From: Candidatus Nitrososphaera evergladensis SR1
Lineage (GTDB): Archaea; Thermoproteota; Nitrososphaeria; Nitrososphaerales; Nitrososphaeraceae
Direction of reading: 5' to 3'
NCBI RefSeq assembly: GCF_000730285.1
Contig: NZ_CP007174.1
Location: 2,728,001 to 2,792,000 of the forward strand
Length of the DNA stretch: 64,000 nucleotides
Shown here piece after piece: positions 1 through 64,000 of this stretch (the first letter of the stretch is position 1; every line of letters begins with the position of its first letter). A program made the position numbers and the translations under genes. The notes under the pieces were generated by a model. That model was not told the origin of the DNA and ran no database searches. It was given only the letters and a program-made list of their open reading frames with translations.

Positions 1-205
1 TTGGCGCAAACAGTACAGTACCTGTACGAAAGCTTCAGTACCGGTAGGTATTCGTGCATATGTGTATGGCTGCAAAGAACCAAATGTGCAATAAAAAGAG
101 CAGAGCACCCCGGGGAGAGGGGGAGGGAGAGATTAGAATACCTAATATAGTAAAAATGCTTCAAAGTATCGGACCATTATAGCAAGTATTAGCAAAAAGT
201 CTCTC

Positions 206-769
206 ATGATGTCCCTGATTGCGGCTGCAATCGTGGTTTCCGTGCTGGGGGTAGCGACTGCCGACACGACGACACGCGATGCGGTGGCAAGAAAAGTCGA
301 CCTCTCGACCGTAAGGATCACTGAGGTCGGAAAGGACACCTATACAACGAAACTTCTGAGCAACATGAACGCGGCTGCAACGGCCCAGGTACAAAACGTG
401 GCACAAATTGATACTGCAAATATCGGCAAACAAAGTGCATTCCTGTTTAGCGCCGACTGGATCAAAGCCAACAAGAACGACGAGTCCTTCAAGCAATTCC
501 TGAAAACAGCGATGGACAAGCGCGGTGTAGTGATGGCCGTGGGAAATAATACGGACATACTCGGCAGTGCGCTAGAAAGCGCCGGCGTGCATGGCGGGTT
601 TGGGACAGGTGGAGCAGACACCCCGGTTGTCGCATACAAGATAACTGATTATACGGACGTCGCAGGGAACCCAAGACAGTTATACCACGAATATCATTCC
701 GGCACGCCCGAAGGCTACTACTACGACGATTCAGACATGCAAAAGCTTGCAGAGTGGCTTACCAATTAG
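206..769 (+). CDS. Hypothetical secreted protein
   Basis: A 187-residue protein with a hydrophobic N-terminal stretch ending near VATADT, which looks like a Sec signal peptide of about 19 residues, so the product is probably exported. The mature part contains no cysteine and has alternating helix/strand character, with a glycine-rich segment near the middle (GVHGGFGTGG). I do not recognise a family. Two consecutive ATG codons open the frame; either could be used. The upstream 60 bases are AT-rich (CCTAATATAG around 140-150) and could hold the TATA box. The next gene is on the other strand and converges with it. Confidence 0.7.
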   Translation: MMSLIAAAIVVSVLGVATADTTTRDAVARKVDLSTVRITEVGKDTYTTKLLSNMNAAATAQVQNVAQIDTANIGKQSAFLFSADWIKANKNDESFKQFLKTAMDKRGVVMAVGNNTDILGSALESAGVHGGFGTGGADTPVVAYKITDYTDVAGNPRQLYHEYHSGTPEGYYYDDSDMQKLAEWLTN

Positions 770-801
770 AGTTGTACACGCTTTCAGAAAAGCTTGCGGT
801 C

Positions 802-1263
802 TCAGAACACGAGTTCGTCGACAGAGATTACGCGGGCGCAGTAGCGGCATTTCAGCACCAGTTTTTCCTTGTCGATGACGTCTATCTTTGATCTTATTTC
901 TTCGCCCGAGTTTGTTATGCATTTCAGGTTCGGGCACTTGAAGATGCCAGAGATGGAATCTGGAAGCTGGATCTTGCGCTTTTCCACCAGCTTGTAGTCT
1001 TTGATGATGTTGATGGTCGCCCTCGGCGCGATGAGGGCCAGCTTGTTGGTCTCGCTAGTCTCAAGGTACCGGTTTTCGACCTTGATGATGTCCTTTTTGC
1101 CGTGCTTGCTTGAAGGGACGTTCAGCGCCACGGTCACCACGTTTCCCTCCCTGCCGGTGATCGCAAGGGCTGTGAGAACGAGGAGGGCCTTGCCGCTTTC
1201 TATATGGTCGATGACGGTGCCGTCCTTTATCCTGCGAACAAGAAGCTGGCTTGCCTCGGACAT
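802..1263 (-). CDS. pyrI: Aspartate carbamoyltransferase regulatory subunit
   Basis: PyrI binds the catalytic PyrB trimers and relays nucleotide feedback in pyrimidine synthesis. The N-terminal allosteric domain is recognisable from LLVRRIKDGTVIDHI and the ALLVLTALAI strand. The C-terminal zinc domain has the family pattern CPNLKC followed by CRYC. I start it at MSEASQ (1263), giving 153 residues, the usual length; an upstream in-frame ATG at 1317 would add 18 unlikely residues. PyrB is not adjacent in the part visible here, which is unusual because pyrB and pyrI are normally joined; it may lie elsewhere in the genome. The upstream region is shared with the divergent zinc-ribbon gene and contains a perfect palindrome. 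Confidence 0.93.
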   Translation of the reverse strand: MSEASQLLVRRIKDGTVIDHIESGKALLVLTALAITGREGNVVTVALNVPSSKHGKKDIIKVENRYLETSETNKLALIAPRATINIIKDYKLVEKRKIQLPDSISGIFKCPNLKCITNSGEEIRSKIDVIDKEKLVLKCRYCARVISVDELVF

Positions 1264-1297
1264 ATACGGAGAAGCTCTGGCGGCGGATGATATATCA

Positions 1298-1311
1298 GCA
1301 TATCGATATGC
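1298..1311. promoter_or_regulatory. 14-bp palindrome in a divergent promoter
   Basis: GCATATCGATATGC is a perfect inverted repeat between the divergently read pyrI and zinc-ribbon genes, embedded in an AT-rich tract with further TATAT and CATATACATATG sequences. Position and symmetry fit an operator for a dimeric repressor, but no binding protein is identified. Confidence 0.35.
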
Positions 1312-1332
1312 GCACACACATATACATATGCG

Positions 1333-1722
1333 ATGATTGGAGCAGGCGCGTCAATCCTGTGTGCTTTGGCGCTGCACGCAGACACAATGGCAGCAAAAAG
1401 CAGCATGTTGGAGCACTGCGTAACTTTGAACAGCAAGATTGATTATTCGGACTTGTATAGAAGAATTCCCGTGGGATTGTTTAACCGCTGGAAGCCAAAA
1501 GGCAAGATGTACAGCCTGAAATGTACGCAGTGCGGAGCAGGCTTTCTATCCAGCTACAACCTGGACGCACCTATATGCGGCAAGTGCCTTCAAAAAGCCA
1601 AGTCTCTTGACTCGACTGTTGACCACGAGAAGGTCTGCGTAAAATGCGGCAACTCGGGCGTGATATACGGCAAGGAACTGTGCCACGCCTGCTACTTTGG
1701 CTTTAACAAGCAGCAAGAATAA
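1333..1722 (+). CDS. Small protein with two zinc ribbons
   Basis: The C-terminal 72 residues hold four CxxC pairs (CTQC, CGKC, CVKC, CHAC), enough for two zinc sites, so this is a nucleic-acid- or protein-binding zinc-ribbon protein of unknown role. The start is uncertain: the long form begins at 1333 with 58 poorly characteristic residues; shorter starts exist at 1387 (MAAKSS), 1405 and 1507 (MYSLKC). The last keeps only the ribbons. It is transcribed divergently from pyrI. No family name can be assigned. Confidence 0.65.
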   Translation: MIGAGASILCALALHADTMAAKSSMLEHCVTLNSKIDYSDLYRRIPVGLFNRWKPKGKMYSLKCTQCGAGFLSSYNLDAPICGKCLQKAKSLDSTVDHEKVCVKCGNSGVIYGKELCHACYFGFNKQQE

Positions 1723-1770
1723 CAGTTTACCAAAGGGTCGCCAAAACATTACAGAACGGCATTAATTTTT

Positions 1771-1864
1771 CAAAGGGGAGAGTCGCGGCGCCGGCAACAC
1801 CGGTTTTCGACGCCGCGGAGGGAGAACGGGATGCTCGGGAAAGCTTCCATTCTCTCCCCTTTTG
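1771..1864 (+). ncRNA. Candidate structured RNA with three-way junction
   Basis: A perfect 11-bp closing stem (AAAGGGGAGAG at 1772-1782 with CTCTCCCCTTT at 1852-1862) encloses two further helices. One pairs CGCGGCG (1784-1790) with CGCCGCG (1811-1817), with CCGG/CCGG inside its loop. The other can pair GGAGG (about 1817-1821) with CUUCC (1844-1848). The 3' side runs into TTTTG. It lies in a gap between convergent genes. No match to 5S rRNA, SRP RNA or a known riboswitch was apparent to me. It could also be a bidirectional terminator, though the internal architecture is more elaborate than needed. The coding strand is not certain. Confidence 0.4.
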
Positions 1865-2011
1865 TTATCTTGCAGCTAGAGCTGGAATTAAGGAGCGCGC
1901 TAGAGTTTGGCAGGTATCACCAGGAAATACCATTTAACGGCATTAAATGTCACTATATGTGCTTTGCCTAAAACGAGGAATTTTACCATGGGCGAGACAA
2001 GCTTTTTGTGC

Positions 2012-3181
2012 TCACCCAAAGGTAAAGGTGTAGATCCTGAATCCTTCTCCCACTATGTCTATTGTAAGGGTGTGGCTGGCGTATCCTCCGTGCGCAGCAA
2101 GGTTGTAGAGGCGCTGACCATTGATGTCTGCGGCGTTGTCTTGCTCGCTGACGTCGTCGCCCCTGTCAGCCCCTACCGCGTGGCCGTCTTCTGACACGTA
2201 CGCCTTGCCTGTTCCGCCGGCGACGATGTTGACAGACTTGGCCGAGTACTCTAGCACTATTCTTCCTGTGTGGCTTTTCAGCTCCATGCTGTCGGGGTTG
2301 TTGAGCCAGTCGCCGGAAAGGTAGATGACGTTTGGCTCGATTTTGGCGTCATAGTCGTCTGGCAGCCTGTACGTCACCACCTTGCCGGGGTCAAAGCCCT
2401 CCGGGTTTCCAAGGTTTGCGCGGGCGTACTTGTAGCCAAAGTACAGCTCGGGCGTGTTTATCCGGCCAAAGTCGACGCTCTTTGCGCCCTCCGGCTTGGC
2501 TGTTGTTGAAGTGTTTATCGTCGCGTTCTGGCCAAGGTTTGCCGCGCGCTCTTGCAACAACGATTGGATCACCTTCTCGGTTTCTGCGTAGTTGCCCTCG
2601 CCGATGTGGTCGTATCGGATGAACCCCTCGTCGTCTACAAGGTACTTGTGCGGCCAGTAGCGGTTCTGGTAGGCGTTCCACGTGCCGTGGTCGTTGTCCT
2701 GCACGACCGGGTACTTTATGCCAAACTTTTGCACCGCGGCCTGGACGTTTTGCGGATTCTTTTCAAAGTCAAACTCGGGCGAGTGCACGCCGACGATGAC
2801 CAGCCCCTGGTCGGCGTACTTTTCGTACCACGCGTTCAGGTATGGAATGGTGCGGATGCAGTTGATGCAGCTGTACGTCCAGAAGTCGACCAGCACCACC
2901 TTGCCCTTCAGGTCCGCAAGTTTGAACGGCTGCGAATTGATGTAGTTGGAGATGCCTGCAAGCTCTGGCGCTTGCTTGAATTGCGACTTGTCTATGTGTG
3001 GTTTTGCGGTCGCCGTCGTCGTTGTTGTTGTGTTGTTGGCGCCTACCGGGACGAATTCGCCGGCCGAGCCTGCCGAGGCCTTTTTGTTCAGCTCGGGGTT
3101 GTTAAAGTAAAACCCAAAGCCGGCGATGAGCACCACCACGGCGACTCCCACTGCAAGGGCGCTTGCGTTGTCGCGGTTCAT
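2012..3181 (-). CDS. Thioredoxin-fold protein, DipZ C-terminal type
   Basis: A membrane-anchored thiol-disulfide protein of 389 residues. Residues 8-26 are a transmembrane anchor, followed by a Thr/Ala-rich linker (45-62). A TlpA/AhpC-like thioredoxin domain follows, with the WTYSCINC active site (Cys105, Cys108) and the FGIKYPVVQDN segment. The last ~150 residues resemble the extra C-terminal domain of bacterial DipZ. Just downstream is ccdA, separated by one base after the stop/start region, so the two probably form one electron-transfer system carrying reductant across the membrane to extracytoplasmic disulfides. In DipZ both parts are one polypeptide; here they are separate genes. The specific client is unknown. 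Confidence 0.88.
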   Translation of the reverse strand: MNRDNASALAVGVAVVVLIAGFGFYFNNPELNKKASAGSAGEFVPVGANNTTTTTTATAKPHIDKSQFKQAPELAGISNYINSQPFKLADLKGKVVLVDFWTYSCINCIRTIPYLNAWYEKYADQGLVIVGVHSPEFDFEKNPQNVQAAVQKFGIKYPVVQDNDHGTWNAYQNRYWPHKYLVDDEGFIRYDHIGEGNYAETEKVIQSLLQERAANLGQNATINTSTTAKPEGAKSVDFGRINTPELYFGYKYARANLGNPEGFDPGKVVTYRLPDDYDAKIEPNVIYLSGDWLNNPDSMELKSHTGRIVLEYSAKSVNIVAGGTGKAYVSEDGHAVGADRGDDVSEQDNAADINGQRLYNLAAHGGYASHTLTIDIVGEGFRIYTFTFG

Positions 3182-3182
3182 T

Positions 3183-3974
3183 TCATATCCCCCTCTGCAG
3201 GTTGATTATCTGGTCGGCAAGCGGAAAGTTGGCAATGACTGCCAGCTGGTTCGTAAAGACCAAGATGCCAAGCACGATGAGAATGCCTCCCATTATCGGG
3301 TTGAAATACTTCAGGTGCTTGACCATCCTGCGGATGACGCCTGTCGCCTGCGAAAAGAACGCGCCCGTTATCAGAAAGGGCACGCCAAGGCCGATGGCGT
3401 AGGCAAGGAGCGAGTTGTACGCGGCTCCCGGCGAAGTTGCGGCAAGGGCAAGCGTGCTTCCCAGGATGGGACCGACGCACGGCGTCCACCCTGACGCAAA
3501 CGCGGCTCCAAAGACAAACGACGTGATATAGCTTGCCTTGAATCTTGGAAGGTTTGTCATGCGCTTTTCAAAGTTGAGCCTTGCAAACCTCGTGGAAAGT
3601 ATGAGGTAGGCGCCAAAGACGATGATGACAACCCCGCCGGCGGTCTGCAGCGTGCCCTGAAAGCCGGTGCCGACCCCTGCAAGCACCGAATTAAAGATAA
3701 CGCCAAGCACCGCAAACACGAGCGAAAAGCCCAGCACGAAATACACGGTGTTTAGAAAGATGTTGAGGCGCGTCGAGCGCTTGAGCGTGACTGATGACGA
3801 TGAGCCACTGCTGCCGCTGGCTGCCGGCTGCTGACCCTGGTTTTGATTCCGCACCTCTGAAAGCGTCGTGCCAGAAAGGTACGAGATGAACGCCGGCAGT
3901 ATTGGAAGTATGCACGGGGAAAAGAACGACCCGGCGCCTGCCAGCGCGGATACAAGCACGCTTGTCTCTACCAA
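3183..3974 (-). CDS. ccdA: Cytochrome c biogenesis protein CcdA family
   Basis: A polytopic membrane protein of 263 residues that passes electrons from cytoplasmic thioredoxin to an outward-facing thiol partner. The two redox cysteines are visible: Cys21 in FFSPCILPILPA and Cys166 in GWTPCVGPILG. There are about six hydrophobic segments and a Gln/Ser-rich loop at 41-62. It is immediately upstream of the DipZ-type thioredoxin gene in the same direction, which strongly suggests that protein is its partner. The start ATG at 3974 lies about 30 nt downstream of a TATA-like AAGTATATC on the minus strand within an 18-bp repeat. Confidence 0.92.
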   Translation of the reverse strand: MVETSVLVSALAGAGSFFSPCILPILPAFISYLSGTTLSEVRNQNQGQQPAASGSSGSSSSVTLKRSTRLNIFLNTVYFVLGFSLVFAVLGVIFNSVLAGVGTGFQGTLQTAGGVVIIVFGAYLILSTRFARLNFEKRMTNLPRFKASYITSFVFGAAFASGWTPCVGPILGSTLALAATSPGAAYNSLLAYAIGLGVPFLITGAFFSQATGVIRRMVKHLKYFNPIMGGILIVLGILVFTNQLAVIANFPLADQIINLQRGI

Positions 3975-4005
3975 TTCACGCGGTGCTTTGCAGATTTTGC
4001 TGATA

Positions 4006-4023
4006 TACTTTTTTCCAGATCTG
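4006..4023. repeat. 18-bp direct repeat, copy 1
   Basis: TACTTTTTTCCAGATCTG occurs here and again 360 bp away at 4366-4383. This copy is in the promoter region of ccdA. Confidence 0.8.
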
Positions 4024-4038
4024 CACCAAATTAGTCAG

Positions 4039-4359
4039 TCAGAACGGCCTGACCGTGACCTTCAGGAGCATGGCAATGCCGGCAAGTTCTGTAATGTGCA
4101 CGCCCACAAAATACGGCAAGAGAGCCTCTGCGTAAAGAGGAGCCATCGCAAAGTACCCATAGACTGCTATGGCGTTGTGGAGGACAAGCATGCTTGCAAA
4201 GAACATGAGGCCAAGCGTGAACACCGCTTTTGTGTTGCGGTAGATGCGCCCGTACATGGCAAGGAGCACGGCCAGCATCCCGATGTTTGCCAGGCTCACA
4301 GCCGCGCTAACGTCCATCAGCATTACCATGTACCTTACATTGAAGCGCAGTTGATTCAT
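4039..4359 (-). CDS. Small membrane protein, unknown
   Basis: A 106-residue protein with three predicted membrane helices (about 14-36, 46-66 and 78-100) and short charged loops. No family recognised. It starts 5 nt after the stop of the ArsR-type regulator gene in the same direction, so both are probably co-transcribed. The regulator may control a small membrane component, possibly linked to the downstream thiol system, but no motif supports a specific function. Confidence 0.7.
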   Translation of the reverse strand: MNQLRFNVRYMVMLMDVSAAVSLANIGMLAVLLAMYGRIYRNTKAVFTLGLMFFASMLVLHNAIAVYGYFAMAPLYAEALLPYFVGVHITELAGIAMLLKVTVRPF

Positions 4360-4364
4360 CTTAT

Positions 4365-4688
4365 TTACTTTTTTCCAGATCTGGCACCCATCATCTTTTT
4401 GTCTATTGCCGCCTTGACCTCGTCGAATGCTTGGATGTTGTGCTCCAGGTACGGCGATACGAAATACAGCACGCCGTACTTTTCGCCCGCCCTTGTGACC
4501 ATGTTGTTTTTTTCAAGCACGCTTATGTGGTGCTGGATGGCCTTGTAGTCAAGGCCCATAGCCTCTGCAAGCTGGTTGGTGTTGTACGGCCTTTCCTTCA
4601 AGAGGCCGATTATCTTGATGCGGTTTTCGCCTCCCCGGGAGCCAGCAAAGAGGAACCACAAGAGGCGCTTGGCGTCCGGGTCGGTCAT
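4365..4688 (-). CDS. ArsR-type winged-helix regulator
   Basis: A 107-residue DNA-binding protein. Residues 20-85 form a winged helix: ENRIKIIGLLKERPYNTNQLAEAMGLDYKAIQHHISVLE is split across a helix-turn-helix and is followed by the wing at about 68-83. No cysteine metal site of classical ArsR proteins is present, so a metal-sensing role is not supported. It heads the minus-strand group with the small membrane protein, CcdA and the thioredoxin-fold gene. Its promoter is shared with the divergent ParA-like gene. Confidence 0.85.
   Translation of the reverse strand: MTDPDAKRLLWFLFAGSRGGENRIKIIGLLKERPYNTNQLAEAMGLDYKAIQHHISVLEKNNMVTRAGEKYGVLYFVSPYLEHNIQAFDEVKAAIDKKMMGARSGKK
4366..4383. repeat. 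18-bp direct repeat, copy 2
   Basis: Identical to 4006-4023 (TACTTTTTTCCAGATCTG). This copy encodes the last residues of the ArsR-type protein on the minus strand. The pair brackets the 106-residue membrane gene. Confidence 0.8.
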
Positions 4689-4789
4689 TTTTTACTTACA
4701 CCTTGGCGTACAGGACAAGAGGATTTAAACTTGAAAAAAGCAAAAGCAGGAAATTGCTATATTGTAGCCTCACGCAGTAACATCGTCAT

Positions 4790-5665
4790 ATGCCTACAAC
4801 AAAGTGCGTCGCCTTCCATTCCTACAAAGGGGGCACCGGCAAGACCACCATTGCCGCAAACTGCGCCGCGCTTTTGGCAAAAAAGGGCTTCAAGGTGGCG
4901 CTCCTTGACCTTGACGTCTATGCGCCAAGCCTCTACACTTATTTTGGAAGCGAGCCCAGAAAGTGGCTCAACGACTACCTCCTTGGCGACGCGGCGGTAG
5001 AAGACGTCATGACCGACGTCACGGAAACGGTTCGTGAATACACCCGGAAATACGACGCGGGCGGAAGGGTGCAGGACGGCGGAAGATTGTGGCTTGGATT
5101 TTGCAGCATGCGAAAGGAAGAGGTCTACAAGCTGGACAGCAGCACGGCGGAATCTTCAAAGTCGCAGCTGCGCCGGTTCATACTGTTGCGGGAGCAGCTT
5201 ATCTCAAACTATGACCTGGACTATATCATAATTGACACCAGCCCCGGCATACGGTACTGGTCCATCAACGCGCTCGCCGTGGCCGACGCGCTCTTTCTCA
5301 CGCTAAAGATGGGCGACATCGACATCGAGGGCACGAACAAGCTGGCCTCGGAAATATACAGCTCGCTGACAAAGTACGGCACAAGGTCGTTCCTGCTGCT
5401 GAACAGGGTGGCAGGCTACTGCGTGCCCGAAGCCCATTTTGCGGGCAGTGATGATGTCAGGATGGCAGTAACAGAAGAAGGAGACAGCGCAGACATTGCC
5501 GGCGTGCTTGCGGGCAAGACTGGCATGGAAGTCATTTCTTCGATACCGTGCTATTGCGACATACAGTTCAGCAGGAAGGAGTTCCTGACCGCCCTTGTGC
5601 AGCCGGGCCACCCGTTTACAAAGCAGGTGGAAAGGCTCATCGAGGCCGTGCAGATCAAAGTTTAA
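4790..5665 (+). CDS. ParA/MinD-type P-loop ATPase
   Basis: A 291-residue ATPase with a deviant Walker A motif KGGTGKTT (residues 13-20) typical of the MinD/ParA/Mrp class. It is followed by VALLDLDVYAPSL and by the Walker B-like YIIIDTSPG (about 144-152). These proteins usually dimerise on ATP and position other molecules or load cofactors. No C-terminal amphipathic membrane helix of MinD is obvious, and there is no ParB-like partner nearby, so the cargo is unknown. The next gene, a RecA-type ATPase/cyclase fusion, begins 67 nt downstream in the same direction and may share its transcript. Confidence 0.85.
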   Translation: MPTTKCVAFHSYKGGTGKTTIAANCAALLAKKGFKVALLDLDVYAPSLYTYFGSEPRKWLNDYLLGDAAVEDVMTDVTETVREYTRKYDAGGRVQDGGRLWLGFCSMRKEEVYKLDSSTAESSKSQLRRFILLREQLISNYDLDYIIIDTSPGIRYWSINALAVADALFLTLKMGDIDIEGTNKLASEIYSSLTKYGTRSFLLLNRVAGYCVPEAHFAGSDDVRMAVTEEGDSADIAGVLAGKTGMEVISSIPCYCDIQFSRKEFLTALVQPGHPFTKQVERLIEAVQIKV

Positions 5666-5732
5666 GTGCAAACTTTGTGCTTCATAATACCTCACACACA
5701 AAAGAGGGCACATACAGCGTTTGGTCAAATCC

Positions 5733-7190
5733 ATGCACGACGATGGTGATGTAGCAGTAGTAGAATCGATCCCCGGTCTGCGCCACGTTTTTTTCAAGGG
5801 CGCGCTCCCAAAGGGGGCTTTCTTGCTCACCGGGCCTGCCGGCTCGGGCAAGACCATGTACTGTATGCAGTTTCTGCGGGACGGGATTGCAGCAGGGGAG
5901 CGCTGCCTGTACGTCAGTTTTGATCCGCTCTTTTCCAAAGAGAAATTCAGAGAATCGCTTGGAAGCCAGAAGGATGATTATGAGGAGTCATTCATTGCGC
6001 CCACTACCGCATCTTTTTTCAAGAGCGGAAAAAAAGACCCAGGCAGAGCTGCGGCCCTCCTTGAGCAGGTGCGCAGAGCTGTTGATTCTGGCGCGCCGGC
6101 AAGAGTCGCTGTTGACTCTGTAACTCATCTGCTCCCCCACTTTTCAGAAGGCGAGGTGCTGGAGATTGTCGCAGAGCTTGCCAGTGTTTTGAGGGGCGCC
6201 AGCGCAATGGCGATAATCACGCTCACGACCGTGCCGTCAAAAGGTGATCTGTCAGACACTATCGCGTCGCTTTTGGACGGCACGCTGCAGATAAAGCTGG
6301 AAGACGAGGGAAAAGATCTTGCAAGGAGCCTGCGGCTGCTTGCAGTCAGGGGGACGTACCACAACCCTGCGTGGGCCAGATTCTCGATAACAGAGAAAGG
6401 CACCCTGATGTTTGGGCAGGAGGAGCAGGAGGACGACGGGCAGGCGCAGGCAGAGCCGGCGATAACATGCAAGCTGTGCGACAAGCCTATCGCGGGCAAG
6501 GTCGCTTATGATGCAGACGCCCCGTTCCACCCGCACTGCCTTGAAACGTACAGGAAGCTGAGCGACATTTACGGATCAAGCGTCGTCTATGCAATTCCCG
6601 TCGGCGTCATAAACGCCAGCTTTTTTTTCATAGACATCGTCGGGCTTTCTGACCCCTCTCTGTCCGTGGAAAAGCAGATCAAAAAAATAGAGAACCTCAA
6701 CAGGCTCATCAGCTCCTGCGACGCAGTAGCCAGGGCGCCAAAGGACAAGAGGATAATCCTCCCCACAGGAGACGGCATGGCCATCGGCTTTCTGATGAAC
6801 CCCGAGCTCCCCTTGCAGCTGAGCATGCAGCTGCACCGCAAGCTGGGCGCCTTTAACAAAAGTGCCGGCGCGGGCGAGGCCATAGGCGTCAGGATAGGGC
6901 TGAGCGCAGGGCCGGTGTTTGTAGTGTCAGACATCAACGGCAACCAGAACGTGTGGGGCCCCGGCATAATCCTCGCCCGCAGGGTGATGGACATTGGAGA
7001 CGACAGGCACATACTCTTGGCCGACAGCCTCGCAGAGCAGCTGATAAACCTAAAGGACGAGTACAGGAGGATAATAAAGCTGGTCAGTCCGAAATTTACG
7101 ATAAAGCACGGGCAGGCGATCAAGGTGTACTCGGCGTCGTCTGCAGATTTTGGCAACCCCAAGGTGCCCGCAAGGCTTGCGGCTGGCTAG
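5733..7190 (+). CDS. RecA/KaiC-type ATPase fused to class III cyclase-like domain
   Basis: Numbering below is from a TTG at 5721; the first ATG is at 5733. Residues ~15-235 are a RecA/KaiC/GvpD-like ATPase with GPAGSGKT (38-45) and the VAVDSVTHLLPH Walker B region (129-140). Residues 250-273 form a small treble-clef/LIM-like zinc site (C250, C253, H270, C273). Residues ~298-470 resemble a class III nucleotidyl cyclase: FIDIVG (metal Asp305), PTGDGMA (Asp351) and GPGIILARR. In the last motif the usual transition-state Asn is Ile while the Arg remains, and the purine-selecting Lys before GDG is absent. Catalysis is therefore doubtful, and it may be a nucleotide sensor or a divergent cyclase. 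The gene follows a ParA-like ATPase. Confidence 0.8.
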   Translation: MHDDGDVAVVESIPGLRHVFFKGALPKGAFLLTGPAGSGKTMYCMQFLRDGIAAGERCLYVSFDPLFSKEKFRESLGSQKDDYEESFIAPTTASFFKSGKKDPGRAAALLEQVRRAVDSGAPARVAVDSVTHLLPHFSEGEVLEIVAELASVLRGASAMAIITLTTVPSKGDLSDTIASLLDGTLQIKLEDEGKDLARSLRLLAVRGTYHNPAWARFSITEKGTLMFGQEEQEDDGQAQAEPAITCKLCDKPIAGKVAYDADAPFHPHCLETYRKLSDIYGSSVVYAIPVGVINASFFFIDIVGLSDPSLSVEKQIKKIENLNRLISSCDAVARAPKDKRIILPTGDGMAIGFLMNPELPLQLSMQLHRKLGAFNKSAGAGEAIGVRIGLSAGPVFVVSDINGNQNVWGPGIILARRVMDIGDDRHILLADSLAEQLINLKDEYRRIIKLVSPKFTIKHGQAIKVYSASSADFGNPKVPARLAAG

Positions 7191-7278
7191 ACGAAAAAGC
7201 CGTATCTGCATACGCATATGGCACGAGGCAATAATACTAAAGCGTTAGAGCCGTCGTTTAGGGCAAACAACAACGGTA

Positions 7279-7296
7279 GTTAGCTAACCTTATATC
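7279..7296 (+). promoter_or_regulatory. Promoter of the DEAD-box helicase with palindrome
   Basis: The perfect palindrome GTTAGCTAAC (7279-7288) abuts the TATA-like TTATAT (7290-7295). Transcription would begin near 7318-7322, giving a leader of more than 100 nt, unusual here because most genes look leaderless. The same decamer occurs at 38514-38523. Confidence 0.5.
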
Positions 7297-7319
7297 CTTG
7301 TAAAAGGTAACAAGTTCTA

Positions 7320-7432
7320 GACAAAGGTTTTACGGTTTAAAACGGAAACGTCCGTGCGACTTTTGTGTCAGAAAAAACACACATACGCAAGAAAATACAA
7401 CAAAAAAAAGAGAAAAAAGTGAAGAATGAAAA
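7320..7432 (+). promoter_or_regulatory. Long 5' leader of the DEAD-box helicase
   Basis: About 110 nt separate the inferred transcription start from the ATG. The leader has a short hairpin (ACGGA-AACG-TCCGT) and then a very A-rich tract just before the start codon. Long leaders before cold-responsive RNA helicases are known to be regulatory in other prokaryotes; that reading here is inference. Confidence 0.4.
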
Positions 7433-8821
7433 ATGACGAAGACGTTTGCAGAATTGGGTCTGAGCGCGGAATTAAACAAGGCGCTCAGCGAGAATGGATT
7501 TGAGGCGCCGTTTCCTATACAGGAGGCAGCTATACCCCTTGTTTTGCAGGGTAAGGATGTCATAGGGCAGGCGCACACAGGAACCGGCAAGACGGCAGCA
7601 TTTGGACTGCCCATACTGGCCCGCGTAAGCAACGAGGGCCCCGTCCAGGCGCTGGTGCTTGTGCCGACAAGGGAGCTTGCGGTGCAGGTAACTACAGAGA
7701 TTAGCCGGTTGGCCAAGTACACGGGAATAAAGACCGTAGCCATCTACGGCGGACAGAGCATAAACATCCAGAACGAGAAATTGCAGAGAGGCGTGCAGAT
7801 TGTAGTAGCGACGCCCGGCAGGCTTATCGACCACATAAAGCAGGGCTCGATAATCCTTGACGACGTCAAGTTTGTCGTCCTGGACGAGGCTGACAGGATG
7901 CTTGATATGGGATTCATCGACGACATCAAGTTCATCCTGTTCTACGTCAACGAGGACAGGCAGACATGTTTGTTCTCTGCGACGATGCCGCCGGAGATCC
8001 TCAGGCTGGCAGAGGAGTACATGAAGGAGATAGAGCACGTACGGCTCAACGAGGAGGAAGTAACCCTCGATACGATAGAGCAGTCGTACCTGGTGGTAGA
8101 GGAGCGTGAAAAGTTCAGGCACCTCTGCGACTTTATCAAAAAGAACAGGGACGCCAAGGCGCAGACCATAGTGTTTGCCGCTACAAAGCAGCGCGCAGAC
8201 AGGGTTGCGCACCAGCTAAAGCGCGACGGCTTTTCCGCAATAGCCATCCACGGCGACCTCACGCAGAGGCAGCGCGACCAGGCGATGTTCAAGTTCCGCA
8301 AGGGCACCGAGGACATCCTTGTTGCTACCGACATCGCTGCAAGGGGAATCGACGTGCCGGCGGTCGGAAACGTCATCAACTATGACATCCCCGACGATCC
8401 CAACGTGTACTTCCACAGAATAGGAAGGACGGCAAGGGCGGGCGCAGAGGGCAAGGCCATCTCGCTCGTTTCAGCCGAGAGGATAGCCGACATGGAGTGC
8501 ATACTTGCGCAGACCACGCTTCCAATACGCAAGCTCAACGACGAGATGGGCATCGCAGTCCCTGTTGCGCAGCCACGCTCGTACGGCGGAGGAGGATACC
8601 GCGGAAGGCAGTCATATGGCGGTGGAGGTTATGGAAGCCGCGGCTATGGCGGTGGCGGGTACGGCAGTAGTGGATACGGAAGCAGGGGCTATGGCAATAG
8701 TCGCGGAGGAGGCTATGGCGGCGGAGGAAGGCGCGGGTACGGGCAGCGCCGGGGCGGCTATGGCGGCAGCAGACGCGGCGGCGGGTACGGCCGTAGCAGC
8801 AACTACGGCGGAAGATACTGA
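7433..8821 (+). CDS. DEAD-box RNA helicase with RGG-type tail
   Basis: An ATP-dependent RNA helicase of 462 residues. All core motifs are present: Q-motif FPIQEAAIP, AHTGTGKT (47-54), PTRELA, TPGR, DEAD (151-154), SAT, ARGIDVP and HRIGRTAR. From about residue 385 the protein becomes a Gly/Tyr/Ser/Arg-rich tail (GGGGYGSRGYGGGG-like), the sort of low-complexity RNA-binding extension found in cold-shock helicases and in condensate-forming proteins. It has its own promoter and a long leader. A hairpin just after the stop probably ends the transcript. Confidence 0.95.
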   Translation: MTKTFAELGLSAELNKALSENGFEAPFPIQEAAIPLVLQGKDVIGQAHTGTGKTAAFGLPILARVSNEGPVQALVLVPTRELAVQVTTEISRLAKYTGIKTVAIYGGQSINIQNEKLQRGVQIVVATPGRLIDHIKQGSIILDDVKFVVLDEADRMLDMGFIDDIKFILFYVNEDRQTCLFSATMPPEILRLAEEYMKEIEHVRLNEEEVTLDTIEQSYLVVEEREKFRHLCDFIKKNRDAKAQTIVFAATKQRADRVAHQLKRDGFSAIAIHGDLTQRQRDQAMFKFRKGTEDILVATDIAARGIDVPAVGNVINYDIPDDPNVYFHRIGRTARAGAEGKAISLVSAERIADMECILAQTTLPIRKLNDEMGIAVPVAQPRSYGGGGYRGRQSYGGGGYGSRGYGGGGYGSSGYGSRGYGNSRGGGYGGGGRRGYGQRRGGYGGSRRGGGYGRSSNYGGRY

Positions 8822-8824
8822 TGA

Positions 8825-8848
8825 GCGGGAATCGTTTTTAAGTCCCGC
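8825..8848 (+). promoter_or_regulatory. Inverted repeat containing the next promoter
   Basis: GCGGGA (8825-8830) and TCCCGC (8843-8848) form a hairpin right behind the helicase stop, with a TATA-like GTTTTTAAG in its loop. The loop element lies about 28 nt upstream of the next ATG (8866). The site could serve as terminator, operator or both. Confidence 0.4.
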
Positions 8849-8865
8849 AACTCCTTCTTTTTCTA

Positions 8866-9372
8866 ATGTCTTTTGGCGTCGACACGCTTGGCGGCCTGTC
8901 TGAGAAGCTAAAGCAGCTGTCAAACGACACGCAGAACATGTACGAGGCCTTCATAGACGCCACGCAGCTGTACAAGCAGGGCAAGATGAACGAAAAAGAG
9001 TATTTTGCCAGGATAGGCGACTACCTCGTCGCCACGTCTGCGATGAACTTTCTTGCTATCCGCGTCATATTTGAGATCAAGGGCGCGATGGACAAGGGCA
9101 CGTCGGTAAAGAACCCGACGGGCGGAGTGGCAACTACCGCGCCGCCGCAGCAGGCAGGCTTTGGCATCGGAGGCTTTGTGAACGCAGGAGGGTCCGTCGG
9201 GCCGTCTGCAGGATATACGCTTCCGTCGCCCCAGGCAGAGCCGACGTTCAAGCCTGTAGATATAGAGCTTCCAAGGCCCAAGGCAGGCGGCAGCACAAAG
9301 AACTGCGTTTTCTGCGGGGCGTCCATACCGCAGCACGCCAAGTTCTGCAGCAAGTGCGGCAAATCGCAATAA
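8866..9372 (+). CDS. Zinc-ribbon protein with N-terminal helical domain
   Basis: A 168-residue protein. Residues 1-75 are helical and charged (LSEKLKQLSNDTQNMYEAF, then a hydrophobic helix). Residues 80-140 are a Gly/Pro-rich linker, and the end is a zinc ribbon with CVFC and CSKC pairs. Role unknown. The next gene 29 nt downstream ends in a very similar ribbon, so the two probably function together. The ATG is about 28 nt after a TATA-like sequence, consistent with a leaderless mRNA. Confidence 0.75.
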   Translation: MSFGVDTLGGLSEKLKQLSNDTQNMYEAFIDATQLYKQGKMNEKEYFARIGDYLVATSAMNFLAIRVIFEIKGAMDKGTSVKNPTGGVATTAPPQQAGFGIGGFVNAGGSVGPSAGYTLPSPQAEPTFKPVDIELPRPKAGGSTKNCVFCGASIPQHAKFCSKCGKSQ

Positions 9373-9401
9373 TATAATAGAGACTTTGCGGAAAACCACC
9401 T

Positions 9402-9818
9402 ATGACCAAGGTCTTCAACGGCAGGTCTGCAACCGACGAGTACATGTCGACGCACTCGCTCACCTTTTCCACGCCCGAGATGACACTGAAAAAATTTGCG
9501 CTGTGGCTTGGCGAGCAGGTGAACGCGCCGGGCAAGGGACAGGTGCCACGCCTCATGCTCTACGTCGAGGAAAAGGGCGAGAAAAGCAATTCCGAGTTTG
9601 CGCCGGACACGGACGACTCGTTCAAGCCGACAGGAGCCGTTGCAGACATGTACGGCGATGTACAGGCACCAGCTCCCACTGAGCAGATGACCCCGCCCCA
9701 GCTGACGCCGTTAAACCGCGAGACGCTAGAGCCGGAGGGCAAGTTCTGCGTCAGCTGCGGAAGCAGGCTCAAGGCAAACGCCAAGTTCTGCAACAAGTGC
9801 GGAAGCGCGCAGGGCTGA
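9402..9818 (+). CDS. Zinc-ribbon protein, unknown
   Basis: A 138-residue protein with a compact N-terminal domain (about 20-70, containing LKKFALWLGEQV), a Pro/Thr-rich linker and a C-terminal zinc ribbon (CVSC and CNKC pairs). The ribbon closely resembles that of the gene just upstream. Arrangement and spacing suggest one operon. No function can be assigned; double-ribbon partners of this kind may tether proteins to RNA or to each other. Confidence 0.72.
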   Translation: MTKVFNGRSATDEYMSTHSLTFSTPEMTLKKFALWLGEQVNAPGKGQVPRLMLYVEEKGEKSNSEFAPDTDDSFKPTGAVADMYGDVQAPAPTEQMTPPQLTPLNRETLEPEGKFCVSCGSRLKANAKFCNKCGSAQG

Positions 9819-9827
9819 CTGACCTTA

Positions 9828-10298
9828 TTATTGCTTGGCTTCGGCCAGCGTTTTAAAGCCCTCCATGACGTATTTGTGAAGGCGCCTGACGGCAAGCTTG
9901 AACAAGAACGCCTTTACAAAATCAAACGCGCCCTTTGTTTCAAACTGGGTAAGGCGGGTCAGCCTGGTGCTATCTTCAACGGCTTCAAGCAGGAACGTGT
10001 CCTGCATCTGCTTGATGTGCTTGTACATGCCTATGGTGTCAGACGTTGCGACAAACGCGAGCCGGTATGGCGGATTCCATTCCGTGATCTGCTGGTCGAT
10101 AAAGCCCTTGCCGGTCCGGCACTGGCGGTGCGACCCGACACCCTTTGCTTCACCCACTATCCTGCATTCTTTTGGGGTCGGCACGCCAATCTTGAAGCAC
10201 CAGGGGGCTGCATCAGGCATGTGGGCGTCGCAAAGATAGTCTCACACCTTTTCCGGCGGCGCATGGACTTTCACTTCAGTAGAGATCTGGACTTTCAT
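9828..10298 (-). pseudogene. SRPBCC-fold gene with an in-frame stop
   Basis: Reading from an ATG at 10298 gives MKVQISTEVKVHAPPEKV, then TGA at codon 19 (10244-10242), then DYLCDAHMPDAAPW and on without interruption to 9828. The frame matches the START/SRPBCC ligand-binding family (polyketide cyclase-like), whose N-terminus typically reads APPEKVWDYL. The stop thus replaces an expected Trp (TGG to TGA). Intact length would be 156 residues. Internal initiation at Met27 (10220) would lose the first strand of the fold. No pyrrolysine or selenocysteine context applies. It is either a recent pseudogene or an error in one base. Confidence 0.8.
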
Positions 10299-10499
10299 GC
10301 TGGTCTGTCTCTTGTTTTGAACGCGGTTAGCAGCATCTTCATTACCGGTATCCACATTTTCTTGTCCTTTGTCTTCTCGGGGTTGGACACAAAGTATCGT
10401 AGGATCGCCAGCTATTTAAGATTATGTTGGCCGTCCAACCAAAAACAGATATACTGGCGCCATCTAGTATTTACCGGATGTCCAACCAACATAGCTTGA
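10299..10499. promoter_or_regulatory. Upstream region with GTCCAACC repeats
   Basis: GTCCAACC occurs near 10432 and 10483 and its complement GGTTGGAC near 10381. ATGTTGG (about 10424) and CCAACAT (about 10489) form a wider inverted pair. TATTTAAGA near 10415 is TATA-like. The cluster of sites before the beta-helix gene fits a regulated promoter. Confidence 0.35.
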
Positions 10500-11873
10500 T
10501 TGTATACCTTCTTTTGCGGAGGAAAGCTAGTTGCCAGTCTGCCGGGGCGTCTGCTGCCGTATTACCTGAGGAGTCGTACTTTGCATGAAAAAATAGTCAG
10601 ATTTCTATCGATAGACGGGACCAAGCTGGCAATCTTTCTTGTTTTCTCTTTCATAGCGCTGATGTTTTTTGCCTCAATCGCAGCTTTTCTATGGCCGGCG
10701 GTGCTGGTCGGCGGCCTGTACTACTTTTTTCTTCTGGAGGTCTTTCAGGTTCCTTCCCAGCTGCTCGGACTAGATTACCATCCTCCGTTGGCCGACACGA
10801 CCTTTTTAGTTACTCTTGCAACGACCGTAATGGAGTACTTTTACCTGCTAGCAAGCTACATCACCCATGTTGCGCGGAGGAAAATGGACCTTGCGAACAT
10901 GCTCATGATCCTATCTCTCGTTCTGGTATTCATATCGCCTTTTGTAATTCTGTCGTATCAGCCTGCTCCATCAACGGGTGCGGTGGTGCGCTACGATATA
11001 GCTGACGGGGAATCCTGCGTCGGCGTTCCTGTCAGCGGCGCGCCGATGGAATGGGATCAGGGACGCAGAACCTGTCACATGCGCGGCAGTTTCATAGTCG
11101 GAGGCGGTGACGAAATCAGGATAGCAGGCGATGTTACTCTGGAGATACTGTCAGGCGGCAACCTTACCACTACGCGGCTTATAAGCAACAATGGCACGCT
11201 CGTTGTGAATGGAGGCATCTTGAAAAATAACGAAGGCTATATCTACAACAATGGCGTCATCTTTCACAGGAACGGGACGTTTGTCAACAGTGGCATAATT
11301 GAAAACGGCAGGGACTTTGGCGGTGCAGTTGCAGCAAAAAACCTGCCGGCACCAAGGATTGTAAACGAGGCAACCATTGAAAATAACTACTACATCTACA
11401 ATTACGCAAATTTTACCAACCGGGGACTGGTTGACAACAAGGGACAGGCCCAGTTTTTTGATGAAAGCGTGGCTATCAACGCCGGAACAATTTCCAACAA
11501 AGGCAGAATCAATATGGCCGGAGAGTTTGACAATGAAGGAGGGATATCGAATTCCGGAACTATAGTGATTTATCGCCACTTTGGACCGATTACAGGCGGT
11601 GTTGTTACCGTTCTAGACAATTTTGGCGAAATCGAAAACACGGTGGGCGAAATTTACAACCTCGGCACAATCAACAACCACGGCAGGATTTCAAATGACG
11701 TGGGCAGGTTTGTGAATCGCTTGGATGAGGACAAGGCGATAATAAACAACGAGGGAGTTATTTCAAATGTAGCAGGGGAATTTCTAAACGATGGAATAAT
11801 TGCAAATTCGTGCAGCGGAGTAATTGACGGAGAGATTCAGAACAGCCTGCCTGCAGACGTGTGTGATAGATAG
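10500..11873 (+). CDS. Membrane protein with Asn-rich beta-helix repeats
   Basis: A 457-residue protein from a TTG at 10500; the true start may be later because no in-frame ATG occurs before the first membrane helix. About three to four membrane segments lie between residues 40 and 155. From ~190 to the end it is built of short imperfect repeats such as NNGTLVVNGG, GTISNKGRIN, GTINNHGRISN and GVISNVAGEF. This is the pattern of a right-handed parallel beta-helix with Asn/Gly turns. Four cysteines are spread through the exterior part. The repeats probably face outside the cell, as in adhesins or S-layer-associated proteins, but no enzyme motif is seen. The upstream region has repeated GTCCAACC elements. 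Confidence 0.72.
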   Translation: MYTFFCGGKLVASLPGRLLPYYLRSRTLHEKIVRFLSIDGTKLAIFLVFSFIALMFFASIAAFLWPAVLVGGLYYFFLLEVFQVPSQLLGLDYHPPLADTTFLVTLATTVMEYFYLLASYITHVARRKMDLANMLMILSLVLVFISPFVILSYQPAPSTGAVVRYDIADGESCVGVPVSGAPMEWDQGRRTCHMRGSFIVGGGDEIRIAGDVTLEILSGGNLTTTRLISNNGTLVVNGGILKNNEGYIYNNGVIFHRNGTFVNSGIIENGRDFGGAVAAKNLPAPRIVNEATIENNYYIYNYANFTNRGLVDNKGQAQFFDESVAINAGTISNKGRINMAGEFDNEGGISNSGTIVIYRHFGPITGGVVTVLDNFGEIENTVGEIYNLGTINNHGRISNDVGRFVNRLDEDKAIINNEGVISNVAGEFLNDGIIANSCSGVIDGEIQNSLPADVCDR

Positions 11874-11876
11874 TAG

Positions 11877-12002
11877 CTATTCCTTGGAATCATCGGCGTT
11901 TCTTTCCTTCATCTTCAGGTAGCACTCGTTGCACACCGTCTTTGAGAATAGGAAATTGAGCGAGTAGAACCTGACACGCCCGCACGACTCGCAGGTCCGC
12001 AT
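11877..12002 (-). CDS. 41-residue zinc-ribbon microprotein
   Basis: A short frame, MRTCESCGRVRFYS..., with two CxxC pairs (C4/C7 and C24/C27) spaced like a zinc ribbon, followed by a charged helical tail ending DDSKE. The stop is 3 nt from the stop of the convergent beta-helix gene. Size and composition match several other micro zinc proteins in this window. No known family; probably binds nucleic acid or a protein partner. Confidence 0.6.
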   Translation of the reverse strand: MRTCESCGRVRFYSLNFLFSKTVCNECYLKMKERNADDSKE

Positions 12003-12092
12003 ATGCCGCGTTTACGGCATGCGGTCGGATAAACCTATAGCGGCGGCAGGCGAAAAGCAGATAGCCAGACGTGCGCTCATGTACACTATTAT

Positions 12093-12677
12093 TTGAAAAA
12101 AGCAGTAGTCAGGCTGGTCATCACGGGAAACCCGGGCGTGGGCAAGCACACGAGCGCCCAGATTGTTGCAAGAGAGCTGAAAGCAGAGATAATCGACATC
12201 AACAGAGTCGCGCTTGACAATGGCGCAGTGCTGGAAAAGACAGGCAAGGGAATCGAAATCGACACGAAAAAGGCCAGCAAGATAGTTGCAAGCATGTTAA
12301 ATAAAAAGAAGAAAAGTAGTTTTGTCATAGTTGGCCACCTTGCGCCCTATGTTGTAAAACCAGCGGGCATTGACATGGTCGCTGTCCTGCGCAGGTCGCC
12401 CCGAAAGCTTGAAGAGTCATTGCTTGAGCGCAAGTACATTCAGGAAAAAATCAATGAGAACGTCTCGGCCGAGATCCTCGGCATCTCCCTTTACGATTCC
12501 ATAAAGGCGTTTGGCAAGCGCAAGGTGGCCGAGTTTGACACTTCTGGAAAAACGCCAGAGCAGACTGCCGAAGAGATAGTCGCCACGGTGCAAAAGGAAA
12601 AGCCTCGGCGCTCCGGCTCTGTCGACTGGCTTGCGGTGATATCAGAGGAAGAGGTGCAGCGCTACTTTGCCTACTAG
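12093..12677 (+). CDS. AK6/Fap7-type adenylate kinase
   Basis: A 194-residue P-loop nucleoside monophosphate kinase-like ATPase of the AK6 (Fap7) family, which in eukaryotes and archaea acts in small ribosomal subunit maturation. Evidence: ITGNPGVGKHTSA Walker A region near the N-terminus, DINRVALDNG, the VGHLAPYVV segment and the VLRRSPRKLEESLLERKY lid region. The start is a TTG at 12093. The C-terminal ~35 residues (KPRRSGSVDWLAVI...) extend beyond the minimal kinase. It stands alone on its strand. Confidence 0.88.
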   Translation: MKKAVVRLVITGNPGVGKHTSAQIVARELKAEIIDINRVALDNGAVLEKTGKGIEIDTKKASKIVASMLNKKKKSSFVIVGHLAPYVVKPAGIDMVAVLRRSPRKLEESLLERKYIQEKINENVSAEILGISLYDSIKAFGKRKVAEFDTSGKTPEQTAEEIVATVQKEKPRRSGSVDWLAVISEEEVQRYFAY

Positions 12678-12774
12678 GGGACGCATAGGCGACGATACCG
12701 TACAAGCCTACACACATGTGAAATGATGAGCTAAACTCCCCCACAGCTTTTTGCCGCTCAGCTCATCAACATCA

Positions 12775-12954
12775 TCATTCTTCCTTTACAAACAGAAGGT
12801 AGTGGTTGACGATTTGGTTTGTAAATGTCCCACCGGGTCCGGCCGTGGTGTAGGTATGAAGGTTCCAGCCATCCTTTTGAGCTTCTTGGATAACACCGCC
12901 CACTTTTTCATGATGACCCACTTGAACACATAACCATTTTTTCATATATGTCAT
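12775..12954 (-). CDS. 59-residue DUF4177-like small protein
   Basis: Reads MTYMKKWLCVQVGHHEKV, then an IQEAQKDGWNLHTYT segment, and ends NHYLLFVKEE. The strand-(helix with DGW)-strand-strand pattern resembles the DUF4177 family of small alpha/beta proteins. A second ATG at 12945 would give 56 residues. The similarity is by eye. Nothing in the neighbourhood suggests a role. Confidence 0.55.
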   Translation of the reverse strand: MTYMKKWLCVQVGHHEKVGGVIQEAQKDGWNLHTYTTAGPGGTFTNQIVNHYLLFVKEE

Positions 12955-13173
12955 TGATGCGGGTTTTCTTTCTATCTAACAATGCTTGCTGCGAGAAACT
13001 AATTCTTTTATCTTCTTGGGAAGCAGAGAATATGCAATGTACGATAATATTTCTCACGACAATGCGGCTGCAAGGAATTATGCGCAGCCGTGCTCAAATT
13101 ATGCATTTATGCACACTCAGAAAACGGTCTTATGCAACAACACCTTTTGTCCAATTGCTACAAAGAAAAGCAG
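12955..13173. other. Gap with no supported gene
   Basis: A 219-base stretch between the DUF4177-like gene and a short basic gene. Short overlapping frames exist but show no domain, and none has a convincing start. I see no hairpin or repeat of note. Confidence 0.4.
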
Positions 13174-13347
13174 ATGCGCATAACGTGGCCGGATGGCACG
13201 AACGTAAAGGCCAACTTTTACGTAAAGGGCGACAAAAAGAGTAGGGTGGCAGTACAGCAGAACAGGCTTGCCAAGGCTGCGGATATGGCGCGTGCCAAAA
13301 AGCGTTGGCACGGCGCTCTTGACCGCCTAGAAGTCCTGCTGGCCTAA
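13174..13347 (+). CDS. Small basic protein, unknown
   Basis: A 57-residue frame starting MRITWPDGTNVKANFYV and ending in a basic helix (NRLAKAADMARAKKRWHGALDRLEVLLA). The composition is that of a small nucleic-acid-binding or ribosome-associated protein, without a recognised family. Longer starts (13132, 13090) add residues rich in Cys/His that look accidental. It is directly upstream of the Sm-like gene promoter. Confidence 0.5.
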   Translation: MRITWPDGTNVKANFYVKGDKKSRVAVQQNRLAKAADMARAKKRWHGALDRLEVLLA

Positions 13348-13354
13348 AAATTCG

Positions 13355-13362
13355 TATATATA
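13355..13362 (+). promoter_or_regulatory. TATA box of the Sm-like gene
   Basis: TATATATA ends 22 nt before the ATG at 13385, which places transcription start at or just before the start codon. It indicates a leaderless transcript and a promoter for the Sm-like/TgtA/endonuclease V group. Confidence 0.6.
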
Positions 13363-13384
13363 CAACCGAGCAATTGAGAAAGGC

Positions 13385-13798
13385 ATGGCAGCTGTTGTTA
13401 CAAGAAAATTTGGTGAAGAGACTCTTCAATTCATAGGCAAAAAGGTGGCGGTAGAGACTTCTGATAGCAAGGTTTACAACGGGACGCTTGCTGGCGTCGA
13501 CGACAAGCTTGACATCGTGCTTGACAACGTCGAGGGCCACGGCATACTGAAAATGATCCTGAACGGCGCGTTTGTCAAGGAAATCCGCTTGATGGAAAAG
13601 CCGTTTGACTTTAAGGCGCTTGCAGAAAGGCTGGAAAGGGCGTTTCCCGGCCTTGTCAGGATCCGTGAAGACGTCGGCGCGATCATCGTCATGGACAAGA
13701 TAAAGGTGACGCAGTCAGGAGTGGAGGAAGGAACGGGCCTTTCTGCCGACAGGGTCAGGTCCATCTTTGACGCCTTTATGAAGGAGACAAAGAAGTAG
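13385..13798 (+). CDS. Sm-like protein with C-terminal extension
   Basis: A 137-residue archaeal Lsm-type protein. Residues ~14-70 carry the Sm fold: FIGKKVAVETSDSKVYNGTL for motif 1 and the ILNGAFVKEIRLM region for motif 2. Such proteins form rings that bind U-rich RNA. Residues 70-137 form a second alpha/beta domain found in the SmAP3-like subset. It is followed after 1 nt by the GTG start of tgtA, so the pair is almost surely co-transcribed and links RNA binding with tRNA modification. Confidence 0.85.
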   Translation: MAAVVTRKFGEETLQFIGKKVAVETSDSKVYNGTLAGVDDKLDIVLDNVEGHGILKMILNGAFVKEIRLMEKPFDFKALAERLERAFPGLVRIREDVGAIIVMDKIKVTQSGVEEGTGLSADRVRSIFDAFMKETKK

Positions 13799-13799
13799 A

Positions 13800-15329
13800 G
13801 TGGCGTTTGAGGTCCGCTACACGGATCTTGCGGCCCGCATAGGCAGGCTCTCGACGCCCCACGGGGAGGTAGAGACGCCGGCGTTTGTGCCTGTTGTACA
13901 TCCAGTCAGGCAGACAATAAGCCCGCAATTCCTCAAGGAAAAGATGGGCTTTTCGCTCGTTATTACAAACGCGTACATCACCCTAAAGCACTACGGCGAC
14001 GAGGCAAGAAAGCGTGGCATACACAACATCATCGGCTTTGACGGCTCGGTGATGACCGACTCGGGCGGCTACCAGGTGCTTGAGTACGGGTCTGTGGAGG
14101 TCGAGCCGGCGGCGATGGCGCAGTTTGAAAAAGACATCAAAAGCGACATCCCGATACCCCTTGACAAGCCCACAGGCTACGGCCTTCCGTACGGGCAGGC
14201 CAAAGAGTACGTCAGGATTACGCTTGAAAACTGCAAAGAAACACTTGAGGTTGTCGGCAATGACACTGATGCGGTGTGGGTCGGGCCCGTGCAGGGCGCT
14301 GAGCATTTCGACTTGGTGGAACATTCGGCGCAAGCCCTTGATGGCATGGGCTTTCAGTTCATGGCACTTGGAAGCCCGGTAGAACTGATGGAGGCATACG
14401 AGTTTGCAACCTTGGCGCGCATGATAGCGCGTGCAAAAAAAGTGATACCGGCAAAACCGGTGCACCTCTTTGGCGCAGGACACCCGCTCACCATCCCGCT
14501 TGCGATTGCGCTTGGCTGCGACACGTTTGACTCGGCATCATACATGCTGTACGCCAAGGACGGCAGATACATGCACGCAAACGGCACGGCGCGAATGGAA
14601 GAGATGACGTACCTGCCGTGCCAGTGCCCTGTCTGCTCCTCGCACACGCTCAAGGAGCTGCGCGACATGCCAAGAGACCAGCGCATGATAGAGGTCGCCA
14701 AGCACAACCTGCATGTGCTAAAGGCAGAGGTCGACATGACAAAGCAGGCCATAATGGACGGCAGGCTGTGGGAGTACGTGATGCAAAAGGCAAGGGCGCA
14801 CCCCAAGCTGATGGAGGCGGTGCAGCTGTTTGGCAACAATGGCGAGTTTGACTTTATTGCAGACGGCACGCCGCTTTTCAAGGAAAAGGCGATCTTTTTC
14901 TTCGACCCAATAGACCAGTACAGGCCGGAGGCAAGGCGCTTTAGGCAGGCTGTTTCAAGGTTCGCAACGACCAAGAAAAAGCTGGTCGTGTTCCCGGAAG
15001 GCGAGATCCACCCCTTTTACGCGACGAGAGGATTCAAGGCGCTTGCCAAGAAATTCCCTGACGCGCAGATTGCGACGTACAACCCGTACCTCGGCATCAT
15101 CCCGGCGGAAATATCAGACGTGTTTCCTGCGTCGCACAACCTGACGCCAAGGGCAGAGAGGCGCACAAGCGACTACCAGACGTTTGTAGAATCTCTTCAA
15201 GCATTTGCAGGCAAGTTTGACGAAGTGATAATCGTCGCCGACGAGTTCATGAAGCAGGCCGCGCATGAGGCAAGGCTAAAGGCCCGCGTAGAGGATTATC
15301 ATTCAGATCACGTAATTGACAGGCTATAG
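13800..15329 (+). CDS. tgtA: Archaeosine tRNA-guanine transglycosylase
   Basis: TgtA exchanges guanine 15 in the D-loop of archaeal tRNAs for preQ0, the first step to archaeosine. The 509-residue protein has the TIM-barrel catalytic part with VMTDSGGYQVLEYG (nucleophile region), GPVQGAEHFDLVEHS and LFGAGHPLTIPLA, and the zinc site CQCPVCSSHT. The C-terminal part includes IIPAEISDVFPASHNL, typical of the archaeal extra domains; a full PUA domain is not obvious. The start is GTG at 13800. The end overlaps endonuclease V by 14 nt. Confidence 0.93.
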   Translation: MAFEVRYTDLAARIGRLSTPHGEVETPAFVPVVHPVRQTISPQFLKEKMGFSLVITNAYITLKHYGDEARKRGIHNIIGFDGSVMTDSGGYQVLEYGSVEVEPAAMAQFEKDIKSDIPIPLDKPTGYGLPYGQAKEYVRITLENCKETLEVVGNDTDAVWVGPVQGAEHFDLVEHSAQALDGMGFQFMALGSPVELMEAYEFATLARMIARAKKVIPAKPVHLFGAGHPLTIPLAIALGCDTFDSASYMLYAKDGRYMHANGTARMEEMTYLPCQCPVCSSHTLKELRDMPRDQRMIEVAKHNLHVLKAEVDMTKQAIMDGRLWEYVMQKARAHPKLMEAVQLFGNNGEFDFIADGTPLFKEKAIFFFDPIDQYRPEARRFRQAVSRFATTKKKLVVFPEGEIHPFYATRGFKALAKKFPDAQIATYNPYLGIIPAEISDVFPASHNLTPRAERRTSDYQTFVESLQAFAGKFDEVIIVADEFMKQAAHEARLKARVEDYHSDHVIDRL

Positions 15330-15945
15330 GCTGCCTACCACGCCGGCCGGCGCAATCCGGCAGCAAAAAGAGATTGCAAGAAAGGTCATTGCAACAGACG
15401 ACCACGGCGAAATCAGGTTTGTGTGCGGAGTCGATGTCTCGTACCGCAAAGGCATGGCGCACTGTTCCGCCGTTGTCATGGACATTGCCGATCTAAACAT
15501 CGTTGTGGAGCAGGCAAGGACAAAAAGCGAGATCAAGCACCCGTACATTCCAGGCCTTTTCATGCTGCGAGAGGCAGGCCCTATCCTTCGCACGCTAAAA
15601 CGGCTGAAACATTACGACCTTGTGATGGTTGACGGTCATGGGCTGTTGCACCCGCGCAGGTGCGGCCTTGCGTGCTATGTCGGAGTTGTCAAGGACAAGC
15701 CGGCGATAGGCGCTGCAAAGAGCCTGCTGTGCGGAAGCGTAAGAGACGACAATTACATAGAGCTTGGCGGCAAAACTCTTGGCTACATGATAACGGCAGA
15801 GGGTCGAAGGAAGAAAAATCTGTACGTGAGCATCGGCCACAGGATGTCTCTCGAATCTGCAGTTTCTCTAGTGAAGAGCATGACAAAGAAAGAAGAGTGG
15901 CTGCCAGAACCTCTTCGGCTGGCAGACACGTATTCTAGGCTTTGA
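15316..15945 (+). CDS. nfi: Endonuclease V
   Basis: A 209-residue nuclease of the RNase H-like fold that cleaves near deaminated adenine (inosine) in DNA or RNA. Key features: CGVDVSYRKG (first catalytic Asp), the PYIPGLFMLREAGPIL segment, MVDGHGLLHPRRCGLA with the second Asp, and VSIGHRMSLESAV near the end. The likely start is TTG at 15316 inside the end of tgtA, so translation is probably coupled. Its place behind an Sm-like gene and TgtA suggests an RNA-related duty here, which is inference. Confidence 0.92.
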   Translation: MTGYRLPTTPAGAIRQQKEIARKVIATDDHGEIRFVCGVDVSYRKGMAHCSAVVMDIADLNIVVEQARTKSEIKHPYIPGLFMLREAGPILRTLKRLKHYDLVMVDGHGLLHPRRCGLACYVGVVKDKPAIGAAKSLLCGSVRDDNYIELGGKTLGYMITAEGRRKKNLYVSIGHRMSLESAVSLVKSMTKKEEWLPEPLRLADTYSRL

Positions 15946-16057
15946 CTACGATCGGCTTTTCTTCTTTTTCCATTGGCTCCAGTTCCGGCTCTGGTTTAGG
16001 TATCTGCTTTCTGATCTTGTGCTTGCGCAACTCTTCATAATACATGTAGTCGCACAT
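15935..16057 (-). CDS. Possible 40-residue charged protein
   Basis: A short frame MCDYMYYEELRKHKIRK followed by a Pro/Glu/Lys tail (QIPKPEPELEPMEKEEKPI). It lies downstream of the ferredoxin gene and converges with endonuclease V, overlapping its last 11 nt. Low-complexity tail and small size make a spurious frame possible. An AT-rich AAACTTATTTC on the minus strand about 30 nt upstream could be its promoter. Confidence 0.35.
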   Translation of the reverse strand: MCDYMYYEELRKHKIRKQIPKPEPELEPMEKEEKPIVVKA

Positions 16058-16097
16058 ATTGTAGCAGTACGATCGACGAACTAGTAGAAATAAGTTT

Positions 16098-16132
16098 TGA
16101 AAAAAGGAGAAAAAGAGAAGAGAAAAGAGTGT
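16098..16132 (-). terminator. T-rich terminator of the ferredoxin gene
   Basis: On the minus strand the sequence just after the ferredoxin stop is a pyrimidine tract with repeated T runs (CTTTTCTC, CTTTTTCTCC, TTTTTTC), the usual archaeal termination signal. Confidence 0.5.
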
Positions 16133-16143
16133 TGGGGATGGAC

Positions 16144-16437
16144 TTAACCTTCTTCCCAGCCCTTGCTGAACACACCGTTCTTGTGCAGCGGGACTGGCTG
16201 TCCTGGGGTGTATTCCATCGGCCTCATCCAGAATATAGCGTGTGTTGGGCACACACCGACGCAAGCTCCATCGGAGATGCATCTCTCTGGATAGAAGACA
16301 AATGCCTTACCCCTCTTCCATCCTTCCACCGGCTTTACTCTGAGCACATCTGGACCGAGAGCGGTGCAGATTTCTACGCAGAGCGCGCAGCCGATGCATC
16401 TTTGCTCATCGACGTCTGGAAGTATAGCAATTGGCAT
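16144..16437 (-). CDS. Dicluster ferredoxin with Asp in one cluster motif
   Basis: A 97-residue soluble electron carrier. Motif I is C14-x2-C17-x2-C20-x3-C24; motif II is C53-x2-D56-x2-C59-x3-C63-P. The second cysteine of motif II is therefore Asp, as in the Pyrococcus-type ferredoxins where the ligand can be lost to give a [3Fe-4S] cluster. A C-terminal ~30 residues (MRPMEYTPGQPVPLHKNG) extends beyond the core. It stands alone with its own TATA box and a T-rich terminator, suggesting high independent expression. Confidence 0.88.
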   Translation of the reverse strand: MPIAILPDVDEQRCIGCALCVEICTALGPDVLRVKPVEGWKRGKAFVFYPERCISDGACVGVCPTHAIFWMRPMEYTPGQPVPLHKNGVFSKGWEEG

Positions 16438-16472
16438 CTATTAATTCACTAAGCGTTGACAGTGCGTGAAAC

Positions 16473-16480
16473 TATTTAAA
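16473..16480 (-). promoter_or_regulatory. TATA box of the ferredoxin gene
   Basis: TTTAAATA read on the minus strand lies about 36 nt upstream of the ATG at 16437 and matches the archaeal box A consensus, leaving a leader of only about 10 nt. Confidence 0.55.
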
Positions 16481-16550
16481 CTCTATGCATATCCCAAAAC
16501 GCTGTTATAACTTTCTCACAATATGCAGCAAGATAGCGTTCGCTCGATGC

Positions 16551-16584
16551 TAAAAAGATGAAAAAGAAAAGGAAAAAAAGAGAT
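16551..16584 (-). terminator. T-rich terminator
   Basis: Repeated T runs on the minus strand (complement of AAAAAGATGAAAAAGAAAAGG and following) directly after the stop of the 73-residue gene. Confidence 0.45.
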
Positions 16585-16597
16585 GTATTTTTCTTGC

Positions 16598-16819
16598 TTA
16601 CTTGCCGCCCTGTCTCAGGACGTCAACCTGGCCACTGTGCAGCCAGTCCTTCAGCTCCTCGTGTGTTGGCTTGGCGTCGTGCTTGCCTGCCAAATGAAGG
16701 TGCAGAAGAACGTAGTTAACCTGGTTGAGCAATGGCTTGTTGGACTCGTCACCTTTGCGAGCCTTTGCCTTCAAGTCAGCTGGAACTGTCTTCCACCAGT
16801 CGTCAAATTTCCTAACCAT
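16598..16819 (-). CDS. Small conserved-looking protein, unknown
   Basis: A 73-residue, soluble, Lys/His/Leu-rich protein: MVRKFDDWWKTVPADLKAKA, then a helix VNYVLLHLHLAGKHDAK and EELKDWLHSGQVDVL. No cysteine, no signal peptide. Not recognised. It has a dedicated promoter (CTTATTAAG near 16842 on the minus strand) and a T-rich terminator, so it is likely a real, well-expressed gene. Confidence 0.6.
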   Translation of the reverse strand: MVRKFDDWWKTVPADLKAKARKGDESNKPLLNQVNYVLLHLHLAGKHDAKPTHEELKDWLHSGQVDVLRQGGK

Positions 16820-16950
16820 AAGTCAGGAGTAACGAACGGAACTTAATAAGCGTTATGGGGTTTTGTAAACGGTGTTATAGGGTAAAAACCTCTATGCGCG
16901 TGAAGCAAAATATAGGGACATGATGGTGTGCAGCACTGCGCGCACAAGCT

Positions 16951-17772
16951 ATGCCTTTCAAGCTGGAAGAATTGCAGAAAGCACATGAAGCTTATCGGCA
17001 GTTTGCTGAGAAAAATCCGCCGGCTCACCACGCGCGATACATTTTCCCGTTTTTCACAGGATCGTATTTTGCATACCGCAAGGTCGACGTGCTGCGCGTT
17101 GTTGCAGTAGCAAAAGCTGTCAACGACAACCCCGATTATCTAGACGTCGGCTGCGGCTACGGAGATTTCCTGAAAAGGGTGAGAGAGTATTTGCCGGGCG
17201 CGTCAGGCGTCGAAAAGGAAGGCGGAATATTTTACGCGCTTGGCGCGACCAAGCCGGATTACATCGGGATTGCGCCTGTCGAGTCACTGTCGAGGCCGGT
17301 AGACATTGCATTTGTCGGGTGGATGGAGCCGGGCACCGACTTTCGCAGGCAGGTGGCAAAAACTGCCAGGTGCATCATTACGACGTTTGACGCAGGCGGC
17401 CAGTGCGGGATAAACGGCGGATGCGAGTACGACGAGTTTGGCTTTGAAAGAATAGCGTGGTGGCGTACGCCTTCGTGGATAGACGTAAACGCCGAGCTTA
17501 TGAACCGCTACTACACGCCGTCGCTTTCTGAGGAAAAAAAGCGCCACCTTGCAAGCCTGCGCAGCGCGCACAACTTTTGGTACGTCTATGCAAAGCCAGA
17601 GCTTGCTGACAAGATAAGAGAGGCACTAGCATATATCGCAAAAAAAGAGGATGCAAAAAAAGAAGAGCGGTACGACTTTGAATCCGTGCTTGACGAGTGT
17701 GGGTTTGGGTACAAAGAAGAGCTTGCAACTGTTACGACTGCAAAACGACTGTGGGAAGTGATCCTTGACTAG
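16951..17772 (+). CDS. SAM methyltransferase-like protein, copy 1
   Basis: A 273-residue protein with a Rossmann motif I, LDVGCGYGDFLKRVREYLPGA (about 66-86, split here only for description), and the following strand GVEKEGG. The substrate-binding half (FGFERIAWWRTPSWIDVN, HNFWYVYAKPEL) does not match a named enzyme. A closely similar gene follows 2 nt downstream, so this is a tandem duplication. The N-terminal HHARYIFPFFTGSYFAYRKVDVLR is shared by both copies. Substrate unknown. Confidence 0.75.
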   Translation: MPFKLEELQKAHEAYRQFAEKNPPAHHARYIFPFFTGSYFAYRKVDVLRVVAVAKAVNDNPDYLDVGCGYGDFLKRVREYLPGASGVEKEGGIFYALGATKPDYIGIAPVESLSRPVDIAFVGWMEPGTDFRRQVAKTARCIITTFDAGGQCGINGGCEYDEFGFERIAWWRTPSWIDVNAELMNRYYTPSLSEEKKRHLASLRSAHNFWYVYAKPELADKIREALAYIAKKEDAKKEERYDFESVLDECGFGYKEELATVTTAKRLWEVILD

Positions 17773-17774
17773 CA

Positions 17775-18578
17775 ATGCCGTTTGTCACTGACGACCTGCG
17801 AAAGGCGATGGCGTCGTACGTGCAGTTCCAGAGAAATGCCGCGTCGCCGCACCACGCGCGATACAGCTTTCCGTTCTTTGCAGGCACCTACTTTGGCTAC
17901 CGCAAGGTAGACGTGCTGCGCGTCACGGCAATAGCAAAAGCGGTGAACGAGAAGCCAAGCTACCTTGACGTCGGCTGCGGCTATGGCGACTTTTTAAAGA
18001 GAATAAGAGAGTTCCTGCCGGGCGCACAGGGGCTTGAAAAGGACGCGGGCATATTCTACGGCCTAGGCATCGCAAAACCCGACTACATCAGGATAGCCGA
18101 CGCGCACTGGATCGACAGGAAATACGACGTTATCTTTGTAGGATGGATGGAGCCGGGGCAAGACTTTCGCGATCCAGTTGCCAAGAGCACTGACGTCATT
18201 GTCACGACGCTTGATCAGGGCATCAGCCTTGCTGCCGAGTTTGACGGCCACGGCTTTGAGCGCGTCGCTTGGTGGCGTACGCCTTCATGGGAGGATGTTA
18301 ACGTCGAGATCATGAACTGCCATTACACGAGGATGCCTGAGGAAAAACGCGCACAGCTGGCAGGGATGCGCGGCGCGCACAATCTATGGTACGTCTATGC
18401 CAAGCCAAACACGGCTGCAAAGGTAAAGAATGCTCTGGAAACGCAAATCGCGGCCGAGACCTCGGTGAAGGAAAGGTATGACTTTGAATCCGTTCTTGAC
18501 GAGTGCGGGTTTGGGTACATGCAGAAGCTGGAAAACCCTGCCGTGCAAGATCCGCTGTGGCATGTGCGTTTCGAATAG
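17775..18578 (+). CDS. SAM methyltransferase-like protein, copy 2
   Basis: A 267-residue paralogue of the preceding gene with the same order of segments: HHARYSFPFFAGTYFGYRKV, LDVGCGYGDFLKRI, FVGWMEPGQDF, GFERVAWWRTPSWEDVN, AHNLWYVYAKP and RYDFESVLDECGFGY. The glycine-rich SAM-binding loop is intact. The copies diverge most around 125-150, where copy 1 has a Cys/Gly-rich insert (GGQCGINGGC) and copy 2 does not. That difference may mean they act on different substrates or form a heterodimer. Confidence 0.75.
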   Translation: MPFVTDDLRKAMASYVQFQRNAASPHHARYSFPFFAGTYFGYRKVDVLRVTAIAKAVNEKPSYLDVGCGYGDFLKRIREFLPGAQGLEKDAGIFYGLGIAKPDYIRIADAHWIDRKYDVIFVGWMEPGQDFRDPVAKSTDVIVTTLDQGISLAAEFDGHGFERVAWWRTPSWEDVNVEIMNCHYTRMPEEKRAQLAGMRGAHNLWYVYAKPNTAAKVKNALETQIAAETSVKERYDFESVLDECGFGYMQKLENPAVQDPLWHVRFE

Positions 18579-18620
18579 CTGAATAAGAGACTAGAACCTC
18601 TTACAGAAGTCTAATATGTA

Positions 18621-20184
18621 ATGAGAATATTACCGAGTCACCCAAAAATGCGCCGGTCAATATCCGCCATCATGCTGGCCGTGGTTATGTCGCTTTTACT
18701 TGCAAATATTGCCGGGCAAGCAATTCCTGCCACAGACGCACTATGCTTCGCTCATGGCGTGTACAACATGCAGGCAATATCACAGGGCGACAACCTGTAC
18801 ATCCTCTGGGAGCACGACACAGTCGCTAACAACGGACAAGGAGACCATTACATTTTGTTCAAGCGCAGTACCGACAATGGTAAGACATTTGGCGAAACCA
18901 CAAGCCTATACCATTCAAGTCCCTTATGCACAGCATATCCGCACATGGCCGTTGAAGGGAGCAACGTCTATGTCATGTGGGAAGGAGGTGATGGAAATGT
19001 ACTATTCAAAGCGAGCAACGACGATGGTACAAGCTTTGGCAGCACCATTCCCCTAGGAAAGGGGATTCTAGGTAGTGCTGGAACAGCCGGGTATATAGCA
19101 GATGGCGGAAAGGTTCTTGCCAGCGGCAACAGAGCATACGTGGTTTGGAATGATGATCAGTTTGACATCATCCTTAGAAAAAGCGACGATGGCGGAAAAA
19201 GATTTGGTGATCCGGTTAATATCAGCAAAAATGTCGCTGAATCCATCAATCCAAGGATCGCAATATCAAGCGATGATGTCTATGTTGTTTGGTTAGAGGA
19301 CATGGAGTGTGCGTTCCAGAGCGAGCCAGTCTGCTCGTCCAAGGCGTTGTTCGCAAAAAGCGACGACTCTGGCAGGAGCTTTGGTGATCCGGTGCCGCTG
19401 GACAAACTGATCGGCAGCAGCCTGTCAATGCCGAGACTTTTCAGCGTCGCGGCTGACGGAACAATGTTTATCTCATGTGGAAGGAAAAAGACGACAATCT
19501 CTATTTTTCCTCAAGTAGCGACCGCGGCCAGACATTTAGCGGCAAGGTAAACCTGTCAAAAGATTATGTGGAGGGATGGCGGTCAATTTCCATCCCATCT
19601 TTATGGGCGCAAAATGGGAACGTGTACGTTCTGTGGCAGGCGGCAGGAGAAAATGGCTACTTGCTGCTGAAAAGCGCGGATGGCGGCAGGAGCTTTAAGA
19701 GAGTGACGCTGCCTTCGCCCGGCGAATTCAACTCGGATCAGAGCGGCATCAGACAGATGATAATCACGGAAGACGGCAAGGCGTACATCTTATGGGGCGA
19801 CTTTTCAGAGATGGAAAGAAGGATATCGTTTGCCACAGGTTATGAGGGCAAGCCAAGCACGGGAAATCAAACTGATCTAGTCAAAAAAAAGAGTATTCGC
19901 CAGAAACTAGTCCACCATCCAACGTGCTGCTTGTGGCATCGCACGACAACATCTATGCACTATGGCTTGAGGACGTTAATGCAACAGAATCGTCCTACGA
20001 ACAGCGCATACTCATGAGAGCAAGCATGGATGGCGGCAAGACATTTAGCAGCGTTACAACCCTTGAAGACGTTATAACGGTGCCGGAATTTGAGGCAGCC
20101 GCCGCAGTCGTTGCGGCGCTTGCAGTAGGAGGGGTTGTAGCCGCTGCACGGTTTACAAAGTATAAAAGAACTAGCGCCCAATGA
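18621..20184 (+). pseudogene. BNR-repeat secreted protein with PEF-CTERM, two frameshifts
   Basis: Three frames join into one secreted protein of ~521 residues if one A is restored at about 19460 (GGAACAAT, expected NNVYLMW) and another in the A8 run at 19883-19890. A signal peptide precedes several repeats of the sialidase/BNR kind (SDDGGKRFGDPV, SASDRG-like QTF, DGGKTFSSV alternating with VYVMW strands). The C-terminus reads VPEFEAAAAVVAALAVGG then a basic tail, a thaumarchaeal PEF-CTERM sorting signal. Sialidase activity is not implied; the repeats only indicate a beta-propeller. The frames are otherwise uninterrupted, so the damage is recent, a sequencing artefact or slippage. Confidence 0.78.
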
Positions 20185-20270
20185 CGCGTTTCCACTGGAA
20201 GCACGCCCCTCCCCTCCACAATTAGCAAGCTTTAAAGCGCCTACAGACAAGATTTTCAGATGTAAACAGA

Positions 20271-21533
20271 TTGAAAGTTAAGGTAATGGGGGCCGCCAAA
20301 GAAGTCGGCCGTTCTGCTTTTCTCGCAAGCTGCAACAATACGAACATACTGATGGATTATGGCGTGCTATTAAAGAGGGAGCCGGTTTTCCCGATGCACG
20401 TCAAGCCAAAGGAGGTCGACGCCGTCGTAATCACGCACGCGCACCTCGACCACTCTGGGTTTGTTCCGTCACTGTATCTTTCAGGAACCACAGACATACC
20501 AGCACTGGGCACGCTGCCAACGTTTGAGCTTTCCGAGCTTTTGATAGAGGACATGATAAAGCTGTCCGGCTTTTACCTGCCGTTTGAATACATCGACGTC
20601 ATGACCATGCTGAAAAGCTCCAAGAAACTGCAGTACAGAGAGCCGTACATGGTAAACGACGCCAAGGTGACGCTATATGAATCGGGCCACGTGGTCGGAG
20701 GCTCGACGGTCACTGTAGAACACGAAGGCAAAAAGCTGTTCTACACAGGCGACATCAACACCCGGGGCTCCAAACTCTTGAGGCCGGCGGACCTTGACCT
20801 TGGGCCGATTGACATGATGATAATAGAGAGCACGTACTCTCAGAACGAGCAGACGCCCCGCGAGCAGTCAGAGCGGGAGCTGATAGAGTTCTGCTACGAG
20901 GTCATCGAGCGTGGCGGCACGATGTTCATACCCTCCTTCTCTGTCGAAAGGGCGCAAGAGATCGCATGTGTTTTGGAACATTACAATTTCAAGCACAAGG
21001 TCGTCATGGACGGCATGGCGCTCAAGGCAAACGAGATCATGGGCCGTCACCCTGCGTTTTTGCGCGACCCAGAGATGTTCAAGCGCGCAATCGGAGGCGC
21101 CGAGTGGATTACCGGCTGGGGCAGGCGCAGGAAGGTCGTCAACGAGCCATGCGTAATAATATCGCCGGCAGGAATGCTGGTCGGCGGTTCCGCAATTTTC
21201 TACACGCAGGAGATGATGGGAAGCGAAAAGAACGGCATAGCCCTCGTCTCGTACCAGGGAGAGGGAACTCCAGGCAGGATGCTCCTTGACAAGCGCGTGG
21301 CAAACTTTGACGGCAAGATGAAAAAGTGCTATGCCGACGTGAAGCGATTCGAGTTTTCCGGCCACAACAGCCGCAGTGAATTATTTGAGATACTGGACCG
21401 CGTGCAGGGCAACCCCAAGGTGCTGACGGTGCACGGCGACGGTCCCTCTTGCGAGAAATTCGCGCAAGAGATCAAGGAGAAGTACGGCTATGACGCACAC
21501 GCGCCTGTGCAGGGCGAAGTGGTGGAAGTGTAG
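20271..21533 (+). CDS. Beta-CASP metallo-beta-lactamase RNA nuclease, aCPSF2-like
   Basis: A 420-residue nuclease without N-terminal KH domains, so aCPSF2 rather than aCPSF1. Motif 2 of the metallo-beta-lactamase fold is THAHLDHSG, followed by SGHVVGGSTV, FYTGDINTRGS and the beta-CASP motif region (PSFSVERAQEI, SPAGMLVGG, FSGHNSRSEL, VLTVHGD). It would process or degrade RNA. The start TTG at 20271 is supported by a TTTAAAG element near 20231. A small zinc protein gene follows after 3 nt. Confidence 0.9.
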   Translation: MKVKVMGAAKEVGRSAFLASCNNTNILMDYGVLLKREPVFPMHVKPKEVDAVVITHAHLDHSGFVPSLYLSGTTDIPALGTLPTFELSELLIEDMIKLSGFYLPFEYIDVMTMLKSSKKLQYREPYMVNDAKVTLYESGHVVGGSTVTVEHEGKKLFYTGDINTRGSKLLRPADLDLGPIDMMIIESTYSQNEQTPREQSERELIEFCYEVIERGGTMFIPSFSVERAQEIACVLEHYNFKHKVVMDGMALKANEIMGRHPAFLRDPEMFKRAIGGAEWITGWGRRRKVVNEPCVIISPAGMLVGGSAIFYTQEMMGSEKNGIALVSYQGEGTPGRMLLDKRVANFDGKMKKCYADVKRFEFSGHNSRSELFEILDRVQGNPKVLTVHGDGPSCEKFAQEIKEKYGYDAHAPVQGEVVEV

Positions 21534-21536
21534 AGG

Positions 21537-21752
21537 ATGATAACTAAAAACACCGACCCGTACAAGATGAAAAAGTGCGTCAAATGCAAGAAGGATATTG
21601 CCCTAAACGAGCGCTATTTTGCATACCCGCTTTCTCTCCAGCAAATGTGCCTCGACTGTGCCGAAAAAGAGATACCAAAGACCATAGAAGGGTTGCAGAA
21701 AGACTTGGAAAAGATCAAGCAGACAAAGAATACTACAACAACAGCCAGCTAG
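21537..21752 (+). CDS. Small zinc protein with coiled-coil tail
   Basis: A 71-residue protein: CVKC and CLDC pairs (residues ~15-42) form one zinc site, then a Lys/Glu-rich helix IEGLQKDLEKIKQTKN suggests a coiled coil. It follows the beta-CASP nuclease by 3 nt, so an accessory role to that enzyme is plausible but unproven. The stop overlaps the convergent bactofilin-like gene by 4 nt. Confidence 0.65.
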   Translation: MITKNTDPYKMKKCVKCKKDIALNERYFAYPLSLQQMCLDCAEKEIPKTIEGLQKDLEKIKQTKNTTTTAS

Positions 21753-22084
21753 GCTGACGTCACTTTTCCTTCCTTCTTTACGTGGGCGTTTTCAATGCCG
21801 CCCACTGCCGCACCAGGATTTACGTAGGTGTAGCCCAGCTTTGATATCACCTTGCCGTGAACTGCGCCAAACACCTCAAGGTCGCCCTTCTCGTTCACGG
21901 CATTTCCCTTGACGATGCCTGTTAGCCTGCACGAGCCGCCCCGTACAAGCACGTTTCCAAGAACCTTGCCCTTCAACTCAAGGTAACCGCCGTTGACGAT
22001 AACGTCGCCCAGCACCTCGCCTATGAGCATACCGTCTTCCTCAAAGGTCACAGTGCCTACGCGCTTACCGTCCAGTATCTTCAT
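21749..22084 (-). CDS. Bactofilin-like polymer-forming protein
   Basis: A 111-residue beta-helix protein of the bactofilin/DUF583 class: successive short strands each with Gly turns (GMLIGEVLGDVIVNGGYLELK, then KVLGNVLVRGGS and KGNAVNEKGDLEVFG). Bactofilins polymerise without nucleotide into filaments in bacteria. No membrane anchor is seen. It is a single-domain, minimal version. Its role in archaea is poorly known. Confidence 0.75.
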   Translation of the reverse strand: MKILDGKRVGTVTFEEDGMLIGEVLGDVIVNGGYLELKGKVLGNVLVRGGSCRLTGIVKGNAVNEKGDLEVFGAVHGKVISKLGYTYVNPGAAVGGIENAHVKKEGKVTSA

Positions 22085-22169
22085 ATCGTCGCTTGCCTTG
22101 CGATACTTGCCGCCTCTGTTTCACATTAGTGCTAGTGTCCACAATGATGCACCAAAGTGTGAAAAACTA

Positions 22170-23597
22170 CTACTGCTCCGGCCGCTCTACCTTCTTCCAG
22201 ACCGTGCGGCCCTTGTGGTCCATAAGCTCTATCGAGCGTGCGAGCAGGCTTTTTCGGATCTCGTCTGCATCCTTGAATTTTTTCTCGGCCCTCAGCCTGT
22301 TGCGGGCGGCGACCATCTCTTCAACTTCTTTTTGCTCCTGCGCGCCTGTCTCTGCCACCTTCAAGCCCAGAACGGACATTATCCGGCCAAACGCCGGCAG
22401 CGCGGCTTTTGCCATGTCGCCTGTCAACTTGTCAGACGCAGCATACTGGTTCAGTTTCGTGACAAACTGCAGAAAAGCAGTGAGCGCAAGCGACGTGTTC
22501 AGGTCATCGTCCATCGCCGCATCAAACGCTTGCTCGGACTCGGCTGCCATTCTGGCTACAGCATCTGCATCTCCTCTGTCGCCGCTATTTCCAGCAGCCG
22601 CTGCCGATGCAAGCTCAAAGGCGCACGTCTCTATCTGACGCCAGCGCTGCGCCGACTCTTTTAGCAACTCTTCCGTGTAGTCAAGCGGCTTGGCATAGTG
22701 CACCGAAACGCAGTACAGGCGCAGCGTGTTTGCGCCCCACCGCTCAAGCGCCTTTTCTATCGTGACGATGTTGCCAAGCGACTTGCTCATCTTTTGCGAG
22801 TTTATCGTGACCATGCCGGAGTGCATCCATATTTTTGCAAACTGCGCGCCCGTGAACGACTCGGACTGCGCAATCTCGTTTTCATGGTGCGGAAAGACGA
22901 GGTCGTGGCCGCCGCCGTGGATCTCAAACGTGTTTCCGAGGTATTTTAGCGCCATTGCCGAGCACTCTATGTGCCAGCCGGGCCGGCCCTTGCCCCACGG
23001 GCTGTCCCAAAAGGGAGGCTCGGAAGAGAACTTCCACAGCGCAAAGTCCATCGGGTCTTCTTTTGACTGGTCGACTTCTATCCTTGCGCCTGCCTCCAGC
23101 TCTTCCACAGGCTTTCTTGACAGCTTGCCATACCCGGCAAATTTCTTGACGCGAAAATATACGCCGTTTAGCGTAAGGTAGGCATAGCCCTTGTCCACCA
23201 GTCCTTTTATCAGGTTGATCATTTCGGTTATGTGCTCTGTCGCCTTTGGGTGCACGTCGGCCGCAAGCACGTTCAGGCCGCTAAAATCGTGGAAATAGGC
23301 GTCGATGTACTTGCTTGAAATCTCTTCTGCCTTTTTGCCCTCTGTCTTTGCGCGGTTGATTATCTTGTCGTCAACGTCGGTGAAGTTCTGCACAAACTTG
23401 ACTTTATAGCCCTTTGCCATCAGGTAGCGCCTGAGCACGTCAAAGACAATGACCGTCCTTGCGTGGCCGATGTGCGAGCTGTCATAGACGGTGACTCCGC
23501 AGACGTACATCCGGACTTTGTCGTCGTCCTCGGGTTTCAGATCCTCGACTTTGCGGGTCAGGGTGTTGTACAGCTTCACGGCAGATGACAGTAGCAC
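22170..23597 (-). CDS. cysS: Cysteinyl-tRNA synthetase
   Basis: A class I aminoacyl-tRNA synthetase of 475 residues that charges tRNA-Cys. The signature HIGH is SHIGHARTVIVFDVL and KMSKS is KMSKSLGNI; zinc ligands include the VCGVTVYD cysteine, HIECSAM and HGGGHDLVFPHHENE. The start is either GTG at 23597 or GTG at 23579 (VKLYNTLTRK), which is the more usual N-terminus. The 3' end encodes the anticodon-binding helical bundle ending KKVERPEQ. It is a single-gene unit. Confidence 0.96.
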   Translation of the reverse strand: MLLSSAVKLYNTLTRKVEDLKPEDDDKVRMYVCGVTVYDSSHIGHARTVIVFDVLRRYLMAKGYKVKFVQNFTDVDDKIINRAKTEGKKAEEISSKYIDAYFHDFSGLNVLAADVHPKATEHITEMINLIKGLVDKGYAYLTLNGVYFRVKKFAGYGKLSRKPVEELEAGARIEVDQSKEDPMDFALWKFSSEPPFWDSPWGKGRPGWHIECSAMALKYLGNTFEIHGGGHDLVFPHHENEIAQSESFTGAQFAKIWMHSGMVTINSQKMSKSLGNIVTIEKALERWGANTLRLYCVSVHYAKPLDYTEELLKESAQRWRQIETCAFELASAAAAGNSGDRGDADAVARMAAESEQAFDAAMDDDLNTSLALTAFLQFVTKLNQYAASDKLTGDMAKAALPAFGRIMSVLGLKVAETGAQEQKEVEEMVAARNRLRAEKKFKDADEIRKSLLARSIELMDHKGRTVWKKVERPEQ

Positions 23598-23622
23598 AGT
23601 GCAAAAAGGGCCCTTTTATCCT

Positions 23623-23928
23623 TTAGACGTCGATGTAGATGTCGTTGCCCCTGACGTCCACCTTGTACGTGGTCATCTTGACGCCCTCAAGGTAGTCCAA
23701 AAGCTCGCCCGTGCGGATGTTATAGTGCCACGAGTGCCACGGGCACTCGACCACCTCGCCGTCAACCTTGCCGGGCGCAATGGGCTTGTCCTGGTGCCGG
23801 CACAGCGCCTCCAAGGCGTAATACTTGCCGTTTGAGTAAAAGAGCGCGATCCTGGTGCCGTTGACGTTTATCTCCTTGCCTCCGTTCTCCATAACTTCTC
23901 CTTGATTGGCCACTTTGACCAGCGTCAA
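23623..23928 (-). CDS. Rieske-type ferredoxin
   Basis: A soluble Rieske [2Fe-2S] protein of 101 residues. The ligands are C43-x-H45 in ALCRHQDKPIA and C62-x2-H65 in ECPWHSWHYN. The best start is TTG at 23928 (TLVKVANQG), because a TATA-like TTTATAA on the minus strand lies about 27 nt upstream; longer forms extend across the promoter. Small Rieske proteins of this kind donate electrons to oxygenases or nitrite reductases, but no such enzyme is next to it. It is divergent from a membrane-protein gene and shares a palindromic operator. Confidence 0.88.
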   Translation of the reverse strand: MTLVKVANQGEVMENGGKEINVNGTRIALFYSNGKYYALEALCRHQDKPIAPGKVDGEVVECPWHSWHYNIRTGELLDYLEGVKMTTYKVDVRGNDIYIDV

Positions 23929-23950
23929 TTCAGGGAAAAAGATTGCAGTA

Positions 23951-23978
23951 TGGTTATAAATTCCATCGGATGGAATTT
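23951..23978. promoter_or_regulatory. Shared divergent promoter with 21-bp palindrome
   Basis: Half-sites AAATTCCATC (23958-23967) and GATGGAATTT (23969-23978) form a perfect palindrome around one G. They overlap the TATA-like TTATAAAT at 23954-23961, which can serve both strands. Binding here would block both the Rieske gene and the membrane-protein gene. Confidence 0.6.
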
Positions 23979-24035
23979 GGCTCCGCCACACCTAAATACG
24001 GCTTGGTCAGCTTTACCACAGTAGTAGCAGGCGAT

Positions 24036-24548
24036 ATGGCTTCTTCGTACAAGGCAATCATGGCCGGCGTGGTGGTCTTGATTGCAGTTGCAGTAGGCAT
24101 GGGGATATGGGGTTACGGCAACACCATCTACCCCATCGACGCAGCGCTGGGATACCTTACGCGCGCCGAATCTGCTCAAACACCGGAAGAAGTAGCAAAA
24201 TACGTGAATTTAGCAAGAGCAGATCTGCCAGTCAAGGGCAATCCCGTGTGGTCGTTTCCGACAGCAAGGACCGACTTTGGCCTGATACAGCTAGAGCTTG
24301 ACAACATTGTGTCAAGGGCAAACGCGATATCAAATGTCGAGCCACATTCCAGCGCCTACAACACGGGCATGGAAGACATGCACGTGTCGCTTGACTCGCT
24401 GCAGGATAACATCATAGAAGCGCTTCCATACATGTACGTCAGCACGACCAACATGATGTTCAGCGTCGTATGGGTCGCAGTCATTATGGGGCTCTTTGCA
24501 GTCATGAGGCGCGGACGGGCCAAGTACCGCGAAGAATACGAAAGCTAG
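24036..24548 (+). CDS. Two-helix membrane protein, unknown
   Basis: A 170-residue protein starting MASSYKAIMAG, with one membrane helix at residues 8-28 and another near 146-163, and a basic cytoplasmic end (MRRGRAKYREEYES). The ~110-residue exterior loop is helical and acidic. No family is recognised. The frame could extend upstream into the promoter, so the later start is preferred. It is regulated together with the divergent Rieske gene by sequence. Confidence 0.65.
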   Translation: MASSYKAIMAGVVVLIAVAVGMGIWGYGNTIYPIDAALGYLTRAESAQTPEEVAKYVNLARADLPVKGNPVWSFPTARTDFGLIQLELDNIVSRANAISNVEPHSSAYNTGMEDMHVSLDSLQDNIIEALPYMYVSTTNMMFSVVWVAVIMGLFAVMRRGRAKYREEYES

Positions 24549-24562
24549 TGGCAGTATAGTAA

Positions 24563-24571
24563 TTCTTATAC
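24563..24571 (+). promoter_or_regulatory. TATA box of ahcY
   Basis: TTCTTATAC ends 22 nt before the TTG start at 24594, consistent with a leaderless transcript. With GTATAG just upstream it makes a partial inverted repeat. Confidence 0.45.
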
Positions 24572-24593
24572 ATCAAACTGCATACCCCACATT

Positions 24594-25838
24594 TTGTTGC
24601 CGGGAAAAACAAGAACAGCGACAATAGCCGATCCGGATCTTGCACAAAAGGGCAGGCTGTCGCATGAATGGGCGCGTGCGCGCATGTCCATCGTTGAAAA
24701 AATAGTTGATAAAAATAGCAAGAACAGACCTCTCGAAGGTTTCACGATCGGATTTTGCCTGCACGTCACAAAAGAGACGTCCGTGCTCGTCATGGCGGCA
24801 AAAAGGCTTGGCGCCAAGGTTGCGCTGTGCTCTGCAAACCCGCTTTCAGTGCAGGACGACATTGCCGTGTTTTTGCAGCAAGAAGGAGCACGTGTTTTTG
24901 CGTGGCGTGGGGAAACCGCGCAAGAGTACCGAGATTGCATAAGGCAGGTGCTTGCGCTTTCTCCCCAGATAATTACGGACGACGGGAGCGACATGCACAC
25001 AGCAGCCCACAGGGCAAAAACCAAGGGCATCGTTGGAGGCACGGAGGAAACCACGTCAGGCGTCAGGCGCCTTTTGGCGCTAGAAAAGTCAGGCAGGCTG
25101 ATGTACCCTATCATTGCGGTGAACAACGCCAGGACAAAATACCTCTTTGACAACCGGCACGGGACGGGCCAGAGCACCCTTGACGGCATCATGCGCGCAA
25201 CGGGCATGTTCCTGCCCGGAGCGCGCGTAGTTGTGTGCGGCTACGGATGGGTGGGAAAGGGAGTCGCAGCAAAGGCGCGAGGGATGGGTGCGGTGGTGAC
25301 CGTTACCGAAGTAGACCCGGTCAGGGCCCTTGAGGCCAGGATGGACGGCTTTGAAGTGACGACGCTCCTTAACGCGGCCCCGTACGGCGACCTGTTTATC
25401 ACGTGCACCGGCCAGACGAGCGTGATAAGGAAGGAGCATTTTGCAAAGATGAAGGACGGCGCGATTTTGGCAAATACTGGCCACTTTGACGTCGAGATAG
25501 ACGCTTCCTATCTTTACTCGAATGCAAAGCCGGAGGAAATAAGGCCCGGCGTGGAGCGGTTCAGCATAGCCGGCAAGAAGCTATACCTGCTGTCAAAGGG
25601 AAGGGTGGTAAACCTCGTGGCAGCAGAAGGCCACCCGCCGGAGGTCATGGCGCTCTCTTTTGCCAACCAGCTCATGTCCATACTGCATGTTGCGAAAAAC
25701 CACGCAAAAATGGAGGAAAAGGTATACAGTGTGCCAGAAGATATTGACGTGCAGGTGGCAAAAAGCGCGCTTGACGCAATGGGCGTCAGGATAGACGAAA
25801 TGACAGAGGAGCAGAAAAAGTACCAAAACTCGGAGTGA
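24594..25838 (+). CDS. ahcY: Adenosylhomocysteinase
   Basis: A 414-residue NAD-dependent enzyme that splits S-adenosylhomocysteine into adenosine and homocysteine, relieving product inhibition of methyltransferases. Seen: GFTIGFCLHVTKETSVL at the substrate site, NNARTKYLFDNRHGTGQS, the NAD-binding VVVCGYGWVGKGVAAKARGMG (a 21-residue region, here only positioned at about 204-224), and NTGHFDVEI. The C-terminal tail present in eukaryotic enzymes is missing, as usual in archaea. The start is TTG. Confidence 0.95.
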   Translation: MLPGKTRTATIADPDLAQKGRLSHEWARARMSIVEKIVDKNSKNRPLEGFTIGFCLHVTKETSVLVMAAKRLGAKVALCSANPLSVQDDIAVFLQQEGARVFAWRGETAQEYRDCIRQVLALSPQIITDDGSDMHTAAHRAKTKGIVGGTEETTSGVRRLLALEKSGRLMYPIIAVNNARTKYLFDNRHGTGQSTLDGIMRATGMFLPGARVVVCGYGWVGKGVAAKARGMGAVVTVTEVDPVRALEARMDGFEVTTLLNAAPYGDLFITCTGQTSVIRKEHFAKMKDGAILANTGHFDVEIDASYLYSNAKPEEIRPGVERFSIAGKKLYLLSKGRVVNLVAAEGHPPEVMALSFANQLMSILHVAKNHAKMEEKVYSVPEDIDVQVAKSALDAMGVRIDEMTEEQKKYQNSE

Positions 25839-25879
25839 TAGGTTAAAATCCTGTTGGCGGGTTGGGAGGTCGTACACAC

Positions 25880-27541
25880 ATGCCGGAAAGCAGCAAAAGC
25901 GCGATTATCACAAGCGCCCTGCCGTACGCAAACGGCGAGATCCACCTTGGCCACATTGCCTCGACGTACCTGCCGGCAGACATTTTCACGCGCTTTTCAA
26001 GGCTGAACGGGCGCGAGGCCTACCACATCTGCGCGTCTGACGACTTTGGCACACCTATCCTCATAAAGGCAGAAAAGGAGGGCAAGACGCCAGAGGAATA
26101 CGTGGCGCTATGGAACAGGCGCGACTATGATGATTTTGCGGCTCTTGGAATATCGTTTGACTTTTTCTACCGCACAAGCTCGCCTGAGAACGTCGGGTTC
26201 GTGCAGTACGTATTTACAAAATTGCGTGAAAACGGCCACACTTACGAGCACGACATCGTACAGTTTTACTGCGAATTTGACGACAAGTTCTTGCCGGACC
26301 GCTACGTCGTCGGCAGGTGCCCGTTCTGCGGCGCAGAGAACCAGTATTCCGACCTGTGCGAAAAGTGCGGGCGCGTTCCGGACGAGATACTTGATCCAAA
26401 GTGCGCCATCTGCGGCCGTCCTCCCGTCAAGAAGCACAGCACGCACTATTTTTTCAAGCTCTCCAACTTTTCTGACAAACTAAAGTCGTGGCTCCTCTCT
26501 AACCAGAACCTCCAGCCGGATGTAAAGAACTATGTCATCAACTGGATAGACGAGGGCCTGCAGGAATGGGACATCACACGCGACCTCTCGTGGGGAGTCC
26601 CCATACCTCTTCCAGACGCAAAGGGCAAGGTGTTCTACGGCTGGTTTGACAACCACCTCTGCTACATCTCGACCATGACAAAATTCATGGAAGACAAAGG
26701 GCGTGACGGCAAGAAATTCTGGAACGAGTCAGAGATCTACCACTTTATCGGAAAGGACATTGTCTACCACCACTACCTGTTCCTGCCGGCGATGCGCCTT
26801 GGCATAAACGAGGAGTACAAGCTGCCAGACTGGATACCAACAAGGGGACACCTCATGCTCCAGAACCAGAAAATATCAAAGAGCAGGAACTGGTATATCG
26901 GGCTAAAGCAGTTTCTCGAAGCGTTCCCTGCAGACTATCTGCGGTTCTACATGGCGTCAATAGTGACGTACTCGCAGGACGACCTCAACTTTGACTTTGA
27001 CAGCTTTGCAGAAAAGATAAACAACGAGCTCATTGCAAACGTGGGCAACTTTGTCAACCGCGCCCTCTCTTTCACGCAGAAAGCATACAGCGGCAAGGTG
27101 CCAGAGCCCGGCGAGCTTGGCGGAGACGAGAGAATAGCCAAGGGCATGATCGAGTCGGCCGTCAGGGACGTGGGCGAGCTCTTGTCGGCAAACGAGACTG
27201 ACAAGGCCCTCAAAAAGATAATGGAGCTTTCGACCTACTTTAACCAGTATTTCCAAAAGAAAAAGCCGTGGAGCGAAAAAGAGACTGCCGGCACGACGCT
27301 CTATGTTGCAGTCAACGCGGCAAGGACGCTTGCTATACTGCTAGAGCCGTTCATCCCGTTCTCGTGCGAAAAGATCTGGGCGCAGTTGAACCTGCAAGGT
27401 AGCGTGCACGGTCAGAGCTGGCAGTCGGCTGCCGAGTTTGCAGTGCCGGCAGGCCACCAGCTTGGCAAAGTCGAGCCTATCTTTAAAAAGATAGAGGCAA
27501 AGGAAATAGAGCAACAAAAGGCAAAGCTTGGTGTCAAATGA
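25880..27541 (+). CDS. metG: Methionyl-tRNA synthetase
   Basis: Class I synthetase charging tRNA-Met. HIGH region PYANGEIHLGHI near the N-terminus; KMSKS variant KISKSRNW; zinc-binding knuckles CPFCGAE, CEKCG and CAICG. The protein ends shortly after the anticodon-binding domain, without the C-terminal dimerisation domain seen in some homologues. I start at MPESSKS (25880) rather than a TTG 18 nt upstream. The last four bases overlap nadM (ATGA). Confidence 0.96.
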   Translation: MPESSKSAIITSALPYANGEIHLGHIASTYLPADIFTRFSRLNGREAYHICASDDFGTPILIKAEKEGKTPEEYVALWNRRDYDDFAALGISFDFFYRTSSPENVGFVQYVFTKLRENGHTYEHDIVQFYCEFDDKFLPDRYVVGRCPFCGAENQYSDLCEKCGRVPDEILDPKCAICGRPPVKKHSTHYFFKLSNFSDKLKSWLLSNQNLQPDVKNYVINWIDEGLQEWDITRDLSWGVPIPLPDAKGKVFYGWFDNHLCYISTMTKFMEDKGRDGKKFWNESEIYHFIGKDIVYHHYLFLPAMRLGINEEYKLPDWIPTRGHLMLQNQKISKSRNWYIGLKQFLEAFPADYLRFYMASIVTYSQDDLNFDFDSFAEKINNELIANVGNFVNRALSFTQKAYSGKVPEPGELGGDERIAKGMIESAVRDVGELLSANETDKALKKIMELSTYFNQYFQKKKPWSEKETAGTTLYVAVNAARTLAILLEPFIPFSCEKIWAQLNLQGSVHGQSWQSAAEFAVPAGHQLGKVEPIFKKIEAKEIEQQKAKLGVK

Positions 27542-28092
27542 GCAAGTTCAAGCGCGGCCTCATGACTGGGCGCTTCCAGCCGTTCCACAACGGCCACCTT
27601 GCCCTTGCAAAGCAGGCGCTTGAGGAGTGCGACGAGCTTGCGATAGTCATCGGGAGCGCGCAGTTTAACTTTATTGAAAAAGACCCGTTTACCGCCGGCG
27701 AGCGGGTGCTGATGATACACGCAGCGCTTGATGAGGCAGGCATCGATCTTTCAAGATGCTACATAATACCGGTTGCAAACGACGAGAACAACGCTAGGTG
27801 GCTTGCGTACCTTCGCTCGCAGGTCCCGCCTTTTGACGCCCTTTACTCTGGCAACGACTTTGTAGACCACCTCGCCCGGTCGCAAGACCCGTCGCTTGCC
27901 GTGAGAAAGCCAGAGTTTGCCAAGAGGCAAGAGTACAACGGCACGAACATACGCTCTCTGATCGTCACAGGCAAAGAAGAGAGGTGGGAACATCTTGTCC
28001 CGCCGGCGGTTGCAAAGGTGATCAAAGACGTTGGAGGCGTTGAGAGAATGAAGATGCTCTCGCGGTCAGATTCAAATCCTGCCAAGTGGTGA
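27538..28092 (+). CDS. nadM: Nicotinamide-nucleotide adenylyltransferase
   Basis: A 184-residue enzyme making NAD from NMN and ATP. TGRFQPFHNGHLALAK carries the (H/T)xxH nucleotide-binding motif near the start; YNGTNIRSLIVTG holds the second, ISxTxxR-like motif in archaeal form. Start overlaps the metG stop by 4 nt and a zinc microprotein starts 1 nt after its stop, so three genes form a tight operon. Confidence 0.92.
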   Translation: MSKFKRGLMTGRFQPFHNGHLALAKQALEECDELAIVIGSAQFNFIEKDPFTAGERVLMIHAALDEAGIDLSRCYIIPVANDENNARWLAYLRSQVPPFDALYSGNDFVDHLARSQDPSLAVRKPEFAKRQEYNGTNIRSLIVTGKEERWEHLVPPAVAKVIKDVGGVERMKMLSRSDSNPAKW

Positions 28093-28236
28093 ATGCATGA
28101 GATGGGAAAAGGCCTGAGAGCGTGCCCCATCTGCCCAGGCTGCGGCAGCAAAAAGTTCCGGATAATAGAGCGGGACGACAGCGCCGGGAAGGTGACGGTA
28201 GAGTGCGCCTCATGTGCAAGGCGCATAACGGTTTAA
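28093..28236 (+). CDS. 47-residue zinc-ribbon microprotein
   Basis: MHEMGKGLRACPICPGCGSK with CPIC/CPGC-type cysteines, then a basic strand and ECASCARRITV at the end: a two-pair zinc ribbon. It directly abuts the nadM stop. The shape resembles small transcription-elongation or replication zinc ribbons but no specific family can be named. A start at the second ATG (28102) is also possible. Confidence 0.6.
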   Translation: MHEMGKGLRACPICPGCGSKKFRIIERDDSAGKVTVECASCARRITV

Positions 28237-28311
28237 CAGAATTTCATAATATTGTTAGGAATTTTCAAGTCAATTACTTAACCTGATTCTGCCAAAGGAT
28301 TGCTAAAGCAC

Positions 28312-29001
28312 ATGTCCGGAGAGATCCTAGACTACTGGCCGATCTTTAGCATACTCTTTAGCTCGATGGGCATATCGTTCGTGTTCAAGGACTATATCGC
28401 CGACCTGCTTGCGACCGTGGTCATAAAAAAGACCAAGGACATCAAGCCCGGCACCAGGATCAAAGTCACGGGAGCCGGCCTTGGCACCACCAAGGGCGAC
28501 GTGATGGACATCGGCCTGCTGAGGACGACTGTGATGGAAGTCGGAGACGGCGAGCGCCTGCCCTCCGTCAGGACCGGCAGGCTGATAAAAGTCCCAAACT
28601 ACATGCTCATCAACAACCCAGTCATGGTCTACGGCGATACGATAATCGACGAGGCAGTCGCGTACGTTCCCCGCCCGTACCCGGACACGCAGCTGTTGAT
28701 AGACAGCATGAAGGACGCAATAGTTAGCAACGGGCATGGCCTCATCGAGGTCGGTCTGTACCAAAAGGACGACAGGCTCATCATCCACGGAGTGTTTGAG
28801 GTCAAGACGAGCGAGATGGGCGATGAGCGCAGCAAGATCCTCAGGGACTTTTTGATAAAGAGCAAGCAGATAAGCCCCGTCACCACAGAGGCTCCAAAGG
28901 TTGAGGCAGCGGTAGCGGTCGTGCAGCAGGAAGCCGCCAAGCCAACAGCAGTAGCCGAAAAGGTCGTTATACCGCTCGCAAACGCTGAACGCGACGATTG
29001 A
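28312..29001 (+). CDS. MscS-type mechanosensitive channel-like protein
   Basis: A 229-residue protein with a short form of the MscS core: one predicted membrane helix (about residues 8-40, including FKDYIADLLATVVI, the pore-helix-like segment), then the beta domain (IKPGTRIKVTGAGLGTTKGDV, RLIKVPNYMLINNPV) and an alpha/beta C-terminal domain. The last ~40 residues are Ala/Val-rich and low-complexity. It lacks most of the N-terminal helices of full MscS proteins, so it may be a minimal channel or need a partner. Start at MSGEIL preferred over a TTG 12 nt earlier. Confidence 0.75.
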   Translation: MSGEILDYWPIFSILFSSMGISFVFKDYIADLLATVVIKKTKDIKPGTRIKVTGAGLGTTKGDVMDIGLLRTTVMEVGDGERLPSVRTGRLIKVPNYMLINNPVMVYGDTIIDEAVAYVPRPYPDTQLLIDSMKDAIVSNGHGLIEVGLYQKDDRLIIHGVFEVKTSEMGDERSKILRDFLIKSKQISPVTTEAPKVEAAVAVVQQEAAKPTAVAEKVVIPLANAERDD

Positions 29002-29140
29002 GAGACGGCAAAATGAGACGGTTTTTCCTCTTCATGTACATATACATGCACACGCACTACCATTGACGGCGGTTTTCAAATATTATGACGAGTTTTTGAA
29101 AAAAGAAAGGAAGCGAGGATTTTCATTTCATTGAAAAAAG

Positions 29141-30814
29141 CTATGCCGCGTCCACCTCCACAAACGGGCAATTTACCACGAATCCCGCGACTGCTGTACT
29201 CAGCATTCCATCTGACACTTCTGAGGATATCTGCCCGGACGTTGTCAGGAACTTTGCCATTGACGGGTCTTTCCAGGTAGCTGCGTTGATCCTCCACAAG
29301 GGGCTGTACAGAGTGTCGCCGACGTTGCTTCCGGCGATGCTTGCCTGAAATCCCATCGGTCCTGTGCCCTTTATGCCGTTTGTAAATACATAGAGGTCAG
29401 AGGAAGCGCCAGAAAGGACCGTGCCAGCTGTCTTGTTGACAAAGGTCACGCCCAGCGCTTTTGCAGCATCTTGGGACGAAGCATCCGTTGCGATATAGTA
29501 GATGGTCGAGCCATCTGGCGCAAAGCCCCTGTGTGCTACAAATGTCACCTGCATTTTTTGCGTGTCTATGCTTAGAACCTGCCCGGGTCCGTAGGGAGAC
29601 TTGTCAGTAAGCGCCTTGTCTGCCCTTTCCATCAATTTTCCGCCTTCCCACTGGACGAAAGGACAATTAACCAGCATCGATGTGGGTTCGATGGTAACCT
29701 TTCCTTCTTGCGCTGCGGCCAAGATTTCTTGCTCTGACTTTAGCTCGGTTGCGCTGACTCCCTGCTTCCATTCGACAGTGATTATCCTCCAGATCGGGCT
29801 GTATTTTGCGTCCCCTGGCTGCGAATCCGCCACGTTGGGCTGAAATCCCAGCGGTCCAGAACCTGCAATCCCATTCTTGAACGCATAGATGTTGGCAAGA
29901 GAAGATGCAGGAGTGTGCGAAAGGGAAGGAGCATAGGCTACCCGGGAGCCTGTCACGTTGGTCAGGTGATCGGCCAAGCCCTTGTCTGACGCCTCTGTAG
30001 AGATATAGAATACCTCATGCCCGTTTGCATAGCCCCTTGTCAGCGGGAGCGTCAAGGGCAGGGCAGTCTTTGTAAGGTTTTGCTCCATTGTTGTCGTCGT
30101 TCCGCCTTCCACCATCATCATTGACATCATGTCGTTCATCATTCCTTTTGACGCCAGGGATAGAATGCCAAAGATGGGGTTTGAACCAAAGTGGCCGTTT
30201 ACCTTGTCGGGGCCTATCCAGAATCCAACCACGGAATTGTTGAACACCTTTACAGTAAGCGGAACATCATTCACGGGGCCGCCTGGCATTGTGACTGTCG
30301 CTGTTCCCTTTAGCACATGGGTAGAGTTGCCTTCCATCGTCATTTCCATTACCTTGAAATTGTAGATGCTATGCTGGTGCGCAGAAGTTCCATCAGGCTT
30401 TATCATGGAAAATCTTGCGATCAGGTTGGCCGAGGGTAATGGTTTTTCCGATCCAGCCCCGGCAGCAGCATTAGTTATTCGAGCCACCCATATGCCAGAT
30501 TGTATCCATTCGGGCTGCCCGTTACCACCCACTTGTACGTTGGAGATCTGGCCCTTGATGACGTGCGGTCCTGCCTTGTTGTTTTCCATCGCCATCATCG
30601 TCATACTGTCATCAGCTTTGCCTTTCATTGCAGAGTCCCCCGTCATCATGTGATTGCTTTTTTCTTCCATCATTTCTGCGGCATAGGCGGCAGTTCCGCC
30701 ATTGTTGCTGCCAGTCGCGCCCGATCCGAGTGCGAAAAGAACCAGGGCAGACAAGAGGATCGCCGCGGTGCCTCCGATGCAGAACGTTTGCGAACGTTTC
30801 CTCGCATTATTCAT
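29141..30814 (-). CDS. Large secreted repeat protein, unknown
   Basis: A 557-residue exported protein with an N-terminal hydrophobic signal (about 12-35) and a Met-rich stretch (MMEEKSNHMMTGDSAMKG). It then has a first unit ending GHFGSNPIFGIL and two copies of a ~150-residue unit. Shared landmarks are (I)YAFKNGI and VFTNGIKGTGP, NVADSQPGDAKYSPIWRI and SNVGDTLYSPLWRIN, and VNCPFVQWEG and VNCPFVEVD. Each repeat keeps one Cys in NCPFV. No catalytic motif is apparent. The Met-rich leader could bind copper, an inference from composition only. Confidence 0.75.
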   Translation of the reverse strand: MNNARKRSQTFCIGGTAAILLSALVLFALGSGATGSNNGGTAAYAAEMMEEKSNHMMTGDSAMKGKADDSMTMMAMENNKAGPHVIKGQISNVQVGGNGQPEWIQSGIWVARITNAAAGAGSEKPLPSANLIARFSMIKPDGTSAHQHSIYNFKVMEMTMEGNSTHVLKGTATVTMPGGPVNDVPLTVKVFNNSVVGFWIGPDKVNGHFGSNPIFGILSLASKGMMNDMMSMMMVEGGTTTTMEQNLTKTALPLTLPLTRGYANGHEVFYISTEASDKGLADHLTNVTGSRVAYAPSLSHTPASSLANIYAFKNGIAGSGPLGFQPNVADSQPGDAKYSPIWRIITVEWKQGVSATELKSEQEILAAAQEGKVTIEPTSMLVNCPFVQWEGGKLMERADKALTDKSPYGPGQVLSIDTQKMQVTFVAHRGFAPDGSTIYYIATDASSQDAAKALGVTFVNKTAGTVLSGASSDLYVFTNGIKGTGPMGFQASIAGSNVGDTLYSPLWRINAATWKDPSMAKFLTTSGQISSEVSDGMLSTAVAGFVVNCPFVEVDAA

Positions 30815-31023
30815 TGAGGGTCGGCGTGCAAAAGAAATTAAAAGCATATTTCCAGATCTCTTCCAGATTGAACTCCATTTGACCCGTTGCCGGCACCCTG
30901 ATTCTTCGGCTATTCGGCGCTGGTGAGTGCAATTCTACTGCTTGACGGAAGACGCAGCGGCGGTAAGCAACAGCTTACTTAGAAAGGTATTGTAAATCTA
31001 CTTAGTCAGAAATTGCTACTTTG

Positions 31024-31032
31024 CTTAAATAA
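31024..31032 (+). promoter_or_regulatory. TATA box of the pirin gene
   Basis: CTTAAATAA lies 21 nt before the GTG start at 31054, giving a leaderless transcript and supporting GTG as the true start. Two TACTTAG copies (about 30975 and 30999) lie upstream. Confidence 0.55.
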
Positions 31033-31053
31033 CGCGCCTGACATCAGTATTGC

Positions 31054-31794
31054 GTGACAACAAAAATAGTCAGGGCCAGCGAGCACTTTCACCATGAGGA
31101 AGGGGACTGGCTGTCAACGTACTGGCACTTTTCGTTTGACTTTTACCGCGACCCGCAGAACATGGGCTTTGGGCCGCTGCGCGTGTTTAACGACGACGTG
31201 ATAAAGCCGGGCAAGGGGTTTGGGTTCCACCCACACCGCGACATGGAGATAATCACGTACGTCATAGATGGCGAGCTTGAGCACCGCGACGACAAGGGCA
31301 ACCACGGCGTGATTTATGCAGGCGAGATCCAGAGGATGACTGCCGGCACGGGCATCGTGCATTCAGAGTACAACCACTCCAAGGAAAAGCCGCTCAGGCT
31401 GTTGCAGATGTGGGTGCAGGCAAACAAGCGCGGTCTTGCTCCATCATGGGAGCAGCAAAAGTTTAGCACAGATGAGCGCAAGGACCGGCTGCTTCCAGTG
31501 GTGGTCGCCGAAGGAACAAACAATGCTAGCAGCAAAAGAGCCGTTCACATGCACCAGGACGCCTCGATGTACGTGTCGTCGCTTGGCGCAGGCAAGCAGG
31601 TGGAGCACGCCCTTGCGCAGGACAGAAAGGCGTACGTCTTTGTAATCGACGGCGACGCCACCGTTAACGGCCAGAAGATGCAAAAGCAAGACGCCGCAAG
31701 AATCGAAGACGAAAACAAGGTGTCAATAAGAGCAGGCAAGCCAGCAGAGATTATACTCGTCGACCTTCCGGGGAGATACGATGTCAATAAGTAA
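31054..31794 (+). CDS. Pirin-family cupin protein
   Basis: A 246-residue bicupin protein of the pirin/YhhW class. The N-terminal cupin carries the metal ligands in GFHPHRDMEIITYV (two His), with further ligands in MTAGTGIVHSEYNH. The C-terminal cupin is degenerate. Pirins can bind Fe and show quercetinase activity or act as redox-sensitive co-regulators. It overlaps an FMN reductase gene by 14 nt and an HtrA-like protease follows, suggesting a stress-related operon. Confidence 0.9.
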   Translation: MTTKIVRASEHFHHEEGDWLSTYWHFSFDFYRDPQNMGFGPLRVFNDDVIKPGKGFGFHPHRDMEIITYVIDGELEHRDDKGNHGVIYAGEIQRMTAGTGIVHSEYNHSKEKPLRLLQMWVQANKRGLAPSWEQQKFSTDERKDRLLPVVVAEGTNNASSKRAVHMHQDASMYVSSLGAGKQVEHALAQDRKAYVFVIDGDATVNGQKMQKQDAARIEDENKVSIRAGKPAEIILVDLPGRYDVNK

Positions 31795-32377
31795 TGAACT
31801 CAAGGTTCTCGGAGTAGCAGGCAGCATGCGCGAAGGCTCGTACAGCAAGCGGGCGCTAAGGGTGGCGCTAGAGAGCGCAAAAAGGCATGGCGCGCAGGTG
31901 CGCCTGCTGGAACTTTCCAAGGCAGACCTTCCGATGTATGCTTCTTTAGGTGCAGGCTCATCGCAGGCGCTTGCCAAAGTAGCGGCAGACGTGGAATGGG
32001 CAGACGCGTTCATGCTTGCGTCGCCTGATTATCACGGCTCTATCTCTGGCGCGCTCAAGAACTTTCTTGACCACTTTTATGAAGAGTTTGCCGGCAAGGT
32101 GTTTGGCTACATCGTTGCGTCGCACGAGAAAGGGCTGACTGTAATGGACCAGATGCGCACCGCTGTGCGCCAGTGCTACGGATGGAGCCTGCCCTATGGC
32201 GTCTCGATAAACAGCGAGCAGGACTTTACCTCCGGCCAGCTGTCAAACACGAGGATAGAGCAGAGGCTGAACATGATGGGCCGCGACCTTGTCACGTACG
32301 GCCGGGTGATAAGAGGCCAGTTCCTGCAGGACCTTGCAGGGAGCGACAGCGAAACGTTTGCCGCGCGCTATCGCTAG
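31781..32377 (+). CDS. NADPH-dependent FMN reductase family protein
   Basis: A 198-residue flavodoxin-fold protein. Seen: VLGVAGSMREGSYSKRAL (phosphate/FMN loop), DAFMLASPDYHGSISGALKNFLDHF (typical of the family), and the segment KVFGYIVASHEKG. It reduces flavin or quinone with NAD(P)H. Its start is inside the end of the pirin gene, so the two are translationally coupled. Confidence 0.9.
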   Translation: MSISNELKVLGVAGSMREGSYSKRALRVALESAKRHGAQVRLLELSKADLPMYASLGAGSSQALAKVAADVEWADAFMLASPDYHGSISGALKNFLDHFYEEFAGKVFGYIVASHEKGLTVMDQMRTAVRQCYGWSLPYGVSINSEQDFTSGQLSNTRIEQRLNMMGRDLVTYGRVIRGQFLQDLAGSDSETFAARYR

Positions 32378-32472
32378 TAATATAGAGTGTGACCGGGTTT
32401 TTGCACAGCCGGTCGATATAGCCTCTTTTGTGCAAAGGACTGCATGATGAAGAAGGTGGTATTAGCAGCAAT

Positions 32473-33414
32473 ATGATACCAGTTGACGAAAACACACTTG
32501 TAAACGCGGTGGACAAGGTAAGCGGAAGCGTCGTGAACATTGCAAGCGTGCGCATGATGCACGACCAGCTGTTCCGCGTCTTTCCGGTGGAAGGAGTCGG
32601 CTCGGGCGTAGTTATCGACCAGCAGGGCTACATCCTGACCAACAACCACGTCATTGATGACGCAGAGCGGCTGAAGGTGACGTTTGCAGACGGCAAGGTG
32701 CTCCGCGGCAAGGTGGTCGGGACAGACGAGGTGACAGACCTTGCAGTGATAAAGGTCGAGTCAGAAGGGCCTCTGCAGGCAGCCACGCTTGGCGACTCGG
32801 CCGCGCTAAAGGCTGGCCAGATAGTCATCGCAATAGGCAACCCGTTTGGGCTGACTGGCGGGCCGACCGTCACTGCCGGCATAGTCAGCTCGCTGAAAAG
32901 AAGCATACAGGCAAGGACGGGCGTGCTTGAACTGATACAGACCGATGCCGCGATAAATCCGGGCAACTCGGGCGGGCCGCTTGTCAACACCAAGGGCGAA
33001 GTGATAGCGATAAACACTGCCAACATGCCGTACGCGCAGGGAATAGGGTTTGCAGTCCCAATCAACACCGCCAAGACGATACTGAAGGAGCTTGTGGAAA
33101 AGGGCAGGGTGAGCAGGCCGTGGATCGGGATAGCGTCGGTAAAGGTAACTCCGCAGCTTGCCCGGCACTTTGGACTTCCGCCAAGCTCTGGTGGCGCGCT
33201 GGTAGCAGGCGTGGAACCCTACAGCCCGGCAGACGACGCAGGACTGAGGAGGGGCGACATCATCGAGCAAATAGACGGAAGCACAGTGGACGACCCCTCG
33301 CAGGTGGCGTCGCACGTCAAGGGCAAAAAGCCAGGGAGCAGAATAGCAGTGACCGTGAACCGCTACGGGCGGCAGTTCCAGGTGGGCGTGGAGGTGGACG
33401 AACGTCCTTCCTAA
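32473..33414 (+). CDS. HtrA-type serine protease with PDZ, no signal peptide
   Basis: A 313-residue S1C protease. Catalytic triad: His59 in TNNHV, Asp89 in VTDLAVIK, Ser166 in GNSGGPL. A PDZ domain follows (about 215-305, GALVAGVEPYSPADDAGLRRGDII). The N-terminus MIPVDENTLVNAV has no hydrophobic signal or anchor, so this copy is predicted cytoplasmic, unlike most HtrA proteins. An in-frame ATG at 32428 would add 15 non-hydrophobic residues. It follows the pirin/flavin reductase pair and may handle oxidatively damaged proteins. Confidence 0.92.
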   Translation: MIPVDENTLVNAVDKVSGSVVNIASVRMMHDQLFRVFPVEGVGSGVVIDQQGYILTNNHVIDDAERLKVTFADGKVLRGKVVGTDEVTDLAVIKVESEGPLQAATLGDSAALKAGQIVIAIGNPFGLTGGPTVTAGIVSSLKRSIQARTGVLELIQTDAAINPGNSGGPLVNTKGEVIAINTANMPYAQGIGFAVPINTAKTILKELVEKGRVSRPWIGIASVKVTPQLARHFGLPPSSGGALVAGVEPYSPADDAGLRRGDIIEQIDGSTVDDPSQVASHVKGKKPGSRIAVTVNRYGRQFQVGVEVDERPS

Positions 33415-33461
33415 CATTTTTTTCAATAAAGTTTTTGAGCAAAGGACGCTAATTACAGCCA

Positions 33462-33749
33462 GTGTCTGACGATTTTTCGATGGACGAGCTTGTAAAAGAG
33501 CTTGACAAGGAGCGGACGCGGATAATAATATCCAAAGACATCCGCAAATGGAACAAACCTACCACCGTCATCTCGGGCCTGCATGACCGCAAGGACGCCC
33601 CGGAGATTACAAAAAAGCTAAAGACAAAGATCGGGACTGGAGGCACGTTCAAGGACGGCCAGATAATACTGCAGGGCGACCACAGAGATACCGTCAAGAA
33701 CATGCTTGTCTCGATGGGCTTTGGCGAGGATTCTATAGAAGTTATGTAA
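33462..33749 (+). CDS. Translation initiation factor SUI1/eIF1 family
   Basis: A 95-residue protein of the SUI1 fold: RIIISKDIRKWNKPTTVISGL, KLKTKIGTGGTFKDGQIILQGDH (basic loop and GTGGT) and VKNMLVSMGF. eIF1 helps select the start codon on the small ribosomal subunit. The start is GTG. Single gene. Confidence 0.93.
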   Translation: MSDDFSMDELVKELDKERTRIIISKDIRKWNKPTTVISGLHDRKDAPEITKKLKTKIGTGGTFKDGQIILQGDHRDTVKNMLVSMGFGEDSIEVM

Positions 33750-33883
33750 TAACTGTACAGAGAGAGAGAGAGGCGTTTGACAGCAACAATATTTTGCTTC
33801 TGTTGTCATCGTCTGTGTGATTGCGTGTATGGCGCGACAAATAACGTAATTCTTTTAATTTTTTGTTGTGAAAAACGCGCACT

Positions 33884-34039
33884 ATGCAAGACTACCAAAG
33901 CAACATACCAAAAGACAGGGACAAATCTGGCATACCAGTCGTCTGCAGCAAATGCAATGCGACATTTGCCAGCGACTCGGCGTACATGTCCCACTACAAC
34001 CAAGAACACGAAAAGGACGAGGAACAACAGACAAGCTAG
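33884..34039 (+). CDS. 51-residue C2H2 zinc-finger protein
   Basis: MQDYQSNIPKDRDKSGIPVV then one C2H2 finger: C21, C24, H37 and H42 (C-x2-C-x12-H-x4-H), followed by an acidic tail EKDEEQQTS. Single classical fingers are typical of small thaumarchaeal and archaeal virus regulators. TTCTTTTAATTTTTTG about 30 nt upstream could be its promoter. Confidence 0.65.
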   Translation: MQDYQSNIPKDRDKSGIPVVCSKCNATFASDSAYMSHYNQEHEKDEEQQTS

Positions 34040-34176
34040 ATTTTATTATCGTGCTATGTGCTCACATACCGCCTGACCTGTGCTAGTGCTTTATAAAGAA
34101 GCAGTTTTCCGCGACTTACCAGCTAGCAATCCGGATACTTTATCATTTATATCGTCAATCTGTCTATAGACTTTAA

Positions 34177-34926
34177 GTGGAAAACGACGCTGACGGCGTA
34201 GCGCAAAAGCTAGAGCAGCAGGCAGAAGGTGGCAGCCAGACAAAGGAAGAGGTCGTCGCCAGTACTAGTGGCAAGCAGCAGGTTCTCGTACAGAACAACG
34301 AGAGCGAATTTTCTGCACAAGACCTCCACGGAAACGACACCAAGATACTTTCGCTCCTCAACGAGGAAGAGGGCTCTAACTACTCTTTTAAGGGCATGAT
34401 GCGCAAGCTCCACATACACCAGCAGAGCCTCGCAAGGGCGCTCCACAGGCTCGAAGAGATGGGCCTGGTGGAAAGGTCGCAGGTAGGCTACAGGCTGAGC
34501 AAGGTTGGAGAGACGATGGTAGCTGCAAGGGCAACAACAAGGAGAAGCATCATTGCGGTGCCAAAAGGCAGAGAATACATGCAGCTGTTGCAGACGTACA
34601 TCCCCGTGGACATCAGGCCGGCAGAGATTGTACGTGCGCTTGTCGGCAAGTGGTTCCGCAACCTCCGCTGGGTCGGGCTCATTGAAAGCGGCACCGGCTT
34701 TACCCTGCAGTGGGCAAGCGACGACGGCTCGTTCCAGATAAACCTCAGGATGATATCTGACTATGTCGTGATAGAGACGAATGCCGCGTCACAGAAGGAA
34801 AAATTGCAGGCGATGGTAGGCTCGTACGCGATATACGAGCAGATAACAAAAATCCTGCAGGACCGGCTTGCTCCGGCAAACGCGTACGTGCTCCACAGAC
34901 CTGCGCTGCACCAGCAGAACAACTAG
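34177..34926 (+). CDS. Winged-helix transcription regulator
   Basis: A 249-residue protein. Residues 1-50 are polar and low-complexity; 55-115 form a winged helix (NDTKILSLLNEEEGSNYSF, HQQSLARALHRLEEMGLVERSQVGYRLS). The rest (135-240) is an alpha/beta domain with FRNLRWVGLIESGTGFTLQW, probably for dimerisation or ligand sensing. The start is GTG at 34177, with CATTTATATC about 30 nt upstream as the TATA box. Targets unknown. Confidence 0.8.
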   Translation: MENDADGVAQKLEQQAEGGSQTKEEVVASTSGKQQVLVQNNESEFSAQDLHGNDTKILSLLNEEEGSNYSFKGMMRKLHIHQQSLARALHRLEEMGLVERSQVGYRLSKVGETMVAARATTRRSIIAVPKGREYMQLLQTYIPVDIRPAEIVRALVGKWFRNLRWVGLIESGTGFTLQWASDDGSFQINLRMISDYVVIETNAASQKEKLQAMVGSYAIYEQITKILQDRLAPANAYVLHRPALHQQNN

Positions 34927-35177
34927 CTTGCGGTTATTGTTTTCTCTCCGGTTATTTTCATTATGAAAAAGAACCCAAGTGCCTCTATCACCGTCAGGAG
35001 GGACAGCGCGTACAGCCCGCTTGGAAGAGGATACGCCCACGGGTACACCGTGACTCCGACATACACGCCGCCCGCAGTTGCAGCCCAGCACAGCGCAAAG
35101 CCAAGGATGTAGATCCCTTTCATGTTCTCGACCCTGCGGCCGATCATCTTTTCAATGTCTTGCTTGTCGTCGCTCAT
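34923..35177 (-). CDS. Small two-helix membrane protein
   Basis: An 84-residue protein with a charged N-terminus (MSDDKQDIEKMIGRRVENMK) and two membrane helices (about 21-45 and 51-72). No family recognised. It converges with the winged-helix gene, sharing 4 nt. A further ATG at 35186 would add three residues. Confidence 0.6.
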   Translation of the reverse strand: MSDDKQDIEKMIGRRVENMKGIYILGFALCWAATAGGVYVGVTVYPWAYPLPSGLYALSLLTVIEALGFFFIMKITGEKTITAS

Positions 35178-35227
35178 GGGAAGCATTTTGCAAATCCCGT
35201 ATATCAGGCGGGCAGGCGTTTCCAGTC

Positions 35228-35241
35228 CTTGATTATATAAT
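35228..35241. promoter_or_regulatory. Palindrome TGATTATATAATCA
   Basis: A perfect 14-bp palindrome between the divergent small membrane gene and the proteasome operon. It contains a TATA-like core and may serve as promoter or operator. Further inverted pairs follow (GTGACC/GGTCAC near 35288; CGCGGATG/CATCCGCG near 35321 and 35345). Confidence 0.35.
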
Positions 35242-35388
35242 CAGAGATTCGTATCGCAGGTTATTACCTACAAGCGTGCCTCACATGAGTGACCCTAACA
35301 GGTCACTTGTTCAGGGACTCGCGGATGTGTGACCACTTTATCGCATCCGCGGTCAATTAATCGCCAGCATTCCATACTATAGTTGAAA

Positions 35389-35994
35389 ATGACAACCATA
35401 GTCGGTATCAAGACCAAAGAGGGAGTCGTGCTTGGCTCCGACAAGAGGGCAAGCAAGGGCTTTTTCATCGGGTCCAAGATAACGCAAAAGATAGCCAAGA
35501 TAGACGACACACTGGCAGTAGCAATAGCAGGCCAGCTGTCAGACGCAGAGTACCTGATAAAAGTGGCCAAGGCCGAGCGCAAGCTGATGGAGCTTCGCAG
35601 GGGCTTTCCGCTCACCGTCAAGGAATCAGCGCGTCTGATAGCCAACCTGACGTACTCGGGACTGAGAAACTACCAGCCCTATTTTGTAGAACTGCTGGTG
35701 GCAGGAGTCGACGAGGAGGGCGGGCACGTGTACACGGCAGACATGAGCGGCGCAATAATCGGCGAGGACTTTGCCTCTTCCGGCTCTGGCTCGCCAATAG
35801 CGTACGGCGTGCTTGAGAGCCTCTACCACAAGGAAATCACAAACGATGAGGCAAAAGACGTCGCGTCAAAGGCAGTAGCTGCGGCGATGGAGCGCGATCC
35901 GGGATCGGGAAACGGCATCGACACGATGGTGATACCGAACCTTGTGACAGTGTCTGTAGGCAGCAACAGCAGAAATAAGGAGGCGTCGTCCTAA
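35389..35994 (+). CDS. psmB: Proteasome beta subunit, catalytic
   Basis: A proteasome beta-type subunit that would provide peptidase activity inside the 20S core. Taking the Thr after Met as Thr1, Asp17 (in LGSDKRAS) and Lys33 (in ITQK) fall exactly at the catalytic positions. Only the initiator Met needs removal, so there is no long propeptide. SGSGSPIAYGVLES near 130-143 and the C-terminal half agree with the family. I start at ATG 35389. It abuts a divergent alpha-type gene, which starts immediately after its stop. Confidence 0.9.
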   Translation: MTTIVGIKTKEGVVLGSDKRASKGFFIGSKITQKIAKIDDTLAVAIAGQLSDAEYLIKVAKAERKLMELRRGFPLTVKESARLIANLTYSGLRNYQPYFVELLVAGVDEEGGHVYTADMSGAIIGEDFASSGSGSPIAYGVLESLYHKEITNDEAKDVASKAVAAAMERDPGSGNGIDTMVIPNLVTVSVGSNSRNKEASS

Positions 35995-36660
35995 ATGGCA
36001 GAAGCTGGCGCAGGAGGGTTCAGCAACCGCTATCCTTCATTCTACGGGCCGGAAGGCAGGCTCGTGCTGGTGGACAGCGCGCTTGAAGCAGTAAACAGGG
36101 GCTCTACCACGATTGGAATAAAGACGCCAAGCTTTGCGCTCCTTGCAAGCCACATCAAGCCTGCAAGGCCGCTGATGGAGCCGACAGAGAAAGTGTTCCC
36201 TGTCGACAGCCACGTGGGGGCGACAGGCTCGGGATACATAGGCGACATACTGCAGCTCATCGACGAGCTGAGACTTGAGGCGCAAAAGCACAGGCTCTCG
36301 TTTGAAAGCCCAATCGACATAGGCTCTCTGACAAAGCACCTTGGAGGCTACCTGCACAACTATACCATCTACGCGGTGAGGCCGCAGGCGGCGTCTGTCA
36401 TTATCGCCGGCGCTGACCAGACGGGCGTGCACATGTACCAGGTGGACCCAAGCGGCACATACTTCCGCGGAGCCGGGTTTGCAATAGGCCAGTCTGCAGA
36501 CAGCGCGCTAGACGTCATCCAGCGCGAGTACAGCGCCGATATGACGGTAGAGCAGGCAGTCCAGCTAGGCAACAAGGCGATAGAAAAGGCGCTTGGCGAG
36601 CGCTCTGTCGTTGAGACAGGAGTGGTGACCGCAAAGGAGGGCAAGTTCAGGAAGCTGTAG
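35995..36660 (+). CDS. Divergent proteasome alpha-type subunit
   Basis: A 221-residue protein with the alpha-subunit layout: GPEGRLVLVDSALEAVNRGSTTIGIK in place of the usual [20 protein letters not shown], then EKVFPVDSHVGATGSG, RLEAQKHRLSFESPIDIGSLTK, DPSGTYF and the closing helices. No catalytic Thr. The N-terminal gate region is shortened and altered, so gating may differ. Its ATG follows the psmB stop directly. A canonical alpha subunit probably exists elsewhere, which cannot be checked here. Confidence 0.82.
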   Translation: MAEAGAGGFSNRYPSFYGPEGRLVLVDSALEAVNRGSTTIGIKTPSFALLASHIKPARPLMEPTEKVFPVDSHVGATGSGYIGDILQLIDELRLEAQKHRLSFESPIDIGSLTKHLGGYLHNYTIYAVRPQAASVIIAGADQTGVHMYQVDPSGTYFRGAGFAIGQSADSALDVIQREYSADMTVEQAVQLGNKAIEKALGERSVVETGVVTAKEGKFRKL

Positions 36661-37054
36661 TAGTGCTGGACTGCTCTTCTTTTTTTGCCACTGTTGCTGC
36701 TGGCGCGGCGACGCTCTGGGGACGCTTCCAGCGGCCGACCCAGCGCGCCAGCTCTTTTATTATCACTTCAAGCTCTTTTGCCTGCGCAGTCAGGCTGTAT
36801 TCCACGCGGGGCGGAACCTCGGGATAGATCTTTTTCGTTACAAGGCCCTCTCGCTCCAGCTCCAGCAGGCGCTCTGACAGCACAGTGCTGCTGATTCCTG
36901 ATAATGCCCTCTTTAACTCGTTAAACCGTATGGTCTCTTTTGTGCTAAGGTTCTTTATTATGAGAAGCGACCAGCGCTTGCCCAGGACCTCCCAGATGTC
37001 GATCACCGCGCACGTGGCGCCGTGCTTGACCTCTGTTGACGGTGTTTCAGACAT
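36647..37054 (-). CDS. HxlR-family regulator
   Basis: A 135-residue winged-helix protein of the HxlR class: IDIWEVLGKRWSLLIIKNL, FNELKRALSGISSTVLSERLLELEREGLV and the wing VPPRVEYSLT. The conserved early Cys (C15 in GATCAVID) is present and could sense redox or aldehydes as in HypR-type members. The C-terminus is an Ala/Ser/Thr-rich tail. Near its start GGTA-TTCCT-TACC makes a short inverted repeat. It converges with the alpha-type gene, overlapping 14 nt. Confidence 0.88.
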   Translation of the reverse strand: MSETPSTEVKHGATCAVIDIWEVLGKRWSLLIIKNLSTKETIRFNELKRALSGISSTVLSERLLELEREGLVTKKIYPEVPPRVEYSLTAQAKELEVIIKELARWVGRWKRPQSVAAPAATVAKKEEQSSTTTAS

Positions 37055-37088
37055 ACCTGGTAAGGAATACCTACTTACTAATAAAAGT

Positions 37089-37373
37089 TTACGGCGCAGT
37101 CGTTATTGCCGAACGCCGGCCCGTCTCAAACGCCACCATTATCGCTTCTCTGAAAAACTGCTCGGCGCTCTTGTCGCCAGATTCTTTTATCTGCTGAGCA
37201 CGCCTGCCGAGCCACAGCGCAGACGCGACTGCCGCCGCAAGCTCCTCATGATCCCTTGCCGGCGTGCTACTGTTATCGCCAGAAGGCCAGATCTCGCACA
37301 GCTTTTGCACAAGTTCTTTTCTCGACAAAACTTCAGAGTTGTTTTCTTCCAGATATTTTACTAGGCGCCACAT
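37089..37373 (-). CDS. Small helical protein, unknown
   Basis: A 94-residue soluble protein (MWRLVKYLEENNSEVLSRKE...) with helices and a polar loop, no cysteine cluster and no hydrophobic segment. Not recognised. It begins 4 nt after the stop of the membrane protein gene, so it is in the same operon. A longer start at 37400 overlaps that gene. Confidence 0.6.
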   Translation of the reverse strand: MWRLVKYLEENNSEVLSRKELVQKLCEIWPSGDNSSTPARDHEELAAAVASALWLGRRAQQIKESGDKSAEQFFREAIMVAFETGRRSAITTAP

Positions 37374-37377
37374 TTTT

Positions 37378-38061
37378 TTACTGGCCTGTAGAGCCATCAA
37401 GCTCCTTGTCTACTTTTTCCTGCATCGCCTTATAGTTTGCATAGCGGCTGTTCCAGTGCGAGAAGAACCGGTATTCCTTGATGCCAATCAAAAGCCACGC
37501 GCCGGCCATCGTCGCCGACACTGCTATAACTGCCACTATCATCCACGTCACGTCAAAGGGAGAGGCGGCAGGCGCGCTGCTGACGTACATGAAACGGGGC
37601 GGCAGAGGCTTGACCTCTCCTTCTGGAGAGACTGCAAAACCGGCCACGTTTGCTGGCACGTAGTCGACGTGGATCTGCGACTTGTCCACGATAAACGACC
37701 CCTTATCCACCTGCTGCAGGCCGGTGATGTTGAAGGTTTTCATCTCGTCTCCGGGCACTATTTTGACGGTTATCATTGCCGGCTGGCCGGCCTGCATTCC
37801 GGTCGTGGGAACGGCTTTGGAAAAGCTGGCCTTTTGAGAGAACACCACGTCCTGCTGCTGGCCCACGCCAGTGAGAAACTGCGGCGTGAGCATCAATATA
37901 GAAAGCACGATTGCAAGCGGCGCGACTACAAACGATGAAATGACAAGTGCCATAAAGAATTTCTTTGTGCGGTTGAGGTGCGACAGCAGGTCGTCCATTA
38001 TGCCAAAGACGCTTTCCTTTTTTGGCTCGGCATTACCAGAAGAATCATTATCAGAAGACAT
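37378..38061 (-). CDS. Membrane protein with large exterior domain
   Basis: A 227-residue protein with two membrane helices (about 35-57 and 171-194) and an exterior beta-rich domain of ~110 residues between them (ASFSKAVPTTGMQAGQPAMIT...). The N-terminal ~30 residues are charged and cytoplasmic; the C-terminal 30 form a basic helix. No family recognised. It is followed by a small helical gene and preceded by a winged-helix gene on the same strand. Confidence 0.68.
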   Translation of the reverse strand: MSSDNDSSGNAEPKKESVFGIMDDLLSHLNRTKKFFMALVISSFVVAPLAIVLSILMLTPQFLTGVGQQQDVVFSQKASFSKAVPTTGMQAGQPAMITVKIVPGDEMKTFNITGLQQVDKGSFIVDKSQIHVDYVPANVAGFAVSPEGEVKPLPPRFMYVSSAPAASPFDVTWMIVAVIAVSATMAGAWLLIGIKEYRFFSHWNSRYANYKAMQEKVDKELDGSTGQ

Positions 38062-38101
38062 ATTGTTGTTGCCTGATCGTGCGAAATTTTTCTTAAAACC
38101 T

Positions 38102-38398
38102 TTAGCTAACTTTGTTACCTTTGCGCGGAAACATCTCTTCGTACGGTTCCAGGATCATCTTTGAAAACTGCCGGCCCTTCTCAGTCGCGCGGTACTTTGT
38201 CACGGACTTGGTTCCCCACTCTTCTGCGAACTTTTCTATAAAGCCCTTGGCCTCAAGGTCGTCAAGGATCTCCTTGTGCTTGACGATGTTGAGGCCGCAG
38301 TAGCTCAATAGTTTAGTCTGGTTAAGCTCTCCGACTTCAGTCAGCTTTAGTATTATGTCCTTCCGGATGTAGATCCGGTCCCTGTACTCATGGGTCAA
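38102..38398 (-). CDS. Winged-helix regulator, archaeal DUF type
   Basis: A 98-residue DNA-binding protein: YIRKDIILKLTEVGELNQTKLLSYCGLNIVKHKEILDDLEAKGFI forms helix-turn-helix and the segment VTKYRATEKGRQFSKMI the wing and last helix. It is the common small archaeal single-domain winged helix. Upstream the region is shared with the divergent PepSY-like secreted protein gene, whose promoter contains GTTAGCTAAC; the end of this gene contains a near copy of that site. Confidence 0.8.
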   Translation of the reverse strand: MTHEYRDRIYIRKDIILKLTEVGELNQTKLLSYCGLNIVKHKEILDDLEAKGFIEKFAEEWGTKSVTKYRATEKGRQFSKMILEPYEEMFPRKGNKVS

Positions 38399-38513
38399 TC
38401 CAGTTCTCAGTTCTATTATCTATTGCGCACGCGTGCAAGCCAATAGTCGTCATATGTTGCTAACCGCCGCACAACCGCGCAAGTCTTGCACAAATTAAGT
38501 TTAAGGTAACATT

Positions 38514-38523
38514 GTTAGCTAAC
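38514..38523. promoter_or_regulatory. Palindrome GTTAGCTAAC within TAACATTG repeats
   Basis: The decamer also found at 7279-7288 here lies in GGTAACATTGTTAGCTAA, with TAACATTG repeated on both sides and GTTTAAGG as a possible TATA element just upstream. A near copy (2 mismatches in 18, reverse orientation) is at 38101-38118. Candidate operator. Confidence 0.4.
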
Positions 38524-38580
38524 ATTGACGACTTTGATAGTTTGGCAATGCTTTTTGTTATTTGGGCTTGCCTAATTGCG

Positions 38581-39126
38581 ATGGAAAACGACAAAAGAAC
38601 GTTTTACGCGCTCGTGCTTGGAGCTCTTGCAGTTGCGGCCGCTGTCGGATCGATAGCGTCTGTTTCTTTTGCATCTGCACAGACGTCCAGCGAAGACACC
38701 ACCACTACCACAAAGGCAAACGTCGTTGCGTTCAAGGGTGCAGACGTGATGTTCCAAAAGTTCTCGCCAATCCCGGACATCAAGGGCTCGGTCAACGCCG
38801 GCAGTGAGCTCATGTCAAATGTGAAGGTCAGCTTTTCAGACGCCGCCAAGACAGCCGCTGACGCAGCAAATGGCACCGTGATGGGAGGCAGCCTCACCAT
38901 AGAGCAGAGCTACCTTGTGTACAGCTTTAGGGTGCTCTCTGGCGACCAGGCAAAGACGGTCATTGTCGACGCAGGAAACGGCAGCGTCCTCTACACCTCT
39001 GAAGGGTTCCCTGCAGACGTAATGTCAGAGATAAGCGGCCCGGGCAATTTCTTTGCGCCGGCAGTCAAGGCCTTTAGCGTAAAGGCCGCAACAACTCCAA
39101 GCGAGGAAGGACAGCAACAACAGTAG
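38581..39126 (+). CDS. Secreted PepSY-like protein
   Basis: A 181-residue exported protein with a signal peptide (about residues 8-33, ending ASAQT) and a Thr-rich spacer. The C-terminal half has a PepSY-like unit: GGSLTIEQSYLVYSFRVL followed by TVIVDAGNGSVLYTSEG. PepSY domains often inhibit or chaperone secreted proteases; no protease is adjacent. A long frame from 38512 is in-frame but the ATG at 38581 fits the signal peptide better. Confidence 0.72.
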   Translation: MENDKRTFYALVLGALAVAAAVGSIASVSFASAQTSSEDTTTTTKANVVAFKGADVMFQKFSPIPDIKGSVNAGSELMSNVKVSFSDAAKTAADAANGTVMGGSLTIEQSYLVYSFRVLSGDQAKTVIVDAGNGSVLYTSEGFPADVMSEISGPGNFFAPAVKAFSVKAATTPSEEGQQQQ

Positions 39127-39138
39127 TAATAATCCTGC

Positions 39139-39170
39139 TTTCCTCTACTTTTTCTTTTTTCTCTCTCACT
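39139..39170 (+). terminator. T-rich terminator
   Basis: TTTCCTCTACTTTTTCTTTTTT and CTCTCTC right after the PepSY-like gene, a typical archaeal termination tract. Confidence 0.5.
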
Positions 39171-39225
39171 CCCAGGTGGAGTTTTTCTCCATACGGCCTA
39201 TATTGAAGGAGATTACTGAAAGATA

Positions 39226-40320
39226 TTGTTGAAATTAACAACAGCGGTCGTCATCGCCGTCGTCGTTGCAGCATCATTGATGTTGTCGTCTCTATCCGCG
39301 TTTTCTATCATCACTGCCGCCCAAGCACAAAGCGCCTCAACAGCAGGAGCGGTAGTGCCTGCAGAGCTTGACAAGCCGTTCAAGCTAAAGGTCGGCCTGC
39401 AAGCGGCAATTGATTCTGAAAAGATCGCCATCAGCTTTCTCAACGTCACCGAGGATTCAAGGTGTCCGTCAGACGTGGTGTGCATATGGCAGGGGCAGGC
39501 CAGCATCAAGATTTCTGCAGAGGCAAACGGCACCGACGCGGGGCAGTTTGTGCTGACCATTGGCGGCAATGAAAAGCCGTCAGCAACGTTTGGCAAGTAT
39601 TATTCAGTCAAGATGTCAGGCCTAGAGCCGTACCCAGTAAGCACGAACCAGACAGAGCCGGAGGATTATGTGGCAACTCTGGTAGTTTCCAAGGTAGCGG
39701 CAAACTCGGCCAGCGTGCATGTCAAGGCAACAGCCAACGGAACCAGCAATAGCGTGGCTGCAATAATTTCCGGCTGGAACTTTCAGAAAGAAAAGGGCAC
39801 GCTTGTCATGTTGAGTCGCGATTCAGCAGCAGCTATCAAGATGGCGATTGCGCGCTTTACGCCTGCAGAGGCGCAGTGCAAGAGCCCGGATGCAAGGGAA
39901 TGCACGGATGGGCACATCGTCAATTCAAAGGGAATTGACGGTGACACGCTCCACTTTGAAGTGTTGCCCGGCGACAAGCTCTACCTTGCGGCCGGCGGAA
40001 GCGAGTACACGCTTGACATAAGGCAGATAAAAGCAAGGCCGCAGCATCAAGGCAGTACTACCACTACTACCATCACCCTGACAGAGGGGCAGCGCGACGG
40101 GCCGCTTTTGGTACAGGAAATAGGCAACGGCTATGTCAAGGGGCTCAACTATGTGGAATACCCGCTTGCCCGGCAGGAGGGAATCCCAGTCACGCTGCAC
40201 GTTGGCGACACGGTAAGCAACGGCTGCACCGTGACGCTCACGCTCCTCAAGACGCAGCAGAATGTTAGTAGTGCAGTGTTTTCAAAGACGGTAGACTACA
40301 GCAGGCCGTGCCCGCTCTAG
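39226..40320 (+). CDS. Secreted protein, unknown
   Basis: A 364-residue exported protein with signal peptide ending near AQAQS. Residues ~65-95 contain KIAISFLNVTEDSRCPSD and VVCIWQGQA, a motif common to a family of small bacterial secreted proteins with paired Cys. A repeated extended region follows, then a third, also Cys-paired, part (CKSPDARECTDGH) and closing beta strands. No enzyme motif. Start is TTG at 39226 or the next TTG. Not linked to the neighbouring genes. Confidence 0.7.
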   Translation: MLKLTTAVVIAVVVAASLMLSSLSAFSIITAAQAQSASTAGAVVPAELDKPFKLKVGLQAAIDSEKIAISFLNVTEDSRCPSDVVCIWQGQASIKISAEANGTDAGQFVLTIGGNEKPSATFGKYYSVKMSGLEPYPVSTNQTEPEDYVATLVVSKVAANSASVHVKATANGTSNSVAAIISGWNFQKEKGTLVMLSRDSAAAIKMAIARFTPAEAQCKSPDARECTDGHIVNSKGIDGDTLHFEVLPGDKLYLAAGGSEYTLDIRQIKARPQHQGSTTTTTITLTEGQRDGPLLVQEIGNGYVKGLNYVEYPLARQEGIPVTLHVGDTVSNGCTVTLTLLKTQQNVSSAVFSKTVDYSRPCPL

Positions 40321-40337
40321 CCGCAACCGCGCATTTT

Positions 40338-40940
40338 TTAGGCCGTCGATGATGACGCCGCAGTAGGGTTTTGTCTCCTTCGCGTTGGAAGTATTGATAG
40401 GGGGTGGTCAATCTTGCCTTCCAGGTACTGTGCCGCGCCATGCTTTAGGAGCTCTAGCGTAAACTCGGGGTACGCCTCCAAGTGTGAAAGCAGTTCACCC
40501 TTTCTGGAATCCTGCCGCCATGACCTGTCAGAATCAATGTACTGCCGGAAGAGCGCCATCCTTTCATTGATGTCAATTTCTTCGAGGCAGCAGGCCAGCA
40601 GCATGCCAAGCCCCGACAGGCGGAAGCACGGCACGCCGTTGACCTGAAATATCCGCGGGCCCCTTGTTGCAGGCACTGCCCCGTCCTGCTCCACTATGCC
40701 GCCTGGGATCAGGCTGTCGTTGAGCTCCATGTACGTGTGGGTGTACGCGTTACGAAGAGACATGCCGAATCTTTTGGCCATCTGCTTTGCAAGAACCCTC
40801 TTTGTGATGCTTGAGCATGCCTGCTGCGCCATGCACGCGATGATGAACCGCTGGTATTTGCCTCTCTTCCTTAGCGTCCCGCCAGTGCCCGGAAAGATCC
40901 AGACCTTCTTAGAAGGGGGAGGGGTTATCGTGGCCAGCAT
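40338..40940 (-). CDS. HTH-like protein, paralogue A next to amt
   Basis: A 200-residue soluble protein. The segment RVLAKQMAKRFGMSLRNAYTHTYMELNDSLIPGGIVEQ is helix-rich and looks like a helix-turn-helix unit. It then has GPRIFQVNGVPCFRLSGLGMLLACCLEEIDINERM and ends in KHGAAQYLEGKIDHPLSILP. A homologous protein is encoded at 42867-43424, on the other side of the amt gene, with the same order of segments. Regulation of ammonium uptake is an attractive inference from position only. Start at 40940. Confidence 0.68.
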   Translation of the reverse strand: MLATITPPPSKKVWIFPGTGGTLRKRGKYQRFIIACMAQQACSSITKRVLAKQMAKRFGMSLRNAYTHTYMELNDSLIPGGIVEQDGAVPATRGPRIFQVNGVPCFRLSGLGMLLACCLEEIDINERMALFRQYIDSDRSWRQDSRKGELLSHLEAYPEFTLELLKHGAAQYLEGKIDHPLSILPTRRRQNPTAASSSTA

Positions 40941-40991
40941 AGGTGTTTTCACTACGCCACCAAATATAGTGAGAGAGGGGCAGTGTCCCTC

Positions 40992-42500
40992 TTACTCTGT
41001 CACGTACGCCCTCTCGCCGTGCTGGGAAAGGTCGAGGCCGACTTCCTCTTCCTTTGGCGTTACACGGATTCCGCCGGGCCAGACCACGTCCATTATCTTG
41101 ATGATGACGGCGGTGATGCCCATAGCCCACGCAAGGGCGGCAAAAGCGCCTACAGAGTTTTCATACAGCTGTGCAGGGTTGCCAAACGCAAGGCCGTTGT
41201 CTCCCCAAGGCGTGAACCTTTTCTCGGCAAATATGCCTGTCAGGATTGCTCCTGCAAGACCGCCGACACCGTGCACGCCCCAGGTATCAAGCGCATCGTC
41301 CCACTTGCGCCTGTTCTTGAACGCGACTGCCGCATAGCAGACTGTGGAGGCCAGTATGCCTATGATTATCGAAGACATTGGCGACACAAAGCCGGATGCT
41401 GGAGTGATTGCCACCAAGCCTGCCACCGCACCTGATGCGGCACCTATCGTTGATGGCCTTCCAGTGTGAGCCCACGAGATAAGGGCCCATGTGACTGCGG
41501 CCATCCCTGTAGCAATCTGCGTTGCCACGAACGCGCTTGTTGCGTTTGTAGCGGCAGCCGCTGCAGAGCCAGCGTTAAAGCCAAACCAGCCTGTCCAGAG
41601 GAGTGCTGCGCCAAGCACCACCAAGGAGACGTTGTGCGGCTCCATCGGTACTTTGCCGTAGCCCAGCCTGCGGCCAAGCATCAACGCTATGACAAGCCCG
41701 GACCACCCAGACGTGATGTGGATGACTGTTCCGCCTGCAAAGTCAAGTGCACCAAGGCATCCGCCCCATCCAAAGTTGCAGTATCCAGGGTTTCGGCCAT
41801 AGTTGTCAGGCGCAGTAATTTCCCACGTCCAGTGCGCGGCAAAGTCATAGACAAACGTTGCCCAGATGACAATGAATATTATAAACGCGCTGAACTTCAT
41901 GCGCTCTGCAACTGCCGCAACGATAAGCGCTGGCGTGATGATTGCGAACATCATCTGGAACACCATGTACGTCATGTGCGGTATGGTAAAGCCATCTATG
42001 CCTCCGTACGCGTTTGACGGCACGTCATGCAATACATTCTGCAGGCCCGCCCAGTCAAGCGTACCTATAAAGCCATATCCTCCAGCGTCAGGTCCAAACG
42101 CAAGGCTGTATCCCCACAGCGCCCATTGCACGGCGATGACACCCGTGGTGATGAATACCATATGGAGGGTGTTTACCGCGTTCTTTTGCCTTGCAAGGCC
42201 GCCGTAAAAGATGGCCAGGCCAGCAGGAGTCATCATGAGCACGAGCGCCGAAGACGTCAGCATCCATGCGTTGTCTCCGTGATTGATTTCACACGGAACT
42301 AGGCTCTGGGCTCCAGTACTGTTATCGACGACAATCTTGTTTGTGCCGTCCTCGTTTGTCTGCCAGCAGTGAAATGGCACTGCCGGATCATCTGGAGCGT
42401 ACGCAAAGGCGTATTGTTGTTGCGAAAGTCCTAAAACCACCAGGAATGCAATTGCTACTGCCGCAACGACTGCATACATGTGCCAGTTGGGTCTAGACAT
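40992..42500 (-). CDS. amt: Ammonium transporter
   Basis: A 502-residue Amt/Rh/MEP channel that imports ammonium, the energy substrate of this organism. An N-terminal hydrophobic stretch (10-33) ends in FAYAPDDP, possibly a cleaved signal. About 11 membrane helices follow. The twin-histidine pore is seen as DFAAHWTWE and DTWGVHGVGGLAG; NAVNTLHMVF and WTGWFGFNAGSA are typical. A short cytoplasmic tail ends LDLSQHGERAYVTE. Its strong TATA box and flanking paralogous genes make this a distinct locus. Confidence 0.96.
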   Translation of the reverse strand: MSRPNWHMYAVVAAVAIAFLVVLGLSQQQYAFAYAPDDPAVPFHCWQTNEDGTNKIVVDNSTGAQSLVPCEINHGDNAWMLTSSALVLMMTPAGLAIFYGGLARQKNAVNTLHMVFITTGVIAVQWALWGYSLAFGPDAGGYGFIGTLDWAGLQNVLHDVPSNAYGGIDGFTIPHMTYMVFQMMFAIITPALIVAAVAERMKFSAFIIFIVIWATFVYDFAAHWTWEITAPDNYGRNPGYCNFGWGGCLGALDFAGGTVIHITSGWSGLVIALMLGRRLGYGKVPMEPHNVSLVVLGAALLWTGWFGFNAGSAAAAATNATSAFVATQIATGMAAVTWALISWAHTGRPSTIGAASGAVAGLVAITPASGFVSPMSSIIIGILASTVCYAAVAFKNRRKWDDALDTWGVHGVGGLAGAILTGIFAEKRFTPWGDNGLAFGNPAQLYENSVGAFAALAWAMGITAVIIKIMDVVWPGGIRVTPKEEEVGLDLSQHGERAYVTE

Positions 42501-42520
42501 ATTTGCGCTATTTCATCAGC

Positions 42521-42530
42521 ATATATAAAA
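42521..42530 (-). promoter_or_regulatory. TATA box of amt
   Basis: TTTTATATAT read on the minus strand ends 20 nt before the ATG at 42500: a strong archaeal promoter with an essentially leaderless transcript, as expected for a highly expressed transporter. Confidence 0.6.
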
Positions 42531-42866
42531 AATTCTTTAATTTTTATGGTAAATGATTGATAATAGATTGTATCAAAAGCGTTATGATAATTATTTGAAG
42601 AAAGATTTAGAAAAATATCGCGATATTGCACATGTCCTGATCACTTTATTTTTGCACAGACGATTTTGGCATTACTTTCAAGATCATGTGCTGATTTTGA
42701 CATTTTTGCCATCCCTATCCAAGAACAATCAACTATTTTGGCATCGTAATGGCTTGACCAAAAAAACCATCCGCTTAACATGCATGCTGGCAAGAAAAGA
42801 TTAAAGCGCGACACGAGTACCCGGATCGTGTGACCTGCTTTGCAGGCTCCGCTTGCATCAATAACA
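42531..42866. other. AT-rich intergenic region
   Basis: About 340 bases upstream of both amt and paralogue B. AT-rich and lacking a convincing gene; an 83-codon frame at 42553 has no features. A small hairpin CCTGC-TTT-GCAGG lies at 42834-42846. The ATCGCGAT palindrome near 42618 is the only other symmetric site I see. Confidence 0.45.
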
Positions 42867-43424
42867 ATGCCCCGCATCAACTCCAGGTACAAGAACAGCG
42901 ACAGAATCTGTTCCAGGGGAATAAAAGAAAGATGCATAATCAAGTCTCTTGCCCGGAACCCGGGCCAGACCAGAAACTCGGTGGCAAAAGACATGGCGCG
43001 CGAGCTGGGCCTGCCGTTTTCCAACGCATACGGCTATGTGTTTAAGGAGCTTGAAGGGTGCCTCGTCCCAAACGGCATCATACAGGAAGCGGGCCGCAAA
43101 AAGACAAAGATGGGGCCGCGGGCACTGCAAGAGTCAGGAATACCATCCTTCCGCCTCACAGAAGCAGGCATGATAGTTGCCGCTTCGCTTGGCGAGCTGG
43201 AGCTTCAGAAAAGGATGGAGATGGTGGAAAAGTGCCTCACGTCCCGGGCCGTCGCAAACTCTAGCGAGTTTCCATTTTACGAATCCGTTCTTGCCCGGTT
43301 CCGCAGCAACCCAAAAGCCAAGCTGCAGCTTGTCGAGACAGGAGTGGCAGAATTCATCGAGGGCAAGATATCGCACCCTATAATTCCACTCCTGGAAGAG
43401 AGCAAAGAGCAGCTGCAGGCATAG
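42867..43424 (+). CDS. HTH-like protein, paralogue B next to amt
   Basis: A 185-residue paralogue of the gene at 40338-40940: NSVAKDMARELGLPFSNAYGYVFKELEGCLVPNGIIQE aligns with the helix-turn-helix-like part, GIPSFRLTEAGMIVAASLGELELQKRM with the following region, and GVAEFIEGKISHPIIPL with the end. The two copies flank amt on opposite strands. Start chosen at MPRINS (42867). The function is inferred as regulatory only from fold impression and context. Confidence 0.68.
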   Translation: MPRINSRYKNSDRICSRGIKERCIIKSLARNPGQTRNSVAKDMARELGLPFSNAYGYVFKELEGCLVPNGIIQEAGRKKTKMGPRALQESGIPSFRLTEAGMIVAASLGELELQKRMEMVEKCLTSRAVANSSEFPFYESVLARFRSNPKAKLQLVETGVAEFIEGKISHPIIPLLEESKEQLQA

Positions 43425-43454
43425 GCTTTTAACGCTTTTTCGCCAAAAATTTCA

Positions 43455-45026
43455 GTGCTCAAAGCCGTACTGAGGTATGATAGGGGCACCATAGTAATCG
43501 AGGGCCTTGCTCATATCCCATTTGCAACACGCGATCCAAGGATAAGCGCGCTGCGAGCGCAGGCCATGTACTATCCAGATATCGTAGAGTATCTGAAGCA
43601 AAGCGGAATAGAATACGACGACAGGATATTTTTCTCAGATAATAATAATTCCATGCCTCTTGACAGTCATTACAACAACAAGGACAGCAGCAATAACCTT
43701 TCTTCTTCTCCCTCGTCACCATCACTGAGGGACTATCAGCAGAGGGCATTTGACAACTGGGTAAATGCCGGCATGAGAGGATGCGTCGTTTTGCCGACGG
43801 GTTCCGGCAAAACCCTTGTGGGCGTCAAGGCGATAGAAAAGGCAAATGCCGCGTCTCTGGTGGTTGTCCCGACGCTGGACCTGATGGACCAGTGGACCGC
43901 CGTCCTTTCAAAGTATTTTTTTGCTTCTTCTTCAAGTGCAACAACGACGATAAACAGGATAGGAAACCTGGGTGGCGGATCAGAAGACATCCAGCCAATC
44001 ACTGTGTCAACGTACGATTCGGCGTACCTGCGCGCGGCGTTTCTTGGCAACAAATTCAGGCTCGTCGTGTTTGACGAAGTGCACCACCTGGCGGCGCCCG
44101 GCTACAGGACTATAGCTGAGCAGATGGTTGCTCCTTTCAGGCTTGGGCTGACCGCGACGATTGAGCGCGAGGACTCGCTTCACGTGGATCTGCCGAGGCT
44201 TGTTGGCGGCGTCGTATATCAGGTTACGCCCGACGTGCTTGCAAGGCAAAAGCACCTTGCCCAGTACGAGGTTGAAAGAAGGAGGGTCGAGCTGTTGCCG
44301 GAAGAGCTTGTCCAGTACAAAGCAAGCATGCAAAAGTACCACGAGTGCCTGAACAGGCTGCTGGGAGGAGGAGGCATGACAACAGATGCAGCGGCGGCTC
44401 GCTATACAATTTCGCTTGAAAAGCTGATAATGATGTCTGGGAGAAACCCGCTGGCTCGGGAAGCCCTGCTGGCAAGAAACAAGGCGATAAATATCGCGCT
44501 AAACAGCAAGGCCAAGCTTGAAGAGCTTAAAGAGATCCTTGCAGAGAACAGGGGCGCCAAGACGATTATTTTCACGCAGTACAACAACATGGTTTACGAG
44601 ATATCCGACAGGTTTCTCGTACCGTTCATCACCCACAAGACGGGCAAGGACGAGAGGCAGGACGTATTGAAGGGGTTCAAGGACGGCCGCTACATGGCCA
44701 TCGTCACGTCCAAAGTCCTGGACGAGGGCGTGGACGTGCCGGACGCAGAGCTTGGCGTAATCGTCAGCGGGACCGGAAGCGCAAGGGAGTTCATACAGAG
44801 GCTTGGAAGGCTGCTTAGGCCAAAGCCAAGAGCGGCGACAGCAGAAGCAAAGGATGACGGCGGTAGCAAGGAAGAAAGCAAGAAAGCCAGGCTGATCGAG
44901 ATAGTGTCCTCTGAAACCAGAGAAGAGACGATCACAAGCGCCAAGAGAAAGAGAGCCCTCAAGCGAGTCCAGGAGAACCATAATGATCATGACAACACAG
45001 AGGTGTACGGCAACAGCGTATGCTAG
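43455..45026 (+). CDS. xpb: XPB-family DNA helicase
   Basis: A 523-residue superfamily 2 helicase homologous to the XPB subunit of TFIIH. Seen: LRDYQQRAFDNWV (Q-like), GCVVLPTGSGKTLVG (Walker A), VFDEVHHLAAP (DEVH), LGLTATIERED, TIIFTQYNNM and RLGRLLRPK. The GTG start is at 43455. It overlaps the Bax1 gene by 7 nt. XPB and Bax1 form a helicase-nuclease pair implicated in nucleotide excision repair in archaea. Confidence 0.92.
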   Translation: MLKAVLRYDRGTIVIEGLAHIPFATRDPRISALRAQAMYYPDIVEYLKQSGIEYDDRIFFSDNNNSMPLDSHYNNKDSSNNLSSSPSSPSLRDYQQRAFDNWVNAGMRGCVVLPTGSGKTLVGVKAIEKANAASLVVVPTLDLMDQWTAVLSKYFFASSSSATTTINRIGNLGGGSEDIQPITVSTYDSAYLRAAFLGNKFRLVVFDEVHHLAAPGYRTIAEQMVAPFRLGLTATIEREDSLHVDLPRLVGGVVYQVTPDVLARQKHLAQYEVERRRVELLPEELVQYKASMQKYHECLNRLLGGGGMTTDAAAARYTISLEKLIMMSGRNPLAREALLARNKAINIALNSKAKLEELKEILAENRGAKTIIFTQYNNMVYEISDRFLVPFITHKTGKDERQDVLKGFKDGRYMAIVTSKVLDEGVDVPDAELGVIVSGTGSAREFIQRLGRLLRPKPRAATAEAKDDGGSKEESKKARLIEIVSSETREETITSAKRKRALKRVQENHNDHDNTEVYGNSVC

Positions 45027-46816
45027 CTGCGCCTCTGCTCAGGGTCAGGACGACGAGGAACGGATCCATTGTTCCATTGTTTTGCACCCGGGATGAAGAG
45101 ACAGGTCTGGCCAAAAGGCTGATCCAAGAGTTTGAAGCGGCATGGAAAAAAAGGGAAAGAAAGGCCGAGCTTGACGACAGGATAGCCGAAGTAGAATCTG
45201 AATACAACAGAGATTTCAAGCTCGTACGGGGGCTGTGCGCGCTTCTTGAAAGAAGATGCACTTTTGAAAGCGCGACCGTATCGACAGCAACGACAATTAG
45301 TGCCGCCACTACTAATGTCACCCTTGTCGAGCCGGCTGCAGTCAGAAAAGCATTGTTTGAAGAATCGTCAAGGCGCGGGTTTGCGCTAACAGACATGGAA
45401 AGAAAAGAGATCATCGATATAGTTGCATCAAGGTTGCACCTCTCTGCAGATGCCATTGCAAGCATCATGTGGAGTGACCTGGATGACAACCTGATTCTTG
45501 AGAAATTCGATGCGATTGACGCAAAATCGCTGGTAGGATGGTACAACCTAGCGCTGGTCCAGACCTTGCTTTTCAATTGCACAAAGCTAGAGTTTTCTGT
45601 TTCCGGCGGGCTGAACTGGAAGCGCATTTTGAGGAGGGTGAAAAGGCTCGGCCTGATGTATTATTTGCAGCAAGAAGATCATGACAAGAGCAGAAAAAGA
45701 ATTGTCTGCTCGATCGAAGGACCCCTGAGCCTTTTCAGGCTGACCGACAGGTATGGAACAGCCCTTGCAAGGTTGCTTCCATCAATCGTCGTTCTGTCCA
45801 AAGGAAGCGAATGGCGCATCAACGCCTGGATCATGCGAAGGACGATGGAAGGAAAAAGGACGCTGTACGAGTTCAACCTGTCAGATTCCGAGGCTCCGTC
45901 GCTGCTGACGGATCCGTTCTATTATTATTACAACAATAATAATGAAGGCAGCAAGAGGGGAGAAGAACTGCAGCTTTCCCCGGACTATTTTGACAGTGCT
46001 GTTGAAGAAAAATTTGCGCGCAGGTTTGAAGCTGCCGCAGCGGCAGGCTGGAAGCTGGTAAGGGAGCCCGATCCCCTGATTGTATCTGACGGCAGGGCCC
46101 TTATCCCCGATTTCATGTTTGAAAAGTATGGCAAAAGAGTGTACCTTGAAATTGTCGGGTTCTGGACACCAGAATACCTGGAAAGAAAGCTAAAGAAACT
46201 TGCAGACATTATCATTGGCAACTATAACGCAGGGCAAGCAACAGACCTGTTTATCGCGCTGAACAAGGACCTGGCGTGCTCTAATGCAGTGTTGTCGTCG
46301 CTTTCCTTCCACCTGATCCCAAAAGAGAGGCTGATACTTTATGGAAGCGATGCAGTGCCCATAAAGCCCGTGCTGGATTATTTAAAGTCCATTGACAAAG
46401 AAACTGCAGAGCAGAGCATCAGCAACCCCAACCTGAAGGCAGAGCTTGACCGCGCCAAGGACGTTATCTCGATTGACGAGATTGTTATCGAGAATAAAGA
46501 AAGCAATTGTCCTTCTCCCTTGCCTCCAGAAGTTGTAATGAAGATTGCATTACGAGATCATGGCGACAGGTACATGGAAGTGGCAGGAACGCACCTGATA
46601 TCAAAGGAAAAGGCGGGCAGGCTAGAGTCTCTTCTAGCATGCATCATCAAGTTTACAGACGCGTGCGCAGTCCTTGCCCAGAACGAGATTCCAGAATTGT
46701 GCCAGGCAGAACTTGTGTCAAAGCTTGGCTATGACGTAGTGTGGCAGAGCATGGATCCAGGTTCGGCAGTCATTGTAAAAAAGAGGAACGAGAAAAAAGA
46801 GAGCGATGCTGCCTGA
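45020..46816 (+). CDS. bax1: Bax1-type nuclease (DUF790)
   Basis: A 598-residue protein of the DUF790/Bax1 family, the nuclease partner of archaeal XPB. The PD-(D/E)xK-like core is at about residue 370-400 (LIPDFMFEKYGKRVYLEIVGFW), placed after a long helical N-terminal part that contacts the helicase. Its start lies inside the xpb gene, the classic arrangement. A homopolymer-rich stretch coding YYYYNNNNEG interrupts the middle without breaking the frame. Confidence 0.9.
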   Translation: MLAAPLLRVRTTRNGSIVPLFCTRDEETGLAKRLIQEFEAAWKKRERKAELDDRIAEVESEYNRDFKLVRGLCALLERRCTFESATVSTATTISAATTNVTLVEPAAVRKALFEESSRRGFALTDMERKEIIDIVASRLHLSADAIASIMWSDLDDNLILEKFDAIDAKSLVGWYNLALVQTLLFNCTKLEFSVSGGLNWKRILRRVKRLGLMYYLQQEDHDKSRKRIVCSIEGPLSLFRLTDRYGTALARLLPSIVVLSKGSEWRINAWIMRRTMEGKRTLYEFNLSDSEAPSLLTDPFYYYYNNNNEGSKRGEELQLSPDYFDSAVEEKFARRFEAAAAAGWKLVREPDPLIVSDGRALIPDFMFEKYGKRVYLEIVGFWTPEYLERKLKKLADIIIGNYNAGQATDLFIALNKDLACSNAVLSSLSFHLIPKERLILYGSDAVPIKPVLDYLKSIDKETAEQSISNPNLKAELDRAKDVISIDEIVIENKESNCPSPLPPEVVMKIALRDHGDRYMEVAGTHLISKEKAGRLESLLACIIKFTDACAVLAQNEIPELCQAELVSKLGYDVVWQSMDPGSAVIVKKRNEKKESDAA

Positions 46817-46848
46817 CCACCCACTATTCTTTTTAGAAGTGACCAAAA

Positions 46849-46858
46849 CGTTTTAATT
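46849..46858 (+). promoter_or_regulatory. Promoter of tRNA-Asp
   Basis: CGTTTTAATT lies about 30 nt upstream of the mature tRNA 5' end and is TATA-like. Confidence 0.4.
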
Positions 46859-46886
46859 GCTTCCCCAAAGTGTTTGCCTTACGTGC

Positions 46887-46995
46887 GCCCGGGTAGTATA
46901 GAGAAGCCCGGCTATTAGCAGCTGGCCTCGTACAGTCCGGTCCAGTATGGGGGACTGTCACTCCTCCGACCCGGGTTCGAATCCCGGCCCGGGCG
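46887..46995 (+). tRNA. tRNA-Asp (GTC) with an intron in the D-loop
   Basis: The acceptor stem pairs GCCCGGG (46887-46893) with CCCGGGC (46988-46994), discriminator G46995. The anticodon arm is GGGGA-CUGUCAC-UCCUC with anticodon GTC, the variable loop CGAC, and the T-arm CCGGG-TTCGAAT-CCCGG. The D-stem pairs GTAT with GTAT across an overlong D-loop. Removing about 35 nt (roughly 46902-46936) leaves the canonical loop A-G-CC-GG-TCC-A. The extra piece has its own pairing (GAG/CTC, GCC/GGC), so it is read as an intron; exact borders and a full bulge-helix-bulge could not be fixed by eye. A recombinase gene starts 10 nt downstream. Confidence 0.88.
46902..46936 (+). other. Putative D-loop intron of tRNA-Asp
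   Basis: The insert AGAAGCCCGGCTATTAGCA and following bases separate A14-G15 from the CCGG of the D-loop. Possible pairing GUAU/GUAC, GAG/CUC and GCC/GGC would fold it and bring the ends together. Boundaries may be off by a few bases because CCGG occurs twice. Confidence 0.55.
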
Positions 46996-47005
46996 CTTCA
47001 CTCCT

Positions 47006-48394
47006 ATGTTGACGCCCGGTTTAAAAAAGCCAAGAGAAGCATACGAAAGTCAGACATTTTTAGAAAAAGCTGACGAAACTCGGACATCTGGCCGTTTTAA
47101 GGCCACGCGCAGGTCCGGTGGCGTGATAGACAGTGACGCCATCTACAACTACACTGGCAAGTTAAAGGCTATACAGCGGCAGTTCAAGGGAAAGGAGGCG
47201 AAGTTGGTCTCCGATTTCCTGAACGCACTCTCCGACCATGGGTTGAGCAAGGGCAGGATAACGTACTATGCCTGCAGGCTCCCCAAGATAATGAAGTGGT
47301 TCAGAAAGCGTCGCATAGCCCTAAAGGATGCAACGAAGGAAGATTGCAAGCAGTGCCTGAGAGATGTGAACAGCTCTGGCGACTATGGAGGAGAGACCAA
47401 GTCCGCGTACGCAAAGACCCTGAAGCGGCTGATACACTTTGCCAAGACGTCTGAGATAGGCGAGAAGAAGGAGGGCCAAGACTATGTGCAGGAAGTTGCT
47501 TGGATAAGACCTACTGCCTACCTGAAGCAGGGAGAAAAGCAAGAGATCAAGCCCTCAGACATTCTGACCTATCAGGAACTTGAGATGCTGGTCGAAGCGG
47601 TGAACAAGATCAGCCGGTATCCTGTAAGAGACAGCGCCATGGTCATCTGCATGTACGAAGGAGCGTTTAGGTCCGGCGAACTGCTCAGGATGGCAATTGG
47701 AGGGGTTCTTTTCAAGGACAAGGTGGCGGTGATATCGACAACTGGAAAGACAGGAAGCAAGACGGTGCCTCTGCTTCTCTCCTACAAACCTCTGCTAGAA
47801 TGGCTACAGCAACACCCGGAGAAGGATAACCCTGATGCGGCCGTCTGGATGGGAATGACAAGGAGAAAAGTATTGCATTACCAGTACCTCCGGAACCTGG
47901 TCAAAGATGCAGCCAGACAAGCTGGAATCAAGAAGAAGGTTTGGAACTACCTCCTTCGGCACACGAGGCTGACAGACGTGGCAAGGAAGCACCCTGACCA
48001 GATACTGAAAAAGTACGAGAACTGGAAGGGTAACACTAGGATGGTGGAAGTGTACATCCACCTTTCAGAATCAGACCTTGAGGACGCGGTGTTAAGAGAG
48101 CACGGACTGCAGCAAGAAGAGAAGGAAGAAAAGTTAACACTGAAAAAGTGCCCAAGGTGTGGAGAGGGAAACACCATAGGTGTAAAAAGATGCGTTAAAT
48201 GCGGTTTTATTATCGATGAGCAGCTGGCGATGAAAACAGTGCAGGAAGAACAGGATGTGTTTGGCAGCTTGAGCAAGCGGATAGAGCGGCAGGAAGAGGT
48301 TCAAGATAAGATACTCGAAGTGCTCGGTTCCATTGCAAGAGATGTCGAAGGGATGAAGGCGGCAGAGGAGGACGATATAACCACTAGCACTTAG
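47006..48394 (+). CDS. Tyrosine recombinase with C-terminal zinc ribbon
   Basis: A 462-residue site-specific integrase. The SAM-like N-terminal domain (~45-150) precedes the catalytic domain with Arg222 (FRSGELL), Lys248 (STTGKTGSK), His319-x-Arg321 (LLRHTRL), Trp340 and Tyr350 (VEVYIHLS). A zinc ribbon (C382, C385, C396, C399) and a coiled-coil tail (SKRIERQEEVQDKILEVLG) follow. Its start is 10 nt beyond tRNA-Asp, so the tRNA 3' end is the probable attachment site and the sequence downstream an integrated element. All catalytic residues are present, so it may be active. Confidence 0.92.
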   Translation: MLTPGLKKPREAYESQTFLEKADETRTSGRFKATRRSGGVIDSDAIYNYTGKLKAIQRQFKGKEAKLVSDFLNALSDHGLSKGRITYYACRLPKIMKWFRKRRIALKDATKEDCKQCLRDVNSSGDYGGETKSAYAKTLKRLIHFAKTSEIGEKKEGQDYVQEVAWIRPTAYLKQGEKQEIKPSDILTYQELEMLVEAVNKISRYPVRDSAMVICMYEGAFRSGELLRMAIGGVLFKDKVAVISTTGKTGSKTVPLLLSYKPLLEWLQQHPEKDNPDAAVWMGMTRRKVLHYQYLRNLVKDAARQAGIKKKVWNYLLRHTRLTDVARKHPDQILKKYENWKGNTRMVEVYIHLSESDLEDAVLREHGLQQEEKEEKLTLKKCPRCGEGNTIGVKRCVKCGFIIDEQLAMKTVQEEQDVFGSLSKRIERQEEVQDKILEVLGSIARDVEGMKAAEEDDITTST

Positions 48395-48412
48395 CAGAGC
48401 CTTACTCTTCCT

Positions 48413-48562
48413 CTAGCTCTTTATTTTTCTGAGCTTTTCCAAGTCCTTCTTTATCGCATTATGTTCCTTGACATAATCCTCTATGGCGCTCTTGAGGGCA
48501 AGAAGTTTGCTCTTTGATACGAGTGCATATTCCTTGTCCTCGTGACTGTTGCTTTCTTCCAT
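48413..48562 (-). CDS. 49-residue coiled-coil protein
   Basis: MEESNSHEDKEYALVSKSKL then a long charged helix ending EKLRKIKS. High Lys/Glu content and heptad spacing suggest a coiled coil. It converges with the recombinase gene 18 nt away. Tiny coiled-coil proteins beside integrases may be DNA-excision or dimerisation factors, but this is only a possibility. Confidence 0.5.
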   Translation of the reverse strand: MEESNSHEDKEYALVSKSKLLALKSAIEDYVKEHNAIKKDLEKLRKIKS

Positions 48563-48724
48563 ATACGCACTCAATGTCAGGGATGCTTTTAAGGACCTAG
48601 TGGATGTGTTGAGTGGTGCATAATGCTCCGAAGATCTCCTGCAAGAAGAAGATCTATACTGCGAATTTTGGCGAATCCAAAGGAGCTTACTCTTACATAA
48701 GATCCGGACTCTATCAATTATTTT

Positions 48725-49141
48725 TTATTTTATTCGAGTCCTACCGAAGACGATGATCAAGCTCGCCATTCCAGCTGTCAAGGCCAACATAGCAAACGGG
48801 AATTCAGGAACGACGTTAGTCCCACTGATAGTTATTTCATGAGCGCCGGCATTCGGAGCTAGCAGCCTGATGGTTCCATTATCACCGTCATCTACTACTA
48901 TAGCGTCTGTTAATTCCTGACCGTCGAGAGTTACTACATATGGTCCGTCTAGCAGCTTATCAACGGAAACGCTAGTCATGCTACCAGTTTCATTTCCAAC
49001 TCCCTCCATCCTAAAGGATAGCCTCTTCTCTTCCTCGTTAAAGTTCACGTTGGAGATCTTTGCGTTGCTCGATAGATTCAAATCAACTATAGTCCCATTC
49101 GCCTGAACTTGATGCAGATTATCAACAAGGTGGTACAGCAT
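48725..49141 (-). CDS. N-terminally truncated PEF-CTERM surface protein
   Basis: A 138-residue frame whose C-terminus reads VVPEFPFAMLALTAGMASLIIVFGRTRIK: PEF motif, membrane helix and basic tail, the thaumarchaeal sorting signal. Upstream it is a beta-rich domain (DLNLSSNAKISNVNFNEEEKR, ADGTIRLLAPNAG-type strands). There is no signal peptide at the start and an in-frame TAA lies 12 nt further upstream, so the N-terminal part is probably missing: a gene remnant at the element's left part. It could still be translated but not exported properly. Confidence 0.65.
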   Translation of the reverse strand: MLYHLVDNLHQVQANGTIVDLNLSSNAKISNVNFNEEEKRLSFRMEGVGNETGSMTSVSVDKLLDGPYVVTLDGQELTDAIVVDDGDNGTIRLLAPNAGAHEITISGTNVVPEFPFAMLALTAGMASLIIVFGRTRIK

Positions 49142-49461
49142 AGCAAGGTCCCGTTATCCTAAAGGTCTAGAAGGACCGGGGAAGCCGACGCGATAAGGCA
49201 GCTTGTAGCAGAGGGCAGGCGGATGAGAGCTAGCGAAGTGCTAAGGTACGTAACTACATACGGCAGAACTTCAAATTGCAAGAGTACTCCTGCTGAACTT
49301 TTCGATGCCGATACGAAATACAACGTTGACAGGTATATTGAACTGCGCAAAGATACGTAACTCTGTTGTTACACCATTCGGATATTCAATTGAGGTCGCT
49401 GAAAGTCGGATGCTCCAAACAAAACTTTTGGAAAAAAAACAAAGATGAGACCATATCAAGC
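49142..49461. other. Intergenic region with a possible gene remnant
   Basis: About 320 bases between the PEF-CTERM remnant and the kinase gene. On the plus strand a frame without a convincing start runs from about 49165 to 49360 and ends RYIELRKDT; see the next entry. No repeat or hairpin stands out otherwise. Confidence 0.4.
49223..49360 (+). pseudogene. Possible remnant frame of 45 residues
   Basis: MRASEVLRYVTTYGRTSNC followed by KSTPAELFDADTKYNVDRYIELRKDT. The frame is open 18 codons further upstream (RTGEADAIRQLVAEGRR) but ends at a TAA. Composition looks protein-like, but family and integrity are unknown. It may be the 3' end of a lost gene. Confidence 0.25.
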
Positions 49462-50004
49462 CTACACGGTTTGGAGAAACGATGTAACTTGCGCGACTAA
49501 TTTATCCACGGGCGTACTTCCATCTACTTTCAGATCCGCCAACTCAACAAGTTGAAAACCTACTTGACTTTCCGTGGAGTGCGAGTCGACTGCAGTCAAT
49601 CCAACTCTTCCAACACCGTCACGTCTTTCGATCCTCTCCAGACGCTCAGCTTCTGGTAAAGTAATAAAAATAAGAGCTACCCTTGCAGGATAGACAATAT
49701 CCTTAATCGCATTCAACGCCTCAAGATGCCGAACACCGTCAACAATTAATGGTTCTGATGGATCCCAATTTCCGAAATCTAAGACTGCTTTACAAAATGG
49801 TTTCCACCCGAGCTCAACTATCAGAGCCTCTCCAAGTTGTTGTAATGTTTCTCTCGAGTGATCAAGGTTGCGATCGGATGCCACACTTCTGACATAGTCA
49901 CCAAAGCTTATTCGACGCCATTTCATTTTCTCAGAGATCTCTTTCGATAGTGTCGATTTTCCGCTTCCTATCCTCCCGGCGAAAGCTAAAATCAAGGGCT
50001 TCAA
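49462..50004 (-). CDS. P-loop nucleotide kinase-like protein
   Basis: A 180-residue P-loop protein. Walker A is GRIGSGKST (residues 10-18); SFGDYVRSVASDRNL and VDGVRHLEALNAIKDI match the NMP-binding region of dephospho-CoA/deoxynucleoside monophosphate kinase-like proteins, and LPEAERLERIERRDG the lid. Last gene of the modification-type operon, overlapping the ASCH gene by 4 nt. A role in phosphorylating a modified nucleotide is inferred from context. It is not a standard adenylate kinase. Confidence 0.75.
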   Translation of the reverse strand: MKPLILAFAGRIGSGKSTLSKEISEKMKWRRISFGDYVRSVASDRNLDHSRETLQQLGEALIVELGWKPFCKAVLDFGNWDPSEPLIVDGVRHLEALNAIKDIVYPARVALIFITLPEAERLERIERRDGVGRVGLTAVDSHSTESQVGFQLVELADLKVDGSTPVDKLVAQVTSFLQTV

Positions 50005-50591
50005 ATGTCAAGCACCAAAGGATTATTTTTTTGCCTATTGTATAGGATTACCCAGCCTCTGCGATCTTTCTTTTCAATAAAAAGAGGTCCGAGAGTTGCT
50101 ACCTTATCTATCCTCATTAGCGTGGCGAAAGAGGCATGTTTCCTGTCCGACCAAAAACTCGGATCCTGCACACATAAATAGTTAGTAAATTCCCTCTTGA
50201 TATCAAGCCATGAACGAGGATCTAAACGATAGTACCAAACTTCGGTAACCTCACAAATGCCCATAATAGGGCCACCAGAACGCTTTAATAATATCACGTC
50301 ACCATTCGCCACCTTCTGGTACGGAGCGACGCGATGTGAGGAAAATCTAGACTCAACAGTCTTCTTTCCTTCAAGGATGAATTGAAGGTAGGGTTCAACA
50401 AGGACGGCTAGATGAAGTGAGAAAGGGAGATCGGATCGCTTTTTCAGTAGTGGCGTCAAGTACTGCCCCCAATAGTTATCTTCACTTACTGACGTGGAGA
50501 GAAATCTAACTAATTCTGTGTGAATATCGGCAGACCAAGAAGGACTAATCAAAACGTTCAAACTCCATTCTCTCATTCGATTCCTTATCAA
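50001..50591 (-). CDS. ASCH-domain protein
   Basis: A 196-residue protein with an ASCH domain (about 61-125): LAVLVEPYLQFILEGKKTVESRF then GDVILLKRSGGPIMGICEVTEVW. The Lys/Glu/Arg pattern GKKTVESR (75-82) is the family's ligand-binding signature. ASCH domains bind RNA or act on acetylated/modified nucleosides. An N-terminal ~60-residue extension is specific here. The start overlaps the methyltransferase-like gene by 47 nt; a shorter start is at 50576. Strict overlap with both neighbours indicates co-translation. Confidence 0.72.
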   Translation of the reverse strand: MIRNRMREWSLNVLISPSWSADIHTELVRFLSTSVSEDNYWGQYLTPLLKKRSDLPFSLHLAVLVEPYLQFILEGKKTVESRFSSHRVAPYQKVANGDVILLKRSGGPIMGICEVTEVWYYRLDPRSWLDIKREFTNYLCVQDPSFWSDRKHASFATLMRIDKVATLGPLFIEKKDRRGWVILYNRQKNNPLVLDI

Positions 50592-51780
50592 CTATATCAA
50601 TAATTTGAGCAACTGTCAGGAGAATCTTTTTTCTTTGGTCTGATTTCAGACGGCGATTTATTCTTGACTCGACTTCACATACTGGTGAATGACCACAAGC
50701 AAGCGCTTCAAGAATAGTTATCAATATGTTGCGACCCTTACATGCAAAAATCCTATTACCAGAAGTCCAGACATCTGCCAAATCTCTTCTTGAATCCCTA
50801 CGGCTAACAGAGTCCAGGATATCGGATGGAACAATTGAAATTAGACTAGGATCTAGATAGCTGTTTGATTTGTCATTTCTAATCAATATTCTAACTCCCT
50901 TTACGTTAATTTCTCTCCAGGGTTCCTTAGCGGAAGAGCGGGGTCTTGAGACATCGCGCATCTTTGTTTTTGAAAATATTGCTAGATCTCCTTTTCTCCA
51001 GTCAGATGGTATAGCATTGATACCTTGTATCCGAAGAGCGTTTCTTTCAAAGAATGGGCTCTGATATTTCAATTCGCCAGATAGAAAATCAAGCAAAGTT
51101 AGTCCAAGTTTTCTTGCCCATTGGAAAACCGACTTGATCTCTTGATGTATTCCCGGTCTTGCTCCCACAGGAGGCAATACGATAAGTACATGTCCGTCAA
51201 TTTCACAAATCTGAGTAGCTGCCCAAAGAAAGGACTTGATTTCCTCCAAGTACCAAGGTGGATCCGCAAATACAAGTTTGGCGGAAACTTTTGGTAGTTT
51301 TTCCCGAATTAAGTCGCAACGATAGAACGATTTGCCGGTCTTAGAAGAAGCAATTGTTGGATTTCTATCCACTAAAATGAACTTCCTATCAGGTAGCTGA
51401 CTAGATTCATGAAACAAACTAGGCGCACCTAGTAAGCATATCATATCTCCTTTCTTACTGTAGATTTTGCAATGATGCATAGCACATTTAATCCCACGCT
51501 CAGAAAATCTCCAGTCGAAATCGAGTGGATGTGGGATAGGGAGGATTTGTCCCCTCTGGGATTTCCGTGCTTTTCCGCCAACATATGCAAGTACTTCAGT
51601 AGCAAGAGTGCTCTTGACTTTATTGTTCTGGACTAGTCGTTGGATTGATTCTAAGACCGTGACAGGATAAATTCCAGGGAGTATTGCGAGAAGAGAATCG
51701 AACCGTCTAATCCCTGAAGAAGTTGCTTCTAAGACCCATTCGTCAATCAGCTTAACGAATGCTGAAGATTCTCGGATCAA
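50545..51780 (-). CDS. DPPW-type methyltransferase-like protein
   Basis: A 411-residue protein. The N-terminal 70 residues look like a helical/winged-helix domain. A Rossmann core follows: GDMICLLGAPSLF (111-123, degenerate SAM loop), ILVDRN (135-140, acidic end of strand 2) and VFADPPWYLEE (170-180), the catalytic motif of N6-adenine and related N-methyltransferases. The middle WYLEEIKSFLW and PVGARPG support this fold. The C-terminal half (about 230-411) is unassigned. A polyamine-synthase type of the same fold is an alternative because motif I is weak. Coupled to the ASCH gene; 12 nt gap to the radical SAM gene. Confidence 0.68.
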   Translation of the reverse strand: MIRESSAFVKLIDEWVLEATSSGIRRFDSLLAILPGIYPVTVLESIQRLVQNNKVKSTLATEVLAYVGGKARKSQRGQILPIPHPLDFDWRFSERGIKCAMHHCKIYSKKGDMICLLGAPSLFHESSQLPDRKFILVDRNPTIASSKTGKSFYRCDLIREKLPKVSAKLVFADPPWYLEEIKSFLWAATQICEIDGHVLIVLPPVGARPGIHQEIKSVFQWARKLGLTLLDFLSGELKYQSPFFERNALRIQGINAIPSDWRKGDLAIFSKTKMRDVSRPRSSAKEPWREINVKGVRILIRNDKSNSYLDPSLISIVPSDILDSVSRRDSRRDLADVWTSGNRIFACKGRNILITILEALACGHSPVCEVESRINRRLKSDQRKKILLTVAQIIDIVDKESNERMEFERFD

Positions 51781-51792
51781 TCGATATTCAAC

Positions 51793-52809
51793 CTAGCCCA
51801 AGATTACTTGAGTTATGGGTCGTGCAAGTTCATTGTCAGAATATCTACGTCTAAGTTCATTATTCCATTCTTGGATAGCCACCTCTTGATTTGTTAATGC
51901 ACGACTAATAGCGTCATTATTGGATGTTGTTATTCTGGATTTTACAGGGCTGAAAATTGCAATTTCAAGTGGAATCGTTCTTAGTGGCAAGTTAGTGTGG
52001 ACTTGTTGGAGCTTGTCTACAAAATTCCGGACTTTTAGTGAAATGCGATCCGTATCTGCGGGAGATGTTAGTGTCACATATGCATATGTGTCAATACCCA
52101 ACTCAATGAACTTGCGAATAAGTTCGAATTGAAAATCAAAGAGATCAGGATCTGCCAGAGTGTTAAATGAAAATGACTCCCTATCAAATCCCTTGAAGCA
52201 ACATACCCTGCCGTAATTCTTGTATCCACGCACCAGTTCTAATTGCTCGCCGCTAAGATACCTCCAAAAGTAATCATTACTAAGGTTATCGTCAGACCAT
52301 AAGTAGACGGAATCTTGCAGTCCTCTTGCAATGAGCTCTTCCATCATCCAAGGTGTCCATTCTGGAATAAGGTCTGGCTGTCCTCCACTTAGATCTATAA
52401 CGCTCGGCCTATCATTTTCATTTAAGTATAAATTCACAAGGTCAGATGCTGAGACCCATCTTGACCGTTCAACATCCGCTGAGAGTAAGTTGAACGGCAC
52501 GAAACAATACCAACATCTCCAATTACACGCCCCATTCTGAAATACTTGTGCACGCATCACGTCCTGCATGGGAAGATTTAGAGCCTTGCAGGCGGGTGCA
52601 ATTGGAAGAGGATTGCTTGGCCATCCTGTAGAAGTCTCAATTTTGAAATGACGGATCCTACCTAAACCACCGCAGTTTGGGGCCTCACTTAGATCCACTT
52701 CTTGTTCTGAACCCAATAAATTGCTTACAAGCAACCGCTTGTTAGAAAGATCCACCGATTTGGATCGAAGATATTTGGACCATTCCTCAGTATTGATTGT
52801 CTTGGTCAC
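51793..52809 (-). CDS. Radical SAM enzyme
   Basis: A 338-residue radical SAM protein. The [4Fe-4S] motif is C95-x3-C99-x2-C102 in GACNWRCWYCFVPF; GGQPDL (about 143-148) is the SAM-binding GGE-like segment. The N-terminal ~90 residues and the closing region are not typical of a named subfamily, and no auxiliary cluster is seen. Such enzymes perform difficult C-C, C-S or methylation chemistry. Between a DUF4186-like and a methyltransferase-like gene, it suggests a modified nucleobase or nucleotide product, but this is inference. Starts with ATGA overlap after the DUF4186-like gene. Confidence 0.82.
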   Translation of the reverse strand: MTKTINTEEWSKYLRSKSVDLSNKRLLVSNLLGSEQEVDLSEAPNCGGLGRIRHFKIETSTGWPSNPLPIAPACKALNLPMQDVMRAQVFQNGACNWRCWYCFVPFNLLSADVERSRWVSASDLVNLYLNENDRPSVIDLSGGQPDLIPEWTPWMMEELIARGLQDSVYLWSDDNLSNDYFWRYLSGEQLELVRGYKNYGRVCCFKGFDRESFSFNTLADPDLFDFQFELIRKFIELGIDTYAYVTLTSPADTDRISLKVRNFVDKLQQVHTNLPLRTIPLEIAIFSPVKSRITTSNNDAISRALTNQEVAIQEWNNELRRRYSDNELARPITQVILG

Positions 52810-53435
52810 TTTTTGTCCTTCTCTTTTGCATTGATGTCATCACTGGCTTCAACAGCTAGAGCGGGCAGTTTCTTTTCGACATAATACATCATTAAGCCAA
52901 CAAGATACTGTATTTCCTCGTCAGAAAGAGGATGATTCCTATTAATCCCATGCCAAGCCTCAATACATTTTCTACAACAAGTAGCAGTTGCATGTTGGGA
53001 ATAGTAGATTATGTTTCCTTCGAGAGGAGTCTGTCTACCATCCCAGGGGTTTTCATTGGAGCATTTGTTTACATACTTTCGTAGCCGATTTTCAGCCTCC
53101 TGTCGAAGCATGCCTAAACCTTTTTTCTTCGCAGATTCAACAATTTTTCGTTCAATGTCACGCTCCCAATAACCGAGCCGGAAAGCTTCCATCCTAAGCA
53201 TGCTTGTGGTATAGTCTGCGTCGTCGATATTGTGTGAATCCAATCGATCCCAATCAATTAGTTGTTTGCCGCAATCTACACAAGTTTGACTTCGGTATGA
53301 AATTGCGTCATCAAGTTTTTTCCCACGGAAGTCATGGATGAAAGAATGCAACCCGCGTTTACAATCCGAACTTGTGCATGTTAGTCTTCCTAATGGCTTA
53401 GTATTTTGCCAATCAGGAACCTCTTCCTTATGCAT
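52806..53435 (-). CDS. DUF4186-like protein with N-terminal zinc site
   Basis: A 209-residue protein. The C-terminal ~100 residues match DUF4186: GMLRQEAENRLRK, DGRQTPLEGNIIYYSQHAT, then ATCCRKCIEAWHGI, and LSDEEIQYLVGLMMYYVEKK. The N-terminal half adds CysCys pairs (C20/C25, C52/C55) that can hold zinc. DUF4186 itself has no known chemistry. It overlaps the XRE-ImmA gene by 8 nt and the radical SAM gene by 4 nt. The match is from memory of family sequences. Confidence 0.7.
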   Translation of the reverse strand: MHKEEVPDWQNTKPLGRLTCTSSDCKRGLHSFIHDFRGKKLDDAISYRSQTCVDCGKQLIDWDRLDSHNIDDADYTTSMLRMEAFRLGYWERDIERKIVESAKKKGLGMLRQEAENRLRKYVNKCSNENPWDGRQTPLEGNIIYYSQHATATCCRKCIEAWHGINRNHPLSDEEIQYLVGLMMYYVEKKLPALAVEASDDINAKEKDKK

Positions 53436-54897
53436 CCCGTTGTTCCCCCGGCCTTATTGCTTGTTGAAGTAAATCAAGATCAGGTAGAGAAAGCGATCCG
53501 AGATCAGCATATTCTAGAAAAATGTTTAACATTATTTCTTTAGGATCTTGGGTAATTTTCCTCTGTAAGTTCTCAGCAATACCCCACAAGCTGTCGTCAC
53601 CTTCCATAGAATAACGGAAAGCGACATAATTTGCGAGGATATCCGCGCGTACGCCTTCTTTTTCTGCCACAATCCTGATCGCCTCCTTCATTCTGGACCT
53701 ATCACCACTTGAGACATCACGACATAACTCGGCGAGTCTTTGGGGATTCTTGCCAAGCAAGACAGCAGCTGCAAACAAGTTAGCTACTATCTCCTCTTGA
53801 GAAGAATACTCAGGAGCGCCGGGGTCCGAGGCAATGTGAATTTTTTGCTTTGAATCTTGAGCGGCGTGCCAGACTTCATGTAACAAGTCAAACATCCAAC
53901 GTGATTCAGATGACGTTCTCTGCTTTAGAACAATGACATTTCTGTTATTGATATTGAAGCACGCGGCGTGAAAAGCGCCAGGGTCGTCTAAAGCTATAAC
54001 AGGAACACCTAGCTCCCAAATGAATCTGGTGAGCGACGCCACACTAAGCGATCCAGACTTCGCAATTATTGTCTCATGAATTACATATGGATCCTTTGGA
54101 ATAGCCTTCCTAGGCAATTGTTCTGTCGCCTGTGCTATGATCGAAGCAAGGTAATGTGCATAGAAGGTATATGCATTAACACGTAGTTCATTTCGACCTT
54201 TCGGTAACTTAAAGCGAACTTCAGGTATTACTGCCGTATTTAACTTAAGTTCCGCATCTCCAAATATTTCCTCAGGAGACCAGTGGAACACTCTCCCAAT
54301 ACGAAGTGCAGCTTGAAGACCCATTAAATCAGATTCGGAGCTATCAACATTCTTTTCCGCTAGATAGTTGGCCAATGATGAAGGCAATATCTTATCCATT
54401 ATGAAGTTTCGATCTAATCCAACGCGTTCCATTCTCTTGAAGAATGAGGATAGAGGAACTCGACCGGTGGTGAGTTGAAGTCCTTCAGGGCTTGCCATAT
54501 TAAGTGCTCTTAAGACCTCCTTAATTTTGCCCAGACTAGCAGAAGAATATTCTGTAGATTCCCATCGTTGAATCTGTTGTTCGGCAATATTCAATCTGTC
54601 CGCCAATTCTCTTTGGCTAAGGCCCAACGAAATTCGGGCTTTAATCAGTGCTCGTGGAAGTTGTTCAAGCGAATGCAGCTCTATCAGAGGAAGTCTTCCG
54701 CCTTGTCTAAGATCCTCATACTCAGTCAATTCTTTCTGAAGTTCTTCAACTTGGTTCTGAATTGCCTCTCTACCGAGCTTAAGAAGAAGGGGATCGATCT
54801 TACCGGATATTTCAGATTCCCTCAAAGAGGCTAACTCCGCCGAAAATTTCTCAATATACGATTTAGTTATGCGATATTGTCGTTCATTTTTAATCAA
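53428..54897 (-). CDS. XRE HTH / ImmA-IrrE metallopeptidase protein
   Basis: A 489-residue protein. Residues 82-137 are an XRE-type helix-turn-helix (RALIKARISLGLSQRELADRL, IAEQQIQRWESTEY). A coiled coil lies before it (about 40-65). The ImmA/IrrE peptidase domain has the zinc motif HEVWH at 340-344 in FDLLHEVWHAAQD, with SSQEEIVANLFAAAVLL after it supplying the third ligand. Such proteins sense stress and cleave a repressor, or act as the antitoxin-like partner of nucleotidyltransferase-type toxins. It sits directly downstream of the frameshifted nucleotidyltransferase-like gene (4-nt overlap) and could control the operon. Confidence 0.88.
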   Translation of the reverse strand: MIKNERQYRITKSYIEKFSAELASLRESEISGKIDPLLLKLGREAIQNQVEELQKELTEYEDLRQGGRLPLIELHSLEQLPRALIKARISLGLSQRELADRLNIAEQQIQRWESTEYSSASLGKIKEVLRALNMASPEGLQLTTGRVPLSSFFKRMERVGLDRNFIMDKILPSSLANYLAEKNVDSSESDLMGLQAALRIGRVFHWSPEEIFGDAELKLNTAVIPEVRFKLPKGRNELRVNAYTFYAHYLASIIAQATEQLPRKAIPKDPYVIHETIIAKSGSLSVASLTRFIWELGVPVIALDDPGAFHAACFNINNRNVIVLKQRTSSESRWMFDLLHEVWHAAQDSKQKIHIASDPGAPEYSSQEEIVANLFAAAVLLGKNPQRLAELCRDVSSGDRSRMKEAIRIVAEKEGVRADILANYVAFRYSMEGDDSLWGIAENLQRKITQDPKEIMLNIFLEYADLGSLSLPDLDLLQQAIRPGEQRDA

Positions 54898-55333
54898 GGT
54901 AATCCCCCCAAGTCGATACCGATTATACCCTTCTGTATTCCTCGTCGAGTATCATTCTGAAAGAAATCTAGCCATGTTGAACGACCAGGATTATTTAGAC
55001 GAATAATAGGATAAAGCTCTCCCAAGAATTTCATTTTTTGAACGCGTTTATCTCTGAGAAGTACTGGATCTACGGTTTTTAGCAATTGCATATCAACCCC
55101 ACGCGATTCCCATGCGGCATCAAAGTCATTAGGAAATTCTTTGCTGTGGTAAAACTCCCATCGAGGTAAGCAATACTGCAACCCGCAGTTTTTAGCGAAT
55201 CGAACGCCATTTTCATTCCGTCTAATATTCGCCTCCTATTCTCATTATAACCAAATCTACCACAAATCTCTTGCCATGATGCCCAATGAATGCCCGCCGG
55301 TAAAACTCCATTTATATCGAACTCCGGTATCAT
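54894..55333 (-). pseudogene. Nucleotidyltransferase-like gene with one frameshift
   Basis: Two frames join into a 146-residue protein if one base (A or G) is restored near 55140 within GCAAAGAATTT. The N-terminal part is EFDINGVLPAGIHWASWQEI, then the joined region GSFTTAK plus EFPNDFDAAWE. This fits the hG-S-x9-D-h-D nucleotidyltransferase motif exactly (GS, nine residues, DFD). The remaining part (GELYPIIRLNNP, WLDFFQNDTRRG) resembles DUF6932 proteins that are often found beside ImmA/IrrE genes. As the first gene of the operon, its disruption may inactivate a toxin component. A sequencing error is possible. Confidence 0.75.
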
Positions 55334-55425
55334 GACACAACATTTTTGTTGTGTTCACTTCTATATATTTATTGCTAAATATGGCACTGTCAAGTTGTCA
55401 GTTGCTGTAGCGTGTCACTCATGCG

Positions 55426-55880
55426 TCAGCAATCGAAGACTCTAGGTCCGGCTCCTCGTACGTATCGAGCTCCCAGCTTGAGTGAACTATTGGCCTTCAC
55501 AGTTTTTACATTGCCATGCCACTTTTCGTGATACTTTTCGTGAACGGTATGGATTGGGATTAACGTTCTAGATTTCGACTCTTCTATCACTTTATCTGGG
55601 TGCCATCTCCATGGCCAGAGACGTGGGTATGGTTCCACTGCTTCTTTAAGGTCAGCAAGCTAAAATGCTGCAGCCACAGCTTTACCCTCTTTTCATCAAG
55701 CCTCATTTCTTGGTCAAAAGGTTCTGTTGATGAGCGAATGTAGCTGGAGCCTTCCAAGGGTCGAATATCAATCGGGTTTTGAAGCTGGTAGTCATTACAA
55801 TAAAATATCAGGTCCTTTTGTCGTTCGGCAACAAATCTGTAATTTATGACGTTTGGATGATCAAGGAATTTCCTCTCCCT
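55426..55880 (-). pseudogene. Remnant of a metallo-beta-lactamase RNase J-like gene
   Basis: The minus strand reads RKFLDHPNVINYRFVAER, continues through PIDIRPLEGSSYIRSSTE to HVSGHGDGTQI, and after a one-base shift near 55592 goes on KVIEESKSRTLIPIHTV and HGNVKTVK. This is the C-terminal third of a beta-CASP metallo-beta-lactamase nuclease (SGHGD, LIPIHT). The N-terminal two thirds are absent; the frame begins just after the TAG of the next gene. One A in AAA/AAAA is probably missing at the shift. It is a relic. Confidence 0.7.
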
Positions 55881-56444
55881 CTATGTGCAAACACCACAAG
55901 ACGCGCAGCCGTATGCCAGTATTTTGCCGCTAAATGCATCGACGAAGTATAGATAAAAATCCCGATGTAGAAAGTATGCATATCGTTCATTGCTCCGAAA
56001 ATCCCTGACAACCCACACGTACTTGTCGCTCGTATCATTCTTTGGCATGAGAAATGCATGATCACCTGCGTAACTTATGAAGGCCAATGTATGAGTTCTA
56101 TTAACTGAGAGTGTTTCTGGATTAGCTTCATAGACAATGTAATCTGGCCTTGTATCGTTACCCCATGGAATTGTGCCGTTGTATTGCCAGAAGTCAAAAC
56201 CAACCGTACGGGCGACAGTATCGTTCTGGATGCCCGGCAGGTGTGAATCAGCTACAATTTGTGCAGCTGTTTCGTTTGATATCATCATCTTCGTCGTGTG
56301 TAAAGACCGGATAGGCGACTGTATAATAGCGATAGCCGCATGGTTATAGGAGGTGGTGCCAACGCCTGGCGCAGCAAGAGGAAGTGAAGTCAGCAATACA
56401 AGGCCGACGACAGGGATAATGCTGCTCTTCCTCATCATAATCAC
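55881..56444 (-). CDS. Secreted protein with PepSY-like end
   Basis: A 187-residue exported protein: signal peptide (about 9-30), middle region with many N-glycosylation-like NxT sites, and an ending YLYFVDAFSGKILAYGCASCGVCT. The last strand FVDAFSGKIL is like a PepSY unit, and the Cys trio is probably disulfide- or metal-linked. No named family. It lies at the AT-rich side of the element and its stop directly abuts the RNase J-like remnant. Confidence 0.65.
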   Translation of the reverse strand: MIMMRKSSIIPVVGLVLLTSLPLAAPGVGTTSYNHAAIAIIQSPIRSLHTTKMMISNETAAQIVADSHLPGIQNDTVARTVGFDFWQYNGTIPWGNDTRPDYIVYEANPETLSVNRTHTLAFISYAGDHAFLMPKNDTSDKYVWVVRDFRSNERYAYFLHRDFYLYFVDAFSGKILAYGCASCGVCT

Positions 56445-56613
56445 CAGTTAACAGTACGCGAGACTAGCGCTAAAGTATTGAGCAGAAATTCTAGGTAATA
56501 GTAGAAGATAACAAAAGCTCTCATTACAATGGAAAATAGAGAATGTATGTTCTAGATCGACGATCCTGCAAATTTAAGTAGATGGCTACCTTACACATAG
56601 ACAAGGCAAGCTG

Positions 56614-57609
56614 ATGGGAATGCAAAACAATGCAAACCATCATTGGAACGCTACGAGAATTATTATGATGACAACACTGTTGCTATTTCTTGTACTAGTA
56701 CCATTACCATTACTACCTGTGTCTCAATCATCTGCCATCTTCTTTATGGCTGACCGAAGCGTTATACATCCGCATAATAATATTGCCTCAGCTGTTGCAG
56801 CGTCATCAATAACTACAACAAACATGGATGACCAAACTGGCGCTTCCTCACAACAAATCTCTTCTCTTTTAGCAGTTCGAACTATAACTGAAAGTCTTGG
56901 TTATCGCGAACTTGTCGGAATACCTTTGATATTCTCTCATCAAGGAAACGTGTCTATAAAAGAAACTCCAGCCAAGATAAACATTCCAAATGATGTACAG
57001 AATTATACGATTACCGCACCAGATATGCTATTCAGGAATTTTGATAATGTAACTTTTGACCACTGGCAGGACGATACCAATTCCACAGACAGGACTAAAA
57101 CAATAGCCATCTCAGACAATAACGGACGGGGGATTTCAGAAGATTTAACAGCCGTTTATAGATGGTACACTGCTGCATGCGATAGCTGCAGAGCATTTTT
57201 GCGAGAGGGCTTTGTTGAGCCATTAGTGATAAGGATTGTAGATTCTGAAGGCAACTTGCTAACAGGTGCTAAGGTGACAGTTGCACCGAAAACCGTAGCC
57301 TCACAATCTTCCTCTGGCTTTTCACCAATAGCTACTTTTTCTAGCTTAAAGAATGCAACAACTTACGTTGTTTCTGTACCAGCCACTTTTGTTGGCAATA
57401 ATTTTGTAAGCATGAGCAATAATGGTAGCAGCAGTAGTAATGATGGCAGCAACAATAGAAGCATTTACCATTTCGATCATTGGCAGGGAATAGACGGATA
57501 TTACCATAATGACCGCAACACTAACCACATACTGGCAACGATTTATTCATCAAATCATTTCTTCTCGAACTATGAAATAACGCTCACTGCAGTTTATGAG
57601 AAAGAATAA
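56614..57609 (+). CDS. Secreted beta-rich protein, unknown
   Basis: A 331-residue exported protein with an N-terminal hydrophobic signal (18-40). Two similar units contain FDHWQDD / FDHWQGID and end in LTAVYRWY / ITLTAVYEK. Between them lies an Ig-like portion (EPLVIRIVDSEGNLLTGAKVTVAP). Such tandem beta units suggest a surface-exposed adhesive or structural protein. Asn-rich loops (SNNGSSSSNDGSNN) reflect simple-sequence codons. The stretch 1-10 before the signal may be too long; the second ATG (56620) is possible. Confidence 0.68.
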   Translation: MGMQNNANHHWNATRIIMMTTLLLFLVLVPLPLLPVSQSSAIFFMADRSVIHPHNNIASAVAASSITTTNMDDQTGASSQQISSLLAVRTITESLGYRELVGIPLIFSHQGNVSIKETPAKINIPNDVQNYTITAPDMLFRNFDNVTFDHWQDDTNSTDRTKTIAISDNNGRGISEDLTAVYRWYTAACDSCRAFLREGFVEPLVIRIVDSEGNLLTGAKVTVAPKTVASQSSSGFSPIATFSSLKNATTYVVSVPATFVGNNFVSMSNNGSSSSNDGSNNRSIYHFDHWQGIDGYYHNDRNTNHILATIYSSNHFFSNYEITLTAVYEKE

Positions 57610-58024
57610 TGACCAGATCTTCTTGATTGCATATGTATGTGTATGAGATAGCGAGAAATCGCTCTCAATACCACAAGATGTTGTTTGTTACCATGCATAT
57701 TGCGAGCGGCACTTCTGAAGGCCAGCTCTCTTATTTTCCAACTGCTGACCTGCCTTGATGCAACTTTCTCTTCGAAGAATGGCTTCGTGGTCGAAGACAA
57801 TAGTGACTTGTTCTTGGTAGGTTTGTGTACCGGTTATGGATAGCAGCGTTTCAGCTGTTTTTCTTTGCCCATCATGGGTACGTCACAAACTGCATCGAGA
57901 CGTTTCGGTAGTGTATGAATCTATGTGTGAATGTAAACGCGCTCCCTCCACCAAGTACATATTCTTGATTGTTAACAAAAGAAAAAGAAGAGGAATGAAG
58001 TAGATGAGAGGCAGTTCAACCATG
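57610..58024. other. Intergenic region without a supported gene
   Basis: About 415 bases. On the minus strand a frame from 57878 reads MGKEKQLKRCYP, meets a TAA, and continues to 57594 (SSTTKPFFEEKVASRQVSS...HGNKQHLVVLRAISRYLIH). It could be a decayed protein gene of an unknown family, too uncertain to call. T-rich tracts on the minus strand at about 57977-57997 fit termination of the BNR gene. Confidence 0.4.
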
Positions 58025-61000
58025 TTACGATTTGGTCATATCAAAATAGATATCAAAATTATGCAAGTTTGATGGGTTGATATTTCTGCTGTCTGTCCAT
58101 ACGATATACGCCTCTCTACCCGGAGATGCTTCACTGGATGTTGCTATGCCATGGTAATCATCTACAAAATTTCTAGCATGAGTGGTTCCGTCGGTTGTGT
58201 CCAAGTTTGTACTGTTTACTAAGGTAATCTGCTTGTTAAACCACAACGACTGGCTGTCGCATGCAGTGAAACTGTAGTAGCAATAGTAATCGTACTGCCT
58301 GTACCAAGTGTTATTGGCATCAAACCTCCTGTCGTAAGCGCTTACGTGAATTACAGCTGCATTAGAGATGGCGATGGCAGGCTCCCATTGGTCGGTTTTG
58401 TTTGTTTCCAAATCGATTTTCACGGGTGTAGAAAATGAACAACACGGGTCGGCATTTGCGTACAGTACGTCAGCGCCAGTGTTAGTATTATTGGTTGTCC
58501 ACACAACATGGACTCCTGTTTCCGGGTCAGTAGCAATGGAAGGATAATGTGTTACTCTAATTGTATTTCCGTTGTAACCCTTTATGCATTGCACAAAATT
58601 ATCTCCACACGTAAGTGTAAATCTCGTCCAATTCCCAACCGTGTATGTAGTGCTATCCCATCCTCCTGAATCTCCTCCAGCAGTATTTCTTCTTAGTTCT
58701 ATGCCGCCATTTCCATTAGTACCTGTTCTTTCATAGACTACGTAAATTGTACCATCTTGAGCTACGGCTATGTTGCATCCTTGAACAAAACCAGGAGCCG
58801 AACCGGTGGCCAAAGTAACAACCGTTGAGCTAAGCGGTATGAGCCGTTTAAAGAGTATGGTGTTACCACCTCCGGTACCCGTCCAGCACATGTACAACCT
58901 ATTTGCAAATTGCGAATTGCCCCCCCGCATCTGCTGCAATCCATGGTTTATCTGCACCTGAGGTACTAGTCGAAAAAGCGGTTGTCACATTGGTCCAAGT
59001 CAGGCCACCGTCCGTGCTTGTGCCAAGCCTGATGTAATAATTATTCCCGTGTCCTTTAGGAATCTCTACACATGTAAAATAAAAGTTCCCATTTTCGGAT
59101 GATGTTACAACAGGATCGGACATGTAATCAGTTGCATTCTGTTTGCTAAGATGAGTTCTCATCGACCATGTTGTCCCTCCATTTTGGCTTTGGTAAATGG
59201 TGCAGTTGAGTACATCTGTAGATCTATTGATATTATTTGCACCTACCACGATTTGGGATGCATTTGTAGTTCTAACTGCTATTGTTGGTTCGTTTTGGTT
59301 GTTAGTATCTGTCGACACTTGATATCCGGTGCTTGAATCCCATTCCGGATTAACGCCAATGCGTAGATCCCAAGGTGAAGATGTGCCCTCTTCCCACAAA
59401 GCCGCTGCTTTAGAGATGGCCGATGTCAGTTGATCGGGCGAAGTAAATGACGTGCCGAATGGATTTAGTGGCGCTAGCCAGGAACCATCGACATTTCTTG
59501 TATCATACACTTTTCCTCCAGACAGGCTGTATGCATGTATCACATCGTACTCTGTTGTTGTGAGGGATGGCAACGCGTGAGACAGCGTCGAATCAGCGGT
59601 TTCAAACGACTGGAATGTGCCGTTGCCGTACCATTTTGCAATCTTTAGCGAACCAGAATTTCCACCTGTAAGATAAGCTACGTAAACCGTTTGCAAAGAA
59701 TCGCCATCAGAAGATATCTGCTTGATAGATGGGTTTGCCATTCCGGCACCGGATGTGACGCTTACGGCGCTCCAGCTCGTGCCGTCATATGTCCTATAGT
59801 AAAACTCTGAGGCGTCATATCGGGCAAATGCAAAGAGCATTTTGCCTGATTCCAGTTTGCCAAGTATTGATGGGAATCTGGTTCCATACCCCGGACTGAC
59901 TGTATTCAAAGACGTACTCCACGTCAAGCCACCATCTGTCGATTTCAAAATCTTGTAGTTCCACGCAGAACCTGTGAACCACCTAAATTCAGCAAAGATA
60001 TTTGCATTCGTCGTGTCGGTATTTGCAGCAGGAGATAGGCATATGCCCGCGCCGCATTGTACGTCATTTGTAGCTGAAAATAGGAGGGTGGCATTGTTCC
60101 AAGTAATGCTACTACCACTCACAGTACCTCTCTTTGCGTAAACATTGGTAGTAGAACCTGAAGGTACACCATAAAACAAGGTTATCCTATTGATAATGTC
60201 GTCAGGGGTTGAGTAAACTATAGTCCAAGTGTTAGTATCAGTTGCCATTTGCCCTGTAGAAACGTCAGTTGTTGAACTCCAAGTCGCGCCGTCATCAGTT
60301 GACGTCCTATAGGCCAGATTTTGATTAGCTGCGTCATAAAAGAATGCAAAGAGAACCCCGTCAAATTGCGCTAGTCTTCTTTGTCCCTGATAATAGTCTG
60401 AAGAAGAAGGAGATACTGAACTTGTAATCGAAGCAACGGTAGTGGGGTCTATCGAAAAGGAGGAGGAATTTTCAACAGGCACCTCGATAGAAGAACTAGT
60501 AGAATTAAAGGCCATCTTGTATCCCGAAGTTACTGCATCAGACCAGTCGATGCCCAAGCCAATCACGGTAGAATTGGAGAATTTGCTGATGAAGGGCAGC
60601 AGTTCGCTCTTATCAGACGTCGGTACAGTTGAGAAGGAGGTCAAGAATCCATCCTCTTGCAGGATAATGTACTGATCAGTTGATACGTGCAGCGATATCT
60701 TTGATGGGCTTGGACTTGTCCCTACGATTGTGAATTTGTATCTGTCCGCGTAGCCATTTTCATTTTGAACCGCCTTCCAGTATACGTCGTATTGCAGACC
60801 GGTTGAGGTAACGACCTTTTGATCGACCATCGTGCTATTTTGCAACAGAGAGAAACTGCTGCCTTGTGGTACTGTTGCATTAGTATTGGTGGTAGTAGTT
60901 GTTGATGTTGGAATACTGCTGATTCTATAGCTGTATCCTCTGCTATCTGCGACTCCCAGCGTACCGTTGGTGTACCACGTCATCGTTTGCGTAATTGTGG

Positions 61001-61262
61001 AAGGCTGTGATTCTCCTTGAGCCTGAAGTACAGGGTATGTCACCGTTCTGGTTATGGTATCTGAGGAGACCTGAAGCGGCTCGATAGTAGGAGAAGAACT
61101 GCCGGCAGCCTGTGCGTCACTATTCTGCCAATGAATGTTGAATAAGCTGGCTGATAAAGGGAAAGTCGACAAAGAAATCATAATTGCTACAAAGATAGCC
61201 AAAAATCTAGTAACAGTGACCCTACTGCACCTTATAGAGGAATCTCCTCTGAATTTTTTCAT
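58025..61262 (-). pseudogene. Large secreted BNR-repeat protein broken in a G7 tract
   Basis: Frames of 787 and 310 residues join into about 1078 residues if one G is removed from the seven-G run (seven C on the plus strand, 58920-58926): KPWIAADAGG then NSQFANRLYMCWTG. Signal peptide near 15-45; then many BNR/sialidase-type Asp-box units (STDDGATWSSTT, STDGGLTWSTS, TSTDGGLTWTN, SQNGGTTWSMR). Such beta-propellers bind or hydrolyse glycans in other proteins, but activity cannot be deduced. The break falls in a homopolymer, so it may be an error, a true pseudogene or a phase-variable switch. Confidence 0.75.
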
Positions 61263-61433
61263 GTATTGGCGTATATAGAACAGTTATTAAAGCTTTTTAT
61301 AAGTAAATCTCCTAACTTGTCATCAATCAGCTGTTTTTTAAACGATTTCCAAGAGTTAATAGCATTCTAGTTATTTGAGAGAAAAATGTGGACGCTACTG
61401 TTCTTCTTAGTAGTCAGATTATGACCATGCAAA

Positions 61434-61658
61434 CTATTGAGCTAGACGCAGCTCTGCTTCAAGCAACTGAGCGAACACAACAGCCTTGATAGCGGCCTCT
61501 TGACATGTAACATGATCAGGCTCGGCTAGAATGATATCTCGCAAGTGGCTGCCTGCAGGCAGGTATTTCTGTGCAATTGGCTTCAATCTCCTCAGATCAG
61601 CATAACCGCCGCCTTTATCTCGCATGTCTAGGTTTGATAGGAAATTCCTGAACCCCAT
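61434..61658 (-). CDS. Small helical protein, unknown
   Basis: A 74-residue frame with a mixed N-terminus (MGFRNFLSNLDMRDKGG), then a helical region ending EAAIKAVVFAQLLEAELRLAQ. Not recognised. Its ATG follows the stop of the 312-residue gene immediately (TGA-ATG), so it is the second gene of a two-gene unit and may be a small partner. Confidence 0.55.
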   Translation of the reverse strand: MGFRNFLSNLDMRDKGGGYADLRRLKPIAQKYLPAGSHLRDIILAEPDHVTCQEAAIKAVVFAQLLEAELRLAQ

Positions 61659-62597
61659 TCACGGCTCTCCGGTTGCCGCCTGGCTTGGTCCACTGGTGTA
61701 AGTCTCCTTTCTGCTGATATTGAACCGGTATATGCGCGGATTGTCCGGCAACGAGATGATGTTTGCAAGCTCGATGTCTGAAAGGACGCAGAAGTGACTT
61801 GCAAAGAAGACAGGCTTTTTCACTACTTCCATTCTGTAAACGGAATCTCGCACCATCGAGGATAGCGCAAAGCCCTCGCTCTCAGAGAGGACCTTCATTA
61901 TTGACCTGGCAGCGCCTATTTCTTCAGAGCCGATTGCAATACTGCAGTGAAAATGCCGTAACTGCTGCTTCTCCTTTGCTAGCTCGGCAAGCATCAACTT
62001 TTCCGGCGCCGTATGTTTCTTTAGGTTTCTCTTCTCTGAATCGCTGCCAAATGAGGTAATAAACATGCCAAGAATATCACGCCAGACCGGAGGCTTGTCG
62101 TATAGGTTCTTTTCTGCAAACTGCGATATCTGGTACGATTCATCATGATACTTCGCGGTTACAGCGACAAAGCATGGCCTACCTATCTTCTCCATTGTCG
62201 CATACACCAATGACGGTACAAGCTCATGCGCAATTGGGATAGCATAGTGCCTCCTCATTTTCAGGTATACAACCATGCTTGCCGAGAAGGCCTTTCTCGG
62301 CGTAGGTTCCATGAGCGCATTTCTTAGTGCGCTCTGAGCTACTTTGGCATCGCTGGCATCCGGGATATGCATGTAAAGTTGCATCACCCCATCCGCTTTT
62401 GACGGTCTTACCAAGAAGAACGAAAATTCCTTTATCCTCTTGATAATTTCATGCATATCGGGGTACTTGTTATCTGCAGGCTCGAAAAACGGCCTAAGCT
62501 CATACCAGCCGACATTTGTCTTCGCCGCCATCGTCGCTACATTCGTTGTCGACTCCGACGCTGTTGGTATCGTATTCTTTGCATTTTCCGTACTCAT
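61659..62597 (-). CDS. Possible secretion/conjugation ATPase accessory domain
   Basis: A 312-residue protein. The segments YELRPFFEPADNKYPDMHE, FSFFLVRPSKADGVMQLYMHI and near the end FCVLSDIELANIISLPDN recall the N-terminal, non-ATPase part of HerA/TraG-VirB4-like proteins, where a similar ELANIxxLP element precedes the P-loop domain. No Walker A is present. The following 74-residue gene does not supply it. Either the ATPase domain was lost, or the protein is a stand-alone accessory. The match is a low-confidence reading by eye. Confidence 0.5.
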   Translation of the reverse strand: MSTENAKNTIPTASESTTNVATMAAKTNVGWYELRPFFEPADNKYPDMHEIIKRIKEFSFFLVRPSKADGVMQLYMHIPDASDAKVAQSALRNALMEPTPRKAFSASMVVYLKMRRHYAIPIAHELVPSLVYATMEKIGRPCFVAVTAKYHDESYQISQFAEKNLYDKPPVWRDILGMFITSFGSDSEKRNLKKHTAPEKLMLAELAKEKQQLRHFHCSIAIGSEEIGAARSIMKVLSESEGFALSSMVRDSVYRMEVVKKPVFFASHFCVLSDIELANIISLPDNPRIYRFNISRKETYTSGPSQAATGEP

Positions 62598-62611
62598 GCA
62601 AATTCAAGGAC

Positions 62612-62740
62612 GTAAGTTGTTTTAAGAGTGGAAGTGAAAAGCACGAACATTCATTTAAATGCAATTTCTGTATGCTCTCCTATAATACCGAAAAGGAGCG
62701 GCGTGAGCACGAGCTCGCCTGGCACCTTCTGATAGAATGA
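62612..62740 (+). pseudogene. C2H2 zinc-finger fragment without a start codon
   Basis: An open stretch encodes EHSFKCNFCMLSYNTEKER and REHELAWHLLIE: one C2H2 finger with C-x2-C-x12-H-x4-H spacing, like the complete gene at 33884. No ATG, GTG or TTG exists in frame after the divergent gene's start region, so this looks like a fragment or a gene with a frameshift at its beginning. Closest start codons belong to other frames. Confidence 0.45.
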
Positions 62741-63124
62741 AGGATGCTAGCCAGATAAAGACTAAGTGAATTATGTGACGTCATAACCCTCTATTCGAAA
62801 CTTGTTTTGGCTGTTCACACGTTTTTCTCAGTGCTTTGATAACATCAATCGTACAAAGGTTCGCCTTTCCGCTTGTCGGCTTTATGTAAAAGTGACTCTA
62901 CCATACACAACCACGATTCATTATTCCATAGATCTCGCACTCAAATTCTGGCCCTTTAAACAAGGCAGGAGTAACAGTGAATAATATGCGCAACAATCCT
63001 TTTTATCGAAAAGTATAGCTAGTGACGCTCGCCAAATTGAATTTTTCATCGAGAATATTGCATTCGATGATACATAGAGTCAGCAAACACTACGCTTATT
63101 ATTGAACAGCCAGAATGTAAAATT
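62741..63124. other. Intergenic region
   Basis: About 380 bases with no supported gene. A TGACGTCA palindrome is at about 62777-62784. GCTTATTATTG near 63094-63104 is a plausible TATA element for the gene starting at 63125. I see nothing else. Confidence 0.45.
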
Positions 63125-63664
63125 GTGTCCGACGAGCCACCAATTCATTGGCCTCGCAAACCACTGGCTTTCATAATGGCTTCACTAACATTCTTGGCAT
63201 TTACAGTAACAATAGCTTCTATTCATTTTCAAACTGCGAATGCAGAATGTCTAAGAGACGAGGACTGGCCAGAAAAACCGTGCTTTGATGTTGGTTCTTC
63301 GGCCCCTTCGGATGCAGAACTCCGGCAGATATGGAACAAGTACTATGAGATGAAGGGACAAGCCTGGATGGAGATGAAAAAAGCAGAGATGGACAAAGCC
63401 ATCAACGATGGCACCTTTGGAGATTGGTTAAGCGACCCTGTTAAAGGTTCAGCTAACAAGAATGTATATGCCTATTACCGCGTATACGACGCAGTTCCTA
63501 ACATGGTCTTGGATCCATACTCAGGGAACTATGTTGTACAAGGGTCAGAACCACCGCGAGGGGAATGGTATACCAGTACCATGGGAATAGCGGCAATCAT
63601 TGGTATGGGAGCCGTAGCTGCGGTAGCTTCATTCTTTGTATTCAGAAAGGCTGGACGGAAATAA
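63125..63664 (+). CDS. Membrane-anchored secreted protein, unknown
   Basis: A 179-residue protein starting at GTG, with a signal-like helix (about 13-40, ending FQTANAE) and a C-terminal membrane helix (150-172) with a basic end RKAGRK. The exterior domain has a Cys pair near the start (CLRDEDWPEKPC) and an acidic helical core. No family recognised. It is likely attached to the cell surface by the C-terminal helix. Confidence 0.65.
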   Translation: MSDEPPIHWPRKPLAFIMASLTFLAFTVTIASIHFQTANAECLRDEDWPEKPCFDVGSSAPSDAELRQIWNKYYEMKGQAWMEMKKAEMDKAINDGTFGDWLSDPVKGSANKNVYAYYRVYDAVPNMVLDPYSGNYVVQGSEPPRGEWYTSTMGIAAIIGMGAVAAVASFFVFRKAGRK

Positions 63665-63716
63665 CTCTATCATTTACTTTTTTCAGCATGGTATAGAGTC
63701 ATGTTAGGTAGCTTAA

Positions 63717-63735
63717 TCAAAAAAAGAAAAAGGAG
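63717..63735 (-). terminator. T-rich terminator
   Basis: T runs on the minus strand (complement of AATCAAAAAAAGAAAAAGG) right after the metalloprotease stop. Confidence 0.45.
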
Positions 63736-63738
63736 GAG

Positions 63739-64000
63739 TCAATACCAGCTCCTGTGTGATTCCATTGTTGTATCGTCGTCGGGGACCCAGTTCTTTATGT
63801 AAAGGCTGTCGCCGCAGGAAGAGGCCATTATTCCCGGTATTTGGTTTAGGCAACTCGTCACATGGTCCATTCCATAAGCGTGGGTTACTTCATGCATGAC
63901 AGTACGCGCTATGTCAGGACTCCAATTTGAGACCATTATGTAGGGATGAGTGCCGCCTGCAGTCGGAACTGCGTTGATGCAGCCGTTGGCATCAGGCATC
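63739..64000 (-). CDS. Metzincin-type metalloprotease, C-terminal part
   Basis: A partial gene running off the window's right edge; at least 86 residues of its C-terminus are visible. The zinc motif MHEVTHAYGMDH gives HExxHxxGxxH, the metzincin signature, followed by a Met-containing segment PGIMASSCG that acts as the Met-turn. The Cys pattern suggests disulfides, so it is probably exported. The N-terminus and the precise subfamily (matrixin/archaemetzincin-like) cannot be judged. An ATG at 63999 may be internal. Confidence 0.75.
   Translation of the reverse strand, partial: MPDANGCINAVPTAGGTHPYIMVSNWSPDIARTVMHEVTHAYGMDHVTSCLNQIPGIMASSCGDSLYIKNWVPDDDTTMESHRSWY

Follow-up and report, generated by a model that had tools for sequence, protein, structure and literature searches.

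A conserved fusion of KaiC-like, zinc-like and class III cyclase-homology domains encoded next to a MinD/ParA-like ATPase in Nitrososphaeraceae

Introduction

Loss of the Lys/Asp pair that reads the base, together with loss of the transition-state Asn, would be disabling in most class III cyclases. In the cyclase Ma1120, the Asn position is occupied by Ala; the enzyme is active, and the substitution A164N strongly reduces or abolishes its activity (PMC4215837). Among the Pycsar pyrimidine cyclases, EaPycC reads CTP through Arg and Gln at positions -4 and -2 of the second Asp, and the clade D enzyme AnPycC has a C-C-C-H zinc site in addition to the class III fold (PMC11224242). Cyclic nucleotides including cAMP have been measured in archaea, where the synthesising enzymes are mostly unknown and few class III cyclases have been predicted (PMC8646023). 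A literature search combining KaiC, cyclase and Nitrososphaera found no paper, and an mBio 2017 study of archaeal KaiC hubs may mention the fusion described here.

The window is a stretch of 64,000 nucleotides of Candidatus Nitrososphaera evergladensis SR1, positions 2728001-2792000 of a single contig of 2,954,373 bases; its relatives in this analysis are Nitrososphaeraceae. The following features, all on the forward strand, are referred to below.

4790-5665, + strand: MinD/ParA-like ATPase with the motif KGGTGKT, directly upstream of the fusion gene (Pfam AAA_31, E 1.1e-18; ParA, E 8e-14)
5733-7190, + strand: KaiC-Zn-cyclase fusion protein, 485 aa from ATG 5733, 489 aa if started from TTG 5721
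5769-6410, + strand: KaiC/RecA-like domain, residues 13-226 (PF06745, E 2.6e-26; Walker A GPAGSGKT, Walker B Asp128)
6468-6539, + strand: zinc-like module C246-x2-C249...H266-x2-C269, TRASH/YHS-like, from alignments
6600-7187, + strand: class III cyclase-homology domain, residues 290-485, from PF00211, AF2, Foldseek and the residue table
6633-6635, + strand: metal-binding Asp, D301
6771-6773, + strand: metal-binding Asp, D347

Results

An earlier note on this DNA had read the gene as a KaiC/RecA-type ATPase, a zinc site and a cyclase-like domain in one protein, and its fold, fusion, zinc-like site and residue pattern are all borne out. A phylogenetic search for the same fusion recovered it throughout Nitrososphaeraceae, where it is common, and the fused protein recurs at 37-84% identity in many genomes. 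Ratios of dN/dS against the closest orthologue were 0.08 for the cyclase part, 0.11 for the MinD-like protein, 0.13 for the zinc part and 0.31 for the KaiC part. Given the copies in many genomes and the value for the cyclase part, the fusion is not a product of chance; it is a real, conserved and unusual protein, built from known folds. Within the open reading frame 5721-7190 (+), the closest orthologue has the same TTG, but GTG where the window has ATG, and TTG 5721 is thus a possible alternative start. Neither PADLOC nor PHROGs returned an informative match to the fusion protein, and a plasmid search gave no match.

The C-terminal domain scores 25.0 bits with PF00211 (Guanylate_cyc; cut-off 21.9). 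Modelled alone with AF2, it reached a pLDDT of 93.7 and a pTM of 0.91, and every one of the 50 best PDB matches of this model in Foldseek is a class III cyclase, with Rv1900c at the top (E 5.3e-11). The structure prediction that the earlier note had proposed as a check thus favours a cyclase fold, and the note's refuting condition, a C-terminal region without that fold, does not hold. In a profile search, Ma1120 was the best match (E 3.6e-10). The nearest described proteins are the class III cyclases Ma1120 (4wp8), Rv1900c (1ybt) and 3mr7, with which the domain shares its fold, the two metal Asp, the transition-state Arg and the C-terminal Lys. It differs from them in having Leu343 and Asn406 in place of the base-reading Lys and Asp, in a conserved segment, WGPGI-x-x-ARRVMD, and in its fusion to the KaiC domain and zinc-like module.

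Residue roles were assigned from the class III literature by aligning the domain with ordinary cyclases from this genome and related ones, and tabulated for 45 related cyclase domains with 35-95% identity to that of the window. D301, D347, R387, W408, R417 and K458 are present in 45/45, so that both metal Asp are kept, as noted earlier, along with the transition-state Arg (R417) and the C-terminal phosphate Lys (K458). The purine Lys is replaced by Leu343 and the purine Asp by Asn406; L343, T345 and N406 are each found in 40/45 domains. At the transition-state Asn position, occupied by Ile413 in the window, all 45 domains have I, V or L. As judged from these alignments, the half of the site that would handle metal and triphosphate is strongly constrained, and the half that would face the base is rewired. 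The earlier note was right that the purine Lys and the Asn are missing, but its label 'degenerate' is misleading. The catalytic pattern is fixed rather than decaying: the substitutions are conserved from one domain to the next, none of the 45 domains has lost a metal or phosphate residue, and Ma1120 shows that a cyclase can be active without the Asn. Since that enzyme works with Ala at this position, the absence of Asn is no proof of inactivity.

In a phylum-wide sample, the cyclase subfamily is confined to the families f1, f9 and f3 of the order, which we infer to be ammonia-oxidizer lineages; the remaining hits are weak, with E of about 1e-11 or worse, and those that were read proved to be ordinary cyclases. 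Two further architectures occur in the subfamily besides the fusion: one has a cyclase domain followed by a C-terminal region of ~200 aa, and the other has a cyclase domain flanked by an N-terminal part of 90 residues and a C-terminal region. The KaiC fusions cluster in the tree, with 3 label changes against a shuffled mean of 28.7; its deep part is unreliable because of several long branches, and the KaiC-less protein of L034/L054 fits either an ancestral state or a loss.

The earlier note had drawn no link to the MinD/ParA-like gene, which ends 67 bases before the ATG of the fusion gene and is kept at most fusion loci. In most of the genomes examined the two genes are adjacent, generally with a short gap between them or none, and few other neighbours recur; five fusion loci have no MinD-like gene nearby (L061, L063, L064, L067 and L071). 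The deviant Walker A motif KGGTGK[TS] is found in 21/21 of the MinD-like proteins and is shared with the closest NCBIfam model, a KGGVGR variant AAA ATPase, against which the window protein scores 76 bits, below the cut-off of 90. Unlike other MinD/ParA proteins, however, these form a subfamily of their own that is marked by two conserved motifs, IPCYCDIQF and HPF, and by its pairing with zinc-module proteins. The subfamily is present in 60/300 genomes, all of family f1 except for one of f9 (G043), which is also the only f9 genome with a MinD and zinc-cyclase pair, in this case KaiC-less.

The zinc-like module resembles the TRASH/YHS treble-clef domains in its C-x2-C...C spacing and the conserved helix-like segment that follows, but it falls below the Pfam cut-offs (PF24273, E 7e-4, 20.1 bits against 27; PF04945, E about 0.05), has D or H at the third position, and is tied to MinD-like genes. 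In 35 sequences, C246 is invariant and C249 nearly so, and the third and fourth ligands vary by clade (H...C, D...C or H...H); from this cysteine pattern the module would be expected to bind zinc. The same module, C-x2-C...F(D/H)...C, is also encoded beside MinD-like genes in other contexts: as a protein of 60-85 aa, as the N-terminal part of histidine kinases, or following a winged helix. In five genomes, 11 copies of the module were found, each no more than about 2 kb from a MinD-like gene, and a sixth genome, which has no such gene, gave only a partial match (E 0.002). A module is present within 3 kb at 31/49 MinD-like loci, several MinD-like paralogues being without it, and at 94 loci without MinD (466 kb) it was found solely inside the fusion protein itself. 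These counts come from homologous loci that are not independent events, and from a profile (A5) that often misses H...H variants and was built partly from modules beside MinD genes, so that the linkage concerns this module subfamily. The zinc site, earlier described as a bridge between two domains, is present, but it is not confined to this bridging position: the module recurs in other proteins and is linked to a neighbouring MinD-like ATPase.

The full-length model (pLDDT 85, pTM 0.53) leaves the arrangement of the domains unsure; its top PDB matches in Foldseek are KaiC and PH0284. With these ATPases the window protein shares a RecA-like domain with Walker A and B. The KaiC clock protein has tandem CI-CII domains and a catalytic Glu pair, whereas the window protein has a single domain, and among the KaiC parts of the family the catalytic Glu position is unconserved. 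Also unlike KaiC and PH0284, the fusion family has lost Walker A in some members: by strict pattern, the motif is intact in 23/33 KaiC parts, the first Gly is Ser in 6 others, and the last Ser/Thr is lost in 4 (L052, L053, L068, L069). According to the motif table, 3 parts have Ser in place of the Walker B Asp. At the two positions of the KaiC Ser/Thr phosphorylation site, the window protein has Ala and Ser, and its relatives vary. The ATPase half proposed earlier exists as a KaiC fold, but the domain is the weak partner of the fusion, since it has no conserved catalytic Glu, a degenerate Walker A in some relatives and a higher dN/dS, and is absent from the relative in G043.

Discussion

The MinD-like ATPase and the fusion protein together look like an undescribed archaeal signalling unit. 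Our preferred reading, held tentatively and at somewhat less than even confidence, is that the fusion is the output half of this MinD-coupled unit, with a cyclase domain that binds a metal-NTP through a rewired base pocket. The upstream MinD/ParA-like ATPase would act as an ATP-driven switch or positioning partner, for whose action the zinc module is the probable docking element, and the KaiC domain would be an accessory part for ATP binding or oligomerisation. The C-terminal domain is expected to form the usual head-to-tail homodimer of class III cyclases, in which the metal-NTP would be bound by D301/D347 of one chain and R417/K458 of the other, and the base read through Leu343, Thr345 and Asn406. 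Counting against this reading are the missing base-reading Lys and Asp and transition-state Asn, the lack of a PF00027 match in this genome, the five fusion loci with no MinD-like gene close by, the MinD-like paralogues that have no zinc module, and the partial derivation of profile A5 from modules beside MinD genes. More generally, MinD-like ATPases of this kind may partner signalling proteins via the zinc module, with output from a cyclase-fold domain in some cases and from a histidine kinase in others.

The two options that the earlier note had offered, a nucleotide-sensing switch and a cyclase with a different substrate, remain the leading ones. We slightly favour, as more likely than not, turnover of an NTP to a cyclic nucleotide or related product over pure sensing, on the ground that no variation is seen in the two metal Asp, the Arg or the Lys, and that a natural enzyme does without the Asn. 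Alternatively, the domain may bind metal-NTP without cyclising it and signal to the MinD-like ATPase by a change in the dimer. Such a non-catalytic switch, a real contender that we nevertheless consider doubtful, would account for invariant metal and phosphate residues beside a lost base-reading pair and transition-state Asn; a KaiC part without the catalytic Glu suits a sensor more than an enzyme, and no classical cNMP-binding domain (PF00027) that could serve as a receptor was found in this genome. However, Ma1120 shows the Asn to be dispensable (PMC4215837), two invariant metal Asp are more typical of retained chemistry, and the conserved Leu343, Asn406 and Thr345 suggest a specific ligand.

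A more specific version of the catalytic reading is unlikely as a whole, namely that a cyclase subfamily specific to ammonia oxidizers makes a different cyclic nucleotide and is controlled in Nitrososphaeraceae by the MinD-like ATPase, through a zinc docking module that histidine kinases also carry. That the cyclase fold is an inert dimerisation platform which binds no nucleotide is improbable: the lost base site and the joining of the domain to several different extra domains would suit a scaffold, but a scaffold could dispense with D301, D347, R417 and K458, none of which varies in the 45 sequences. Membership in the anti-phage Pycsar systems is barely credible and was rejected, for although AnPycC of clade D likewise joins a class III fold to a zinc site, it differs in the residues that read the base, in the place of the zinc site and in its gene neighbours, the Arg/Gln of EaPycC correspond to Leu/Thr in the window protein, PADLOC gave no match for the cyclase part, and no effector gene is among the conserved neighbours.

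The findings point to a defined cyclase subfamily among ammonia-oxidizer lineages whose active site can be put to the test, and to the pairing of a MinD-like ATPase with signalling proteins by way of a common zinc module.

Additional observations

The genome of the window contains a second MinD-like gene (L146:2293-5099), beside a cyclase of 225 aa, a zinc-module protein of 67 aa and a winged-helix protein that ends in a zinc module. At L158:4000-6858, L149:3546-7798 and L163:2492-4908, MinD-like genes lie beside histidine kinases with an N-terminal zinc module, and receiver-domain proteins are encoded nearby. Another MinD-like clade, without the zinc module (L161:3986-5811, L162:3280-4889, L164:4080-5905), is found near a conserved protein of ~140 aa that by eye is possibly Roadblock-like. 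A stand-alone zinc ORF was sought downstream of the fusion gene in the window (7190-7433) and is absent there; in six other loci, such an ORF follows the fusion gene convergently (e.g. L006:1297-1485, L008:3017-3220, L009:1297-1497).

Eight other cyclase-domain genes are present in the genome of the window (L130-L137); in those that were aligned, the purine Lys and Asp are retained and Lys takes the place of the transition-state Arg. One f9 genome carries the cyclase-subfamily gene in two tandem copies (L051:2759-5692). Elsewhere in the window, positions 46930-46987 match an Rfam tRNA model over model positions 10-63 of 71 only.

Follow-up and report, generated by a model that had tools for sequence, protein, structure and literature searches.

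The window analysed here is a stretch of 64,000 nucleotides covering positions 2728001-2792000 of the single-contig genome of Candidatus Nitrososphaera evergladensis SR1 (G000; 2,954,373 bases). It holds a tRNA-Asp(GUC) gene with additional sequence in its D-loop and, beginning 11 nt past the end of that gene, a gene for a tyrosine recombinase. The features discussed below are as follows, in window coordinates, with a slash marking each predicted cut.

46887-46995, + strand: tRNA-Asp(GUC) gene with a D-loop intron, 109 nt (custom tRNA-Asp covariance model, ARAGORN, Rfam)
46887-46901, + strand: exon 1, tRNA nt 1-15, GCCCGGGTAGTATAG
46896-46899, + strand: exon strand of the central helix H, nt 10-13, GUAU
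46900-46902, + strand: 5′ bulge AG/A, cut predicted after 46901 from the geometry
46902-46935, + strand: intron, 34 nt, at position 15/16
46903-46929, + strand: inner helix h′ and its loop, with arms 46903-46908 and 46924-46929 (5 of 6 positions paired)
46930-46933, + strand: intron strand of helix H, GUAC, pairing with GUAU at 46896-46899
46934-46936, + strand: 3′ bulge AG/U, cut predicted after 46935
46936-46995, + strand: exon 2, tRNA nt 16-73
46985-47001, + strand: attL core CGGCCCGGGCGCTTCAC, 17 bp (genome positions 2774985-2775001)
47006-48394, + strand: tyrosine recombinase (integrase), 462 aa, PF00589 match at 6.5e-16

The custom covariance model, whose inputs included the mature G000 sequence, matches the full span at 2.7e-13. 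Joining the exons yields a canonical 75-nt tRNA, and the same sequence occurs in six other genomes (G015, G014, G011, G017, G008 and G021). An earlier note, made from the letters of this DNA alone, had described the tRNA as canonical apart from a D-loop about 35 nt too long; both statements are borne out, as removal of the 34-nt insert leaves a standard tRNA.

A relaxed bulge-helix-bulge at the intron borders

In the proposed precursor fold, the D-stem nucleotides 10-13 (GUAU), whose partners in the mature tRNA are nt 22-25, would instead be engaged by the GUAC that lies at the intron's 3′ end. This would create a central helix of four pairs, flanked on either side by a 3-nt bulge and extended by the intron-internal helix h′. 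The cut sites listed above follow the rule that the bulge-helix-bulge (BHB) literature gives for cleavage within the bulges.

Pairing was counted in 47 introns, i.e. 44 from the family and three from other families; five family loci added later stand outside this count, and the order-level rows G028, G031 and G036 were excluded because the parser did not fit them. All 47 introns share one anatomy, which reads GUAU (nt 10-13), bulge A-G-/-N, h′, [GA]UA[CAU] and bulge A-N-/-[UC], with both bulges always 3 nt long. Within helix H, the pairs U11-A and A12-U are invariant, the partner of U13 is G in 39 introns and A in eight, and the nucleotide opposite G10 is C in 14, U in five and A in 28. Helix H accordingly comprises four standard pairs in 19 of the 47 introns, including that of G000, and three standard pairs in the other 28, where nt 10 forms a G-A pair.

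The pairs of h′ vary from intron to intron while pairing itself is kept: among 40 distinct introns, 212 of 236 cells are paired. When the arms were swapped among introns, pairing fell to a mean of 61% (maximum 70% in 1000 trials), and sliding the arms by 1-2 positions left 28-37%, although both controls overstate the evidence somewhat since the 40 introns were merely de-duplicated and related sequences were treated as independent. No outer helix h lies beside H. With h absent and h′ present and covarying, the structure corresponds to the relaxed form that the BHB literature terms HBh′. A search for a bulge-helix-bulge at both borders, the check proposed in the earlier note, thus found one in relaxed form, with a 3-nt bulge at each predicted cut site.

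In the minimum-energy structure computed for the G000 precursor, nt 10-13 are base-paired to the intron. With the other helices fixed, the BHB state has −33.7 kcal/mol, 4.4 kcal/mol better than the −29.3 kcal/mol of the alternative in which the D-arm is kept and h′ is formed. The overall stability of the precursor is modest relative to shuffled sequences (z −1.9; 11 of 200 shuffles equally stable). Considering the G000 gene by itself, the junction could shift by up to 2 nt because the intron and exon 1 share an AG end; only if G15 is taken to be retained do relatives whose intron ends in AA or AU place it at 15/16. A CCGG motif duplicated at both ends, to which the earlier note had drawn attention, is not a general property of these introns: CCGG lies within the insert in three of the 44 parsed family genomes (G000, G015 and G014), and the duplication was rejected as a functional motif.

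Conservation within and beyond the family

A search of 70 family genomes found tRNA-Asp in 49, and in all 49 the insert sits at the identical point. Its length ranges from 23 to 42 nt, with 44 loci parsed by script (24-42 nt) and five read from the loci (shortest 23 nt). We take the intron to be an inherited trait of the family.

In the other 21 genomes, no usable tRNA-Asp was found by BLAST, by an anticodon-arm pattern or by a 5′-exon pattern, the last giving a single match with one mismatch in G003; a covariance-model search of 13 of the 21 likewise returned nothing usable. The intron is therefore unseen there. Most likely, the gene is absent from these assemblies rather than split or further disrupted, forms of the gene for which the searches gave nothing usable. 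In the draft genomes G005, G075 and G076, contigs end 7-75 bases past tRNA-Asp; such ends, and the absence of the gene from 21 assemblies, may reflect broken assembly at a hotspot of integration.

Outside the family, D-loop inserts of 18-31 nt occur in G025, G132, G135, G151, G201, G030 and G037, and G028 has an insert with an odd 3′ end. In G035, the ends of the insert do not match this helix H, a result that counts against one uniform intron type beyond the family. Among the order- and class-level loci read, the insert is absent from G038, G029, G036, G180, G026, G096, G100 and G027, as it is from all 11 tRNA-Asp genes read in family f9 (probably Nitrosopumilaceae). Two of these genomes, G029 and G038, which belong to other families, have an intact GTATAG-TCCGG junction. 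Across all families, the inserts differ freely in sequence and in length (18-42 nt), and the exons hardly change.

Further insertions were seen in the same tRNA. An insert in the T-loop, near 59/60, accompanies the D-loop intron in G005, G006, G020 and G002 and occurs without it in G027 and G026 (T-loop loci L084, L015, L016, L017, L023 and L113). It was weighed as a possible guard against integration, for which six genomes offer too few cases. Three other members of the class (G091, G094 and G086; loci L178, L180 and L179) seem, by eye, to carry tRNA-Asp introns in the anticodon arm. tRNA-Asp may thus be a repeated target of introns.

A paralogous intron in tRNA-Glu(UUC)

The tRNA-Glu(UUC) gene of G000 carries an insert of about 44 nt, also at position 15/16. 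The same holds for all nine family genomes whose locus was fetched (G000, G011, G015, G020, G022, G013 and G012, together with G016 and G005, which were read by eye), and in G029, which belongs to a different family, both tRNA-Glu-like loci lack an insert. Exon nucleotide 12 is G in tRNA-Glu(UUC) and its intron partner is C, whereas tRNA-Asp has A and U. The A-U pair of one tRNA and the G-C pair of the other thus amount to a compensating change, seen here between introns of paralogous genes.

The 3′ part of tRNA-Glu(UUC), 46 bp long (L239, from G000:C1:2079979 on), recurs as an exact copy 11.1 kb downstream (L236, G000:C1:2091170-2091215). The two copies probably mark the ends (attL and attR) of another integrated element, this one in the second tRNA gene interrupted at 15/16. 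More tRNA genes of G000 appear, by eye, to be disrupted, namely L231 near nt 8/9 and L232 in the D-arm, and L234 seems to have two inserts.

Splicing endonuclease genes and a proposed route to the mature tRNA

Two genes in the genome belong to PF01974 (EndA). The 187-aa protein, whose best match among solved archaeal splicing endonucleases is 3p1z_B (3.8e-44), retains a GIDHAP motif, at whose His the 3ajv chain has Ala; the 250-aa protein has no His at this position. The pair fits a catalytic and a structural subunit of a putative α2β2-type enzyme. Such an endonuclease has been assigned to Thaumarchaeota (PMC4090602), and this architecture has been tied to the recognition of relaxed motifs (PMC4033280).

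A heteromeric splicing endonuclease would then cut both bulges, at AG/A and AG/U, an RNA ligase would join the exons, and the freed D-stem could form. Taken together, the covarying bulge-helix-bulge, the intronless orthologues with a clean junction and the splicing endonuclease genes support the D-loop intron first proposed in the earlier note, and the tRNA-Asp intron is very likely spliced.

The integrase and a 155.9-kb insertion

The integrase reported beside the tRNA in the earlier note is real, as its PF00589 match attests. Synteny with G015, in which the integrase is not beside the tRNA, ends at window position 46998, and the sequence that follows the tRNA in G015 resumes in G000 from 2930929. 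At that junction, the 17-bp core CGGCCCGGGCGCTTCAC recurs unchanged, as attR, at G000:C1:2930876-2930892. The break in synteny and this second copy indicate a 155.9-kb insertion at the 3′ end of the tRNA gene, and the locus shows what is expected of a mobile element: an empty site in a relative (G015), direct repeats at both ends and an integrase at one of them.

One of ten large element ORFs scanned contains TraG P-loop and HerA-like ATPase domains. Large ORFs of the insertion also include an asparagine synthase, TrkH, an aminotransferase and a 1665-aa protein with Ig-like domains. Near the integrase, at 49462-53435 on the − strand, are genes for an AAA-domain (kinase-like) protein, an ASCH protein and a DUF4186 protein, plus two separate proteins with sub-threshold matches to a methyltransferase and a radical-SAM protein, respectively.

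A tblastn survey of the regions flanking the tRNA covered 50 parsed genomes, with downstream lengths of 7 to 6000 bases. Other recombinases were found near tRNA-Asp upstream in G082 and G084, and the G011 flank gave one weak match of 36 residues (E 0.002).

Alternative explanations

Given this neighbourhood, the insert could be a scar or cargo of the integrase or its element, for instance an intron carried on attP, as in the model of Sugahara et al. 2012 (attP-borne introns: PMC3293823, PMC8371274). In keeping with such an origin, tRNA-Asp and tRNA-Glu(UUC) both possess D-loop introns and both are apparent integration targets. Yet the att core begins at tRNA nt 63, placing the intron 49 nt upstream on the host side of the crossover. 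In G015, moreover, the intron is present, matching at 33 of 34 nt, and no element occupies this site; the flank survey places the G000 integrase beside tRNA-Asp in G000 only, i.e. in one of 44 family genomes, some of them covered over short flanks; G077 has a different recombinase, 0.6 kb downstream. For the 155.9-kb element, this origin is already contradicted, and in general form we consider it very improbable. Because the intron exists in G015 without the element and the integrase is found only here, the integrase did not make the intron. The suggestion of the earlier note that an integrase shaped the architecture of this tRNA was consequently rejected.

Retention of the insert in the mature tRNA, as an unspliced and enlarged D-arm, would be compatible with the hairpin that the insert forms on its own. 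It is difficult to reconcile with an insert free to vary in length and sequence between nearly fixed exons and with orthologues that do without it; conserved 3-nt bulges and covarying helices suit splicing rather than a D-arm, and in the precursor fold the intron occupies the very nucleotides, 10-13, that the D-stem requires. We regard retention as no likelier than the origin from the element. Less probable still, to the point of being almost negligible, is a decayed or permuted tRNA-Asp with a working copy elsewhere. Standard tools do recognise the gene in part only: ARAGORN misplaces it at 46921-46994, with the 5′ half wrong, and Rfam RF00005 covers 46930-46987 alone (model positions 10-63). 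However, the exons yield a perfect tRNA, and BLAST and a 3′-end pattern detected no second tRNA-Asp in the 2.95-Mb single-contig genome. We are thus highly confident that the insert is an archaeal tRNA BHB intron at position 15/16, which is spliced and inherited in the family, and that the integrase arrived later with the 155.9-kb element, which recombined at the 3′ end of the gene.

Relation to known systems

D-loop introns are less common than those of the anticodon loop, as the earlier note had stressed; they have, however, already been described in archaea. In Methanopyrus kandleri, two tRNA-Glu genes contain a D-loop intron predicted to be a splicing endonuclease target; intron-bearing precursor reads were seen, and removal from the D-loop appears to take place later than that of the canonical intron (PMC3695527). 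Both cases concern the tRNA of an acidic amino acid. In the methanogen, the gene contains a second intron as well (PMC3695527), whereas tRNA-Asp of G000 has a single intron that is found family-wide. For Thaumarchaeota, the older name of the same phylum, 107 non-canonical tRNA introns have been counted and a clade-specific BHB model was built (tRNAscan-SE 2.0, PMC8450103), the available passages of which give counts and no individual intron.

A parallel to an intron near a recombinase gene is tRNA-Thr(GGU) of Caldiarchaeum, where the authors argue that non-canonical introns beside such a gene were gained with a mobile element (PMC3293823); in tRNA-Asp, by contrast, the element is later than, and separate from, the intron. 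Among integrated elements of Thaumarchaeota, 10 of 39 tRNA insertions lie in intron-containing tRNA genes and the median att length is 17 bp (PMC6563490). These elements include NitEve-E6 of Nitrososphaera evergladensis (Krupovic et al. 2019, PMC6563490), which the 155.9-kb insertion resembles by description alone, both being large elements in a tRNA gene.

The available excerpts of the literature on Nitrososphaera tRNA introns and archaeal D-loop introns do not describe the G000 tRNA-Asp intron, which may well be listed in a tRNA database. While D-loop introns of archaeal tRNAs are known as such, the tRNA-Asp case is a new and conserved example with unusually strong comparative support.

Implications

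In practical terms, ARAGORN gets the 5′ half of this gene wrong and Rfam detects no more than a part of it. In the family genomes where the genes were found and read, neither has been seen without its intron (tRNA-Asp in 49 of 49, tRNA-Glu(UUC) in nine of nine). As the intron seizes one strand of the D-stem, it could hold these acidic tRNAs in a state unfit for charging until splicing has occurred. That selection keeps both 15/16 introns throughout the family, be it for such a hold before charging, for D-arm modification or for tRNA supply, is a speculative idea that we consider rather unlikely.

With dozens of orthologues, covariation and intronless relatives, tRNA-Asp provides a clean comparative case of a long-held D-loop intron, in which intron and integrase can be told apart at a tRNA that serves as an integration target. 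Integration here used the 3′ end of the tRNA while the D-loop intron was present, which makes the locus relevant to the proposal that integration gives rise to tRNA introns or that such introns protect against it.
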